A program made the position numbers and the translations under genes. This document shows, one piece after another, positions 1 to 64,000 of a stretch of 64,000 bases of DNA (positions are counted from its first letter, which is position 1; each line of letters opens with the position of its first letter). This stretch comes from Verrucomicrobiota bacterium (GTDB lineage Bacteria > Verrucomicrobiota > Verrucomicrobiia > Chthoniobacterales > UBA10450): NCBI GenBank assembly GCA_003219175.1, contig QHPU01000050.1:1-64000 (forward strand), read 5' to 3'. A model generated the notes under the pieces. That model was not told the origin of the DNA. It ran no database searches and worked only from the letters and a program-made list of their open reading frames with translations.

Positions 1-1
1 C

Positions 2-793
2 TATGTATGGACCAAGTGGAGCGATAACGGAACCATCTCCCATAATATAGCTCCGACAACGAACAAAACCTACACAGCGAATTTCACAACGCAGTATTAC
101 CTAACGATGAGCCATGGAACCGGAGGCACGGTAAGTCCGAGTAGTGGCTGGAAGAACAGTGGAGCGGCTATTTCGATTACTGCAACGCCCACAAACAACA
201 GCTCGGTAAATTACAATTTCAGTCGTTGGACTGGCACCGGCACAGGTTCTTACTCTGGCACGAACAATCCAACTTCCATCGCCATGAGTGGACCTATTAC
301 TGAGAACGCTTCTTTCACCCAGAATAACGTTCAAGTAACGGTGCAAACAAATCCGATTGGTCTTTCATTCTCGGTTGATGGCACTTCGTATACTTCGGCC
401 CAAACCTTTTCGTGGCAGCCCGGTTCAAGCCACACCATTGCCACAACATCCCCACAGGACGGAGGTACAGGCGTTCGCTACGTTTGGACGAGTTGGAGCG
501 GTGGCGGAGCTATTTCGCACAGTGTTGCTGCCAGTACTAACAAGACTTATACAGCGAATTTCGGCACACAATATTACCTGACGATGAGTCACAATACAGG
601 GGGTACGGTGACTCCAGCCAGTGGCTGGAAAGCCAGCGGAGCAACAATTTCGATTAGTGCTACGCCATCCAGTCTTTACCATTTCACCAATTGGACTGGC
701 ACCGGCACGGGCTCTTATTCTGGCACGAACAACCCGGCTTCAATTGCCATGGGCGGACCCATCACCGAGACGGCGACTTTCACGCATAATTAA
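2..793 (+). CDS. Extracellular repeat protein, divergent InlB B-repeat-like domains (5' truncated by window edge)
   Basis: Frame is open from base 2 (YVWTKWSDNGTISHNIAPTTNKTYTANF...) to a stop at 793. Two YYLTMSH-TGGTV-P-SGWK...NWTGTGTGSYSGTNNP-SIAM-GPITE-A-F units alternate with YVWT-WS...NKTYTANF units. Confidence 0.8.
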   Translation, partial: YVWTKWSDNGTISHNIAPTTNKTYTANFTTQYYLTMSHGTGGTVSPSSGWKNSGAAISITATPTNNSSVNYNFSRWTGTGTGSYSGTNNPTSIAMSGPITENASFTQNNVQVTVQTNPIGLSFSVDGTSYTSAQTFSWQPGSSHTIATTSPQDGGTGVRYVWTSWSGGGAISHSVAASTNKTYTANFGTQYYLTMSHNTGGTVTPASGWKASGATISISATPSSLYHFTNWTGTGTGSYSGTNNPASIAMGGPITETATFTHN

Positions 794-1002
794 CCTCAAT
801 ACGTGCGGGGTTGGACCAACGGCGTCATGCCGCCAATGAAATACTGGAAGATCGCAGAAACGGCTTGTTTTTGGTTTTTCTCGACATTAATAGGCCCTCG
901 TTTCGCCGCTCTGATTGTAGTTACAAGTTCCCTGTCCTTTTGTGCACGTTCGGCTTTGAATTGCGCCTAGTAAGGCTCACGCTGTCGCAACGTTGCGCGT
1001 AA

Positions 1003-1401
1003 TTAGTCGTCGCTCACCCCAAGCATATACTTGACGGTTTTCGCTCCTACCCGCGCCCTTGCGAAAAAGTGGCGCGAGTGAAGCTGTTCTAGCGTGTACC
1101 GGACTTGATGCGGGCTGAGGAAGGATGCCGCACGTGATTGGTCGGAAGCCAGCTCGGATTGCGCAATCTTCCAAGACTTGTAACCCGCTGCTCGCACTCG
1201 AATGCTCGGCTCGGTAATTCCTTTTGGTATAAACCGTTGTTTGCCGATTACCGAGTTGATGGCGCAGAGAATGGAAAACTCGCGATAGCTGATGCCGGTG
1301 TTGTTGTGCGCTTCCCATAATAGGTATGTCGCTATCCGAACTTTGCATCTTTCCCGTAACGCCTTTCCCGCTGCTGAATAAAAAGGTCTGCTTGTTTCCA
1401 A
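1003..1401 (-). CDS. Hypothetical protein, possibly a remnant of a decayed island
   Basis: 132 aa ORF next to the integrase remnant. The adjacent frame (DDAATFLGIKIDSYNGTVSRWKQADL) resembles a short DNA-binding segment and is itself stopped. Confidence 0.35.
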   Translation of the reverse strand: METSRPFYSAAGKALRERCKVRIATYLLWEAHNNTGISYREFSILCAINSVIGKQRFIPKGITEPSIRVRAAGYKSWKIAQSELASDQSRAASFLSPHQVRYTLEQLHSRHFFARARVGAKTVKYMLGVSDD

Positions 1402-1558
1402 CGGCTGACGGTGCCGTTGTAGGAATCAATTTTGATGCCCAGGAAAGTTGCCGCGTCATCTAGCGATGATTAGGCGCGTAGGCGCGCTCCCACACCACGA
1501 TAATCGATTCTGCTCTTTTGGATCGCGCTTGCGCGACTTCGTTGCGGACTCAACCCGC

Positions 1559-2696
1559 TTAGGCGGCATTCGCGCGCTGCATCGCCACGACGTTATCCCG
1601 GGTGTTGTCCACCATCAGTCGCGCCATGCGCTGAGAGTGGCTGCGGTTAACATGGCTGTAGGTCTCGAGGATCAGCTTACCGCCGTCTTTATTCCCTTGC
1701 CATTCGGCAATTACTTTCACATCGACACCCTTTCGATTGAGCGCGTGATGAACATCCGCCGAAGGGAATGCTGGCTAAACGGCGGATAACCTAAGCGTCG
1801 GCACGCGCCCGCTAACGCCTTCTTTGCGTCTCCGATTTTAGAAACCCCTTCGTTGTGCGCCTTGCCTTGGCAAAGACGTTCCAAAAGTGGACGCACCTGC
1901 GGGAAGATCGGCACCGCGAATCCGGTCGCTGTTTTCTATCGAAAGGTGATGAGTCGGTCCGACTGAAAATCAATATCAGCGGGTGTGAGTGAACCAGCCT
2001 CAGCTTGTCCGAGTCCAGCCAAGCCAAGGAACTCCAAAAAATCGGCGCTGTCCTGCGCGTCCGCGTTGAAGACCTGGCACGAACGTCTGCGATAATTGAT
2101 CGGAATTGCTGGAATGATGGAGTGACGCGAATCGGCCTGCTAAGCTTGACGCCGCGAAGATGCACAGCAGGTGAGCGTGCAATCACGTTGTCCCGGACTG
2201 CCATCGCAAAAACTTCCTTCGCACAAGCGATGTGGAGATTGCGTGAGACGGGACCGAATGTGTAGCGCGATAGCCACAGGTCTACATCGGACGGCTTGAC
2301 CTTCGCCACTTGGGTTAGCCTTCCGGTCGGCCAATGCTCTTTGATTCGGCGAACAATCAGGTTTTTGCGCTCGACGGTTTTTCGCTTCTGATTCTGGACC
2401 GTTTGCAGATAGCGGTCGCAAAGTTCAGCCAGCGTCAGCTTGCCTTGTGAGCGGTCTGTCCGCCGCTGCTCGTCCCGGAAGTCCGACAACCTGCGTTTGG
2501 CCAATTGCCTTGGCTGTGGTCCGCAGGCTGCGCTTGATCTCCTTGCCGTCAACGCGAATACGGCCATAGTAAACGCCGTTTGAGTACCGGTAGAGACATT
2601 CGCCAGCTTTCTGAAATACGCCTCTTGTGCTCCTTGGCGCTCTCCCGTGCCGAGACATACAGTGGACAAAAGCGGTGCACAAGAAATTTTTGGCAC
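1559..2696 (-). pseudogene. Tyrosine recombinase/phage-type integrase, multiple frameshifts
   Basis: Integrase segments lie in successive frames: GECLYRYSNGVYYGRIRVDGKEIKRSL; LTLAELCDRYLQTVQNQKRKTVERK...; VPIFPQVRPLLERL...HSLRRMFIT (HxLRR box); ALNRKGVDVKVIAEWQGNKDGGKLILETYSHVNRSHSQRMA (catalytic Tyr region) ending at a stop at 1559-1561. Confidence 0.85.
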
Positions 2697-2726
2697 TGCG
2701 GTGTCAATCGGTTTCCCTCGTAAATC

Positions 2727-2799
2727 GGGGTCTTAGCTCAGTTGGTAGAGCGCCTCAATGGCATTGAGGAGGTCAGGGGTTCGAATCCCCTAGGCTCCA
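2727..2799 (+). tRNA. tRNA-Ala (anticodon GGC)
   Basis: Hand-folded cloverleaf: acceptor GGGGTCT/AGGCTCC, D arm GCTC/GAGC, anticodon stem CCTCA/TGAGG with loop ATGGCAT, T arm AGGGG-TTCGAAT-CCCCT. Confidence 0.93.
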
Positions 2800-2946
2800 G
2801 TCTACGCTCGCAACAGAGCGGGAAGTAAAACTGTCCCACCGAAGCGGGACACCTTTAGTTTTGGGACGTCAACGCAACCAAGCTACGACTCGGCTTGTAG
2901 AACAGGTGCCTCAGCGGAGTGGAGGGCAAAGGCTCAATGCTGATAA

Positions 2947-4596
2947 TCAACGAACGTCTTCGACGTAACTCGCGATCTGATAATCGGTCACCACACCACT
3001 AATACTGGTACCATTTAGCTTCTTGTCATAGTGGAAGCCGATATCTCCGCCACCGCTAAAACTACGTCCGACTATAGCGCCGAAGATGTCGCGATCGCCG
3101 GCTATGCTGATATCAGCACTCGGTGCATAAAAAGTGGCGTAAACATTCCCAGATGAAGTGATTTCAATTGTCTGAGTAACACCAGCGGCTGGACTAATCC
3201 CGTAAAACTGCATGTGAGCAACCCGGCTGACGGTATAGTCATCGCCCACGCTAGGAATCAATTTACCTTCATCAACGTTCTGGTTATCGAGATCTCCCGC
3301 TTTCACACGCAGGTTCCCGGTAAAGAAAATCTGTGCCGTCACGCCTCGCTCGACAGTGATTTTTCCCGTGATGTCGCCGTGGACCACAATCTTTGCGAAG
3401 GCATAGGGAGTGAGGACATTGCTGGCGTTGCCGTTCTTTATCGTAACGGGTGCCGTCAGTTGTGGGTAAACAAAGCCGGTTGGTGCGTTTGGGTCCGCGC
3501 TTGCGGCTGTAATGTCCGCTCCGCCGTTGGCGGCGGCAAAGCCGGTGGTATCGGGTGCGTTTAGCGGCGGAATTGCGAATGGAACGCTGTTATCTATAGT
3601 TCCGCTAATTTGATAACCCGAATGCGTGACATTGGCGCCGTTTGTGGTCACGTCGCCCCAGATGGGGCCGCCTTCTGCGAAGGTCGAGCTGCCGACAGAC
3701 ACGTCTCCATCATGCGCGTCTGCCAGATTAGTAGGGTTGGATGGGTTCGGCCCATAGTAAGAGGTGACGCCCGCCCCAGGGGTGTCGTTATCTATTACTT
3801 TGGGGCTACTCGGATTTGGATTCGTGGGGCTTGCAGAATTGTAGCTGTCGATCCTACCGGCACTACCGGGACCATCGAATTGATTGGTGACTCGTAAAGC
3901 ACCGCTGAACGCGTAGAACTTCGGGACAGCGATTAACTCAATACGTCGTATAACTTGAGGATTGGCGACGGATGACAAAGTTGGATTGTGCCCATCCCCG
4001 TCGCCATAGGTAGCCTTAAAGTGGTCATACTTAAAATCAATTTTGCGTAGAAGGGTGTCACCTACACCGCGACTCGCGGAGTTCGTCACGAAATTGGGGC
4101 CACCGGCAAAAAGCTGGTCAGACAAGCTAACCCGGGGCAAACCGTAGAGTCTGGCAGTTCCGATCGCGCGAATTCGATAATAAGGAATGACGCTTGGAAT
4201 GGTTCCTGTGTTATCAATGAGTTTGTCGATCGTTACCGTTGTTGAGAGGCTATCCCCCTGTCCGAAGCCGCTGATGGTTTTGGTCCAAGCAGGCCCCGGA
4301 GTCGGAGCGGGGGAAGGCGCCGTCGTCCAGCCATCGGCAGTAAAGGGCAGATTAACAGGATCAAGAGCTTTTCGGACTTCATCAAATCCGGCGTCGCCAC
4401 CTGCCTCCGCCGCGTAGAGAGCCTCCTTCCATCCTTTAAGTTGCTTAGCGGTGACGTTGTAACGCGTCGTACAATTGATCAAAACGTTGGCTCCAATTAA
4501 CGAAATAATGACAATCGTGCAGAGCGCGCAAAGAAGAATGTTTCCGTCATTGCCGCGTTGCGCTTGTATCTTCATTTCGTTGGTTGGACTATCCAT
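2947..4596 (-). CDS. PilX-like/pilus-associated exported protein
   Basis: Single N-terminal hydrophobic helix (NILLCALCTIVIISLIGANVLI). Start MDSPTNEMKIQAQRG at 4596 overlaps the upstream pseudopilin stop. Third gene of a pseudopilin operon. Confidence 0.65.
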   Translation of the reverse strand: MDSPTNEMKIQAQRGNDGNILLCALCTIVIISLIGANVLINCTTRYNVTAKQLKGWKEALYAAEAGGDAGFDEVRKALDPVNLPFTADGWTTAPSPAPTPGPAWTKTISGFGQGDSLSTTVTIDKLIDNTGTIPSVIPYYRIRAIGTARLYGLPRVSLSDQLFAGGPNFVTNSASRGVGDTLLRKIDFKYDHFKATYGDGDGHNPTLSSVANPQVIRRIELIAVPKFYAFSGALRVTNQFDGPGSAGRIDSYNSASPTNPNPSSPKVIDNDTPGAGVTSYYGPNPSNPTNLADAHDGDVSVGSSTFAEGGPIWGDVTTNGANVTHSGYQISGTIDNSVPFAIPPLNAPDTTGFAAANGGADITAASADPNAPTGFVYPQLTAPVTIKNGNASNVLTPYAFAKIVVHGDITGKITVERGVTAQIFFTGNLRVKAGDLDNQNVDEGKLIPSVGDDYTVSRVAHMQFYGISPAAGVTQTIEITSSGNVYATFYAPSADISIAGDRDIFGAIVGRSFSGGGDIGFHYDKKLNGTSISGVVTDYQIASYVEDVR

Positions 4597-5440
4597 CGCC
4601 TCTACGCCTGTTGCGAAGATAGGAGAGAGAAAAGACCGTAGTACCGGCGCGTTCATCATTGTAAAAACCCGGATTCCCTTTGGCAAAAATCGGCAAAAAG
4701 GTGACGGTAGATTGGATAAACTCGGTGTTGAGGAGCTCGATGTTGCTGGTGGCAGGAATCAAATTATCGGCGCTCGCCGCAACGTTAGTAATGGCGCCAT
4801 TTTCCCTTCGTCGAATCGTTTGGTTGACGACTGAGTAAACAACATTGGTAAGTGATCCTATGGTCACGGTGGCGCAGTGGTTGGTCGCAGAGGCTGCGTT
4901 CGACATGATTGCCTGACTGCAATTGCCCAGAACGCAACCAGAAACACTCTGAACGGTTGTTCCGGCCGGGATACCGGTACCAATTATGGATTGACCGACG
5001 TTGCTGGAAGTAAAATGAGTAGAGATCAGTGTCAATCCCGGGCAGCTAATGTTTGCTGAACCCTGGGTTATTGTAACATTATTGACGGTCGTAGCCTGAT
5101 AGTTGGCTACAATCTTGTTCCCAACGAGAGAAAGCGTAGGTGCGGCGCGCGTCGGCTGATTACTGCCATTATCAACCAGGTAGTTTGGCAGGATACAAGT
5201 GACCGTCTGAGGGGATGTGCTCGAAGTGACCATGTAGGCGCGTTTTACATCTCTACTTAAGTAGTCGACGATGCGGACTTGCTGCAAATGCGAGTCAAAG
5301 TAGTCGTCGACCGCATTGAAACTCTTTTGCAGGCAGACCGAAGCAGCCACAATTGCGGCCAGCATGAGTGAGCCAACGGATACGGCGAGCAGCATTTCGA
5401 TCAGGGTGAAGCCCTGCCGTCCGATGTGGCCTGATTTCAT
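4589..5440 (-). CDS. Prepilin-type N-terminal cleavage/methylation domain protein (PulJ/PilW-like)
   Basis: GFTLIEMLLAVSVGSLMLAAIVAASV type IV pilin signal. Confidence 0.85.
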   Translation of the reverse strand: MKSGHIGRQGFTLIEMLLAVSVGSLMLAAIVAASVCLQKSFNAVDDYFDSHLQQVRIVDYLSRDVKRAYMVTSSTSPQTVTCILPNYLVDNGSNQPTRAAPTLSLVGNKIVANYQATTVNNVTITQGSANISCPGLTLISTHFTSSNVGQSIIGTGIPAGTTVQSVSGCVLGNCSQAIMSNAASATNHCATVTIGSLTNVVYSVVNQTIRRRENGAITNVAASADNLIPATSNIELLNTEFIQSTVTFLPIFAKGNPGFYNDERAGTTVFSLSYLRNRRRGDG

Positions 5441-5985
5441 TTTTTAGTTCCTGCGGCAATCAGCGTCTCAGCCTCTTCTTGCTGCTGACGTTGGGCGAAG
5501 CTCGCACTCCAAGTATATTTTACGTTCACCTTCACCAATGTGATACCTGTGAAATCCGGCGCCGAAGACGGGTCCGTGGTGGGAGTAATGGCAGTCCCGG
5601 GCGCGCGTGTGTAAGTGATACTTGGGCTCCCGCTTGGGTAAGCGCTGACCGTTACTTGTTCGGTCACTCGCGCAGCGAGGCCCGACGAATTAGAAGGGAA
5701 AACGAGTGAAACCGGTCTCGGTCCGGAGGGCGAAGGCGTCGGCCGTGCCGAGGTCATGTAGGCTGGCGACATCAAATCTGCGAAAGCGAGATTGCGCAGA
5801 CCTTCAATGCGGTCTTGGACACCATGCACCGCACCAACAGCTTCTTTACTGGCGTCGATGTAACGCAAGCAAACGGCGTTTACCTCGAATATGGCGGCAA
5901 AAAATGCGGTGACAATCGCCGCTGCGACAAGGGTCTCGACCAAGGTAGCGCCGGATTCACGACGGGCGAAACAGGGGAGAGTCAT
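5437..5985 (-). CDS. Prepilin-like protein (PilV/PulI-like)
   Basis: SGATLVETLVAAAIVTAFFAAIFEVNAV pilin-like leader. ATGA overlap with the next gene. Confidence 0.75.
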   Translation of the reverse strand: MTLPCFARRESGATLVETLVAAAIVTAFFAAIFEVNAVCLRYIDASKEAVGAVHGVQDRIEGLRNLAFADLMSPAYMTSARPTPSPSGPRPVSLVFPSNSSGLAARVTEQVTVSAYPSGSPSITYTRAPGTAITPTTDPSSAPDFTGITLVKVNVKYTWSASFAQRQQQEEAETLIAAGTKK

Positions 5986-6189
5986 CCTTCTAGAAATTGC
6001 AGCAGAGTGTGTGCCTTTGCCTATAATATATAGGTATTATATAGGTCCGGGCCCAATGGCAGGTGTCTTCAGCGGTTCTTGAAGAAATGCCACGCTGGCG
6101 GCGGTGCACACGCTCGACCTGCCGCGAAGCTCCTGACGGAAATATCAATACGCCCGCGTGACGAGGGGTTGATTTCGTTCGTCGATTGA

Positions 6190-6999
6190 TTATCGCCCAA
6201 ACAACGAGATTCTCGCCTTTTCGGACTCCTCGAGCACGATTCCCTTTTCCAGAAGCAAGGTGCGGCCTGCTTCCAAGGCAATCACTCGAATCTTTGTTTC
6301 CGCCGCGACTGAAATCGTTTCGGGCCCGACAACAGGGACGTCGAAACGCAGGTCTTGATTTGGCTTTGCCACCTTGATTACAACGGCACCGCTACCTGCG
6401 AGTTTGCCAGCTCGATGTATTGTCTCGTTGGTCCCCTCAAATCCTTCAACCGCGAGGACAGTTCCGTTTTTTACAATCACTGTTTGCCCAATATTGAGTG
6501 CTGCGATTTTTTGCGCAATCTCCCAGCCGAAATCAACGTCGGCGTTTTCACGGCGCGAGAGCTTCGGACCTGCAATCAAATCTCTTGTTACAAGAAAATC
6601 TTCCATGAATGTCGTTGCCGGCAGGAGCGTGACTCCGATTTTCTCGAGCTCGTCGGCAATGGCGCGAAAGATTGATTCGGCGTTGCGGCGTTTCAGTTTT
6701 GCAAGTAAAAGCAAAGCACGCCAGTCGGGCTGAAGATCGAACAAATTTCGAGGTGCAATTTGGCCTGCCATGATTGCGCTGCCGATTTTGCTATTGCGCA
6801 AACTGGTTAGCATGCGGCTTAGCTGACCTACCCGCAGCCAACAGATTTCGTCAACCAGTTCGGCTAATGTCGCATCTGTCTCGCCCTCGAACGCAATGGC
6901 GAAAATCTTTTGCACGCCCGCTGTTCGTGCCGCGCGAGCGAGTTCCCGCGGATAAATGCCGTTGCCGGCGATGATGGCGAGTTGAGCGGGCGCGTGCAA
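6190..6999 (-). CDS. lpxI: LpxI-family UDP-2,3-diacylglucosamine pyrophosphatase (DUF1009)
   Basis: LAIIAGNGIYPRELARAAR..., GQIAPRNLFDLQPDWR, AVEGFEGTNETIHRAG, VVIKVAKPNQDLRFDVPVVGPETI are typical of LpxI. Confidence 0.88.
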   Translation of the reverse strand: MHAPAQLAIIAGNGIYPRELARAARTAGVQKIFAIAFEGETDATLAELVDEICWLRVGQLSRMLTSLRNSKIGSAIMAGQIAPRNLFDLQPDWRALLLLAKLKRRNAESIFRAIADELEKIGVTLLPATTFMEDFLVTRDLIAGPKLSRRENADVDFGWEIAQKIAALNIGQTVIVKNGTVLAVEGFEGTNETIHRAGKLAGSGAVVIKVAKPNQDLRFDVPVVGPETISVAAETKIRVIALEAGRTLLLEKGIVLEESEKARISLFGR

Positions 7000-7017
7000 G
7001 TTCGCGCAAAAAAGGGT

Positions 7018-7425
7018 CTACGAATGGCGCCGACGTTTAACGTGCAATTGTGCGAGCGCTTTCTGCAGTGATGCCTGGATGGCAACAACCTCCTCGGCGC
7101 TGTGATCTTCTTTCATCGCGGCTTGCGCGCGGGCTACCGCGGCCTCGGCTGCCGCAATGTCAATTTTCTCCGTTTGCAGCGCCATATCGGTCAAAATTGA
7201 AACGCCGTCGGATTTAATTTCGACAAACCCTTCGCCAATCGCCATTGCACTTTCGCGGCCGTCTTTCACGATCCGAAGCTCGCCCGGTTTCAATGCCGTT
7301 AACACCGGCACGTGATTTGGATACACACCGAGCTCGCCTTCCGAGCCCGGTAACGTGACCATGTCCACATCTTCGGAATAGATTTTTTCCTCCGGCGTAA
7401 CGATTTCGAGCTTCAGCGTGGCCAT
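7018..7425 (-). CDS. atpC: F1Fo ATP synthase subunit epsilon
   Basis: LEIVTPEEKIYSEDVDMVTLPGSEGELGVYPNHVPVLTALKPGEL; position in atp operon. Confidence 0.96.
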   Translation of the reverse strand: MATLKLEIVTPEEKIYSEDVDMVTLPGSEGELGVYPNHVPVLTALKPGELRIVKDGRESAMAIGEGFVEIKSDGVSILTDMALQTEKIDIAAAEAAVARAQAAMKEDHSAEEVVAIQASLQKALAQLHVKRRRHS

Positions 7426-7502
7426 AATTGTTCGTCAAAGCGTTGAAGCAGATTGGCCAAATACTCTCCTGTATCGGTTAAACGCTTCATCGCTTTATCG
7501 CT

Positions 7503-8921
<1,419 letters not shown>

Positions 8922-9824
8922 TTAACCGCCAAGCGCCATTTGGGCAGTCGCGATCTCGAGCAACTCGGTCGTAATTCCGGCCTGGCGCATTTTGTTGTAT
9001 TCAAGAGTCAGATCCTTGATGAACTGGTTTGCATTGTCGGTTGCGTTCTTCATTGCGACCATTCGCGCGCTGTGCTCGGACGCGCGCGCATCGAGGATCA
9101 TTTGGAAAACCTGATATTCGACGTAATACGGCAGCATGATGTCGAGCACTTCGAGCGCGTTCGGCTCGAAAATGTAACCAAGCATTGGATCGACATCTTC
9201 CGTGCGTTGCATCATTCCCAACGGATCGACTGCACCTTCAGTTCGGTCGCCTTTCGGCAAATCGAAACGACTTATCGGTAAGAGCGTCTGGATGACCGGA
9301 CGTTGGTTAATCGTATTGATGAAATGCGTGTAAAGAACTGAGACCTTATCCACGTCCCGGCTGAGAAATTTTTCGAGGCAGAATTTTGCCAGTGGTTTGC
9401 TTTCGACGAAACTCGGAGCATCCTTTAATTCAAAGTCAGCGATTAGCTCTCGCTTTGTCCGAGCGACGAACTGCCGGGCTTTTTTCCCAGTCACGACAAA
9501 CACCGTTTTACTTTGTTCGAAGTTGGCCGCTTCACGAAAAAGATTGGTGTTTAGCGCGCCCGCCAGACCTTTGTCGGTGCTGATAATTAGCAGCAATTCC
9601 TTTTTCACTTCGCGAATGTGAAGGAGTGGATGCAAAGTCGGGTCAGTCCTCTTTTGCAATGAAACGAGCACCCTGTTCATCAACGCGGCATAAGGACGGC
9701 CGGCGAGCGCATGCTGCTGCGCTTTGCGCATCTTCGACGCGGCGACCATCTGCATCGCCTTCGTGATCTGCGACGTATTGCGGATCGATCTGATCCGCCG
9801 CCGTATGTCCTGCGTGTTTGCCAT
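8922..9824 (-). CDS. atpG: F1Fo ATP synthase subunit gamma
   Basis: RRIRSIRNTSQITKAMQMVAASKMRKAQ. Confidence 0.97.
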   Translation of the reverse strand: MANTQDIRRRIRSIRNTSQITKAMQMVAASKMRKAQQHALAGRPYAALMNRVLVSLQKRTDPTLHPLLHIREVKKELLLIISTDKGLAGALNTNLFREAANFEQSKTVFVVTGKKARQFVARTKRELIADFELKDAPSFVESKPLAKFCLEKFLSRDVDKVSVLYTHFINTINQRPVIQTLLPISRFDLPKGDRTEGAVDPLGMMQRTEDVDPMLGYIFEPNALEVLDIMLPYYVEYQVFQMILDARASEHSARMVAMKNATDNANQFIKDLTLEYNKMRQAGITTELLEIATAQMALGG

Positions 9825-9841
9825 TGGTCGTTAGGCCAAAA

Positions 9842-11374
9842 TTATTGCCAGGTCGTTTTGAATTCCTCCAGCACGCTCTTCAGTTGCGATTCGAGATCCT
9901 GATCGAGCTGCTTTTTCTCGCGAATTGCTCGCAGCATCGGCTCCTTGCGTGTCTGCAACCAATCCTGCAGCTTCAACTGAAATTCTTTCACCCGCTCCAC
10001 CGGCACGGAATCGATGTAGCCGTTTTGCATCGCCCACATGACCGAAACCTGTTCTTCGACTGAGATCGGGTTGTACTGTTTCTGCTTGAACAATTCGACA
10101 ATCCGCTGACCGCGATCGAGTCGCGCTTTAGTAGCGGTATCGAGATCCGAACCGAACTGCGCGAACGCCGCGAGCTCGCGGAACTGGGCGAGGTCGAGCT
10201 TCACTTTGCCGGCGACCTGCTTGATCGCTTTAATTTGCGCGGCGGAACCGACACGGCTCACCGACAATCCGACGGAGATGGCTGGACGCACGCCTTGATA
10301 AAAGAGATCAGTCTCGAGATAAATCTGACCATCGGTGATGGAGATGACATTGGTAGGAATGTACGCCGAAACGTCACCGGCCTGCGTCTCGATAATCGGG
10401 AGCGCCGTTACCGACCCGCCGCCGTATTCGTCGGAAACCCGTGCGGCGCGCTCGAGCAAACGTGAGTGAAGATAAAAAACGTCGCCGGGATATGCTTCGC
10501 GGCCAGACGGACGCTTCAATACGAGCGAAACCTGGCGATACGCGACTGCATGTTTCGACAAATCGTCATAGATGATGAGCGCGTCCATGCCGTTGTCCAT
10601 GAACCACTCGCCCATGGCGGCCCCGGCAAAAGGCGCGAGATACTGATTTGTGGCGCTGTCGGAAGCGGTCGCAGACAGGATCGTTGTGTAGGGCATCGCG
10701 CCTTCCTTTTCCAAGACCGCAAGCACGCGTGCAACGTTAGAATTCTTCTGTCCGATCGCGACATAGATGCAATAGAGCGGCCGGTAATCCTTATCGCGCG
10801 CATTTTCCGCCGCCTTGTTTAACCGCGCCTGACTGATGATACTGTCAACGCAGATCGTTGTTTTTCCGGTGGCACGATCGCCGATAATCAATTCGCGCTG
10901 GCCGCGGCCAATCGGAATCATGGCATCGATGGCCATGATGCCGGTTTGAACCGGTTGGCTGACGCTGCGGCGCTTGATCACGCCTGGTGCGATTTTCTCC
11001 AGCGGATAAAATGTGTCGGACTTAATCTCTCCTTTACCATCGAGTGGCTCGCCCAGGGTGTTCACGACACGACCGAGCAAAGCTTTGCCTACCGGAACCG
11101 AGAGCAGGCGACCGGTCGTTTTCGCTTCGTCTCCTTCCGAGATTTTCGTCGCATCACCGAGAAGGATTGCGCCGACTTCGGTCTCTTCCAGGTTCAGTGC
11201 CAAGCCGTAAACGCCCCCGGGGAATTCGATCATCTCGTTTAACATCACATCGCTCAATCCTTCAATGCGCGCGACGCCGTCGCCGGTTTCCCGGACAATG
11301 CCGACGTTACTTTTGGTGGTCGAGGTTTTAAGTCCTGCGATTTTCGTTTCAATTTCTTCCAGTATGCTGCTCAT
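9842..11374 (-). CDS. atpA: F1Fo ATP synthase subunit alpha
   Basis: [18 protein letters not shown]; 510 aa full length. Confidence 0.98.
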
Positions 11375-11390
11375 ATCTCGTTAGCTAATA

Positions 11391-11783
11391 TCAAAGTTGT
11401 TGCTGAAGCCTTTCCAGGCGGTTGCGCACGCTGCTGTCCCAAACATCGCTGCCGACACGAATCCGCATCCCACCAAGCAATCCCGGGTCGACCGCAAATT
11501 CCGTGGTCAAGTCGGCACCGTATCGTCTGCCCAGGTTGAGCGAGATTTGAGAGGCGGTTTCCGGGTCGAGCGGAGCCGCGGTCTCGATCCTGGCATGACG
11601 TTTCTCCGCTTCAAGCCGAAGCAAGCGTTTGTAATACTCGACGATCTTAAGATAATTCCGCGGCTTCTTCGCCAGAAGCGAATCGACAACCGAACCGATC
11701 CGCCCGCGATCGAGCTGCCCATCGGTAAAACTCACGCGCAACATCTCGCGCGCGATTTGTCGAACTTCCTTTTTAACCTGCAT
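11391..11783 (-). CDS. atpH: F1Fo ATP synthase subunit delta (short form)
   Basis: Operon position; C-terminal LGRRYGADLTTEFAVDPGLLGGMRIRVGSDVWDSSVRNRLERL matches delta/OSCP C-terminus. Confidence 0.88.
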   Translation of the reverse strand: MQVKKEVRQIAREMLRVSFTDGQLDRGRIGSVVDSLLAKKPRNYLKIVEYYKRLLRLEAEKRHARIETAAPLDPETASQISLNLGRRYGADLTTEFAVDPGLLGGMRIRVGSDVWDSSVRNRLERLQQQL

Positions 11784-11802
11784 CCTGTTGTCGTTATCTA
11801 AG

Positions 11803-12378
11803 CTAGGCGGAAAGTGTTCGCGTTGCTTCCTCCTGCAAGCGTCGCTGATCGTCCGAAGTTAAAACTTTGCCGGTGACTTTCGCCGTCGTGTCCACCACCA
11901 GCCTACCCAGTTCGCGTTTTAGCTGCGCCATCGTCCGCTCGTGTTCGATCGCACTGGCTTCGCGTGCCTTGGCCACAATCTGCTCGGCCGCGGCAATCGC
12001 TTCCTGTTGTTTGCGCTCGGCCAGGTGCCCGGCGCTAGTGCGCGCTTCGTCGATCATCTTTTGCGCTTCGTCATTGGCTTTCGCCAAGATCTCGGCATGA
12101 CGCTGCTCGGATTCCGCCAATTGTTGCTTGATCTTTTCGGCGTTCAACTGTGCCTGCGCGATTTGTTGCCGCCGCTGTTCCAACACGGCAAGGATCGGTT
12201 TGTAGGCGAAGCGTTTGAGCAAATAAGCGACGATGATGAAGCTGATGACCTGCGAAAAGAACAGCTTCGGATCCCATCCGAAGGTGTCGGCTGTATCGCG
12301 CAATGTGTCCATCGCGCTGCCGCCGGTGGTTGCGAGGAATAGTAGGGCCATAACTGTGTCATTAGCCGGATTAGCCAA
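11803..12378 (-). CDS. atpF: F1Fo ATP synthase subunit b
   Basis: One TM helix followed by a long charged coiled coil (ILAVLEQRRQQIAQAQLNAEKIKQQLAESEQRH). Confidence 0.93.
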   Translation of the reverse strand: MANPANDTVMALLFLATTGGSAMDTLRDTADTFGWDPKLFFSQVISFIIVAYLLKRFAYKPILAVLEQRRQQIAQAQLNAEKIKQQLAESEQRHAEILAKANDEAQKMIDEARTSAGHLAERKQQEAIAAAEQIVAKAREASAIEHERTMAQLKRELGRLVVDTTAKVTGKVLTSDDQRRLQEEATRTLSA

Positions 12379-12400
12379 ATGCCGCCGGCTGCGTTCTTAT

Positions 12401-12613
12401 TTAGCGCACCAAGTAGAGTGCGTAGAAGACAATCGCCTCTGTCAAAGCGATCGCCAGAATGGCGTGGACTAGGACGGGCGTAAAGGCACCTGGGTTGCGA
12501 CCAACGGCCGTGGTCATACCCAATCCTGTGAGACCGATGCCTATGCCAACCCCCATCGCGGCCAGGCCGACATGAATGCTTCCGTTAATTTCTGCCAGTA
12601 GTGGTAGTATCAT
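12401..12613 (-). CDS. atpE: F1Fo ATP synthase subunit c
   Basis: 70 aa two-helix proteolipid with GRNPGAFTPVLVHAILAIALTEAIVFYALYL. Confidence 0.95.
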   Translation of the reverse strand: MILPLLAEINGSIHVGLAAMGVGIGIGLTGLGMTTAVGRNPGAFTPVLVHAILAIALTEAIVFYALYLVR

Positions 12614-12661
12614 ATTTTGTCTTGTTAGGTTTTAGCGATTTAGTTTGCGATCGCCGAAAGT

Positions 12662-13597
12662 TCAATGCGCTTCTTCCCCGGGACTGTGTTGCGCAATCAA
12701 GAGAGTGAAAATAGCGGTCAATAACATGAAAACGAGGGCCTGGACAAATCCGACCAGGATTTCCAGGAAGTAGAACGGAATCGGGATTAACCACGCCAGG
12801 GCCGGTACCATGTGTGACATAGCTTCGAGAATGCTTTCGCCGGCGAAAATATTTCCGAAGAGACGGAAACTCAGTGAAACCGGCCGAAATAGAATCGAGA
12901 TGATTTCCAGCCAACCGACCAAAAAGAAGACGACCACCATCAGTATTTTGAGGACACCGGAAGTCTCGCCTTTGGGGCCAAACAGGTGCATCAGGAATCC
13001 TCCAATACCATTAGCCTGAAGAGCCCAGATGAACCAGAGGACAAAGAAAATAAGGGCCATGGCCGAAGTCATATTGAGGTCGGCGTTGGCGCCGCGCAGC
13101 AGCGGTCGCTCGATGTGAAACGCACCGCTGGCTGGATCGGCCTGTCCCCAGCCGATGGTTCCGACGCCGGGAATTAGGCCGAACCAGTTTGCGAAGAGAA
13201 TGAAAATGAAAATCGTGGCGAAGAACCAGAATGTTTTCTTCACCAATTCAGGGCCAATAATTGACTCAAGAAAATTATAGAGGCTTTCCACCAGCCACTC
13301 CCAAAAGTTTTGCGCACCGCTGGGAATAGTTTGGATATTGCGAGTTGCGAGCTGAGCAAAAATAATCACCCCGAGGGCCACAACCCAGGAGACCAGAATT
13401 GAATTGGTGACGGGGAAATTCCCGATCTGGAACAGAGGCACAGCCTTGAGGGAGAGCGTTTCGTGCTCTGCTGATTCGGCCGCCTCAGCCAATGTGGGCG
13501 CAGTCAGAAGGCCAATCGCGCAAAGAGCGATCAGTGTCCTTCGAAGCAAATGGCGATGCGGGAACATTGAGTGTGTCTGAAGCAAACGAAAACCCAA
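12662..13597 (-). CDS. atpB: F1Fo ATP synthase subunit a
   Basis: SLSFRLFGNIFAGESILEAM and FVQALVFMLLTAIFTLLIAQHS; first gene of the operon. Confidence 0.95.
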   Translation of the reverse strand: MGFRLLQTHSMFPHRHLLRRTLIALCAIGLLTAPTLAEAAESAEHETLSLKAVPLFQIGNFPVTNSILVSWVVALGVIIFAQLATRNIQTIPSGAQNFWEWLVESLYNFLESIIGPELVKKTFWFFATIFIFILFANWFGLIPGVGTIGWGQADPASGAFHIERPLLRGANADLNMTSAMALIFFVLWFIWALQANGIGGFLMHLFGPKGETSGVLKILMVVVFFLVGWLEIISILFRPVSLSFRLFGNIFAGESILEAMSHMVPALAWLIPIPFYFLEILVGFVQALVFMLLTAIFTLLIAQHSPGEEAH

Positions 13598-13687
13598 TTT
13601 ACCTGGAGGGAGACCTGCTTAACGGTCCCGCGCTCGACCCTGGGCGCTTGCCGCGCTTACCAAAGCCGCTTTCCTGCGGATGACAAG

Positions 13688-14908
13688 TTATTTCGCGACG
13701 GCACTTTCGATCAGCGGCGCTGGCAGTTCCACCTCCCCCAGACTCGGTTCGCGCGCCATACGCCTGTCACATACTTCTTCGTAAATCCGTTCCAGTTCGC
13801 GAATCGTCATTTCCTGATCGAAATTCTCCCCCACCGCCTGGCGGGCGGCGGCACTAAAACGCGCATATATTTCGGGTGAATTCGCCAACGCCACCATCGA
13901 GCGGCCAAGACTTTCGGTGTCACCCTCGTCGCTGAGAAACCCATTGAGGTTTTCCGTCACGGCTTCGGGAATCCCGCCATGCCGGGTGGCGATCACCGGC
14001 AGACCCGTTGCCATCGCTTCGAGAACCGAATTTGGCACCCCCTCCTGATCCTGATCTGGCTGGGTTTCGCTCGGATGAATGAAAATGTGGCTCCGTGCGT
14101 ACAGTTCGCGCAGATCCGGCTGGCTGAGAAAACCGCAGAAATGCACCTTGCCGGCAATGCCGAGTTCTTGTGCCAAGGCTTCCAGGTCCGATTGCAGTGG
14201 TCCTTTCCCGGCAATGATGAATTCAGAATTCGGGAATTCCTTAACGAAAATAGCGAAGGCACGAATGGCCGATCCGACGCCTTTTTTGTCGATCAATCGG
14301 CACGCCTGCAGAATTTGCCAGCGACCGTCAGTCGGAAATTCCCGCCGCACGAAGGAAAATTCGTGGAGCGGAATCCCGGTACGATTGATCCGAATCCTTT
14401 CGCGTGGACAACCGAATCCGATCAGCCTGTTTGCAAGCGATCGGGAACGAGCCAACACGACCGGGACTGAGTCGAAGAGAACGCGCAGTTTTCCGGGATA
14501 ATTCTCCATCTTCTTGTTAAGCGCGACGTCGGCGCCATGGAAAGAGACCAGGCAAGGCTTATTCCATGCGCGGATGAATGGAAGCAGATGCACTCCGGTA
14601 TGTCCAAAGTAAATGTGCATCATGTCGGCACCACGCCGGCCGAGAATGGAAACGAGCATCTGATATTCGCCGCGATAAATGAGCGGCGGGCGGCGTTCGA
14701 CGAACTTCATCCAACCGTGACGTAGTAAATTGCGGTGTGGTCGCGGAATTCGTTCGATATCGTCAAAGCGAAAGCGTCTGGGGTGCTCTACCTTCTTTGT
14801 CATAACGAAGGTCTGGGAGCGTCGAAGGGATGTTACTTGTCGGTAAATGTGTAGCATCTCCGGCTTCAAAAAGGTGCTGCAATAACTGGCAACGATAAGT
14901 TTAGCCAT
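13688..14908 (-). CDS. Glycosyltransferase family 4
   Basis: HPSETQPDQDQEGVPNSVLEAMATGLPVIATRHGGIPEAV. Confidence 0.88.
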   Translation of the reverse strand: MAKLIVASYCSTFLKPEMLHIYRQVTSLRRSQTFVMTKKVEHPRRFRFDDIERIPRPHRNLLRHGWMKFVERRPPLIYRGEYQMLVSILGRRGADMMHIYFGHTGVHLLPFIRAWNKPCLVSFHGADVALNKKMENYPGKLRVLFDSVPVVLARSRSLANRLIGFGCPRERIRINRTGIPLHEFSFVRREFPTDGRWQILQACRLIDKKGVGSAIRAFAIFVKEFPNSEFIIAGKGPLQSDLEALAQELGIAGKVHFCGFLSQPDLRELYARSHIFIHPSETQPDQDQEGVPNSVLEAMATGLPVIATRHGGIPEAVTENLNGFLSDEGDTESLGRSMVALANSPEIYARFSAAARQAVGENFDQEMTIRELERIYEEVCDRRMAREPSLGEVELPAPLIESAVAK

Positions 14909-14946
14909 GGAAGACCGCTGAGTGTCTGCGAACTCGCCTCTCTTGT

Positions 14947-16137
14947 CTAATGGTTAATTGTTATCGGTTTCAATCCTGGTTCAACTGGTTTCGAACCGTG
15001 ATCGATCCATTCCTTTAACAATCGTTTGAGCTCCCTCATTCCGTCTCCTCTTTTTGCCGAAATCGGTACAATCGCGCGGTCCGGGAACCGTTTTTTGAAG
15101 TCGCTTAAATTTTTCGCCGCCTCCGGCAGGTCCATCTTATTAGCCACGACAAACCACGGTCGTTCTGACAAACGCGCATCATAGAGACTGATTTCGCGGC
15201 GCAGCGATTCCAGATCGGCAATCGGAGTGCGCCCTTCGCTCCCGGCCATGTCGAGGACAAAAGCCAACAAACGAGAACGGGTAATGTGCCGAAGAAAATC
15301 ATGACCAAGTCCAAGATTCCGATGTGCCCCTTCAATTAAACCGGGAATGTCGGCAACAGTTGCCCGCCGGTAATCATCGAGCTCCACCACACCGATCACG
15401 GGATGCAAAGTAGTAAATGGATAGGGAGCAACCTTCGACCGCGCGGCGGAAATTTGTCGGATTAATGTCGACTTGCCTGCGTTAGGATATCCGACAAGCG
15501 CCGCATCAGCGATGGAGCGCAACTCGAAAAGAAAATGTCCGCTTTCACCCTTGCCCCCATCGGTATACTCGCGCGGAGCGCGGTTGCGCGAGCTTTTGAA
15601 ATGCACGTTACCTTTCCCACCGGCGCCTCCCTTACACAGAACGAACTCCTGCCCATCGCGCGTGAGATCCGCGATCATATCAATTGCGGATTGGTCTGGG
15701 ACTGATCGATCACCGGACAATCGAACCGCTTCAGATTCAATATCTCCGCCATCGACAGAATTTCGAATCCTACCTGGGGAATCTGATTGCTCGCCGGCAA
15801 TCGGCAATCCGCAATCCCCACTCCGCAATTCATAAGCGATCGTTCCAATCGGGACCTTGACGATTTTGTTCGGCGCATTTTTGCCATGCATCTTTTTCCC
15901 GCGACCGTGTCCGCCATTTTTCGCCTTAATAATAGGCTCATACAAAAGGTGGGCCAGATGGTCGGTATGTTGATCGGCTCGGAGGATAACGTTGCCACCC
16001 CGTCCACCATCCCCTCCATCAGGTCCGCCCTTGGGCACAAATTTCTCACGTCGAAAGCTGACACACCCGCGCCCGCCTTTTCCGGCTTGTGCAAAAACTT
16101 TGATGCGATCGACAAACATTTCATCGCAAACTGCCAT
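14947..16137 (-). CDS. obg: GTPase Obg/CgtA with an atypical insertion in the Obg domain
   Basis: FVDRIKVFAQAGKGGRGCVSFRREKFVPKGGPDGGDGGRGGNVIL; GYPNAGKSTLIRQIS; VADIPGLIEGAH. Confidence 0.95.
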   Translation of the reverse strand: MAVCDEMFVDRIKVFAQAGKGGRGCVSFRREKFVPKGGPDGGDGGRGGNVILRADQHTDHLAHLLYEPIIKAKNGGHGRGKKMHGKNAPNKIVKVPIGTIAYELRSGDCGLPIAGEQSDSPGRIRNSVDGGDIESEAVRLSGDRSVPDQSAIDMIADLTRDGQEFVLCKGGAGGKGNVHFKSSRNRAPREYTDGGKGESGHFLFELRSIADAALVGYPNAGKSTLIRQISAARSKVAPYPFTTLHPVIGVVELDDYRRATVADIPGLIEGAHRNLGLGHDFLRHITRSRLLAFVLDMAGSEGRTPIADLESLRREISLYDARLSERPWFVVANKMDLPEAAKNLSDFKKRFPDRAIVPISAKRGDGMRELKRLLKEWIDHGSKPVEPGLKPITINH

Positions 16138-16256
16138 CGCATTCTAACGCTGTCATCCCGAGCGACTGCGAGGATCTCTCAGGCGATGAGATTTTTACTA
16201 TCGAATTTGCTTCCTGTTCTTCTATAAATCCTGTTTATCGTTAGTCGGAAATTACG

Positions 16257-16493
16257 ATGAAAGGCCGCCAGCAAGGCCGGCCCACAAAATGGGTGACGGC
16301 AACAATGAAGGAACACGTGGCTGTTGGTAAGCCGGGAGTAAAATTTGAAGTATGGGAAAAGTGGAAAAAGAATCGGCGTAAGCTTGGCACCCTAACCGTC
16401 ACGGTGGGTGGGTTGCGCTGGCGGCCGCACAAAGGAAAACTCTCAAAGCAGTTAAGCTGGGATACTTTCGCCGAATGGTTCGAGGAGGAGTGA
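16257..16493 (+). CDS. Small basic hypothetical protein
   Basis: 78 aa ORF, coherent composition (VGKPGVKFEVWEKWKKNRRKLGTLTVTVGGLRWRPHKGK...). No opposing annotated gene. Confidence 0.6.
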   Translation: MKGRQQGRPTKWVTATMKEHVAVGKPGVKFEVWEKWKKNRRKLGTLTVTVGGLRWRPHKGKLSKQLSWDTFAEWFEEE

Positions 16494-16703
16494 GTTGCAT
16501 TGGAAGCGCGAATGATTCCCATATCGTGTCATCTCGAGCGCTAGCGAGGGATCTTCCAGTCGATCAGGGATCACACGAGCAAGGATGCGCATGATCGATT
16601 GAGAGATTTTTCGCCGTCTAATGTGGCTCAGGAGGACAACGCGCCTTACCCGAACTGAGATTCGCTGAGCTACGCGCACACCGCTATCAGTCCGCAACAG
16701 CCT

Positions 16704-18098
16704 TCAATCTGGTAGGTTTACCATTTCGTGAATTTGACCGCGCACTTTGCTGCTCTCATACCGCCGATCGTTCTCATGTAGTACCATCGGCATCCCGTAA
16801 CGCGGGTTCATCGTGATGCGCACAACGCGATCAATTTGCGCGCCCCGTACCACCTCGAAGCGAAACTTTTGCAGCATGATGGCGAGCGAAATCTTCAAAA
16901 CCTGAATGGCAAACATTGCGCCGACACATGCGCGTGGCCCGGCACTAAACGGCATGTATTCATATTGTGTCGGATCGACCTCACGCCAGCGATCGGGCCG
17001 AAAGCGCTCCGGTTCCGAGTAAATCTCCGCCAAATGATGGGTGAGAAAATGACTGCAAATTACGCGCGCCCCATGGCTGAGCGTCAGTGAACCCATCGGA
17101 ATCTGATCTTCGTCAGCGGCGCGGATTGTGAACGGCACTGGCGGCAAGATCCGCATGCTTTCCTTGATGACGCGGTCGAGAAAAGAAAGCCGGGGGAGTT
17201 GTTCGCGGGTGGGCGCGTCGCCACCAAGCACGCGGTCAAGCTCATCCATCAGTTCACGCATGATGGTGGGATGTTGCGCGAGAAGGAACATTGTCCACGT
17301 CAACGTGCTGGCGGTAGTCTCAAAACTGGCGCCGAAGAGAATCGTCGCCTGACCCACCAGCTCCATGTCGGTCATGCCACGATTTTCATCATCGCGCGCC
17401 TGAATCAGGATTGAAAGCACATCGGTGCGATCGGACGAATCGCGCCGGCGTTTTTCGATCAACCGAAGGATTTCCTGCTCGACCAACTCGGCATGTTTCA
17501 GCAGCCGATGATACGGCGTCCCGGGAATGTTGACCGGAAAGAACCAGACCGGTCCGGAAAAGTTGCGACGCGCCCAAATCTCCAGCAAATGGCCGATGCG
17601 ATAGGCATCAGTCGCTTCGTGACCAAAAAGCACCGCACTGGCGATTCGCAATGTAACCGCGCGCATATCGGCGTAAACATCGCGTGCGCCTGGTTTCCAT
17701 TGCCCGATCGCTTCCTTCGCCAGCTCAACCGTGAGGTCGTGATAACCGGCGACTGCTTTCTTGTGAAACGGTGGCAAAATGAGCTGGCGTTGCTGTTTGT
17801 GCTGCGGACCATTCATTCGCGTGAGACCAAAACGTATTCGGCGCTGCGCCGAATTGTTCGGGCCGTGAATGAATTGACCGGTGGTTCGAAATTTCGCCGG
17901 ATCGCCAAGAACCTGGCGATTAAATTCGGGTCCAATAGCGAGGACGTGCAGCTTGGTCGGTTCACCAAACGCAATCGGCCCGAGGGCGACCAGGCTTCCG
18001 TACTTTTGCTGCAGCTCGCGCATGCAGCCGATCGGATCACGGAAAAAGTGAACGTATTCGCGCGCCGCGTGCGCACCGGTAAGGAGATTCTTCTTCAT
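16704..18098 (-). CDS. Cytochrome P450
   Basis: GASFETTASTLTW I-helix, ESMRILPP ExxR, FSAGPRACVGAMFAIQ haem loop. Confidence 0.96.
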   Translation of the reverse strand: MKKNLLTGAHAAREYVHFFRDPIGCMRELQQKYGSLVALGPIAFGEPTKLHVLAIGPEFNRQVLGDPAKFRTTGQFIHGPNNSAQRRIRFGLTRMNGPQHKQQRQLILPPFHKKAVAGYHDLTVELAKEAIGQWKPGARDVYADMRAVTLRIASAVLFGHEATDAYRIGHLLEIWARRNFSGPVWFFPVNIPGTPYHRLLKHAELVEQEILRLIEKRRRDSSDRTDVLSILIQARDDENRGMTDMELVGQATILFGASFETTASTLTWTMFLLAQHPTIMRELMDELDRVLGGDAPTREQLPRLSFLDRVIKESMRILPPVPFTIRAADEDQIPMGSLTLSHGARVICSHFLTHHLAEIYSEPERFRPDRWREVDPTQYEYMPFSAGPRACVGAMFAIQVLKISLAIMLQKFRFEVVRGAQIDRVVRITMNPRYGMPMVLHENDRRYESSKVRGQIHEMVNLPD

Positions 18099-18115
18099 CA
18101 GCGGAGCGGATTAGA

Positions 18116-18445
18116 TTAACCCGCTCCGTCTGCGGGAAAGTCAACCATTTCCCGGATTTGTCTCATTCGGCGCAACGCCGCGTCCGCCTTGGCCTCACCC
18201 GTATGGTCGGCGACCAACACCGGCAATAACGGCAACTGGTGGCGCCGCCGTTTCATCGCTGTGCGGTGGAATTCCGGGCCGATGGCAAAGAGCAAAAGAT
18301 CGCGCGGTTGTTTGAACTTTACCCTACCGAGTGCCGTGACCGGACCATATCGTTGATATAGCCGGCAAATAGTTGCCACCGGATCAAAAAAGAATCGCAG
18401 GTATTCGCGCCCGGCTGCCAGTCCGGTAACTTGCGTCGCCTTCAC
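18116..18445 (-). pseudogene. Cytochrome P450 remnant, N- and C-termini joined by an internal deletion
   Basis: N-part TGLAAGREYLRFFFDPVATICRLYQRYGPVTALGRVKFKQPRDLLLFAIGPEFHR parallels the intact P450 TGAHAAREYVHFFRDPIGCMRELQQKYGSLVALGPIAFGEPTKLHVLAIGPEFNR. C-part RQIREMVDFPADG parallels GQIHEMVNLPD. Haem loop, ExxR and I-helix are missing. Confidence 0.85.
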
Positions 18446-19731
18446 CGCAACTTCGAGGGCCCCGCGGCAATCGGAGAGATCGTTTGCGCCTGCCCGATCC
18501 CACCACGAATGAGCGATTCGTAGAGCGCTTTGGTTTCTTTCGCGATCGCGCGCCAACTGAATTTCTCTTCCGCTCTCAACCTTCCAGCCTTGCCGAAGCC
18601 CAGCCGCAGCTTTTCGTCTTGCATCAATTCGTTGATTTTAACCGCCAAATCACGCGCGAATTTTTCCGGATGAAGCGGCTCGAACGGACTTTCCTTCATT
18701 TGCGCAACCGGCACAAGAAAACCGGTTTCACCCTCTATCACGACTTCCTTAATCCCCCCGACTTTGCTGGCGACAACGGCCGTTTCACACGCCATCGCTT
18801 CCAGGTTAATGATGCCAAACGGTTCGTAGATCGACGGACAACAGAAAACTCCGGCGTGCGAATAAAGTTGGATCACACTTCGTTTATCGAGCATTTGATC
18901 GATCCAAATGATGCCGTCGCGGGCACGCCGTGCCTTTTCCACCGCGGTCTTCATTTCCCGGGCAATTTCCGCCGTATCGGGCGCGCCGGCGCAGAGCACA
19001 ACCTGGAAATTTTTATCCATGAACTCAATGGCATGGACGAGATGAATAATTCCCTTTTGATGGGTAATGCGTCCGACGAAAAGAAGGTAAGGTTTTTCCG
19101 AATCAACGCCGAATTTGCGCAGGGCATCGGTCGATTTGGTCGGGCGATATTCTTCGAGATCGATGCCGTTATAGATCACGTGCAGGCGTTCGTCTCGGAC
19201 ATTGAATAGCCGCGCGATGTCAGCCTTGGTCTCCTTTGAAACGGCGATGACGGCGTCTGCCATCTCCAAAGCGGTCTTCTCGACCCAGAGTGAAAAATCG
19301 TAACCGCCTGCGAGCTGTTCGCGTTTCCACGGCCGCAATGGCTCGAGCGAGTGCACCGTGATGACTAGTGGAATTCCGTAATTTTTTCGCGCCAGAATTC
19401 CACCCCAGTGAGTGTACCAAGTATGACAATGCACAACCTGGGCGTCGACACCGGCGGTGTTAAAAGCGGTGCAACGTTGGACCGCGCCAAGGGTGGAACG
19501 CAATGGCTTCGGGCAATGAAACCGGGAATCGTCCAGCTGAAACCCACGAATTGTTAGCCGCCCAGATTTGCCCTTCTGGTCGCCAAAACAGCGGACTTCC
19601 ACATCCATTAACCGGGCGAGCTCATGCGACAAATACTCGACGTGGACGCCGGCTCCCCCGTAGGTATGCGGCGGATATTCATTAGTCAGCAAAAGCACTT
19701 TCACGCGCGTCTGTAGTAGTCGTACCGACAA
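18442..19731 (-). CDS. glgA: Glycogen synthase-like GT4 glycosyltransferase
   Basis: VLLLTNEYPPHTYGGAGVHVEYLSHEL; YNGIDLEEYRPT; CPSIYEPFGIINLEAMACETAVVASKVGGIKEVV. Confidence 0.8.
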   Translation of the reverse strand: MSVRLLQTRVKVLLLTNEYPPHTYGGAGVHVEYLSHELARLMDVEVRCFGDQKGKSGRLTIRGFQLDDSRFHCPKPLRSTLGAVQRCTAFNTAGVDAQVVHCHTWYTHWGGILARKNYGIPLVITVHSLEPLRPWKREQLAGGYDFSLWVEKTALEMADAVIAVSKETKADIARLFNVRDERLHVIYNGIDLEEYRPTKSTDALRKFGVDSEKPYLLFVGRITHQKGIIHLVHAIEFMDKNFQVVLCAGAPDTAEIAREMKTAVEKARRARDGIIWIDQMLDKRSVIQLYSHAGVFCCPSIYEPFGIINLEAMACETAVVASKVGGIKEVVIEGETGFLVPVAQMKESPFEPLHPEKFARDLAVKINELMQDEKLRLGFGKAGRLRAEEKFSWRAIAKETKALYESLIRGGIGQAQTISPIAAGPSKLR

Positions 19732-19809
19732 AACACGGCAAGTCCGGTTGCGCCTTTAGGGCACTAAAAGTCCGAAACTCTCGTTTACGGCCGCCGCTAA
19801 TTCGGGTCG

Positions 19810-20235
19810 CTAACTTCTCACTTTTAAGAGCAGCACCGGCACTTCCACGGCATGCCGTACCTTGTCCACGGTCGCGCCATAAAGAATGTCGCTGATGAAA
19901 CGGTGGCCATGGGTGGTCATAGCAATCAGGTCAACATCCTTTTCGCGGGCCAGCTTAATAATCTCGTCGGACGGTTCGCCAAGGGCGAGAACGGCGTCGC
20001 AGATAAAGCCATCATCGATCAATTCGCGTTGTCGTTCTTCCAAATACACGCGGTCCTGTTTCATTTCTTCGCTTTCGGCCAGTTTCAACTGATTAAAATT
20101 TCGCGCCACCCAGCCGTCGGCAACATGGACCAACAGAATTTTCGCTCCTGCCATCCGCGCAAGCGGCTTGATGTGGCCGAGGATGGTCTCGTCGGCAGCG
20201 CTGTTTTCAAGTGGGATGAGAATGCGCTGATACAC
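19810..20235 (-). CDS. Universal stress protein (UspA family)
   Basis: MYQRILIPLENSAADETIL...DVDLIAMTTHGHRFISDILYGATVDKVRHAVEVPVLLLK. Confidence 0.93.
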   Translation of the reverse strand: MYQRILIPLENSAADETILGHIKPLARMAGAKILLVHVADGWVARNFNQLKLAESEEMKQDRVYLEERQRELIDDGFICDAVLALGEPSDEIIKLAREKDVDLIAMTTHGHRFISDILYGATVDKVRHAVEVPVLLLKVRS

Positions 20236-20236
20236 G

Positions 20237-20365
20237 TTAAGAATGACGAAGGTCCAATGTCGAATGACGATTTAATTCCGAATGATGAAGGCTAAAGCCG
20301 CCAATTTTACGGCGCTCATTTTTGGACATTGTTTCGTCGTTCGTCATTCGGATTTCGACATTTAC
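20237..20365. repeat. Dispersed repeat 'AATGACGAA..TCCAATG...ATTCGGATTTCG.CATT', copy 1
   Basis: Ends shared with the element at 34199-34300. Confidence 0.6.
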
Positions 20366-21750
20366 TCCGGCAGGGGAAGGCCCAGCGTGCCGTAAACCGC
20401 TTTCAGCACCGCCTCGGGCATGAAGATATCGAAGAGCAACTTCACGTTGAGCGCGATAATAATGAGCGCCGTCGTCCAACCGAGAATTTTCAGCCATGGT
20501 TTGTTGGTAAACTCGCCGAGTTTCTTTTTCTCGCTCGTGAAACGCATCAGCGGCCAGACCGCAAAACCAAGTTGCATGCTCAGAACCACCTGACTGGCGA
20601 CGAGCAACTCGGTCGTCTTGCTCTCCCCGGCAAAACCAATCACGAGCACCGCGGGAACAATCGCAATAAGACGGGTAATTAATCGCCGCAGCCACGGTTT
20701 GATCCGGATGTTGAGAAAACCTTCCATCACAATTTGGCCGGCAAGAGTCCCGGTGAGAGTGGAGTTTTGACCTGAGGCCAACAGGGCGACAGCAAACACA
20801 CCGCTGGCGATGCTCACGCCCAGCAGCGGGCTGAGCAGTTTGTAGGCATCGCGAATGTCCGCCACGTCCTGGTGACCCGACCAATGAAACGCTGCTGCCG
20901 CCAAGATCAGAATGGCCGCGTTGATAAACAAGGCGAACATAAGCGCGCCGGTGGAATCAATGGTTGCGAATTTGATCGCCTCCCGTTTCCCCGCCGGGGT
21001 CTGTTCAAACTTCCGCGTCTGCACTACCGAAGAATGGAGATAAAGATTATGCGGCATCACCGTGGCACCCAGAATGCCGATGCTGACGTACAGCATCCCT
21101 TGATTGGTCACGATTCGCGGACCTGGAACGAACCCGAAAAGAATTCCGGTGAGGCTGGGTTTAGAGAAAACCAGCTCCGCGGCAAAACACCCGCCGATCG
21201 TGATAATCAAGGTAAAGACGAGCGCTTCGATGTAACGAAAGCCTTTGTTTTGCAGGAAGAGCACAATGAGCACGTCCATGGCGGTAATGATGCAACCCCA
21301 TACCAGCGGAATCCCAAGTAGCAGCTGGAGGGCGATCGCTGATCCGACCACTTCGGCGAGATCGCATGCGGCGATAGCGACCTCACAAAGCACCCACAGG
21401 AACCAAACGATCGGTTTGGGATAGTGGTCGCGGCAGGCTTGCGCCAAATCCCGGCCTGTGACGACGCCCAGTTTAATGCAGAGATGCTGGAGCAGTATCG
21501 CCATGAAGTTGGAGATCATGATGACGGCGAGCAGCGAGTAGCCAAATTTAGCCCCCCCCGCCAGATCGGTCGCCCAGTTACCTGGGTCCATATAACCGAC
21601 CGCGACGAGAAATCCGGGACCGGCGAAAGCGAGCAACTTCCGCAAAAACGATGCATTTGGTGGAACGAGGACACTACGATGAACTTCCGGGAGAGAAACG
21701 GCTGCGGCGTCTCTGCGCCAAGCTTGTTCCGTCGCGGTCAATTCCGGCAT
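20362..21750 (-). CDS. mntH: Nramp family divalent metal transporter
   Basis: GPGFLVAVGYMDPGNWATDL and MPHNLYLHSSVVQTR motifs. Confidence 0.93.
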   Translation of the reverse strand: MPELTATEQAWRRDAAAVSLPEVHRSVLVPPNASFLRKLLAFAGPGFLVAVGYMDPGNWATDLAGGAKFGYSLLAVIMISNFMAILLQHLCIKLGVVTGRDLAQACRDHYPKPIVWFLWVLCEVAIAACDLAEVVGSAIALQLLLGIPLVWGCIITAMDVLIVLFLQNKGFRYIEALVFTLIITIGGCFAAELVFSKPSLTGILFGFVPGPRIVTNQGMLYVSIGILGATVMPHNLYLHSSVVQTRKFEQTPAGKREAIKFATIDSTGALMFALFINAAILILAAAAFHWSGHQDVADIRDAYKLLSPLLGVSIASGVFAVALLASGQNSTLTGTLAGQIVMEGFLNIRIKPWLRRLITRLIAIVPAVLVIGFAGESKTTELLVASQVVLSMQLGFAVWPLMRFTSEKKKLGEFTNKPWLKILGWTTALIIIALNVKLLFDIFMPEAVLKAVYGTLGLPLPE

Positions 21751-21919
21751 GGATTAGCGTCCTGAAAATTTGCTCCCGCGCCAGCACGAAAGTCCGAGCC
21801 GGACTGGCGGAATAACCTTCGCTCCCTATCCCGCAGCACAGTCCCACTGGGGGAAGGTTAGGATGAAGGACCTTTCGAGGATCCTCAAAAAGGGCTCACG
21901 GTCCTTGTTCGTAGACAAA

Positions 21920-22873
21920 TCACTTTTGCGCGATCAGTCGTTCGAACTTTACGTTGTGCCAGGAATAGAACGGGTAGGGTCGATCGGGATTCTCCACACG
22001 ATATCGCCATTGTTTGTACATCCACATATATGGGCCGGGTTTTGCGCGCACAACGGGTTCAAAGGAATCCCAGCACGCTTGCGCAATTTCACGTGGGCTG
22101 GCATTGGGGCCAAGATCAATCGGCGAATGAAAAACCATGCGGTAACGCCCTCGTGGCAACGGGTCGCAATGGCAAGGAATAAGGAGAGCCCCCGAACGCT
22201 GTTGGAGCCAAGCGTGCGCAGAAGTAACACTGGTGTGCAGTCCAAAACAGCGAATGGCGACAGCTGCCGGACCGGGAAAAACCGTTAGATCAACGAGCAT
22301 TGCTATATTGCCGCCACGACGCAAAGTTTTGAAGAGCCGAAGAATCCCACCCCCTGTGCGTCCACTGAAGACATGGCCAGACTGCTCTCGCCAACGTCGG
22401 AAAATTGGATCGAGCAACGGGTTTTTGAACTCCTGCGCGATGATAGTGCTGGGCCGGCCACGAAACCCACAACCCAAGCTGAGCCATTCGAAGTTGCTAT
22501 AGTGAAAACCAACAACAATTCCACTCTGATTCGGATCGACCTCGGGGAATCCCTCAAATTCGATATGACGAAGGAAATTATCCGGTGTAAGCCGCGGACT
22601 CCACATCAGGTCGAGCATGGTTTGGGCAAAATGCTGATAGGATTCACGAATGATGCGTCGTTTCTCAGCCGCCGAATATTTCCCGGGAAAGGCGCATTCG
22701 AGATTGGCCACGGCAACGCGTCGGCCACGGGCATCGACAATCGACGCGACGGCACCGAAAATCTTGGCCAGCGCACCGATGGCGGACCGCGGAAAAAGTG
22801 GCACGACTTTCGCCGCTATGAGCAAGCCGATGAATTCGAGCCGATAACGCAATTTCTTCCACGCCTGCCTCAT
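21920..22873 (-). CDS. Lysophospholipid/lipid A acyltransferase (LpxL/HtrB-like)
   Basis: [48 protein letters not shown]. Confidence 0.85.
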
Positions 22874-22920
22874 ACCTTTCTCAAATAAGCCCAGTCGCGT
22901 TAGCGAAATTTTGTGCGAAC

Positions 22921-24747
22921 GTGCCCGACCGCCCCGGCAGGGTCGCGCGGCGGCATCTTGTGAAAAGCGTCCTCTTCGTTTGTACCGGTAATGTTTGTCG
23001 CAGTCCCATTGCGGAAGGTCTTTTTCGCCGTCTCTTGGGAAATCGCAAGGACATTGAAGTGGCTTCAGCCGGAGTGCACGCCGTGCGAGGACAGCCGCCC
23101 AGCTCGCATGCGATTGACGTTTGCACTGAGGAAGGGACAGAAATTGGCAACCTGCGGAGCCAACCGCTTACCGGAGCACTCGTCGAACGCGCGACACATA
23201 TTTTCGCCATGACTGGAGCACATGTCGAAGCAATCCAGATGCTTTTTCCAAATGCAGCCGACAAGACTTTCTTGCTACGTGAATTTGAAGAACCCGGTGC
23301 GACTTGCTGGCGCGACGTGCCGGATCCTATCGGCCTGGGACGCGATGTTTATAATACCTGCGCAGAGACGATCAAAAACGCCTTGCCGAGCGTGCTCGCT
23401 TTTGTAGAAGAGAGCGAAGTAGCCGTGCGTCCCGGCGGACGTAGCGGCGGTGCTTCCATCTATATCGTGAGCGACGTTTCGCATCCCACTCCATCAATCC
23501 TCGGAGCTCCGAGTGGCGGATTGCGCAAGGTCGACCCGGAAGTTTTTGACGCGATTGAGGCGGAAGAAAGACGGCAGCGCGAAAATATCGAGTTGATTGC
23601 CTCGGAAAATTTCACCAGTCGGGCGGTGATGGAAGCGCAAGGGAGCGTACTGACTAACAAATACGCTGAAGGCTTGCCAAAGAAACGTTGGTATGGCGGC
23701 TGTGAGAACGTTGACATAGTCGAGCAACTCGCGATCGATCGCGCGAAGCGTCTCTTCAATTGCGAACACGTCAACGTGCAACCGCATAGCGGTGCGCAAG
23801 CCAACATGGCCGTTTATTTTTCGGTGCTGAAACCGGGCGACAAAATTCTCGCCATGAATCTGGCACACGGCGGCCATCTCACGCACGGGCATCCGGCAAA
23901 TTTCTCCGGCAAGTTTTACAACGTCTCGCAATACGGCGTATCGGAGAAAACCGAGCAGATCGATTACGATGCGCTGCAAAAACAAGCCGAGGAAGTGAAG
24001 CCGGCGATGATCACCGCCGGCGCCTCCGCGTACCCGCGCATCATCGAGTTTCCGCACTTAAGGCAAATCGCCGATTCGGTCGGCGCACTGCTTTTCATCG
24101 ACATGGCCCACATCGCCGGGCTCGTTGCCGGCGGACAACATCCGAGTCCGATCCCGCACGCGCATTTCGTCACGACGACCACGCACAAAAGTTTGCGTGG
24201 CCCACGCGGCGGCATCGTGATGTGCGAAGAAAAATTCGCGAAACAAATCGACGCGACCGTGTTTCCCGGCGTTCAAGGTGGACCGCTAATGCATGTCATT
24301 GCGGCCAAAGCGGTTTGTTTTCGCGAAGCCCTTCAGCCGCAGTTCCGCGATTATCAGCGCCAAGTTGTAGTCAACGCGAAAGCGCTTGCCGCCGGTTTGG
24401 CCAAACACGGGTACCGCATCGTCAGCGGCGGCACCGACAATCATCTCATGCTGGTAGACCTTCGTCCGAAAGAATTGAACGGCAAAGAAGCACAGGAAGT
24501 TCTCGATCGCGCCGGCATTACCGTGAACAAAAACGCCATCCCGTTCGACACCAGTTCGCCGTTCAAACCCAGCGGAATTCGTGTTGGCACCCCGGCGGTG
24601 ACGACACGCGGCATGCGCGAAGAGGAAATGCTCGAGATTGCGGACTTGGTCGCAGAAGCATTGCAGAATCGCAATGACAACGCCGCGCTCGAACGCGTTC
24701 GCGGCAAGGTGCGCAATCTGACGCGCAGATTTCCGCTCCCGAGTTAG
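22921..24747 (+). CDS. glyA: Single ORF: N-terminal low-molecular-weight protein phosphatase fused to serine hydroxymethyltransferase
   Basis: [21 protein letters not shown]-loop with downstream DVPDPIGLG acid motif, then about 35 aa linker, then [31 protein letters not shown]...[11 protein letters not shown] (PLP Lys). No stop between domains. Confidence 0.92.
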
Positions 24748-24849
24748 GGCAAGCGGCATGTTTCCGGGGAAAGCATGCGAGGCGCGTGCGCTCCCCGAAC
24801 AAACGATTCGTGTTATCTAATCTGCGAAAATCTGCGTAATCTGCGGATT

Positions 24850-26394
24850 ATGACGAACCGGTCGGCTGAGCAAGGAGTCAATCCATTGCGCGAAGGTTTG
24901 AGCACGCGGGCTGTGCCGCAGCCATGCGCGATCGTCATCTTCGGCGCGACCGGAGACCTGACGCATCGGAAATTGATTCCGGCCTTATACAACCTTGCCG
25001 CTGATGGTGAGCTGCCGCCAGCGGTAGCCGTCGTTGGTTTCGCCCGACGCCCCAAAACCGGCGACGAATTCCGAAACGAACTCGGCGAAACAACAAAGCA
25101 ATTTTCGCGTCAGGAGGTCCGTGATGATATTTGGAAAACCTTTTCGCAATCGCTCTCTTATCACCAAAGCGAATTCGAGGACGAAAGCGGTTATCGATCA
25201 TTGGTCAAACGGCTCGATCAACTCGACGAAGAACGCGGCACGCGCGGCAATCGTTTGTTTTATTTCGCAGCGGCGCCGGAACAATTCGAGCCCATCCTGA
25301 AAAATCTTAAAGCAGCAGGATTGAGCAAAGCGAAAGAAGGCAGCTGGGCACGCGTCATCATTGAAAAGCCGTTTGGGCGTGATCTCGCTTCTGCGCAGGA
25401 GTTAAATCGGGTCGTATCCAATTCTTTTTCCGAAGATCAGACCTATCGAATCGATCACTTTCTCGGGAAAGAAACCGCGCAGAACATTCTGGTTCTCCGT
25501 TTTGCTAACGCGATTTTTGAACCGATCTGGAACGCGCGTTATATCGATCACATCCAGATCACCGCGGCCGAAACCCTCGGCGTCGAAGGGCGGGCCGGTT
25601 ACTACGAAACCGCCGGTGCCTTGCGCGACATGGTGCAGAATCATTTGCTGCAATTGCTTTGCCTGGTGGCGATGGAAGCGCCCACCGATCTTAGCGCCGA
25701 CAGCATTCGCGATGAAAAGGTAAAGGTCGTGCGCTCGCTGCGTCGTTATCGTCCGGAAGAAATCACGAAATGGGTTGTGCGCAGCCAGTACACCGTTGGC
25801 GCGATTAATGCCGAACCCGTTCCAGCCTACCGCGAGGAAGAAAAAGTGAACCCGAATTCTGAAACCGAAACCTACGTCGCGCTTCGCCTGCTTCTCGATA
25901 CCTGGCGCTGGTCAGAGGTGCCGATTTACTTGCGGGTCGGGAAACGTCTCCCCAAATCCGCCACTGAAATTTCGGTGCACTTTAAGAAAGCGCCCATGGT
26001 CCTGTTTAATCGCGACAGCGCCGAGCATGATCAAAACGTCCTCGTCATTCGCATCCAACCCGATGAGGGAATTTCGTTGCGCATGATGGCAAAGATTCCG
26101 GGGACGAGTTTGCGAATCGAACCGGTGAAGATGGATTTTCATTATGGCACCAGTTTTGGGAAGGCGAGCCCGGAAGCGTACGAACGTTTGTTGCTCGACG
26201 CCATGAGCGGCGACGCCACCCTTTTTGCCCGCCGCGATGAAGTCGAGGAGGCCTGGGGATTTATCGACACCATTGAAAGCGCTTGGAGCAACAAAGATGC
26301 ACCTCCACTGACATATTATCCTGCCGGTTCGTGGGGACCGGAGGAAGCAGACGAACTTCTCGCGCGCGATGGACGCACATGGAGACGCTTGTGA
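24850..26394 (+). CDS. zwf: Glucose-6-phosphate 1-dehydrogenase
   Basis: AIVIFGATGDLTHRKLIPALYNL; RIDHFLGKETAQNILVLRFAN. Start at 24850 is preferred because the upstream extension encodes an AATCTGCG-type repeat. Confidence 0.96.
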   Translation: MTNRSAEQGVNPLREGLSTRAVPQPCAIVIFGATGDLTHRKLIPALYNLAADGELPPAVAVVGFARRPKTGDEFRNELGETTKQFSRQEVRDDIWKTFSQSLSYHQSEFEDESGYRSLVKRLDQLDEERGTRGNRLFYFAAAPEQFEPILKNLKAAGLSKAKEGSWARVIIEKPFGRDLASAQELNRVVSNSFSEDQTYRIDHFLGKETAQNILVLRFANAIFEPIWNARYIDHIQITAAETLGVEGRAGYYETAGALRDMVQNHLLQLLCLVAMEAPTDLSADSIRDEKVKVVRSLRRYRPEEITKWVVRSQYTVGAINAEPVPAYREEEKVNPNSETETYVALRLLLDTWRWSEVPIYLRVGKRLPKSATEISVHFKKAPMVLFNRDSAEHDQNVLVIRIQPDEGISLRMMAKIPGTSLRIEPVKMDFHYGTSFGKASPEAYERLLLDAMSGDATLFARRDEVEEAWGFIDTIESAWSNKDAPPLTYYPAGSWGPEEADELLARDGRTWRRL

Positions 26395-26401
26395 TTAAAC
26401 C

Positions 26402-26597
26402 GTCATTCCGAGCGGAGCGAAGCGAAATCGAGGGATCCCGCCATGTTTCCTTTAAGGTTTCGCCACGGGATCCCTTTCGTGGCGCAGGCTTCCAGCCTGT
26501 GGGGCAAGCAGGCGTCTCGCCTGCGGCTGGTTTCGACAGGCGTGACGCCTGTCTGCCCCACAGCCGAGGACGGCTGCACCACGCCGCTCGGGATGAC
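26402..26597. repeat. Composite dispersed repeat: outer GTCATTCCGAGCG...GGGATGAC arms with nested AGGCGT..CGCCT palindromes
   Basis: Outer arms match elements at 30836-30919 and 49513-49627. Nested GGCAAGCAGGCGTCTCGCCTGCGG and ACAGGCGTGACGCCTGTCTGCCCCACAG. Confidence 0.8.
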
Positions 26598-26607
26598 CAT
26601 AAATTGT

Positions 26608-27666
26608 ATGCCTGCGCCAGCTGAAACCATTTCTCTCGGTCTTCCGGTCGCGATCGATCGCATCGATCGCGGGCTGAAGAAGCTTTGGAGTGAAAGCGAA
26701 GGCGCGATGACACGTGCCTCAATGATAAATCTCGCAGTTTACAGCGAAGAACCTGATTCGCTTACACAAAACACGCAGTTGCTGGCGCGAATCGCCGAGA
26801 ATCATGCCTGCCGAGGTATCGTGATCGGCGCCAATCCGCATTCGAAAAATGATCGCATCGAGGCGTGGATTAGCGCGCATTGTCATGTTGGTCGCGCCGG
26901 CACCAAACAAGTCTGCTCGGAACAGATTTCATTCTTGCTCGAAGGCGCAAAGGTAAAGCTGCTTCCCAGTATCGTTTTTTCCCAGCTCGATTCCGATCTC
27001 CCACTTTATCTCTGGTGGCAATCCAAATTCGCCGAACCGATGGATCCACAGCTTTGGTCGTGGATCGATCGATTGATCTACGACAGTCAAACCTGGCGTG
27101 ACTTCAACGCGCAAATGCGACTGGTCGAGACGGCACAGCGTGAAGCCAAACAACGCATCGTCCTGTGTGATTTGAACTGGACTCGGCTCGTTCATTTTCG
27201 CGTCGCTTTTGCACAGTTCTTCGACCATCCGAGTTCGCATCATCATTTCCGGGAAATTGAGAGCGGTACGATTGTGTTCGGGAAAAATTTTCGCTCAACC
27301 GCGATTCTCTTTATTGGCTGGCTCGCTGCGCAATTGGGCTGGGAAGTTCGGAATGGAAAGAATGGAGATCATATCGAATTGGAAAATTCGACGAGGAACC
27401 GAGTGAAGATCGACTTGCAGGAAAATGGTGATGCACCCATTGGCTCTTTCGTCGCGCATTCTAGCGACGTAAAATTTGAGATCGCACTCGCACGCTGTGG
27501 CGACCTGCTCGAAGTCTCCCGCTCTAAATCGGATCAGTCTCCGGCACGCCAGCTCCTTCCGGCAGGGGAAAACGATTCCGTAAAATTGATGAGTGAAGAG
27601 CTGATGCGAGGAGGACAACGGCGTGTTTACCTTCGCGCCCTCGAGAAAGTGCGCGATCTTTTGTAG
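26608..27666 (+). CDS. opcA: Glucose-6-phosphate dehydrogenase assembly protein OpcA-like
   Basis: Directly downstream of zwf; SINLAVYSEE-like N-terminus and LPSIVFSQLDSDLPLYLWWQ motif. The start at 26608 avoids translating the repeat. Confidence 0.85.
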   Translation: MPAPAETISLGLPVAIDRIDRGLKKLWSESEGAMTRASMINLAVYSEEPDSLTQNTQLLARIAENHACRGIVIGANPHSKNDRIEAWISAHCHVGRAGTKQVCSEQISFLLEGAKVKLLPSIVFSQLDSDLPLYLWWQSKFAEPMDPQLWSWIDRLIYDSQTWRDFNAQMRLVETAQREAKQRIVLCDLNWTRLVHFRVAFAQFFDHPSSHHHFREIESGTIVFGKNFRSTAILFIGWLAAQLGWEVRNGKNGDHIELENSTRNRVKIDLQENGDAPIGSFVAHSSDVKFEIALARCGDLLEVSRSKSDQSPARQLLPAGENDSVKLMSEELMRGGQRRVYLRALEKVRDLL

Positions 27667-27799
27667 CGCCTGCTGTCCTCAACGGCAAAACGGTCCGTCA
27701 GCTTGGAGGGATGACCCCTGTGTCGTCCCGAAATTTTGGACGGGACAGAGCCCGCCTTGGGCTCGCGAGCGAACTCCCTGCCTCCAATGACGGCGCTTG

Positions 27800-28969
27800 C
27801 TACAGCGCAAAAATTTCCCGCAAGGTGCACACATTTTTCTCGATCGAAAAGATTTCTTTCGCCCGTTTGCGACCCTCGCGACCAAATGATCGCGCAAGTT
27901 CGACATCGTCAAGCAACCGAGCAATTGCCTCAGCGGTTGCAACCGGATCATTTTGGCTCACCAGCAATCCGGTTTCGCCATCGCGAACCATTTCCGCAAC
28001 CCCGCCCACATCGGTTGAAACGACCGGCAAGGAAGATGCCATCGCTTCCATGACGACGGTAGGCAGGTTGTCCATCGCTCCATCGGCATCAACACGGCAT
28101 GGCAAGACGAGAAGCGTGGCTCTGCTCAAACGCGCGGCGATGTCGGCCTGAGTTTTTGGCCCGACAAGAAGAACCTGTTTGCCCAAACCGTGGCGGTCGA
28201 TTCGGGCCTGCAATTCCGCTGAGAGCGGCCCCTCCCCGATAATTTCACACCGAAACTCCTGACCACTATTCCGCAACGATGCGCAGGCGTCGATTAGCAC
28301 ATCGGAGCCTTTCTTACTGATCAGCCGCCCAATGGAGAGAATCAGGGGTGGCAGCGACGGCTCGGCCGGTTGGAAACTGTCACAATCGATTCCATTATAG
28401 ATCCGGTAGACCCGCGAACCGGTGTCCGAAAAACGGTCGCGCAGTCGATTTGCGGCGAAATCGCTCACCGCAACAATGGCACTCGCCGTTGAGAAAATTT
28501 GGAAGAGTCCGATCTCAAAATCGTTGGGCACAAAGATATCGTTGGCGTGAACGGTGAGGCTGTACTCAATCCCAAAGAATCTCTTGATCCAAAAAGCAGT
28601 GCGCGCGGCCATGCCGGCGAAATGAACATGAAGATGGTGCACGCCAAGTCTCTGAAGCCGCGTTCCAATGTAAGTTGCTTGGTGCAGACGAAGTGAATCA
28701 TCTTTCCCGCGCCATTCGTGTAAAGTTTTCCGAACCGCTCGCGGTAAGCTGGCCGAAGCTTCATCGGCCAATCGCGCAAATACGTCGCCCTCGGGTAACT
28801 GATGCACGGCTGAAACGATTGCCGGATCCCAATTCAATTCCGGCCCACGATCGGAAGCCCGCAGCGAAAAAATTACCGGCCGAACACCCTGCCGAAAAAG
28901 TTCGGCAATTTCCCGATAACAAAAGGTTTGAGAGAATTTCGGGAACCTCTCAAACAGATAGGCAAGCAC
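27800..28969 (-). CDS. Glycosyltransferase family 4 (exopolysaccharide type)
   Basis: YNGIDCDSFQPAEP; IGEGPLSAELQARIDRHGLGKQVLLVG; LPTVVMEAMASSLPVVSTDVGGVAEMV. Confidence 0.9.
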   Translation of the reverse strand: MLAYLFERFPKFSQTFCYREIAELFRQGVRPVIFSLRASDRGPELNWDPAIVSAVHQLPEGDVFARLADEASASLPRAVRKTLHEWRGKDDSLRLHQATYIGTRLQRLGVHHLHVHFAGMAARTAFWIKRFFGIEYSLTVHANDIFVPNDFEIGLFQIFSTASAIVAVSDFAANRLRDRFSDTGSRVYRIYNGIDCDSFQPAEPSLPPLILSIGRLISKKGSDVLIDACASLRNSGQEFRCEIIGEGPLSAELQARIDRHGLGKQVLLVGPKTQADIAARLSRATLLVLPCRVDADGAMDNLPTVVMEAMASSLPVVSTDVGGVAEMVRDGETGLLVSQNDPVATAEAIARLLDDVELARSFGREGRKRAKEIFSIEKNVCTLREIFAL

Positions 28970-29077
28970 GTTCCGATTTAACGTGCGCCAGCTTTATTGC
29001 CAACGCCATGATGCATAAAAATCTGTCATTTAAAAGTTAACACCGCGTCCCGCACGACTTCTGCTGTAACCAGCGAC

Positions 29078-30130
29078 GTGCCCCGTCGCGACTTCTTCTC
29101 CTTTTGCACGACGCTTCGGCCGATTGAGCTGAAGGCGCTCGGTGAATTGTCCCATGTCCGCCACTTGCGCAAAAACGAGTTGATCTACACCACCGGCGAC
29201 GTGGCTGAGGAAATCTATAGTGTCAATCGCGGCGTCGTCGAAGTGATCCAGCTCATCCCCGGCGAATCGGATGAACGCAGTTTTGTCACCCGTGGCGATA
29301 TTTTCGGCGTGGCCGACGCGCTCGGAAAAACCCCGCGATCAACTTCCGCCCGAGCTCAGGAAACTTGTAGTCTGCAATGTTTCAATCGAGACAATTTCGT
29401 CGCCATCTCGCAGCGCGTCCCGTCGTTCCTTCTCTTTCTGTGCGAGCAAATGGCCCTTCGGCTCAACCACGTGCGGGCGGCGGGCAAAACTCCCTCCGGC
29501 CCGCAAAAGTTGAGCGGTAGCCTGGCGAACTTCGATTTGATCACCGTCCATCAAACCATCATTAGCTCCGGACAAACGGGCGAGCTCGAAGTGTTGAATG
29601 CGCACAACGAACGGATGGCCACATTTTTCTTTCAAGGTGGCGCACTTCGCAGTGGTCAATTCCAACAGCTCACCGGAGAGGAAGCCTTCTGGCAACTTTT
29701 CCTCAGCGACGATATTCCGGGAAGTTTCTCCTTCGCTTCCGGGGTCCAGCCGATTACCGAGTGCCTACAATCAGTCGAAATCAATCAATCTCCCAACGAC
29801 ATGCTCATCATGGCCATGCGCTATCGCGATGAGTTTCACAACATAAGAAAAACAGCGCCGGACCCCAACGCACTATTGCAAAGGCTGGCTCCGGCGTTTG
29901 AATGGCCGGCCGACGCAGAAGCGGAGTTGAAGCCATTGGCAGAAAAAATTTGGGATTACACCGACGACCGTCGCTTCACGATCAACGAATTGTATCGGCA
30001 AAATGCGGTCTGTGAATTAAAGATCTACCAGGTCGTTTCGGAGATGTTACGGATTGGGCAAATCGCAACTGTTCATCCTACTCCGCAGCCACAGCCACAA
30101 GCACCGCCGCAACTGGCGAAGGCCTCGTGA
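29078..30130 (+). CDS. Cyclic nucleotide-binding domain + DUF4388-like regulatory protein
   Basis: CNB-like N-terminus (LRKNELIYTTGDVAEEIYSVNRGVVEV...RGDIFGVADALG). C-terminal SGSLANFDLITVHQTIISSGQTGELEVLNAHNERMATFFFQGGALRSGQFQQLTGEEAFWQLF. Confidence 0.8.
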   Translation: MPRRDFFSFCTTLRPIELKALGELSHVRHLRKNELIYTTGDVAEEIYSVNRGVVEVIQLIPGESDERSFVTRGDIFGVADALGKTPRSTSARAQETCSLQCFNRDNFVAISQRVPSFLLFLCEQMALRLNHVRAAGKTPSGPQKLSGSLANFDLITVHQTIISSGQTGELEVLNAHNERMATFFFQGGALRSGQFQQLTGEEAFWQLFLSDDIPGSFSFASGVQPITECLQSVEINQSPNDMLIMAMRYRDEFHNIRKTAPDPNALLQRLAPAFEWPADAEAELKPLAEKIWDYTDDRRFTINELYRQNAVCELKIYQVVSEMLRIGQIATVHPTPQPQPQAPPQLAKAS

Positions 30131-30393
30131 AGAGAACCGCTTCTCTTTTGCTGATCGCCTTAGTGGCGCTGACCGATAACGGCTGCTCGTACCTTACCAA
30201 GAGTGGCCGCCAGCAAGCCGCATACGCCCGTTACATCAGGCATTCCAGTTACGACCGGATAAAATTGCAACGGAAGCTCTTCGCTTCGCCGAAAATTCAG
30301 CCACAGAAGATGGAAAGCGAACCAACTGTGGCGACGAGCACGAGCCCGGAATCGGTTTCCGCCGGCACTGACTCGGCAGTCTCGCAGAATTAA
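30127..30393 (+). CDS. Small putative lipoprotein
   Basis: GTG start overlapping the previous stop by 4 nt; hydrophobic leader followed by NGCSYL. Confidence 0.55.
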   Translation: MKRTASLLLIALVALTDNGCSYLTKSGRQQAAYARYIRHSSYDRIKLQRKLFASPKIQPQKMESEPTVATSTSPESVSAGTDSAVSQN

Positions 30394-30785
30394 GCTCCAT
30401 CGCGCTGTACTGGAATTGGCCGGCCAGCCTCGTCCACCGCCACGTAAATAAAGACGCCACGCGTGACCAGCACCTGAATGCCGTGTTCGCGGAAGCGTTC
30501 CACCCAAACCTCGACTGGAATGGTCATTGAAGTCCGCCCAATTTTTTCCACCCAGGCATAACAAGCCACCGTGTCCCCTACTCCGACGGATTGCAGAAAT
30601 GATAATCCCTCCATTGCCACCGTAACGACTCGAGCCTTTGCGGTTTTCGAGGCGAGAATGGTGCTGCCCAAATCCATCTGCGACATCAACCAACCGCCAA
30701 AAACATCGCCATTGGGATTTGTATCCGCCGGCATAGCAATGGTGCGAATGACCAATTCGCCTTTCGGTTTTTCGGGTGAAGCCAT
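30390..30785 (-). CDS. Acyl-CoA thioesterase (YciA-like hotdog)
   Basis: MPADTNPNGDVFGGWLMSQMDLGSTILASKTAKARVVTVAMEGLSFLQSVGVGD. Confidence 0.93.
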   Translation of the reverse strand: MASPEKPKGELVIRTIAMPADTNPNGDVFGGWLMSQMDLGSTILASKTAKARVVTVAMEGLSFLQSVGVGDTVACYAWVEKIGRTSMTIPVEVWVERFREHGIQVLVTRGVFIYVAVDEAGRPIPVQRDGA

Positions 30786-30835
30786 GCTGTTCTTATAATC
30801 GGTAATTACGCGCCAACGCCAGTCTTCTAACTTCG

Positions 30836-30919
30836 GTCATCCCGAGCGTGAGCGAGGGATCCCGCCGCGCAACCTTAAAGGTAACTTCCTCGGAATCCCT
30901 CGACTTCGTTCGGGATGAC
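30836..30919. repeat. Dispersed GTCATCCCGAGCG...CGGGATGAC palindromic element
   Basis: Complementary ends GTCATCCCGAGC.../...GTTCGGGATGAC. Relatives at 26402, 49513 and half-elements at 16152, 16528. Confidence 0.85.
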
Positions 30920-31015
30920 AAGCGTTGGCGTTTGTCTTTTTCGTTCTCCTCTGTAGCGGCGCTCTATGAGCGCCTGAAACTAAAATATCGGCGGTTATAT
31001 TCCGCCGCTACAAAG

Positions 31016-32035
31016 TCACAGAATCAGCATGCAATCGCCGTAACTGAAAAATCGGTACCGTGCACGGACAGCTTCTTCGTATGCGCGCAGGATGAACTCA
31101 CGACCGGCAAACGCACTCACCAGCATGAGCAGAGTTGAACGCGGCAAATGAAAATTTGTTAGCAAAACATCGACGACCCGAAACTGGAACGGTGGATAAA
31201 TGAAAATGTCCGTCTCGCCTTCGATCGGTTGAATACTTGCGAGTGTGCGGTGAACCGATTCGAGGACTCGCGCGGTTGTTGTTCCGACGGCAACAATTTG
31301 CCTTGCCTTTGCAATGGCCGCGGCTGCATCCGGCGCAATCGAGAATCGCTCTGGATGCATTTGATGCTGCGTCACGTTTTCTGTTTTAACCGGACGAAAA
31401 GTCGCCGTCCCCACATGGAGCGTAATGAAGACATGCGGAAGCGTCTCCAGAATTTCTGGAGTGAAATGCAGCCCGGCGGTGGGCGCCGCCAGCGACCCCT
31501 CGTGTTTGGCGAACACCGTTTGGTAACGCGCGTCGTCCTCTTCCCTGTAGCGGCGGTCTACGACCGCCGATCGCTTGATGTAAGGCGGCAACGGCATCGC
31601 GCCACCGCGCTGAACATCGACATCCTCAGCCAAAATCACCTCACGCGATCCGTCAGCAAAAATTTCTCCCGTCTTCACCTGCACACCTTCAATGGAAGCG
31701 ACGGCGTTTCTTCCAAATCTGCGCCCAGGTTTTACCAACGCTTTCCAACGACGCGCTGCAATTTTTTCCAGGAATAGAAACTCCAACTTCCCGTCATCGG
31801 AAAAATGTCGCGCTGGCAAAACACGCGAGTTATTCAAAACGACCAGATAACCGCCAGTCCGGCTCGGACCGCCGTCGCGCAAAAATTTTTTCAGGTCAAC
31901 AAAACGGGCGTGTTCGATTTTCTGCTCGTCGCGATGCAACACCATCATGCGCGAATCCTCCCGACGTGGCAGCGGATGTTGCGCGATTAACTCACGCGGG
32001 AGGTCGTAATCATAGTCGCTCAGGCAAGTGCTCAT
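31016..32035 (-). CDS. queA: S-adenosylmethionine:tRNA ribosyltransferase-isomerase QueA with two short atypical insertions
   Basis: DYDLPRELIAQHPLPRREDSRMMVL; VLNNSRVLPAR; AAPTAGLHFTPEIL; LTNFHLPRSTLLMLVSAFAG. Confidence 0.97.
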   Translation of the reverse strand: MSTCLSDYDYDLPRELIAQHPLPRREDSRMMVLHRDEQKIEHARFVDLKKFLRDGGPSRTGGYLVVLNNSRVLPARHFSDDGKLEFLFLEKIAARRWKALVKPGRRFGRNAVASIEGVQVKTGEIFADGSREVILAEDVDVQRGGAMPLPPYIKRSAVVDRRYREEDDARYQTVFAKHEGSLAAPTAGLHFTPEILETLPHVFITLHVGTATFRPVKTENVTQHQMHPERFSIAPDAAAAIAKARQIVAVGTTTARVLESVHRTLASIQPIEGETDIFIYPPFQFRVVDVLLTNFHLPRSTLLMLVSAFAGREFILRAYEEAVRARYRFFSYGDCMLIL

Positions 32036-32084
32036 TTCTGGACCACAAATAAATTCGCCATCCCGAGCCTAATCGCTAGTGCCC

Positions 32085-32160
32085 TGGCTCCGCAGAGTCT
32101 CGCCCTACCAAAAAATTCACGACCGATCCGCCTTGGTAGGGCGAGACTCTGTCGAGCCAG
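32085..32160. repeat. 26-bp-arm inverted repeat, family 'TGGTAGGGCGAGACTC', copy 1
   Basis: TGGCTCCGCAGAGTCTCGCCCTACCA ... TGGTAGGGCGAGACTCTGTCGAGCCA (24/26 complementary). Confidence 0.92.
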
Positions 32161-32211
32161 AACAATTTTGAGAAGGAAGAGAAATAAACTGTTGATTCGG
32201 GTGCCCGAAGG

Positions 32212-33012
32212 TTGAAATCATCAGCCGTGCTTCAACCCGCGCTCTCCGTTGTCCTGGAAGCGCTCGAGAAGATTCGCGATTCTCAGGAGAAACCGCTCCG
32301 AGTTTCCCGTGCGACATTGAATCACCTGTTCGAGCAAGCACCACCCGCCGCCAGTGTAGAGGCGAACGCGTCGTCCGCGAGAAAAACGGATGTCGCGGCT
32401 AAGGCGGCAGCGCTCGCCCAGGTGCGGGAGCGCGTTTGTGTTTGCGCAAAATGTCCGCACCTCGCCCGCACCCGCACACAAACGGTCTTCGGCGTTGGAA
32501 ATCCTGACGCGGAATTGATGTTTGTGGGCGAAGCACCGGGCGCCGATGAAGATGCGCGCGGCGAACCGTTCGTCGGGCGGGCCGGTCAATTGCTTACGCG
32601 TATCATCGAGACTATGGGATTGAGCCGGGACGAGGTGTACATCGCGAATATTTTAAAATGCCGTCCCGATATGCCGAAAGGCGCGCCTGGGAACCGTCCT
32701 CCCACTCCGAAAGAAATGTCGACCTGCATTGGATATCTCATCGAACAGATCGAAATCATTCGACCACGCGTTTTGGTCGCTCTGGGAGCAACCGCGGTGG
32801 AAGGTCTGCTGGAAACACGCGGCGCGATGCGTCAGTTGCGCGGCACATGGAACTCATACCACGACACGCCGCTGATGATCACGTATCACCCATCCTACTT
32901 GCTACGCAACCAATCGCCCGCCGAAAAACGCAAAGTCTGGGAAGATATGATGGCTGTGCTGGAAAAACTCGATCGCCCAATCAGCGAGCGACAGCGAAAT
33001 TATTTTCTCTAG
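32212..33012 (+). CDS. Uracil-DNA glycosylase, family 4 (4Fe-4S)
   Basis: [65 protein letters not shown]. Confidence 0.95.
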
Positions 33013-33206
33013 CGTAGCATGGGCGACATCGACAGAGCACTGCCAACGTTCGCCCGCACAATTTCATAGCCCACGCACTGAGCATCTTACCCCAGGGATT
33101 CTGCAATTCGAACCCTGAATGGGACCCGCTGCGGATCGGTCCGCGGTTTGAACAACTAGTTGCTTCACGTGGCGTCGCAAGAACCAACTAAATAACGCGC
33201 CAGTCA

Positions 33207-34175
33207 CTACAGCTTTGCTCGCGCCTTTCGTAGACGGCTTTGGCTCGCGAGCGTGATCGTGGTTGACGCAATCATGCCGCGCACTTCACTGCGCGGAACT
33301 TTCACCCGCGTGCGCAGAGCTTCCAATCCGCTTTCCTCGATCAACGACAGTGTGCGTACTCCGATCATTGACGGAAGAACGGTGGCTACACGCACACGTG
33401 GCGGATTGATTGCGATCGAATATTCCAAGCCTGCGTCCAACCCGGCACGCGCTTCCGCGATCCAGCGCTGGTAAATCGGCAAAAACTCGGCCGGTGCGTT
33501 CAGCAGATCGTCCGGCGAAAGATTGGCAACCCGCAATTCCTCTTCCGGAAAATAACAGCGCCCGGCACGCAAATCACTGCCGGCGTCGCGCAAAATATTT
33601 ACCAGCTGCAAGCCGCGTCCATATTTCCTGCCCAGTTCCAACATATCGGCTTCCATTCGCGCGGTGAAACTCTGAACTTTCCGAAAACAAACGCGCGTCC
33701 AAAATTCCCCCACACATCCCGCGACGAGATAAGTGTATTTGCGCAACTCCTCCGCATTGGCCAAGGCAGTGAGTTGTCCATGCCAGCGCGTCAAATCCTC
33801 GCGTTGGCCGCGCGTGATGATTGTGAGCAACTCACGGATATCACGCTGATCCTCAGGTGAGAGATTTTGCAGTGACTGCAAAATTTTGTCGGCCGATCCG
33901 AGTAGCGCGTTCTCACCATCGGTCTTGCCTGGCGAACCACGCAGCTGTGCGAGATCATCCCCCATCGCTTCCTCTTTTCCAGCAATCGAGCGGGCAAATC
34001 GGTCCAGCAGCTCAATTCTTTTTTCGACATCAACGGCACTGCCATCTGCAATTGTGTCGCTCGTTCTCGCCAGGAGATAAGCCACTGCCACAGGTTCCCG
34101 CAGGGCCTTGGGCAATAATCGAATTGACATATAAAACGAGCGTGAAACCGGTTTCAGCAATTCCAGCTCGTTCAC
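33207..34175 (-). CDS. Squalene/phytoene synthase family protein
   Basis: SRSFYMSIRLLPKALREPVAVAYLLARTSDTIAD; ELGRKYGRGLQLVNILRDAGSDLRAGRCYFP. Confidence 0.9.
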   Translation of the reverse strand: MNELELLKPVSRSFYMSIRLLPKALREPVAVAYLLARTSDTIADGSAVDVEKRIELLDRFARSIAGKEEAMGDDLAQLRGSPGKTDGENALLGSADKILQSLQNLSPEDQRDIRELLTIITRGQREDLTRWHGQLTALANAEELRKYTYLVAGCVGEFWTRVCFRKVQSFTARMEADMLELGRKYGRGLQLVNILRDAGSDLRAGRCYFPEEELRVANLSPDDLLNAPAEFLPIYQRWIAEARAGLDAGLEYSIAINPPRVRVATVLPSMIGVRTLSLIEESGLEALRTRVKVPRSEVRGMIASTTITLASQSRLRKARAKL

Positions 34176-34198
34176 AGCCCTAGATTACCCGGCCTTAA

Positions 34199-34300
34199 CG
34201 AAATGACGAATGTCCAATGACGAATTAATGTCGAGTTACGAAACTCTATTCAGCTGTGCGAAGATCATCTGTTATTCGGATTTCGTCATTCCCTTGTCAA
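34199..34300. repeat. Dispersed repeat 'AATGACGAATGTCCAATGACGAATT...ATTCGGATTTCGTCATT', copy 2
   Basis: Shares both ends with 20237-20365. Confidence 0.6.
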
Positions 34301-34371
34301 TTCTGCCAGTCCGGCTCGAACTCATTCCTCATTCATAATTTACAGCAGTTAACGCAAGAAATCGTGACTAT

Positions 34372-35481
34372 ATGAAAGTCGAGATGAAGAGCTCCGATAC
34401 GGTTCGCCATCTCTACGTCCATTTTCCATTTTGCGCCCGCATTTGCCCGTATTGCGCATTTTACAAGACGCGCGGAAATGCGGTGGAGGTCGGGCGCTTT
34501 TGCGAGGCGCTCGTACGTGAGGTTCAAGGCAGCTCCGCCTTGTTGCCATCGACTATTTACTTTGGTGGCGGGACGCCGACTGCTCTGAAAACTTCACAAC
34601 TCGAAGTTATCTTATCCGCGTTTCATCAGCGGCTCGATCTCTCAGAATTAAAAGAGTGGACGATCGAGGCAAATCCCGGGAGCGTCTCCGCGCGTAAGGC
34701 TGCGCTGCTGAAGAAATTTGGCGTCAATCGCATCAGTCTCGGTGTCCAGAGTTGGGACAACGATTTGCTTAACCTGCTGGGTCGCGAGCACAACGCCGCG
34801 CAGGCGGAAGAGTCGTTTCGTATTTTCCGCGACGCCGGCTTTTCCAACATCAGCATCGACCTCATGTTTGCGTTGCCGGGACAAACGGAAAGGCAATGGC
34901 GCGATTCCTTACAGAAAACAATCACGCTCGAGCCCGAGCACATTTCCACCTATTGCCTCACCTATGAGGAGGACACGGAATTTCTCGCGCGATTCGAGCG
35001 CGGTGAATTTTCCGTGGACGATGACAGGGAAGCCGGTTTTCTCGAGATGGCGATGATCATGCTGGAGCGCGCGGGCTACGAGCACTACGAAATCTCAAAC
35101 TACGCGCGGCCGGGATTTCGTTCCGAGCACAATCAAGCGTACTGGCGCGGGGCAGATTATGTGGGACTTGGCCCGAGCGCATTCTCCACGCGGGGTTTCG
35201 AGCGCTGGCAGAACATCGCTGATCATCATGAATACACGCGCCGCTTGTTTGCCAACGAAGCGCCGGTCGTGTCCGCAGAAAGATTGACGCCAGAAATGAA
35301 ACGGACGGAGCGCATCGCGCTGGGTTTGCGCACGTGTGAAGGAATTGTCGCCCACACGCTCGAGCAAAATCAGGTTAATGAACTAGTCCGACACGGATTG
35401 CTCGTACGAAGGGAGAGCCGCGTTTCTCTAACCCGTACCGGACGGTTAGTAGCAGATTCGGTGGCTGCCGAAGTTCTATAG
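34372..35481 (+). CDS. hemW: Radical SAM HemW/coproporphyrinogen III oxidase-like
   Basis: YVHFPFCARICPYCAFYK (CX3CX2C); YFGGGTPTAL; GVQSWDNDLLNLLGREHNAAQA. Confidence 0.92.
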   Translation: MKVEMKSSDTVRHLYVHFPFCARICPYCAFYKTRGNAVEVGRFCEALVREVQGSSALLPSTIYFGGGTPTALKTSQLEVILSAFHQRLDLSELKEWTIEANPGSVSARKAALLKKFGVNRISLGVQSWDNDLLNLLGREHNAAQAEESFRIFRDAGFSNISIDLMFALPGQTERQWRDSLQKTITLEPEHISTYCLTYEEDTEFLARFERGEFSVDDDREAGFLEMAMIMLERAGYEHYEISNYARPGFRSEHNQAYWRGADYVGLGPSAFSTRGFERWQNIADHHEYTRRLFANEAPVVSAERLTPEMKRTERIALGLRTCEGIVAHTLEQNQVNELVRHGLLVRRESRVSLTRTGRLVADSVAAEVL

Positions 35482-35694
35482 ATTTCGGACCGTCTGCCTG
35501 GATAGCATACCCTTCTCGCGAGTCGGTTTCAGCGCCTCGCCGAGACTGTCTTACCTCCCGCACCAGATGGCCCCTGATTCAGCGTGTGGCAAAAAGTCCG
35601 CGAAAGCGTGACGCTTTCGCCAACATGCGAGACGCGTGTGCTACCCAGATTTCTACGCGCCAATCACTTCTCACTCGTCACTGGTCGCGCCCCT

Positions 35695-36399
35695 TCAAAC
35701 CACGCCGTAACGTCTCTGCCGCTTTGCGAAATCTTCGACCGCCGCAGATAAATCTTTTCGTGTGAAATCCGGCCAGAGCTTTGGGGTCACATACATCTCG
35801 GTATACGAAAGCTGCCAGAGCAAAAAATTCGAAATGCGCATCTCGCCCGAAGTGCGAATCAATAGGTCCGGGTCCGGATAATACCGTGTATACAAATGTT
35901 TGCTGAACATTTCCGGGTTAATCATCGCCCGATCGATGTGACCCGCCTCAACCTCGCGCAGCAGACTACGAATCCCGTCGATGATCTCATCACGTCCGCC
36001 GTAACTCAGCGCAAGAATCAACGTGAGCCCGGTGTTTCCGGCTGTCCGTTTGATTGATTCGTGCAATCGCTTCTGACAATTGTCCGGCAAATCGGTCAGC
36101 CGCCCGATGGCCTGGAGCCGCACATTTTTCTCAACCAGCTCTGGCGTTTTATCTTTTAAAAATTTCTCGAGCAACCGCATCAAGGCAAATACTTCACTCT
36201 TCGGCCGTTGCCAGTTTTCCGCCGAAAAAGCATAAAGCGTGAGATATTCTACCTTCAGTTCACCACACCCTTCCACGCATTCGCGCACCGCCTCTGCGCC
36301 TTTTTCGTGCCCTTTAATTCGCGGCAAACCACGCTGCTTCGCCCAGCGACCGTTCCCATCCATGATGATGGCAATGTGTCGTGGAATGATTTTCGTCAT
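35695..36399 (-). CDS. uppS: Isoprenyl transferase (undecaprenyl diphosphate synthase)
   Basis: IIMDGNGRWAKQRGLPRIKGHEKGAEAVRE; RTSGEMRISNFLLWQLSYTEMY. Confidence 0.97.
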   Translation of the reverse strand: MTKIIPRHIAIIMDGNGRWAKQRGLPRIKGHEKGAEAVRECVEGCGELKVEYLTLYAFSAENWQRPKSEVFALMRLLEKFLKDKTPELVEKNVRLQAIGRLTDLPDNCQKRLHESIKRTAGNTGLTLILALSYGGRDEIIDGIRSLLREVEAGHIDRAMINPEMFSKHLYTRYYPDPDLLIRTSGEMRISNFLLWQLSYTEMYVTPKLWPDFTRKDLSAAVEDFAKRQRRYGVV

Positions 36400-36402
36400 T
36401 TC

Positions 36403-37949
<1,547 letters not shown>

Positions 37950-38016
37950 CGCCGGATTAAGTTGGAAGGGACGCACTTCCGCGCCCTAGGGTATGCGGAA
38001 GGGCGTCCCGCCGCTT

Positions 38017-38421
38017 TTACTTCGCCATCACTCGGACAACCGGCAACGGAAAACGCAATCGCAATTCGTCCTCAAGATAAATCTCAACGTGGTGCAACCC
38101 GAATTGCTGAAACTGAACTCCGCCAAAGTAGTGTACGTTGGTGGCATGCCCTTCGATTTCTTTCAGCTCAAATTCCACTTCGGCCTGCGCCAGGACTTGT
38201 TGCTCATCCACGCCGATGATGCGCGACCGTTGCTTGAATTTCCCCGCACCGCTGCACCAGCGCGACCAAATGCACAGCCGCATGCAAGTGATCGGCAATT
38301 GCGGAGCCGGCACAATATTAATGACGCCGACCAAAGTCTGCATTCCGTTAAACTCGTGCCGCACGTCCTCGCACAGGACGCAGCTTTGCAAGTCGGGCAG
38401 GATAACTTCGGTCGTCGCCAT
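38017..38421 (-). CDS. DUF6941-like hypothetical protein
   Basis: VLCEDVRHEFNGMQTLVGVINIVPAPQLPITCMRLCIWSRW...EIYLEDELRLRFPLPVVRV. Confidence 0.7.
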   Translation of the reverse strand: MATTEVILPDLQSCVLCEDVRHEFNGMQTLVGVINIVPAPQLPITCMRLCIWSRWCSGAGKFKQRSRIIGVDEQQVLAQAEVEFELKEIEGHATNVHYFGGVQFQQFGLHHVEIYLEDELRLRFPLPVVRVMAK

Positions 38422-38425
38422 TTCG

Positions 38426-39286
38426 TTAACTCAAACCACGCATTAACAGTGCAAATAATATCACTGCCAAAACGATCCGATAAAGGGCGAAGGGCATGAA
38501 CCCGCGTGCCCGCACCCAGTTCATGAACCAGGCGACAACACCGAGCGCGACGACGAATGAAACGACTGCGCCAATTATGAGCACAACCCAATTGTGTCCG
38601 GTCATGACCAGCGTCGCGAGTCCTGTTTCATCGTTGCTATGCCGCAAGGTCTTGAGCAAATCATAGGCGGTCGCGACCACCATCGTTGGCATGGAAAGAA
38701 AAAACGAAAATTCGAGCGCTGCGCTCCGGCTCAACCCGACCGATTGACCAGCAGCGATGGTTGACATCGAGCGCGAGGTTCCCGGAAAAACCGCCGACGC
38801 AATCTGGACGAAACCAATCCAGGCGGCCTGGGGCAACGACATTTCTTCCATTCGCAGAGTGCGTGGGCTGCGACAAAGCGCATCCACGAGCCACATGATA
38901 ATGCCACCGATGAACAAAGCCCACGCCATTACCCAAAGATTTTCCAGATTTTGTCCGATCTGTTTTTTCAAAAGAAACGATGGCACCGCTGTGATAACGA
39001 ACGCGATGAGAGTGAGCCCAAGCGGGTGAGTGAAAAAGTTGCGATTACCGCTCTCTCCGCGCGGAAAGGTGGACAGAAATTTAAGGATTCGGTTCCAGAA
39101 ATAAACCGGCAACGCCAGGATCGCTCCAAGTTGAATCACGATTGTGTACATCTTCCAATAGGCATCGTGCAAATCGAGACGCAGCAATGCTTCGACAATC
39201 CGCAGATGCGCGGTCGAACTGACCGGCAGAAATTCGGTCAGCCCTTCGACGATACCGAGTAAAATGGACAGAAGAAAATCGTTCAC
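38426..39286 (-). CDS. uppP: Undecaprenyl-diphosphatase UppP (BacA)
   Basis: LLGIVEGLTEFLPVSSTAHL; FPGTSRSMSTIAAGQSVGLSRSAALEFSFFLSMP. Confidence 0.97.
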   Translation of the reverse strand: MNDFLLSILLGIVEGLTEFLPVSSTAHLRIVEALLRLDLHDAYWKMYTIVIQLGAILALPVYFWNRILKFLSTFPRGESGNRNFFTHPLGLTLIAFVITAVPSFLLKKQIGQNLENLWVMAWALFIGGIIMWLVDALCRSPRTLRMEEMSLPQAAWIGFVQIASAVFPGTSRSMSTIAAGQSVGLSRSAALEFSFFLSMPTMVVATAYDLLKTLRHSNDETGLATLVMTGHNWVVLIIGAVVSFVVALGVVAWFMNWVRARGFMPFALYRIVLAVILFALLMRGLS

Positions 39287-39612
39287 TGGATGTAGGGTGA
39301 ATCGTTAAACCGTTGAGTTGTAAAAAGCGATGTAGCCAGTTGAGGCAACAGCGCAAGACCTCCAGAGTCCTACAGCCATCCACCGCGAGTCCGGTCACAG
39401 ACTCGCCGCGGAGAGTCGAATGCGCGGTAGAGGCCGGACCTCGTTTCTGACTCCTTTATGATACCGAGAGCGACTTTTAAATCGTCCAACTGCGCAAAAA
39501 ACACAACGCCACCGGATATCATCCCGGGATGGGCCGTCCGGATCACCCAAGGGCGAAAGTTCAAAAATAATTTTGTTTTACCCGCAATGGAAACGCATTC
39601 TCATTCCCTGCG

Positions 39613-40683
39613 ATGCGGCTCCTCATTACAGGAATTTGTGGTTTTGTCGGTAGTTCCCTGGCAAACTGGTTTCGCGAACGAGAGCCTTCGTGCGAGATAA
39701 TCGGGATCGATAACCTCGTCCGTGCGGGCAGCGAGACCAATCGCACCATTCTCAGTTCCCGTGGAATCAGGATGCAACACGGCGACGTTCGAAATGCCTC
39801 CGATTTCGAAACCCTCTCTGCCGTCGACTGGGTAATTGATGCTGCCGCCAATCCCAGCGTCCTCGCCGGAGTCGGTAATCGCTGCAGCTCGCGTCAGGTA
39901 ATCGAACACAATCTCTATGGAACGGCGAACCTCCTCGAGTACTGCAAGCGGATTGGAGCCGGGTTAGTCTTACTTAGTACCAGCCGAGTCTATTCCATTC
40001 CGGCACTCAAGGCACTTCCTTTGACCAAAGGCAAAGAAGCATTTGAATGGGATGAAAACGCCAAGCCGCCCGTCGGAGCTTCGATCAATGGATTAACGAC
40101 TGAATTCTCCACTTCACCTCCAATCTCACTCTATGGCAGCACGAAGCTCGCATCGGAAGCGCTGGCTTTGGAATATCACCACAGCTTTTCGTTTCCGGTG
40201 TGGATTAACCGGTGTGGCGTGATCGCCGGTGCAGGCCAGTTTGGAACTGCTGAACAAGGCATCTTTTCTTATTGGATCCACGCTTACGCCAAAAAACGTC
40301 CGCTAATGTATATCGGCTTTGATGGTTCCGGCCGGCAGGTCAGGGATGCCCTTCATCCCGATGACCTAGCCGAGCTTGTCTCACTGCAATTTGAACATTC
40401 GACCGAAGCTGAACCGCGAATCTTCAACGTCGGCGGTGGAGCGGCCAACGCGATGTCGCTGGCCCAGCTCACTGATTGGTGCACGGCGCGTTTCGGAAAG
40501 CATTCGATCGAGTCGGATCCGACGCCACGCGCCTTCGATGTTCCATGGCTAGTGATGGACAACGCACAAAGTACCGCTGCGTTTGATTGGCGATCCGCGC
40601 GCGATCTTCCATCCATTCTCGATGAAATTGCCCACCACGCCGAAAGCAACCCGCACTGGCTGGATCTTTCCTCTCCACCGTGA
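39613..40683 (+). CDS. NAD-dependent epimerase/dehydratase (CDP-paratose 2-epimerase-like SDR)
   Basis: LLITGICGFVGSSLANWF; YGSTKLASEALALEY; 4-nt overlap with the next GT2 gene. Confidence 0.88.
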   Translation: MRLLITGICGFVGSSLANWFREREPSCEIIGIDNLVRAGSETNRTILSSRGIRMQHGDVRNASDFETLSAVDWVIDAAANPSVLAGVGNRCSSRQVIEHNLYGTANLLEYCKRIGAGLVLLSTSRVYSIPALKALPLTKGKEAFEWDENAKPPVGASINGLTTEFSTSPPISLYGSTKLASEALALEYHHSFSFPVWINRCGVIAGAGQFGTAEQGIFSYWIHAYAKKRPLMYIGFDGSGRQVRDALHPDDLAELVSLQFEHSTEAEPRIFNVGGGAANAMSLAQLTDWCTARFGKHSIESDPTPRAFDVPWLVMDNAQSTAAFDWRSARDLPSILDEIAHHAESNPHWLDLSSPP

Positions 40684-41465
40684 CCAATCTCCCTGCCCCA
40701 CCGCAACCACTTCAACTTCTGAGTGTCGTAATTCCCGCGCGCGATGAAGCCGGATGCATCGCGGCGACAGTCGAGCACCTTCACGTCGAACTCCGCCTTC
40801 ACAATGTTCCCCATGAAATCATTGTTGTTGACGACGGCAGCGTCGATAATACCTGGGATGTGTTGACGGAAACGCGGAAGCGAGTCGAAACTTTGCGACC
40901 CATTCAAAATTCCGATGCACACGGCTTCGGTCGTGCTGTTGTTCTCGGCTTCGATCATGCCCGCGGCGATGCCATTGTTGTGATGATGGCAGATGAATCC
41001 GATGATTGCCGCGATGTCGTGCGTTACTGGGAAGTCCTTAACTCTGGCTACGATTGCGTCTTTGGCAGTCGTTTTGTCAAAGGCGGCGGCGTCGTCGACT
41101 ATCCCTGGCTAAAACTTTGGATCAACCGCTGCGCCAACCTCTTTATCCGCTTCCTTTTTCGAATCAAACCTAACGATACTACGAATGCCTTTAAGGCTTA
41201 CCGCCGTGAAGTCATTGCCGGCTGCCGTCCATTCCTCTCTCCTCACTTCAATTTGACTGTCGAAATTCCTCTAAAAGCGATTGTTCGCGGGTATTCCTGG
41301 ACAGTCATTCCAATAACCTGGCGGAACCGCCGAACCGGTGGCGCTAAGCTCAAAATCAAGGAAATGGGCAGCCGCTACCTTTTCATCTGCCTCTACGTGT
41401 GGCTGGAGAAATATTTTAGCAAAGGCGACTATCAAAAAAAATCCAGTGAAGTCGCTGAAGCTTGA
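40680..41465 (+). CDS. Glycosyltransferase family 2 (dolichol-phosphate mannosyltransferase-like)
   Basis: SVVIPARDEAGCIAATVEHL; IIVVDDGSVDNTWDVL; FGSRFVKGGGVVDYP. Confidence 0.92.
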   Translation: MTNLPAPPQPLQLLSVVIPARDEAGCIAATVEHLHVELRLHNVPHEIIVVDDGSVDNTWDVLTETRKRVETLRPIQNSDAHGFGRAVVLGFDHARGDAIVVMMADESDDCRDVVRYWEVLNSGYDCVFGSRFVKGGGVVDYPWLKLWINRCANLFIRFLFRIKPNDTTNAFKAYRREVIAGCRPFLSPHFNLTVEIPLKAIVRGYSWTVIPITWRNRRTGGAKLKIKEMGSRYLFICLYVWLEKYFSKGDYQKKSSEVAEA

Positions 41466-41576
41466 GCCGTCGTTCTGGTTTCTCACTCGTTATTGGAATC
41501 CCCGTATGCTGCCTTGCGCTCAAACAGCCACGGCGACTGCAACGATGCGGCCATGCTATTTCTTAAAATGCTCCAG

Positions 41577-43421
41577 CTAGACTTTGCGTCCGAATTTCTT
41601 CTCCAGTTCGGCGTGCGAAATTTGAATCATGGTGGGACGACCGTGGGGGCAGCAGTAGGGCAAGTCGCACGCCAGTAGATCGCGAATTAGTTTTTCGATT
41701 TCGGGATAACGCAACGGATCGTTCGCTTTGACCGCGTGGCGGCAAACTGTTTTCGCGATCATATCTTCGCCCAAACGCAACGGCGAACTACTGCGGCTGG
41801 TCGTCTTCAATTCGTCAATCACTCGACGCAAGAAATCGGTGGCATCGGCGATTTCGAGAAAAGCGGGCAATGTATCGACCCGAAAACTGTGGGCGCCGAA
41901 GCCCTCGATTCCGATACCCATTTTTTGCAGGGTCGCGACATTCCGTTCGACCCATTCGGCGTCGCGCGGTGGCAGGGAAAAAATCTGCGGCAGGAGCATT
42001 CGCTGCGATGGAACTCCCTCCTCCTCCATCCGCCGGCGCAATTCTTCGAACAAAATGCGCTCATGCGCGGCATGTTGATCGACGAGCACAAGGCCGTCGG
42101 AATTTTCCATCAAAACGTAAAGCCGGTTGAGTACACCGATGATTTGAAATTGCTGATCGTCTTTCGGTGCAGCTCCCGGCTCAGGCGTGAGGTAGGGGTG
42201 ATTGACCTCAATCGCCCGCCCGCGATTCGGTGAATCGCCCCCACCCGCCATTGGCGGCTGCGGCAGAGTGGGCTGATCGGGTGATAACGATGTGGAGGGA
42301 CGGGCGCTGTCCCGTCCCATTCTTTCAAACGAGCTCGGGGCTGATGGCTGAACGGGTGGAGAAATTTGGGACAACACAGCGGTCGTCCCTCCAGGTGCGG
42401 GCGGGCTGAATTTTCGCTGCCAATCAACGCGCCCGCTCTCCAGCGTGCGCCGAACCGCTTCGACGATTGCCTCGCGAATCCTCCCCGGATCACGAAAGCG
42501 CACTTCGCGTTTTGCCGGATGAACATTCACATCCACATCCTGCGAGTCGAGATCGACAAACAGGAACGTGACCGGAAATTGTCCGCGCATGAGAGCGGTG
42601 TGATAACCCTCGCGCAGCGCAGTGGCGAGAATTCCACTGTCAATTGCGCGCCCATTGACAAAAACGAATTGTTGCGCGCGCGTTTGTCGACTGACACCGG
42701 CACGCCCGAGCCAGCCTCGAACTCGTACTCCTTGGTATTCGCGCTCAGAAATCTCCAGTAGCTCATTGAGAAATTCGGCACCGTAGAGGTCACGGATGCG
42801 ATCGCGCAACGACGCCGTTACCGGCAATTGCAGTGCAACTTTCTCGTCGCGCACCAGGCTGAAGCCAATAGCAGGCTGCGCCAGTGCCTGCAAAAAAAAT
42901 TGGTGCTCGATGTTCCGTGTCTCCGTCGTTTCGGAACGGAGAAATTTTCGCCGCGCTGGCACATTGTAAAACAGCGAGCGGACTTCGACTTGCGTTCCTG
43001 GTGCTTCACCACCGTCACGAACCGTCTCGATGCGTCCGCCATTTACCAGAATCTCCGTACCGGCAACCGCGCCGGGCTCGCGTGTCGTCAATCGGAAACG
43101 CGAAACACTCGCGATGCTCGGTAACGCTTCGCCGCGAAAACCGAGCGTGCTGATGGCAGCGAGATCGGCCGCGGAAGCAATCTTGCTGGTCGCGTGCCGC
43201 TCAAGCGACAGCAAAGCGTCGTCGCGATCCATTCCGCACCCATCATCGACAACGCGAATGCGGGATATTCCCCCGCGCTGAATCCCGATCTCAATCGAGC
43301 TGGCACCGGCATCGATGCTGTTCTCAACCAGTTCCTTCACGACCGAAGCGGGCCGCTCCACAACTTCGCCAGCCGCGACCTGGCTAGCAACAGTTTCGGG
43401 AAGAAGTTTGATTCGGCTCAT
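41577..43421 (-). CDS. mutL: DNA mismatch repair protein MutL
   Basis: MSRIKLLPETVASQVAAGEVVERPASVVKELVENSIDAGA; GFRGEALPSIASVSRF. Start placed at 43421; the longer ORF translates a GGCAGGCG..CGCCTGCC repeat. Confidence 0.97.
   Translation of the reverse strand: MSRIKLLPETVASQVAAGEVVERPASVVKELVENSIDAGASSIEIGIQRGGISRIRVVDDGCGMDRDDALLSLERHATSKIASAADLAAISTLGFRGEALPSIASVSRFRLTTREPGAVAGTEILVNGGRIETVRDGGEAPGTQVEVRSLFYNVPARRKFLRSETTETRNIEHQFFLQALAQPAIGFSLVRDEKVALQLPVTASLRDRIRDLYGAEFLNELLEISEREYQGVRVRGWLGRAGVSRQTRAQQFVFVNGRAIDSGILATALREGYHTALMRGQFPVTFLFVDLDSQDVDVNVHPAKREVRFRDPGRIREAIVEAVRRTLESGRVDWQRKFSPPAPGGTTAVLSQISPPVQPSAPSSFERMGRDSARPSTSLSPDQPTLPQPPMAGGGDSPNRGRAIEVNHPYLTPEPGAAPKDDQQFQIIGVLNRLYVLMENSDGLVLVDQHAAHERILFEELRRRMEEEGVPSQRMLLPQIFSLPPRDAEWVERNVATLQKMGIGIEGFGAHSFRVDTLPAFLEIADATDFLRRVIDELKTTSRSSSPLRLGEDMIAKTVCRHAVKANDPLRYPEIEKLIRDLLACDLPYCCPHGRPTMIQISHAELEKKFGRKV
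42192..42243. repeat. Dispersed repeat 'GTAGGGG(C/T)GATTGACCTCAA(T/G)CGCCCG...TTCGGTGAATC', copy inside mutL
   Basis: Near-identical sequence at 57361-57410 in the nusB-ftsY gap. Confidence 0.85.
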
Positions 43422-43601
43422 TAGGACGTCTGACTGTAGGGCAGGCGCTCCGCCTGCCAAATCTAATGCGCAGCCGGAGAACTGCGTCCAAGACGTTTGA
43501 GCTGGACTGGCATGACTGCTCGATCCACCTTTTTGTCGCCGTTAAGGCAAGACACGTGCTGATTGACTTCAAATGGGTGGATCGTACGTTTCCTTGAGTG
43601 A

Positions 43602-43928
43602 ATGATTGAGATTACCGACAGCGCGGTGCGGCAATTACGAGCCCTGGTGGGCGCAGCCGCAGAAAAAGGGTTGCGCATCGGGATTGCAAAGGGCGGTTGC
43701 TCCGGTCTGCAATACGAGATGACTTTGGGAGAAGCTCGCTCCGGCGATTCCGTCATTGAACGCGACGGGGTGAAGTTTTTCGTCGACGAAGACAGCGCCA
43801 AGTTGTTGCGCGGCTCAACTCTGGATTATCACGACGCCCTTACTGGGGCGGGTTTTCAGATTGTTAATCCAAATGCGGCTCGAACCTGCGGCTGCGGTTC
43901 TTCCTTCGAACCGACGCGCCCGCTCTAA
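43602..43928 (+). CDS. Iron-sulfur cluster assembly protein, HesB/IscA/ErpA family
   Basis: KGGCSGLQYEMTLGE and RTCGCGSSF. Confidence 0.95.
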   Translation: MIEITDSAVRQLRALVGAAAEKGLRIGIAKGGCSGLQYEMTLGEARSGDSVIERDGVKFFVDEDSAKLLRGSTLDYHDALTGAGFQIVNPNAARTCGCGSSFEPTRPL

Positions 43929-43943
43929 AGTGAGTGGTGTTTT

Positions 43944-45443
43944 TTGATGGCACGGGAATTCTTCCGCTACGAGACGCCTTATGGCCGGCCGCGGCAGCGA
44001 GTGAACTATTTCGCTTGGACGGTGGTGATCCTTCTTCTCACCGGCTTCGCCTTTGCCGCCTGGCTGGGAAGCTTCTACATTTTTTGGCAACCGGAACGGC
44101 CCGATAGTTATCGGCTGCTAAGAAAACTGCATCGTATTGATCCGCCGCGTCGGTTCGAATTGACGGCGGCGCCGGCGGGTGAGTTTCTTAACCCAAAACA
44201 ACTGCATGACCGCTACGCTCCCCTCGGCGAAGCGGAGTTATCCAAGGCGAATAGCGAGCTGGCGCGCAATTACATTCGCAATTTCCAACAGGTCCACGGC
44301 CTCGTCCCCTATGTGGTCGGGCGCTTTCGCATCATTGAAGTCCACCAGCTCGGCTCGGCGGATATTTTCACTTCCGGAATGGTTGCGCTCGCTGCTGCAA
44401 TTGATAACGGGGAAGTTCTGCTCGAACACGTTTATCCAGCCGATCGCCGCGACGTTCCGTTGATGCGCCAAACACTCGCTCCCGGTCTCGAGATCAAGCT
44501 CGAACGATCACACGATATTTCGGCGGTGATTCACGCGGATCGGACGGCCGATGGTCGCATCCTGATTACGGCGATGCCGTTGCTTTACGGAACCTACACC
44601 GTTACCCGCGGTACCGGCACGTTTAGCCTGGAACCCCCGCTCAATCTCAATCTCGCGGCTGGTTGGCCGCTTTTTAAACGCGAAGAATTGCGCGGCGCCG
44701 AAGATCGATTCGCACAGCTGCGTCAAAATGAACCCGTGGCACCTGGCACAATCGCGATCCCGGGAATCTCGCCCAGTGGGACACCGCCGCCGAGCGAAAA
44801 CCAGCTTGTCCGCGTCGAACCGGCATTGCCGATTGACACGCCGGCTGTCACGCCGCCACCAGCACCATCCAAGACAACGAAACCAGCGGGGAAAGCCGGA
44901 AAAATCGCAAAGAATCAAAAGCCTACAGCAACACCGAGCGGGACGGCGATGCAAGTCGCCAAAGCTAACACTCCAGCCCAAACGTTATCGACCCCGCCCT
45001 CGCAGACGTTGAGTCTGACCCCAACTCCCAGTGAGCCGGCCGACGGCACCGCTCTGGCATCGACCGCAGGCGGCGGGAATTGGAAAACGTATCCACCCGG
45101 CAGAATGCCGCTGGGCCGTCTCATCGCGACAACGGACCTCGATCAGGTGGCTGACCGCGCCCTTTCCGGAGAGCGCACTTACCTGAAAGGACAATTTGTG
45201 GTCAATTTCGCGGATGCGAATAAAGCCGTCTTACGGCCGCGCTCGCGCATGCCCGATTCGGTAATGCTTCTGGCTGGGGGAAATTCCACCCGGATCATTG
45301 TCGAATATCCCGCGGGTTATGTCCCGCCGAAACCGGGTTCAATCGTAAGCCGTGATGAAGTTCGTCCGTTTGAAATTACCGAGGTGCGAAAACAGGAAGA
45401 TGGCCAACTCAATGTTTTCGCGCGCGAGATCATGCAACCGTAA
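43944..45443 (+). CDS. Hypothetical membrane-anchored protein with Pro-rich linker
   Basis: One N-terminal TM helix (FAWTVVILLLTGFAFAAWLGSFYIFW); low-complexity P/T/A linker; long uninterrupted ORF. Confidence 0.7.
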   Translation: MMAREFFRYETPYGRPRQRVNYFAWTVVILLLTGFAFAAWLGSFYIFWQPERPDSYRLLRKLHRIDPPRRFELTAAPAGEFLNPKQLHDRYAPLGEAELSKANSELARNYIRNFQQVHGLVPYVVGRFRIIEVHQLGSADIFTSGMVALAAAIDNGEVLLEHVYPADRRDVPLMRQTLAPGLEIKLERSHDISAVIHADRTADGRILITAMPLLYGTYTVTRGTGTFSLEPPLNLNLAAGWPLFKREELRGAEDRFAQLRQNEPVAPGTIAIPGISPSGTPPPSENQLVRVEPALPIDTPAVTPPPAPSKTTKPAGKAGKIAKNQKPTATPSGTAMQVAKANTPAQTLSTPPSQTLSLTPTPSEPADGTALASTAGGGNWKTYPPGRMPLGRLIATTDLDQVADRALSGERTYLKGQFVVNFADANKAVLRPRSRMPDSVMLLAGGNSTRIIVEYPAGYVPPKPGSIVSRDEVRPFEITEVRKQEDGQLNVFAREIMQP

Positions 45444-45513
45444 CGGAGGTTAGGCTTCCAACCATTCGCCAGTCCGGCTCGGACCTCGGCTGGCAGACAT
45501 CTTACCTGCCGAA

Positions 45514-46179
45514 TCAGCGCCTATCGATGATTATCCTGCCGTCGCGAATTTCGATCGTGCCCTCACCGTAGGTTGTTCGGTATTCGCCAAGGTATTCCCG
45601 CAAGGGCCGGGAACGATATTTCCAGTCAAGCACGTCTCGCGGTATCGGCTCGTTGTTAATGGTGATGCTGCTCAGCCGCGGATTTTCCAGTGTCTGCGGG
45701 CCGTCGCTCTGAATCTCGATGTCACCATTCAAATAATAACGACCGCGCCCAACGTATTCGCCCAGTGGCACGCTCGTTTGAATGTGCAGGCGGTTGCCTT
45801 CTATCGCCACGAAAACCTTGCCACGAGCATGCCGATTGTTCGCAATCAAATTGTTCAGATCGTCTGCTGTTAATTCGATGTGTGCCGGCTGATCGCGGGT
45901 GTTTTCGAAATCCACCCATTTCTGTTTTGCGGTCCTGGCACTTTCTTCCGTGGTTTCAAACTGCGGCACGGGCGAAGGTTCCTGCGACAGCACGTGCGTT
46001 TTCTTCGCCCAAAGAACACTGCGCAACACCGCGGAGTGGGTCTTGTATCCGAAATACAAGCCGATGGCACCGGCGATAATCAGGAAAATGATGAAGCAGG
46101 TCAGAATCAAACAACCCTTGCCGAGGCATCCCATCCCTGTCTTCTCGCGTGGAAGCGGGCCTTCGATCCAGGTGTTCAT
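45514..46179 (-). CDS. Hypothetical single-TM protein
   Basis: GCLILTCFIIFLIIAGAIGLYFGYK TM segment; ATGA overlap with the downstream HIT gene. Confidence 0.7.
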   Translation of the reverse strand: MNTWIEGPLPREKTGMGCLGKGCLILTCFIIFLIIAGAIGLYFGYKTHSAVLRSVLWAKKTHVLSQEPSPVPQFETTEESARTAKQKWVDFENTRDQPAHIELTADDLNNLIANNRHARGKVFVAIEGNRLHIQTSVPLGEYVGRGRYYLNGDIEIQSDGPQTLENPRLSSITINNEPIPRDVLDWKYRSRPLREYLGEYRTTYGEGTIEIRDGRIIIDRR

Positions 46180-46691
46180 TTCCCTTCAGCCGGGGACGTT
46201 TCCGCTGCCGCTCGCAACTTCTGATAAAGGTCCTGCAATCCCTGCGAGAGCACGCGCGGTCCGGCAAGCATCGGCATAAAATTTGTGTCGCCACTCCAAC
46301 GCGGGACAATGTGAATATGGAGATGATCGGGGATGCCTGCGCCCGCGCATTCGCCGACGTTGATCCCGATGTTGAATCCCTGAGCTTTCACCACCTGTCG
46401 CAACAATTCCTGCCCCCGCACCACGAGCGAAAAAAGTTCGGCAATTTCATTCTCGCCGAGATCGCGCAGCTCACCCACTTTTCGATACGGCACCGCCATC
46501 AAATGTCCAACGGTGTAGGGGTATCGATTCATGATCAGGAAGGAATTCTTTCGGCGCAGCAGAACAAGATGGGCAGCATCATCGCTAGTGCGTGCCGCCT
46601 CCGCCAGGAAATCGGCGGGACTCGATTTCTCGAAGTATTCAAAGCGCCACGGCGCCCACAAAGTTTCGAGCTCGGGTTTTGGGAACTCCAC
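46176..46691 (-). CDS. HIT family protein
   Basis: NRYPYTVGHLMAVPYRKVGEL and GAGIPDHLHIHIVPRW (HxHxH). Confidence 0.95.
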   Translation of the reverse strand: MEFPKPELETLWAPWRFEYFEKSSPADFLAEAARTSDDAAHLVLLRRKNSFLIMNRYPYTVGHLMAVPYRKVGELRDLGENEIAELFSLVVRGQELLRQVVKAQGFNIGINVGECAGAGIPDHLHIHIVPRWSGDTNFMPMLAGPRVLSQGLQDLYQKLRAAAETSPAEGK

Positions 46692-46730
46692 CAGCTAACG
46701 AGAGTAAGGCGTTATCAGCGAAAGTCGAGT

Positions 46731-48236
46731 CTATCTGTGAGGCGGCAGCGGCGCCACGAATCCGTAGCTGGAGGGTTCGTCACCCTTCTTTTCCACGGTG
46801 ACACGGTAGGAAAAACCACCCGAGCTCCACGGTTCCTCGTCCAATGGAACGACGAGAGCGTTACACCCAACGGGCGGCTCGTTAAAAAAACGCGGACGCT
46901 GCAGATACAAAAGTAAGCCCTCATCGGGCGCGGGAAGAATTTCGTAGCGCAGATGTTCGGCCGCAGCCATCTGTCGAACTTCGCGGCCGAACTTCACCAG
47001 CGCATCGCGATTGTTGCGATAGCCGTCGATCATTCGCATCCCCGAATAGGCACCGGTAAAGATCGCAGCCAAAATGATAGTGACTACCGCCAGCTGGCGA
47101 ATGCGAGCAATATTGATCGCCTTCAGTTGCGCAGCCAGGAGAAGACAAAGGGCTGGAACAACCGGAAAAATTCGATCCACCCTTTTCGACGGAATCAACG
47201 ACATCACTACGATTCCGCCGGCGACCCAGGCAACCAGAAAGAACATCTCCGGGGAAAACCCGGCCAGCCATTTTCCGGTCGTCGCTTTCGTCTTCCGCAA
47301 CGCCACCACGAGCAATCCGATAATAAGCAAACTCCAGGGCGCGAATTTTTGCAGCAGGTGCGGAATATAGAAAAGCAACGGTTGCGACCGATGAATCCCC
47401 TCATGAAAACGGCCGGCGAATTCGATTAAGACAACGTCTTCATAAAATCCGTCAATGAAACGGATCCCGGTGATAACCCAAAGACAGAACAGGGCGAAGG
47501 AAGCAATCCATGGAGTCCATCCGCTCCACGCACTCGGAAAATCGGGACGCCATCTCCTGCGCAATTGATACAGAACCAGCGGCGGTAGAACAAACGCCCA
47601 AACGACTGGCCCCTTAATAAACATCGCTGCCGTCAACGCCGCGAAAAGCGCGACCCGATCGTGCATGTTCCAGAGCGTCCGCGTACGGATTTTTTCGAAC
47701 ATCAATAACCCGGCCGCAAAAGTGGCAAGAGCCAGCGGCATATCGGTTCGAACCAGGGTCGCCAATCGCACGCTCAAGAGATTCAGACCAAATGCCGCCA
47801 GCGCGATCAGCGCGGGCAAATCACCAAAAGCTCGAGCGCCTCGAAAAATCAAAAATGCGAGCGCGACCGCGGCAGCGAAGGAAGGAAAACGCCACGCGAA
47901 ATCCCATGAGCGGCCAATTTCATAAAGCCCCGCGGAAATCCAGGCGACCGCCGGTGGTTTGCTGTTGATATGATGAATGGAATGACGTTTTGGATTGCCG
48001 GCCATGCCTTCGTGCGGTGTCGTCTGATAAAGCCAGCGCTGTTGGCCGATCATTTGGTACGAAACGAACGCCTGTTTTGCCTGATCGTAGTCGTCGAGTG
48101 TCCAAGGCAGGTTTGAAACGGCGAACAGAGAAACCGTGAGAAAGCTAACAATTAGCGGCAGTCGCGTGTTTTTCCCGGCTTCAACCATACAAGTAAGCGG
48201 CGGCTCGAAGCGTCCGGGCCGGACACGCATTGGCAC
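46731..48236 (-). CDS. Glycosyltransferase family 39/ArnT-like membrane protein
   Basis: Multi-TM protein with DDYDQAKQAFVSYQMIGQQRWLYQ and HSIHHINSKPPAVAWISAGLYEIG motifs typical of the DXD-containing PMT-like fold. Confidence 0.85.
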   Translation of the reverse strand: MPMRVRPGRFEPPLTCMVEAGKNTRLPLIVSFLTVSLFAVSNLPWTLDDYDQAKQAFVSYQMIGQQRWLYQTTPHEGMAGNPKRHSIHHINSKPPAVAWISAGLYEIGRSWDFAWRFPSFAAAVALAFLIFRGARAFGDLPALIALAAFGLNLLSVRLATLVRTDMPLALATFAAGLLMFEKIRTRTLWNMHDRVALFAALTAAMFIKGPVVWAFVLPPLVLYQLRRRWRPDFPSAWSGWTPWIASFALFCLWVITGIRFIDGFYEDVVLIEFAGRFHEGIHRSQPLLFYIPHLLQKFAPWSLLIIGLLVVALRKTKATTGKWLAGFSPEMFFLVAWVAGGIVVMSLIPSKRVDRIFPVVPALCLLLAAQLKAINIARIRQLAVVTIILAAIFTGAYSGMRMIDGYRNNRDALVKFGREVRQMAAAEHLRYEILPAPDEGLLLYLQRPRFFNEPPVGCNALVVPLDEEPWSSGGFSYRVTVEKKGDEPSSYGFVAPLPPHR

Positions 48237-48283
48237 TCCCAGTCAGAACACTCGACTTCGCACAACCGGTCCCGGCTCATCAG

Positions 48284-48928
48284 CTAGTCGCGCCAGAGCA
48301 ACGCGCGCACCGGTGCCGCGTCCCCGCCCACTACTTTGAGCGGCAACGCGGCAAAATCATAAACTCCTGCTTCGATCTCGCTCAGGTCGAGCGACTCAAC
48401 AATGGCAATATTTCCGGCGGTAAGCGCATTATGATTGGCCAAAATCTTTGCTTCGATCGGGTCGACGGAAGGAAGATCGACCCCGAGTAAGACAACGCGA
48501 AGTTCGCGTAACCAGGCGATTGCCGCCGGTTTGAGCACCGGAATCCAATCTGGAAATCGTCTTGAGTCACGGAAGCAATTCGTTTTTAGCAGGACCCGGC
48601 GCGTTTCTGCGATTTCCGAGCGCGCGTGTTCCAAATCCGCAATAGCAACGAAAGGCTGAGTGCGCGAAAACTTTTCCCCCAAGTCGATCACGACTGCCGG
48701 TCCGATATAGTTTTCCAGAGGAACCGAATCAATGGTCTCTCCTTTTCGGGTGAAATGAAAGGGCGCGTCCGCGTGCGTTCCGTTATGCACGCTCATGGTG
48801 ACCGCGCCCACATTGACTGAACATGCTTCGCTCAGGTACCACTTTAATTCGTATCGAAACGGTGTGTCGCCCGGCCAGGGCGCGAGATCGTTCGTCAACG
48901 GCCGTGAAATATCCCAGATGGTTCTCAT
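48284..48928 (-). CDS. Cyclase family protein (kynurenine formamidase-like)
   Basis: WDISRPLTNDLAPWPGDTPF; SVHNGTHADAPFHF. Confidence 0.88.
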   Translation of the reverse strand: MRTIWDISRPLTNDLAPWPGDTPFRYELKWYLSEACSVNVGAVTMSVHNGTHADAPFHFTRKGETIDSVPLENYIGPAVVIDLGEKFSRTQPFVAIADLEHARSEIAETRRVLLKTNCFRDSRRFPDWIPVLKPAAIAWLRELRVVLLGVDLPSVDPIEAKILANHNALTAGNIAIVESLDLSEIEAGVYDFAALPLKVVGGDAAPVRALLWRD

Positions 48929-50136
48929 CCAGCGCGGCGCAGCTCCCTTATTATGGCATCAGCGGCATTTTCCCCAGCCTCTCCGCGGCCGAGCTTCTGC
49001 GCCACGCCGGCAAAATCCGAGAGCATGCGCGCCCGTTCTGATTTGTCAGTCAACAAGCGCGCTACTGCGGCGGCAATGGCCTGTGGTTGTGCCTGGTGCT
49101 GGATGAACTCGGGAACAATCTCGCGACCTGCCAGCACGTTCGGCATTCCCAAATATTTTATTTTCACCACCAGACGCGCAGCCAAATAAGTCAGCCACGC
49201 TACTCGATAAATCAGCACAAAAGGCAATTGAGACAACACGGCCTCGAGCGTGGCCGTTCCTGACGCTACCATTCCGACATTTGTCTGCACCATCAGCTGA
49301 GGAACCTCACCTTTAACGATGAAAAACTTTCCCGTGGCGGGTTTGCCGTAAAGATCAGCGCCGATCAACTCCGCCAGCGGCTCCGATGCGGCCGAGACGG
49401 CAAAACGGAGATCAGGATTTTCATGACTCAATGCTACCGCCGCCTCGCGCATGACCGGGAAAATCTTTTTCACTTCGCGTTCACGACTACCGGGAAATAA
49501 ACCAATCAGATTGTCATCCCGAGCCCCGAATGTGTTCGGGGTCGAGGGATCCCGTGGCGTTTGCTCGAAGGCTTTATCGCTGGATACCTCTCTCGGAGCC
49601 GGAATGGCGTTTTCGTTCGGTATGACCGACGTCATGGGGTGGCCGACAAAAATCGCGCGCAGGCCCGATTCTTCGTAAAGCTGGGGTTCGAATGGAAAAA
49701 TACACAGCATCAAATCAATCGACTGTGCCATTTGCGAAACGCGCCGGCGATTCCAAGCCCAGACTTGCGGGCTGATGTAATAAATAATTTTCAGCTCGGA
49801 AAACTTCCCTCGCAGGGCACGAGCAAGCCGAAGATTGAATCCGGGATAGTCGATCAACACCACCGCGCTTGGCCGTGCCGCGTCAATCTCCGAAATCGTG
49901 GCCTGAAATTGTTTCCGGAAAAATGGATAACGCCGGATCACTTCCCACAAACCGACCACCGCGGTGTCATGGATCCAATCGCGAAACTTACCACCGGCAA
50001 TGGTGCGCATTTTGGGCCCGCCGCGCCCGAGAAATTGCATCTGCGGCGATCGCGCCCGCAGAGCCTTCAGTAACGCGGCGCCGTGATTATCGGCGCTCCG
50101 TTCTCCAGCGACAAAATAGACGCTTACGTCGGACAT
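48925..50136 (-). CDS. lpxB: Lipid-A-disaccharide synthase with repeat-derived insertion
   Basis: VYFVAGERSADNHGAALLKALR; FLGRGGPKM; LIDYPGFNLRLAR; GLFPGSREREVKKIFPVM. Start moved to MSDVSVYF at 50136. Confidence 0.95.
   Translation of the reverse strand: MSDVSVYFVAGERSADNHGAALLKALRARSPQMQFLGRGGPKMRTIAGGKFRDWIHDTAVVGLWEVIRRYPFFRKQFQATISEIDAARPSAVVLIDYPGFNLRLARALRGKFSELKIIYYISPQVWAWNRRRVSQMAQSIDLMLCIFPFEPQLYEESGLRAIFVGHPMTSVIPNENAIPAPREVSSDKAFEQTPRDPSTPNTFGARDDNLIGLFPGSREREVKKIFPVMREAAVALSHENPDLRFAVSAASEPLAELIGADLYGKPATGKFFIVKGEVPQLMVQTNVGMVASGTATLEAVLSQLPFVLIYRVAWLTYLAARLVVKIKYLGMPNVLAGREIVPEFIQHQAQPQAIAAAVARLLTDKSERARMLSDFAGVAQKLGRGEAGENAADAIIRELRRAG
49513..49627. repeat. Dispersed GTCATCCCGAGC...TTCGGTATGAC element inside lpxB
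   Basis: Ends match the intergenic element at 30836-30919 (GTCATCCCGAGC..GAGGGATCCCG / CGGAAT..TTCGTTCGG.ATGAC). Confidence 0.85.
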
Positions 50137-50138
50137 TT

Positions 50139-51056
50139 TTAGTTTGCCGCGATTCGCCGCGTTATTTCGACGGCGAGCTCGAGCGCGGCCGCAGAGTGCG
50201 AGCCGGAAACTCTCGGTTGACCGCCGGTGAGCGCACAATCGACAAAAGAAGCGAGCTGTTGTCGCAATGGCTCTTCTTTTTCAATCGCGACGGGCTCGCG
50301 CATAATCTGTCCGTCTACCCGGCGATAAATTTCGCCACTCTGGCCCTGGTAATCTAACGACAAATAGGCATCTTCCTGGAAGACCCGAATCTTCCGCATT
50401 TTTTCCGGGCTGATGCGGCTGGAAGTGACATTGGCGATGCATCCGCTAGCGAAACGCAACCGCGCGTTGGCAATGTCTTCGCCGCGACTCAGCACCGGCA
50501 CTCCTACGGCATCGATGGTTTCCACCGTCGAGTTGACCAAATGCAAAATGATTTCCAGATCGTGAATCATGAGATCGAGCACGACACCAATCTCCTTGCT
50601 GCGATTCGGATATGGGGAAAGACGATGCGCTTCGATGAAACGCGGATGGGTCAGTCGCTGTTCCAGCGCGTTCAAAACGGGATTGAACCGTTCCACGTGG
50701 CCGACCTGCAAGACGAGCCCCTTTTCAGCAGCCACCTGTGCCAAGTCGCGCGCGTCGCTGGTCTTTTCGGTGATCGGTTTCTCGATCAGCAAATGTTTGC
50801 CCTGCGCCAGCAAATCGCGCGCGATCGGAAAATGCACGCTCGTCGGAGTGGCGATCGAGGCAGCGTCAACCATTCCGGCGAACTCATTGAGCGACGCTGC
50901 GGCTTTAGCTTTGTACTTAGCACCAATTTCGTCTGCTCGTGCCAGATCAATATCGAGAATTGCGACCAGTTCCGCATTTGGCAGTTCGGAATAAATGCGC
51001 GCGTGATTGCTGCCAATGTGACCGACACCAACGACGCCAACGCGCAATTTTTTCAT
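50139..51056 (-). CDS. Gfo/Idh/MocA family oxidoreductase
   Basis: LRVGVVGVGHIGSNHARIYSELPNAELVAILDID; HLLIEKPITEKTSDARDL. Directly upstream of lpxB. Confidence 0.92.
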   Translation of the reverse strand: MKKLRVGVVGVGHIGSNHARIYSELPNAELVAILDIDLARADEIGAKYKAKAAASLNEFAGMVDAASIATPTSVHFPIARDLLAQGKHLLIEKPITEKTSDARDLAQVAAEKGLVLQVGHVERFNPVLNALEQRLTHPRFIEAHRLSPYPNRSKEIGVVLDLMIHDLEIILHLVNSTVETIDAVGVPVLSRGEDIANARLRFASGCIANVTSSRISPEKMRKIRVFQEDAYLSLDYQGQSGEIYRRVDGQIMREPVAIEKEEPLRQQLASFVDCALTGGQPRVSGSHSAAALELAVEITRRIAAN

Positions 51057-52003
51057 CGCAGACTCACCATCGATTGCACGTAATTATCGAGAAACCATTC
51101 GTAGAATCGCGCGATCCCATCCCGCAACGCAATCGTTGGCTTCCAACCAAGGTTCTTGATCCTGGAAATGTCGAGCAACTTGCGCGGTGTGCCGTCTGGT
51201 TTTGAACGGTCCCACCTCAATTCGCCTCGAAAGCCCACCACCTCGCAGATTAACTCCGCCAGTTCACGAATGGAAATGTCCTCGCCGCAGCCAACATTGA
51301 TGATTTCGGAGGAATTGTACTGCTCGAGCAAAAACAGAACTGCCGCCGCTAAATCATCCACGTGCAGAAATTCGCGACGCGGCGTGCCTGTTCCCCAAAC
51401 TATCATCTCCCCTGCCCCGCTCATTTTTGCCTCGTGCGCTTTGCGCAACAACGCGGCCAACACGTGTGAAGTCTCGAGATCAAAATCGTCACCGGGACCG
51501 TAGAGATTTGTCGACATTACCGAGATGAAATTTGCGTCGTACTCGCGCGAGAAGGCCTGGCAGAGTTTTATCCCCGCAATTTTCGCAATGGCGTAGGCTT
51601 CATTAGTTGGTTCAAGCGATCCACTGAGAAGCGCACTCTCCGGAATCGGCTGGGGAGCGAACTTGGGATAAATGCACGAGCTGCCAAGAAACAGAAGCTT
51701 GCGCGCCCCCGCCTCGTGCGCCGCCCGAATCACGTTGTTTTGAATCTGGAGATTTTCGACCAAAAATTCGACCGGTGCGTCAAAATTGGCCTTGATTCCA
51801 CCGACCTTCGCCGCTGCCAGAATCACCAGTTCGGGTTTTTCGTCCGCAAACAAATCCCGCACTGCTTGTTGGTCGCGCAAATCAACTTCCGACCGCGAAC
51901 GAGTGAGCAGATTGCTGAAACCACGAGACGTCAGTACGCGAACAACCGCGCCACCGACCAGACCGCTATGGCCGGCAACATAAATTTTATCGGTTGGCTT
52001 CAT
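51053..52003 (-). CDS. fcl: GDP-L-fucose synthase
   Basis: KIYVAGHSGLVGGAVVRVL; FLGSSCIYPKFAPQPIPESALLSGSLEPTNEAYAIAKIAGIKLC; start at MKPTDK. Confidence 0.95.
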   Translation of the reverse strand: MKPTDKIYVAGHSGLVGGAVVRVLTSRGFSNLLTRSRSEVDLRDQQAVRDLFADEKPELVILAAAKVGGIKANFDAPVEFLVENLQIQNNVIRAAHEAGARKLLFLGSSCIYPKFAPQPIPESALLSGSLEPTNEAYAIAKIAGIKLCQAFSREYDANFISVMSTNLYGPGDDFDLETSHVLAALLRKAHEAKMSGAGEMIVWGTGTPRREFLHVDDLAAAVLFLLEQYNSSEIINVGCGEDISIRELAELICEVVGFRGELRWDRSKPDGTPRKLLDISRIKNLGWKPTIALRDGIARFYEWFLDNYVQSMVSLR

Positions 52004-52052
52004 CCGTTGTTTAGCATTTTCTTTTTTCCGCACCCGCGCAATCCTGACGTTT

Positions 52053-52925
52053 ATGCCCAAACAAGCAACCCGGCTAGCAGTGCAGAAAACCTACAAGCTT
52101 TTCATCGGCGGAAAATTCGCGCGCGGTGAAAGCGGACGGATCATCGCCGCGCGCGATGCGGAGGGCAAGTTGCTGGCGAATTACTGTCGCGCATCACGAA
52201 AGGATTTTCGTGATGCGGTGCGAGCGGCACGAAACGCCGTCGCAGGCTGGACAAAATACAGCGCTTATTTGCGCGGGCAGATTTTATATCGCGCGGCGGA
52301 AATGCTTGAAACGCGGCGCCGGGAATTGGAGAGCGAGCTTTCGCGGGTGGGTAGCTCCGCGGCCCGGGCGCGCCGCGAAGTCACGGCCGCGATTGATCGC
52401 CTGGTGTATTACGCCGGTTGGACCGACAAGTTTTCGCAGGTTCTTGGCTCGGTAAATCCTGTCGCCACCTCGCATTTCAATTTCACTACTCCCGAGCCGA
52501 CCGGGGTGGTTGTTGCGCTAACACCTGACGAACCGGCCTTGCTCGGATTGGTTTCGATCATTGCGCCCATCATTGTCAGCGGTAACTCTGTCGTCGCCCT
52601 TGCTTCGGCCGCAAACGCGCTTGCTCCTCTCACCTTCTCGGAAATTATCGCCACGAGTGACCTTCCCGCCGGCGTTTTTAATCTTCTCGCGGGTGATCGC
52701 GGCGAACTCGCCTCACCTTTCGCTAGTCACATGGACGTCAACGCAATCGTTGACGGCAGTGGTGATGAGAGGATCGGCGCGGAATTACAAACGGGCAGCG
52801 CCATCAACGTCAAGCGTTACATTCGACGCGACGCTGCAAACTACTTCGCACACGATGCGGAAAATCCGTATTGGATTCTCGATACTGTGGAAATGAAGAC
52901 AGCCTGGCACCCGATTGGGTTGTAG
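52053..52925 (+). CDS. Half-length aldehyde dehydrogenase-like protein lacking the catalytic half
   Basis: KTYKLFIGGKFARGESGRIIAARDAEGKLL and PEPTGVVVALTPDEPALLGLVSIIAPIIVSGNSVVALAS match ALDH N-terminal regions. No LELGGK or GQxC catalytic motifs. Confidence 0.8.
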   Translation: MPKQATRLAVQKTYKLFIGGKFARGESGRIIAARDAEGKLLANYCRASRKDFRDAVRAARNAVAGWTKYSAYLRGQILYRAAEMLETRRRELESELSRVGSSAARARREVTAAIDRLVYYAGWTDKFSQVLGSVNPVATSHFNFTTPEPTGVVVALTPDEPALLGLVSIIAPIIVSGNSVVALASAANALAPLTFSEIIATSDLPAGVFNLLAGDRGELASPFASHMDVNAIVDGSGDERIGAELQTGSAINVKRYIRRDAANYFAHDAENPYWILDTVEMKTAWHPIGL

Positions 52926-52999
52926 TGCATCCGGAAAATAGACTTCCAGTTTCTGCGTCCAGCGGAATTTCATTCCGCTAAATCCATAAAGCAGACAGA

Positions 53000-54277
53000 A
53001 TGTCCGTTTGGCACACAGGCAGAATGCCCATGTTCCTGAACCAGATGCACGTCCCCTCATTAATCGAAAAGAAACGCGACGGCGGCGATCTGAGCGCTGA
53101 TGAGATCAGTTACATAATTGCCAATTTTACGCGCGGAGAAATTCCCGATTACCAGGTGAGCGCACTGGCAATGGCGATCTTCTTTCGCGGCATGACTGAC
53201 GCGGAGACTTGGCATTTAACGAAGGCTATGCTGGAGAGCGGTCATCGCTTCACTTATCCGCCGGACTCGCCACCGAAAGTGGACAAACATTCTACCGGAG
53301 CAATCGGTGGCAAGACTTCGCTCGTTCTGGCTCCGTTGCTGGCATGTGACGAACTTTGGGTGCCGATGATTTCCGGGCGCGGTCTCGATATCACCGGCGG
53401 GACACTGGACAAATTGGAGTGCATTCCCGGCTTCGATGTGAATCTGGATCGAGCGCGTGCCCTCAAACAACTGAAGCGCATTGGTGTTTTCATGATCGGA
53501 CAAACGGCGGAGATTTGCCCGGCAGACAAAAAACTCTACGCGCTGCGCGATGTCACTGGTACCGTTCCTTCGCGCGCGCTCATTGTCGCCAGTATCATGA
53601 GCAAGAAGTTGGCGGAGAGCCTGGACCGGTTGGTGTTGAATGTAAGATTCGGAAGCGGCGCATTCATGAAAGAGCGCCGGGAAGCAGAATTGCTCGGCGA
53701 TGCCATGCTGCGCGTTGGTGAGGCCATGAGTCTGCAAATCTCCTACCTTCTTACGCCAATGAACGAGCCGCTCGGACGGACCGTCGGCAACGCGCTGGAA
53801 CTTGCCGAAGCGATTGATGTGCTTCGCGGTGCCGGGCCACCAGATGTTGTCAATCTGGTGCTTGATTTGGCGATCAGAGTTGCAAACGCGCCGCGCGCCC
53901 AATTGCAAAAATGGCTGCAAGACGGCACCGCCTGGCAAAAATTTGTGGCGACGGTTGAAGCGCAGGACGGCGACGCCAGTGCTTTGGAGAGAATGACGCA
54001 AGTTCATCGCGCACCTGTCATCCGCGAAATCAAAGCAGAGAGAAGTGGCAGGATTGCGAAGATGGACGCGCAAAGAATCGGACGTGCTTCGCTCCTGCTC
54101 GGCGGCGGTCGGCAAACAGCAAATGATGCGATTGATTTTGCGGTCGGCATTTCCGATTTGAAAAAGATCGGCGAAGCGGTCGAATCCAACGAGGTTTTAA
54201 TGCGCGTGCACGCGCGGGCGGAAAAATCGTGCGAAAGAGCCTTGCTGATGTTGAAAGAAGCAGTGGCAATCGAATGA
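53000..54277 (+). CDS. deoA: Thymidine/pyrimidine-nucleoside phosphorylase
   Basis: PSLIEKKRDGGDLSADEISYII; VDKHSTGAIGGKTSLVLAPLLA; ISGRGLDITGGTLDKLECIPGF. Confidence 0.93.
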   Translation: MSVWHTGRMPMFLNQMHVPSLIEKKRDGGDLSADEISYIIANFTRGEIPDYQVSALAMAIFFRGMTDAETWHLTKAMLESGHRFTYPPDSPPKVDKHSTGAIGGKTSLVLAPLLACDELWVPMISGRGLDITGGTLDKLECIPGFDVNLDRARALKQLKRIGVFMIGQTAEICPADKKLYALRDVTGTVPSRALIVASIMSKKLAESLDRLVLNVRFGSGAFMKERREAELLGDAMLRVGEAMSLQISYLLTPMNEPLGRTVGNALELAEAIDVLRGAGPPDVVNLVLDLAIRVANAPRAQLQKWLQDGTAWQKFVATVEAQDGDASALERMTQVHRAPVIREIKAERSGRIAKMDAQRIGRASLLLGGGRQTANDAIDFAVGISDLKKIGEAVESNEVLMRVHARAEKSCERALLMLKEAVAIE

Positions 54278-55056
54278 TGACCGGGAAGCTTCACCCAAAG
54301 TTCCCATGGCGCCGAATTGTCATGACCGCTGGGCTGCTGGCGATTGCAAACGCAAATGCGCAAATTGTTGCCGCGCCATCGCGTACTGAAAAGGCGGCGG
54401 TTGACGCCTTGATTCCTTGGTTACTGCAAGAAGACATTCAACTGCGTGGAATTCCGTTTAGCGAAGTGATCTTCGATGCCACAGGAAAGCGGGTGCTCGC
54501 CTTCAACCCAAAGGACGAAACCGACGGGCGAGTCTTGAAACAAATCAGCGGCGTGCTGGATGCAGTGACGGAGCAATTGAATATGCCTGATAGCGTGATT
54601 CAGGGAATACCGCGCATTAATGAGGTGAGCAGTCATTTTGAGGATCTGATGCACGAGCTTTTGAACAAGGTGCCGGGGTTTAGTTGCGATTTTCCGAAAA
54701 CCGCCGCTGGGGCAACACAACGTTCCGGTTACCCCGACCTCGAGATAATCGATCAAGAGTCGCATCGTGTTTATTATCTCGATCCAAAACTCTACGCCGT
54801 AGGGAGCCGCGACAGTTCGTTCCGCACTTTTTATTTCGAGCCCAAGGTCGCAACCAACAAAGTGGGAGAAGACGCGGTGCATTTCATTGTTGGCTTTGAG
54901 CACGAAAAGCCGACTGCCGATCGACACTGGAAATTTACGCGCTGGGACCTAGTCGATCTCTCACGTTTCCAGGTCAAATTAAAGGCCGAATTCCAAGGGA
55001 GTAATCGCGATATGTATCGGCCGGAGGCGATTGTGGCGACGAGCGGGAATCGGTAA
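54274..55056 (+). CDS. Hypothetical secreted protein
   Basis: Hydrophobic leader RRIVMTAGLLAIANANAQ; SGYPDLEIIDQESHRVYYLDPKLY central motif. Confidence 0.65.
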   Translation: MMTGKLHPKFPWRRIVMTAGLLAIANANAQIVAAPSRTEKAAVDALIPWLLQEDIQLRGIPFSEVIFDATGKRVLAFNPKDETDGRVLKQISGVLDAVTEQLNMPDSVIQGIPRINEVSSHFEDLMHELLNKVPGFSCDFPKTAAGATQRSGYPDLEIIDQESHRVYYLDPKLYAVGSRDSSFRTFYFEPKVATNKVGEDAVHFIVGFEHEKPTADRHWKFTRWDLVDLSRFQVKLKAEFQGSNRDMYRPEAIVATSGNR

Positions 55057-55064
55057 ACAAAATT

Positions 55065-55139
55065 TGGTAGGCCGAGACTCCGTCGGGCCACCGAACCAAA
55101 GTTTTTTCCCGCTGGCTCCGCGGAGCGTCGCCCTACCAA
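55065..55139. repeat. 26-bp-arm inverted repeat, family 'TGGTAGGGCGAGACTC', copy 2
   Basis: TGGTAGGCCGAGACTCCGTCGGGCCA ... TGGCTCCGCGGAGCGTCGCCCTACCA. Confidence 0.88.
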
Positions 55140-55182
55140 GAGTTGCCGATATCTAACGACAAAGGTAATCTAATAGTCTGTA

Positions 55183-56403
55183 ATGATCATCCAATCCGAA
55201 CCGGAAACGTTTCAATTCGATGCGGTTGACGAGGTCGTCACCGACATCGCGGCCGGCAAGGTCGTGATTGTAACAGACGATGCCGATCGCGAGAACGAGG
55301 GCGACTTGGTGATGGCGGCAGAAAAGGCCACCGCGGCCTCGGTCAATTTCATGGCTACCCACGGGCGGGGTTTGATTTGCGTCCCAATCTCGAACGCGCG
55401 CGCGGAACAACTCGGGCTAAAACGCATGGTGGCGGAAAATCGCGAGATGTATTCGACTGATTTCACCGTCTCCGTCGATGCTGCGGATGGCGTGACCACC
55501 GGAATCAGCGCGCACGATCGGGCGAGAACCATTCAGATTATCGCGAATCCGGTCTCAGAGCCGAATGACCTAGTGCAACCAGGACACGTCTTTCCTTTGC
55601 GAGCGAAGGACGGTGGCGTCTTGCGTCGCGCCGGTCACACTGAAGCGGCGGTCGATCTCGCGACTATGGCCGGGCTCCAACCCGCCGGTGTCCTCTGCGA
55701 AATTTTGCACGACGACGGGACGATGGCACGCTTGCCGGAACTGATGCGGTTTCGCAAGAAACATGGGCTGCGCATCTGCACCATCCAAAGTTTGATCGCG
55801 CATCGGCGGATGAGGGAAAAGCTGGTCGAGCGAGAACAGATCGTAAAGATGCCAACCGATTACGGCGATTTCGATCTGCATCTATATCGTTCGAAACTCG
55901 ACGGCTCGCATCACCTTGCGCTGGTCAAAGGCAAGATTTCGCCGAACAAGCCGACGCTAGTGCGGGTCCACAGTGAATGTCTCACCGGCGACGTCTTCGG
56001 CTCGCGCCGATGCGATTGCGGCAATCAGTTGCATGCCGCGCTTTGTCAAATTTCCGAAGAAGGCGATGGCGTTCTCGTTTACATGCGCCAGGAGGGCCGG
56101 GGCATTGGTTTGGCCGCAAAGATCCATGCCTACAAATTACAAGAGGAAGGCCTCGACACCGTCGAAGCCAACGCCAGGCTTGGCTTCCCCATGGATTTGC
56201 GCGATTATGGATTGGGCGCGCAAATTTTGATCGATCTCGGTGTGCGACAATTCCGTTTTCTCACCAATAATCCGAAAAAGGTAATCGGGTTGGAAGGTTA
56301 CGGGATTCAAATGATCGAGCAGGTACCGATTCGCAGTCGGCCGAATCCGCACAACGAAAAATATCTAGAGACCAAAAAACAAAAAATGGGTCACTTACTA
56401 TGA
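55183..56403 (+). CDS. ribBA: Bifunctional DHBP synthase/GTP cyclohydrolase II
   Basis: VIVTDDADRENEGDLVMAAE; VHSECLTGDVFGSRRCDCGNQLH; YMRQEGRGIGLAAKIHAYKLQ. Confidence 0.97.
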   Translation: MIIQSEPETFQFDAVDEVVTDIAAGKVVIVTDDADRENEGDLVMAAEKATAASVNFMATHGRGLICVPISNARAEQLGLKRMVAENREMYSTDFTVSVDAADGVTTGISAHDRARTIQIIANPVSEPNDLVQPGHVFPLRAKDGGVLRRAGHTEAAVDLATMAGLQPAGVLCEILHDDGTMARLPELMRFRKKHGLRICTIQSLIAHRRMREKLVEREQIVKMPTDYGDFDLHLYRSKLDGSHHLALVKGKISPNKPTLVRVHSECLTGDVFGSRRCDCGNQLHAALCQISEEGDGVLVYMRQEGRGIGLAAKIHAYKLQEEGLDTVEANARLGFPMDLRDYGLGAQILIDLGVRQFRFLTNNPKKVIGLEGYGIQMIEQVPIRSRPNPHNEKYLETKKQKMGHLL

Positions 56404-56897
56404 TCGAGCCAGCTAATCCCCGCGTGTCGCACTTTGTTTTACCCAAACCACGCGTGATTGCGGCGAAACGCACGTTCGCCATCGTCGCTAGCCAATTCAA
56501 TCCCAAGTATGTGCAGGGCTTGGTCGACCGCGCAGCCAGACAACTACAAACGCCAGTGGCGAAGGTCTCGCTCTATCGGGTCCCCGGTGCATTCGAAATC
56601 CCCGTTATCGCGCGCGAGCTGGCGCAACAAAAGAGAGCGGACGTGATCCTTGCCATTGGCGTGGTGCTGAAGGGGAAAACCAATCACGCGGACAACATCT
56701 CGCGTTCCGTCACGGACGCGCTCCAGCGCATTGCCTTGGATTTCGGCGTGCCAGTGATTAACTGCGTGCATACTTTCTCGAACGAAATCGACGCGCAGGA
56801 ACGTTGTCTCAAAGACAAGATCAATCGCGGCACTGAAGCGGCCCGCGCCGCGATCGAGATCGCGAATGTGATGTCGGACCTGCGCACCCGACAGTAG
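56400..56897 (+). CDS. ribH: 6,7-dimethyl-8-ribityllumazine synthase
   Basis: IVASQFNPKYVQGLVDRA; VPGAFEIPVIAREL; AIGVVLKGKTNHADNISRSV. Confidence 0.95.
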   Translation: MIEPANPRVSHFVLPKPRVIAAKRTFAIVASQFNPKYVQGLVDRAARQLQTPVAKVSLYRVPGAFEIPVIARELAQQKRADVILAIGVVLKGKTNHADNISRSVTDALQRIALDFGVPVINCVHTFSNEIDAQERCLKDKINRGTEAARAAIEIANVMSDLRTRQ

Positions 56898-56899
56898 CA

Positions 56900-57364
56900 A
56901 TGGGACGGCGGCGGGAGGCGCGCCAGGCGGCGCTGCAATATCATTTCTGGCGCGACATGCAGCACGGCGACAGCCCGGAGAAAATGGAACATTTCTGGGA
57001 ATTTCTCCCAACCAAACCGCGCGTCCGCGAGTTTGCTCAACCTCTGATTGACGGAATGAACGCGCATCTCGAAGAAATCGACGAGCGCATTCGACGCTAT
57101 GCCGAGAACTACGAATTTCGCCGCATCGCCGCCGTCGATCGCAACGTCTTGCGTCTCGCCATCTATGAAATGTTGTATCGCGACGACATTCCGCCGGTGG
57201 TCTCGATTAACGAAGCAATCGAGCTGGCAAAGAAATTCGGTGGCGCGGAGTCCGGCCGTTTTGTTAACGGCATTCTCGATCAGGTTCGAAAAGAACTAAC
57301 GCGCCCGGCGCGTAAAGCGGTTACTCATCAGCAGTCAAATGGCGGTCCTCCTGAGCTAAAGTAG
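56900..57364 (+). CDS. nusB: Transcription antitermination factor NusB
   Basis: RREARQAALQYHFWRDM; RIAAVDRNVLRLAIYEMLYRDDIPPVVSINEAIELAKKFGGAESGRFVNGILDQV. Confidence 0.95.
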   Translation: MGRRREARQAALQYHFWRDMQHGDSPEKMEHFWEFLPTKPRVREFAQPLIDGMNAHLEEIDERIRRYAENYEFRRIAAVDRNVLRLAIYEMLYRDDIPPVVSINEAIELAKKFGGAESGRFVNGILDQVRKELTRPARKAVTHQQSNGGPPELK

Positions 57365-57410
57365 GGGCGATTGACCTCAAGCGCCCGGGCGGTTCGGTGA
57401 ATCCGCCCTC
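57361..57410. repeat. Dispersed repeat 'GTAGGGGCGATTGACCTCAAGCGCCCG..', intergenic copy
   Basis: Matches 42192-42243 in mutL; it also supplies the nusB stop codon. Confidence 0.85.
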
Positions 57411-57425
57411 CTTCGGAATTGTGGC

Positions 57426-58232
57426 ATGAAATTTTTTAAAAACATCATCGACAGATTTGCAGGCAAACCGGTCGACTGGGACGAGCTTGAGGAATCCCTG
57501 ATTCGCTCCGATATCGGCGTGCCGATGACGTTGCGGATCATCCAGCGACTCCAGGAACGCGGTGAGCACTCGCGGATCACCGCAAATGACATCGGCGAAG
57601 TAGCACGCGAAGAAATTGGCCGGGTCCTTCCGATCAATCCGCCGCCAATCCGCCCCCTGCCCGCGCATCCAAAAGTGATTTTGATTGTCGGGGTCAACGG
57701 CACCGGCAAAACAACTTCAACCGCGAAATTGGCGCATTTTTTCAAAACAAACCGCCATACCGTTTTACTGGCCGCAGCCGATACGTTTCGCGCAGCGGCA
57801 ATCGAGCAGCTGGAAATTTGGGCCGATCGAATTGGCGTTGAAATGATTCGCGGACAGTACAACGCCGATCCGGCCGCGCTTTGCTACGAAGCGTATCAGG
57901 CGGCCGACAAGCGCGACATCGAATTTCTCATTGCCGATACTGCTGGCCGATTGCACACGAAATCGAATTTGATGGCCGAACTGGCCAAGCTGAAACGCAG
58001 TCTGGCAAAACACGATCCGAATGCGCCGCATGAGGTTCTGCTCGTGGTCGACGCGACTACGGGCAGCAACGCCCTCGCCCAAGCCAAACAATTCCACGAA
58101 GCGATCGGCTTGACCGGATTAATCGCGACCAAACTCGATGGCAGCGGCAAGGGCGGCGTGGTCGTCGCGATTCAGGACGAACTTGGGATTCCGACGCGCT
58201 TCGTCGGCACGGGCGAGAAGTTGGAAGACTAA
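57426..58232 (+). CDS. ftsY: Signal recognition particle receptor FtsY (short C-terminus)
   Basis: VILIVGVNGTGKTTSTAKLAHFF; FLIADTAGRLHTKSNLMAELAKLKR; TKLDGSGKGGVVVAIQDELGIPTRFVGTGEKLED stop. Confidence 0.95.
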   Translation: MKFFKNIIDRFAGKPVDWDELEESLIRSDIGVPMTLRIIQRLQERGEHSRITANDIGEVAREEIGRVLPINPPPIRPLPAHPKVILIVGVNGTGKTTSTAKLAHFFKTNRHTVLLAAADTFRAAAIEQLEIWADRIGVEMIRGQYNADPAALCYEAYQAADKRDIEFLIADTAGRLHTKSNLMAELAKLKRSLAKHDPNAPHEVLLVVDATTGSNALAQAKQFHEAIGLTGLIATKLDGSGKGGVVVAIQDELGIPTRFVGTGEKLED

Positions 58233-58319
58233 GAAATCGCCGCACCGCTTCCCGAGGGCGGACTGCGAGGATTCATCGCCAAGTTTACTGTCCTCAAAGG
58301 TGCTAAACGCGAGCTGTGG

Positions 58320-59577
58320 TTGACGTTCCTGATCAAGTTCCTGATCTACACGGCTTACTCGATCACGAACAAAACGATGGTCTTATGGCTGTCGAAGGAC
58401 CTTGGTTTCAGCGATCAAGCCGCGGGGGCTTTGGTCGGCTGGGTTTGGGCGCCGGCGATGACGATTTTCACATTGCTCGCAGGTTCGTTAACGGACGCGA
58501 TCGGATTGCGGCGAACGTTTTTTCTGGGTGTCGCCATCTGCACGTTTGCGCGCGCGGTCATGGTCGGGACAACTATCCCCTGGCTTGCGCTTGCTTGCGG
58601 CGTTCTGCCGCTCGCTGTCGGCGAAGCGCTCGGGACACCGGTCCTGCTCGCCGCGACGCGCGTGTATTCGACCACACAGCAACGCTCGATCGCGTTCTCA
58701 ATCATCTACGCGATCATGAATGTTGGCTATTTGGTCGCCGGTTTGGTTTTCGATTTTGTTCGGAGAAGCAACTTTCATCCAAGTTTTTTCGGCTTCGCAC
58801 CGACTACGCATGAGCAATTGTTCATGGTCAGTCTCGGGCTCGAGATCGTACTTCTTCCGACAATCTACTTTCTCCGAAGTCGTCAAGAACGCGAAAGGCA
58901 GGCGCACCCGACGATGCTGGCGACGGTGCGCGCGAGCGCGCGGGAAACAATCGACCTTTTTCAGCGGTTACTCGGCCAGTCGGCATTTTTCCGGTTGCTC
59001 GTGTTTTTTCTGCTCATCGGCTTTCTCAAAGCGATCTTTTTGCAGATGGATTATGTCTTTCCTAAATTTGGCGACCGCGAACTTGGGTTGAACGCGCCGG
59101 TTGGGAAAATCGCGGGCATCAACTCCATCATTATCATTTTCCTCGCGCCGGTTGTTGGTGCGCTCACGCAAAAATTTTCCGCCTATCGTATGGTTGTATT
59201 CGGAGGGGCGATTTGCGCGGCGGGCGTCTTTATCATGGCCTTGCCGACGAGTTGGTTCGCGCCGCTGGCGAATGGCGCATTCGGCGATTGGCTAGGCCAC
59301 GGCTATCTTCGGGTACGCGGAGCCGTCCATCCCTATTACGTCATGTCGGCGCTGTATCTGACTGTGTTCTCCATCGGCGAAGCTTTTTCTCATCGGCAAA
59401 TTGCTTGTCGGCACAAGCGGGTGGCTTCTGGCGGCTTTCTGTCCGGCTACCGGATCGCGTCATTCGGGAACGATGTGGTTGATTTTTGCCTGCGCGGCCT
59501 CGGTTGCGCCTCTTGGATTGTTGCTCTTCCGCTCCTACATCCGCGTGCCCGAAGCCGGACGCCGGAATTCCGCCTAA
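58320..59577 (+). pseudogene. MFS transporter with internal frame-shifting deletion
   Basis: Multi-TM MFS sequence up to SIGEAF (about 59386). The expected downstream segment FFLIGKLLVGTSGWLLAAFCPATGSRHSGTMWLIFACAASVAPLGLLLFRSYIRVPEAGRRNSA stop(59577) is in another frame. Confidence 0.82.
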
Positions 59578-59594
59578 TCATCGTTAAACGAAGC

Positions 59595-59668
59595 TGGTTC
59601 CGCAGAGCATCGTCCTACCAAAAAAATCATCGCCCATACACATGGTAGGGCGAGACTCCGTCGAGCCA
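59595..59668. repeat. 26-bp-arm inverted repeat, family 'TGGTAGGGCGAGACTC', copy 3
   Basis: TGGTTCCGCAGAGCATCGTCCTACCA ... TGGTAGGGCGAGACTCCGTCGAGCCA. Confidence 0.9.
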
Positions 59669-59722
59669 CTCAAGCTCCGAAATTCGCCTGCAGCCAAGGC
59701 AACTTGGCGCTATATTTAACCC

Positions 59723-59884
59723 GTGATTCAATTGCCAAAACGCCCCGAACCGCGCTCGCGATTTCTGCTCGTGATTTGCGTCATGGTTCTGATGGGCTTG
59801 ATCGGCGCGCAGATGTTTCTGAACCGCGCCGGCGCACAAAACAGGAGGAGAAGAAAATGGAAACGACAACAAATCCATCAGTGA
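59723..59884 (+). CDS. Small single-TM ORF overlapping msrB start
   Basis: GTG start; [53 protein letters not shown]. Overlaps msrB by 28 nt in a different frame. Confidence 0.5.
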
Positions 59885-60345
59885 GTGGTTCGCCCGGAGC
59901 GACAACAAAACCTTCGTCTGAAGATCTAAAGAAGAAGTTGACTGCGCAGCAATATCACGTCACGCAGGAGTGCGGAACGGAGCCGCCATTCAACAACGCG
60001 TATTGGAACAATCACGTTGCCGGGATTTACGTTGATATTGTCACCGGGCAACCGCTCTTTACCTCACTGGATAAGTTCGACAGCGGCACCGGCTGGCCCA
60101 GTTTCACCAAACCAATCACGAAAGAAAATGTCGTCGAGAAATCAGACCGCACCATGGGGATGGACCGTACCGAAGTCCGCGGCGCGAAGAGTGATTCCCA
60201 TCTCGGCCACGTTTTCGATGACGGCCCCGGCCCCGGCGGAATGCGCTATTGCATCAACTCCGCCGCGCTTCGTTTCATCCCAGTCGAGAAATTGAAGGAA
60301 GAAGGCTACGGCCAATTCCTGCCGCTATTCGAAGGGAAAAAATAG
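59857..60345 (+). CDS. msrB: Peptide-methionine (R)-S-oxide reductase
   Basis: AGGAGGAG Shine-Dalgarno; [20 protein letters not shown]...[14 protein letters not shown]...[29 protein letters not shown]. Confidence 0.95.
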
Positions 60346-60373
60346 CGCGCGAGCTACATGTAGTCGAGCCTAG

Positions 60374-61038
60374 TCACGCCAACATCGTTTCGCTCACGTC
60401 TCCGGCAAAGCCCGAATACGCGATTACGTTTTGGGCATAAACGGCAGCTCTGTGTCCCGCACCGTTGTAGGCCCGAATTGCCTCGAAGATATTGCCATGT
60501 CGCGCCCATGTGCCACGAAGCTCGCGCATGACTCGCTCTAGGCATGCATCGAAGCAGTACCATTGTTTCTGAAAAAAGAAATCCGGGTCGACTCTGATGA
60601 ACTGCAAATCAATTGGAAAAGGCCGTATCCTTTGTATACCCAGTTCTTCCGGCTGTAACCCCGCAACACACGAGTCTTGTTGGCTTCTTCAATCAATGGG
60701 TCAGTTCGTTCGTCTCCGTATTCTTTTCGGAACGCTTTCGTATCGGTGGGAAAAGCTTTACGGGTGGTGTTCGGCGCATCTCCGCTTGCGTCAAGAACAC
60801 ATCGCGCGCACACGTCTTCGGCTGAAAGCTTGTCGATCAGTCGAAGCCAGAAATATGCTGTCTCTTGACAAGCGATTCCGTAAATGTGGTCGACTGAGTA
60901 ATGAGTTCCTTCAACCGCCGCGGCAATCTGCTTTCCAAAATTTTTTTTGAGCCAAGAGACAGCTCTTATCGCCTCTCGGCGGCTGATTGGTGCATCGCTT
61001 CTCAGAAACATGCCTGCCGGCCTTTTCGTCGTGTTCAC
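60374..61038 (-). pseudogene. Lysozyme/endolysin-like protein split by a one-base frameshift
   Basis: ORF 60538-61038 (...QETAYFWLRLIDKL...YKGYGLFQ) continues in another frame as DLQFIRVDPDFFFQKQWYCFDACLERVMRELRGTW...NIFEAIRAYNGAGHRAAVYAQNV (60374-60607). Confidence 0.75.
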
Positions 61039-61237
61039 GTCGACATTGTTTGGGGGCGGTCACAATTTCGGATATTGGGCCGGGTCCTCAAGAAATCATT
61101 CCACGCACGCGCGGGAGGCGGAAACAGCCGGCCGCGAACAGCGCGAATGAACGGGCGAAGGTTAATTCTGATTGTTCTGACTTGGTTGGTTCTCCGGACT
61201 TAGATTCGCTTTAAATATCTTTTAATAAGGAGTAATG

Positions 61238-61309
61238 AGGCGGGGGCGGGAATCGAACCCGCGAATAGCGGTTTTGCAGACCGCGACCTTACCACTTGGC
61301 TACCCCGCC
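61238..61309 (-). tRNA. tRNA-Cys (anticodon GCA)
   Basis: Hand-folded: acceptor GGCGGGG/CCCCGCC, anticodon loop CTGCAAA, T arm CGGG-TTCGAAT-CCCG. Confidence 0.93.
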
Positions 61310-61461
61310 AGACTGCGCGAGCGGACAATATCAATGTAGCCGCGCTTGTATCAAGCGCCGAAGGGGAAAGGATAGACGCTTGCCGTGGCGACCGTTTTTG
61401 CAACGCGCCATCCTCAATTGAGCGTTGGACGTTGAACGTTGGACGTTGGACGTTTGCTTTC

Positions 61462-62736
61462 TTGAACTCGCGTTCTTCAGACCTCTTCAGGATCGCGCAA
61501 ACACGAATTCCCGGTGGGGTGAATTCGCCAGTGCGGGCCTTTCGCGGTGTGGGCGGCGAGCCCTTCTTTGTTGATCGCGCAGAAGGTTCGCGCATTTGGA
61601 CGATCGATGGACGGGAACTGATCGATTATGTCGGCAGCTGGGGGCCGGCGGTTCTCGGACATGCTCATCCAAAAATCGTTAGCGCGGTGTGCGAGGCAGC
61701 GCAACGCGGAGTTAGTTTTGGAATTCCCAATCCGTTCGAAGTGGAAATGGCGGAGCTGATCTGCGCCTGGATGCCGGCGATCGAGAAGGTGCGGATGGTC
61801 AACAGTGGCACCGAGGCGACGATGTCCTGTCTACGGCTGGCACGGGGATTCACCCAGCGAGACAAAATCATCAAGTTTGCTGGTTGTTATCATGGACATG
61901 TCGATTCGCTGCTGGTGAAAGCAGGGAGCGGCGCGCTCACTCATGGTCAACCGGATAGCGCAGGTGTTCCGAAAGCGATTGCCGATGAAACGATCGTGCT
62001 CCCTTTCAATAATATCGACGCGGTTCGCATGGCGTTGCGCGAAAACAAAGATCAGATCGCTTGCGTGATCCTCGAACCGATTCCCGCCAACGCCGGATTA
62101 TTTTTTCCAAGCAAAGATTTTCTTCATCAGCTTCGCGAGGAATCCGCCAAAAACGGCGCGCTCCTAATTTTTGACGAAGTCATGACCGGCTTTCGCGTCG
62201 CGGGCGGCGGAGCGCAGCAACTCTACGGAATCCAGCCGGATCTGACCGCACTGGGTAAAGTTATCGGCGCCGGCCTGCCGGTGGGCGCCTTTGGTGGCCG
62301 CGCGGACATTATGGATTGTCTCTCGCCCAATGGACCGGTTTACCAGGCGGGAACGCTCTCCGGAAATCCGCTGGCGATGGTGGCGGGGTTGGCTCAGCTG
62401 CGCGAACTCGAACGGATGGATGGCTGGAAAGTGCTCGAGCAACTGGGTGCGCAATTCGAGGAAGCAATCGGCGACGTTATCTCCAAAGCCGCGGTCACCT
62501 TTCATCGGATCGGTTCAATGTTCTGCCTGTTCTTCACCAACAGTCCCGTCGTCGATCTCGATTCCGCCCGACGCAGCGATACGCGACGTTTCGCGAAATT
62601 CTTTCATGCATGTCTGGAGCGCGGCATCTATTTCGCGCCCTCACAATTTGAGACGAATTTTATTTCGACGGCGCATTCGACCGCCGATATCGAGGAAACG
62701 GCGAAAGTAATACGTGAAAGCTTAGCGAACCTGTAG
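61462..62736 (+). CDS. hemL: Glutamate-1-semialdehyde 2,1-aminomutase
   Basis: RIPGGVNSPVRAFRGVGGEPFFVDRAEGSRIWTIDGRELIDYVGSWGPAVLGHAHPKI. TTG start at 61462 is suggested because the ATG at 61432 lies in a GTTGGACGTTGAACGTTGGACGTT tandem repeat. Confidence 0.95.
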   Translation: MNSRSSDLFRIAQTRIPGGVNSPVRAFRGVGGEPFFVDRAEGSRIWTIDGRELIDYVGSWGPAVLGHAHPKIVSAVCEAAQRGVSFGIPNPFEVEMAELICAWMPAIEKVRMVNSGTEATMSCLRLARGFTQRDKIIKFAGCYHGHVDSLLVKAGSGALTHGQPDSAGVPKAIADETIVLPFNNIDAVRMALRENKDQIACVILEPIPANAGLFFPSKDFLHQLREESAKNGALLIFDEVMTGFRVAGGGAQQLYGIQPDLTALGKVIGAGLPVGAFGGRADIMDCLSPNGPVYQAGTLSGNPLAMVAGLAQLRELERMDGWKVLEQLGAQFEEAIGDVISKAAVTFHRIGSMFCLFFTNSPVVDLDSARRSDTRRFAKFFHACLERGIYFAPSQFETNFISTAHSTADIEETAKVIRESLANL

Positions 62737-62798
62737 AGGCAGGCGTGTCGCCTGCACAATTGCAAAGCGGCCGACACGGCCGCCTCTACACTCGGGCG
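62733..62798. repeat. Dispersed palindromic element GTAGAGGCAGGCGTGTCGCCTGC...GGCCGACACGGCCGCCTCTAC
   Basis: Outer arms GTAGAGGC/GCCTCTAC complementary, with nested inverted pairs. Confidence 0.75.
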
Positions 62799-62890
62799 CC
62801 GTCGCCTGGAATCCGTACGAGCAGCCGACACTGTGCACGCTACAGGAAAGCTTTGCGTCAACCAAGGGGATGGTCTAGGAAACTGCCGCT

Positions 62891-64000
62891 GTGAGCGCCA
62901 CTACGGCGGAGCCAATCCGCGCTGTCGCAAAGTTTTTCTTCGAAGGCGATCGAAAATTCTTCGTCAAGGGGGTTACCTACGGCCCGTTCAAGCCTGATGC
63001 GTCGGACAATTACCTCGGGAGGCGAGAACAAGCCGCGCGCGACCTGGCCCAGATTCGCGAGTCCGGATTTAATGTTGTTCGTGTTTATCATTGCCCGCCA
63101 CGCTGGTTTTTCGATGCCTGCGCCGAAGCGGGAGTGCGCGCACTCATCACATTGCCATGGGCCAAGCACATTGAATTTCTGTCCAAACGTTCGGCCCGAA
63201 ATGAAATCATCCGCTCGGTTTCAAACGCCATCAAAATGCATGCCGGCCACCCCGCGATCCTTGCTTACCTCGTCGGCAACGAAATCGCGCCGCAAATGGT
63301 CCGCTGGCTAGGTGTGCGTCGCGTCACTGAATTCGTCGAGCATCTTATCAACATCGGTCGCAATCTGGATCCACGGCCACTGTATTCCTACGCGACCTAT
63401 CCTCCGACCGAATTTTTACTGCCGCAGAACGTCGATTTCTTTTGCTTCAACGTTTACTTGCACAATCAACGCGACTTCGAGCGTTATCTCCTTCGATTGC
63501 AAAACCTCATCGAGGAGCGTCCGCTTATTCTTGGCGAATTCGGGATGGACACGATCCGACACACCCAGGAGGAACAGGCGGAAATGCTGAGCTGGCATGT
63601 CGATAGCGTGATTAAATGCGGACTCGCCGGCACAATCTTTTTTTCCTGGACCGACGAATGGTACACCGGCGAGCAGGAAATTACGGATTGGGCATTTGGG
63701 CTGGTCACTCGCGATCGACAGCCAAAAAAAGCGTTGCATCTACTGCGCGAAAAACTCGGACAGAACGATGCTGTTCTGCCGCACCGCCACCTCAATCAAA
63801 CGCCATCTGTATCAATCGTAGTTTGCTCTTACAATGGCGCAGCGACGCTACGCGCGTGTCTCGAGTCACTCGAGAAAATCGATTATCCGAAGTTTGAGAT
63901 CATCCTAGTCAATGATGGGTCTACCGACAGCACTGCGCAGATTGCGGCTGAATTTCCGAATGTTCGCTACATTCACCAGCCTAACCGCGGGTTGAGCGTG
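62891..64000 (+). CDS. Glycoside-hydrolase (TIM-barrel, GH2/GH5-like) domain fused to family 2 glycosyltransferase (3' truncated by window; absent from ORF track)
   Basis: Manual translation is open from GTG 62891 to the end: FFVKGVTYGPFKPD...GFNVVRVYHCPP...LAYLVGNEIAP...LILGEFGMDT...FFSWTDEWYTG, then SVSIVVCSYNGAATLRACLESLEKIDYPKFEIILVNDGSTDST. Confidence 0.85.
   Translation, partial: MSATTAEPIRAVAKFFFEGDRKFFVKGVTYGPFKPDASDNYLGRREQAARDLAQIRESGFNVVRVYHCPPRWFFDACAEAGVRALITLPWAKHIEFLSKRSARNEIIRSVSNAIKMHAGHPAILAYLVGNEIAPQMVRWLGVRRVTEFVEHLINIGRNLDPRPLYSYATYPPTEFLLPQNVDFFCFNVYLHNQRDFERYLLRLQNLIEERPLILGEFGMDTIRHTQEEQAEMLSWHVDSVIKCGLAGTIFFSWTDEWYTGEQEITDWAFGLVTRDRQPKKALHLLREKLGQNDAVLPHRHLNQTPSVSIVVCSYNGAATLRACLESLEKIDYPKFEIILVNDGSTDSTAQIAAEFPNVRYIHQPNRGLSV

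Follow-up and report, generated by a model that had tools for sequence, protein, structure and literature searches.

A low-molecular-weight protein phosphatase (LMW-PTP) fused to serine hydroxymethyltransferase (SHMT, GlyA) is encoded as one gene by a soil bacterium of the Verrucomicrobiota (order Chthoniobacterales), on the forward strand of the 64,000-nucleotide stretch of DNA analyzed here (hereafter the window). Judged from sequence comparisons, this composite gene appears to be the remnant of a collapsed LMW-PTP–RpiB–SHMT operon, and we consider it probable that it has been kept as a two-product gene yielding both the fusion and free SHMT. The features concerned are:

22921–22959, + strand: in-frame extension 5' of the conserved start, probably untranslated; unconserved, pN/pS 0.88.
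22960–24747, + strand: composite gene, long form (LMW-PTP, linker predicted to be disordered, SHMT); 595 aa, 64.6 kDa; GTG at 22960 kept in 61/63 sequences.
22969–23388, + strand: LMW-PTP domain (PF01451); 97.3 bits, pN/pS 0.21.
22981–23007, + strand: P-loop CTGNVCRSP, position 5 being Val; C, T, G, N, C, R, S, and P invariant in 35 aligned fusions.
23323–23334, + strand: general-acid motif DPIG; D and P invariant in 35 fusions.
23413–23520, + strand: interdomain linker, predicted disordered; pLDDT below 50 at residues 155–185, pN/pS 0.71.
23467–23469, + strand: internal GTG, proposed second start, for free SHMT (426 aa, 46.5 kDa); aligned start codons, ATG excess, RNA unfolding.
23521–24747, + strand: SHMT domain (PF00464) with stop codon; 565 bits, and 656 bits to SHMT model NF000586.
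24187–24189, + strand: codon of the PLP-binding Lys (TTHKSLRG); invariant in 35 fusions.
24775–26394, + strand: zwf (glucose-6-phosphate dehydrogenase) ORF, just downstream; probably co-transcribed.

The window holds a single stop-free frame from 22921 to 24747 (+), and both domains are recognized by Pfam within its 608 codons (LMWPc at residues 17–156 with 97 bits, the PF01451 cut-off being 23 bits; SHMT at residues 201–576 with 565 bits), as is SHMT by NCBIfam (NF000586, 656 bits). The LMW-PTP part has the C(X)5R(S/T) loop and the Asp-Pro general acid, and the SHMT part is a full-length PLP fold with the TTHKSLRG lysine; the 35 aligned fusions all share the residues of the catalytic loop, the general acid, and the PLP lysine. 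The initial annotation had described an uninterrupted 608-codon LMW-PTP–SHMT frame with the CTGNVCRSP loop, the DPIG acid motif, and the PLP lysine; the open frame, the two domains, and all three motifs are present as stated, but the length is not. Among 63 distinct aligned sequences, nearly all from the family of the window's bacterium, 61 have GTG and one has ATG at 22960, the residues upstream of it cannot be aligned, and the first 13 codons (22921–22959) evolve almost neutrally (pN/pS 0.88). Thus, the conserved start at 22960 gives a protein of 595 rather than 608 aa. An AlphaFold2 model of the 595-aa chain (mean pLDDT 83, pTM 0.65) comprises two mostly confident folds (residues 1–151 and 186–595) separated by residues 155–185 with pLDDT below 50, by which the linker is predicted to be disordered. 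In the bacterium's own genome (3.24 Mb, 166 contigs, 90% complete) the composite locus is the sole match to the window protein at E ≤ 0.001, and the only LMW phosphatase found there sits on SHMT.

Of the family's sampled genomes, nearly all have the fused frame, at 76–94% identity. Across 63 relatives no linker contains a stop codon in frame 0, compared with 36 linkers that do in frame +1 and 38 in frame +2, and pN/pS is 0.21 for the LMW-PTP part vs. 0.71 for the linker. On this comparative evidence the fusion gene is kept by selection, its open frame being shared with relatives and both of its halves being constrained. All 80 named loci retained in a scan with the window protein belong by title to Verrucomicrobiota (mostly metagenome-assembled, and including Spartobacteria, Chthoniobacterales, and Udaeobacter). 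The claim that the fusion is real is borne out by the search of related genomes, in which the architecture is found across the family and repeatedly in its order, Chthoniobacterales. A missed stop or an indel joining two genes during sequencing or assembly could be suspected from the predominance of metagenome-assembled genomes and from a few broken family members; this explanation has next to no probability, given that the 116 loci sharing the fused frame come from many studies and vary in linker length, and an assembly artefact is ruled out by these independent genomes. The broken members comprise one with a stop in SHMT, one with a frameshift in SHMT, one with a run of N, and one with a frameshifted linker. 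In a 1.7-Mb genome of the order (L169), LMW-PTP and SHMT are split again and out of frame.

A survey of SHMT, RpiB, and LMW-PTP architectures, covering Verrucomicrobiota, used domain models built in this analysis (L, R, and S for LMW-PTP, RpiB, and SHMT, respectively; a slash marks a gene boundary). A cluster of the three enzymes is present in the phylum, RpiB and SHMT mostly form a single gene, and fusions of all three (triple fusions, LMW-PTP–RpiB–SHMT) occur repeatedly. The SHMT-holding loci comprise L-S (116), L/R-S (44), L-R-S (30), R-S (25), L/S (17), and a few others, in a sample picked by similarity to the window protein and with some genomes counted twice. In the 149-row tree of SHMT, L-S rows are interspersed with those of L-R-S and R-S, and at least five changes involving L-S are required by its well-supported branches; family f21 (L168) arrived at the L-S state by a different route. 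The RpiB of five triple fusions (L069, L155, L159, L160, and L166) has lost catalytic residues while the domain still lies between the other two enzymes, which by sequence is as expected of a domain being lost. Four triple-fusion genomes (G041, G045, G046, and G050) have no other RpiB and no RpiA that could be found, so their fused RpiB is likely the working enzyme. All L-S genomes with a completeness of 90% or more and a contamination of 5% or less possess a stand-alone RpiB, or else RpiA (G039 and G053).

In the RpiB tree, a branch with a support of only 78 separates all 24 stand-alone copies from the 100 copies that are fused or clustered, and on this separation the idea that RpiB had moved elsewhere rather than been replaced was rejected. 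The window lineage appears to have lost the middle RpiB, with an unrelated RpiB elsewhere in the genome substituting for it. Because the stand-alone RpiBs group apart and L-S genomes own another isomerase, it is probable that this other isomerase rendered the middle RpiB dispensable and that the domain was then deleted, on more than one occasion. In Bacillus subtilis the neighborhood is ywlE, ywlF (rpiB), ywlG, and glyA; it holds the three enzymes in the order of the verrucomicrobial LMW-PTP–RpiB–SHMT cluster, as separate genes, whereas in the window lineage they are fused and RpiB is no longer in between. The suggestion that the fusion is a collapsed neighborhood of this kind is upheld, every intermediate being found in the phylum, with the refinement that RpiB was lost from between the domains. 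Living relatives thereby display a series from operon to fusion: separate genes, partial fusion, triple fusion, a decaying middle domain, and loss of the middle. In 26 of 30 loci of the family, zwf comes next after SHMT on the same strand; thus, the gene has kept its pentose-phosphate surroundings. In the window, zwf and an opcA-like gene lie directly after SHMT (24775–27666). In families f20, f22, and f26 (L178, L180, L183, and L185), RpiB adjoins SHMT unfused, an arrangement from which the series may have started. Family f17 (L054, L055, L056, L060, and L071) has LMW-PTP and SHMT as separate genes, often in the same frame and parted by one or two stops; regulated read-through was considered there and rejected, since by a hand count about 12 of 34 are in frame, which agrees with the one third expected by chance, and the examples had been selected by score.

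An alternative offered at the outset was that glyA starts at an internal GTG, placed at 23468 (the correct coordinates are 23467–23469), and that two genes are merely in frame without a stop. In the alignment column of this codon, within a linker of pN/pS 0.71, ATG occurs in 49, GTG in four, and TTG in two of 62 sequences; a start codon is missing from the aligned site in 8/63, and most of these have an ATG in the same frame within the next few codons. The internal start is therefore in frame and better conserved than the remainder of the linker. In one member of a reduced-genome lineage (L039, f8), no start was found in the linker. In non-redundant L-to-S linkers, ATG counts are 61 in frame vs. 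17 and 2 in the other frames (binomial p about 5e-15), and at the L-to-R junction of triple fusions 29 vs. 5 and 0 (p about 6e-10), p-values that ignore the relatedness of the sequences. The in-frame count shares the codon-usage bias of the frame, for which the R-to-S junction of triple fusions is a partial control, with 5 vs. 7 and 1 (p about 0.45). By these counts, start codons have been kept behind LMW-PTP and not at the RpiB–SHMT boundary. The alternative thus holds insofar as the codon is conserved as a start and a second product is indicated, whereas "merely in frame" does not fit a frame that has stayed free of stops in a linker that evolves quickly.

Around the internal start the RNA is predicted to fold weakly (a mean of −7 kcal/mol over windows of 50 nt, compared with about −15 in the flanks), and so it is at the first start; lower G+C accounts for part of this effect. 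A Shine–Dalgarno-like motif was sought at the internal start and discarded as a signal, since 101 of the 116 linkers have no start preceded by one. Such motifs precede only 4 of the 38 long ORFs in the window, compared with 9% of random positions, so the absence of one at 23467 carries no weight. The bases before the internal start (23452–23469) are conserved too and rich in pyrimidines, and in 47/62 sequences the second codon before the start encodes Tyr, which hints at another constraint on the site.

It is unlikely, in our assessment, that the fused protein is the sole product and that the internal start is an unused relic of the former rpiB or glyA start. The continuous frame, the 101 linkers mentioned above, and the AlphaFold2 prediction that both domains fold well in one chain are consistent with that explanation, and the internal Met/Val could be what is left of an old glyA or rpiB start that decays slowly. 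Against it, starts are kept at the aligned site of a nearly neutral linker, interchange among ATG, GTG, and TTG, and are mostly shifted rather than lost, and the R-to-S junction retains no such start. The converse, in which translation of SHMT begins essentially at the internal start and the read-through fusion is a tolerated by-product, accords with the conservation of that start and with the local unfolding of the RNA, and we hold it to be quite improbable: no stop has re-formed in the linker within the family, although the other frames often have one and a by-product would be expected to be lost occasionally, and the LMW-PTP half, for which the fusion is the only outlet, is under purifying selection.

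Under the two-product reading that we favor, initiation at GTG 22960 would give the 64.6-kDa fusion, in which an LMW-PTP with an intact active site is tethered to SHMT by the linker of predicted disorder, and initiation at the conserved internal start (GTG 23467; ATG in most relatives) would give a free 46.5-kDa SHMT. We infer that both products are made, and likewise their ratio. There is no stop between the domains, so the phosphatase would be made solely attached to SHMT, and SHMT could be made in excess of it; SHMT oligomers, which presumably assemble normally with the phosphatase arm, would then carry a minority of such arms. Retention of an old start codon inside the frame suggests a way for a fusion to escape forced 1:1 stoichiometry, and "glyA" start sites in the phylum may be miscalled.

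Among bacterial genes, infB, clpB, and cheA have an internal start that is in frame and conserved; the extra N-terminal part is not known to be an unrelated enzyme in any of them. The window gene resembles them in that one frame would give two products differing N-terminally and differs in that its extra part, LMW-PTP, is an unrelated enzyme. Relative to bacterial SHMT (GlyA; e.g., PDB 1kkj), the window protein has the full-length domain with its catalytic motifs, whereas its long form bears an N-terminal phosphatase arm. Fusions of operon neighbors are already known as a kind; the window gene is set apart from them by the internal start that it retains between two unrelated enzymes and by a middle partner whose loss could be traced. 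No description of an LMW-PTP–SHMT fusion was found in the literature searched, in which journal coverage was partial, and database records may already name such proteins.

Among solved chains, those closest to the LMW-PTP domain are an LMW-PTP deposited as RpiB (PDB 4egs), which is the best match, and then YwlE, well ahead of PtpA. The name of the 4egs entry suggests that an LMW-PTP–RpiB fusion exists elsewhere; that protein is presumably joined to RpiB rather than SHMT, and has Thr at P-loop position 5. By sequence, the closest named relatives are the YwlE/PtpB arginine phosphatases. In its own genome, the window's bacterium encodes a cognate arginine kinase, McsB (PF00217, 215 bits), between an mcsA-like gene and clpC. 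PF00217 was matched in 56 of 58 relatives; the control search missed Bacillus subtilis, which is expected to encode McsB, so the negatives of this search are not trustworthy. A BY-type tyrosine kinase scores above the cut-off in only 17 of 29 genomes, the window's own genome not being among them. Given these distributions, neither kinase settles the substrate of the phosphatase. The reduced 0.9-Mb lineage f8 has kept McsB together with a fused phosphatase that has Thr.

At P-loop position 5, the window protein has Val rather than the Thr of YwlE-type arginine phosphatases; Ile or Val is found in most L-S members, and Thr in about half of the L/R-S members. Thr at this position, which selects pArg over pTyr, favors pArg, and Ile favors pTyr, in YwlE and PtpB (PMC8001253); the rule as taken here covers Thr and Ile. 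The expectation that Tyr-type specificity is likelier is weakly favored by Val/Ile at position 5, and is countered by the nearness of YwlE in sequence, by the McsA–McsB–ClpC locus with the wide occurrence of PF00217 in relatives, and by the limited occurrence of the BY-type tyrosine kinase; the substrate may be either pTyr or pArg. It is a doubtful, speculative idea that the fused LMW-PTP is the counterpart of McsB despite the Thr rule, its place on SHMT linking arginine dephosphorylation to one-carbon metabolism, with dosage set via the internal start. The Thr/Ile selectivity rule for arginine phosphatases becomes testable in a second phylum with McsB. The mcsB gene of the window's own genome (L270:3718–4692, contig C96) lacks, in frame, about 50 codons after RAFPGW relative to that of a family relative (L271:3619–4743), which could be a real deletion or an assembly collapse.
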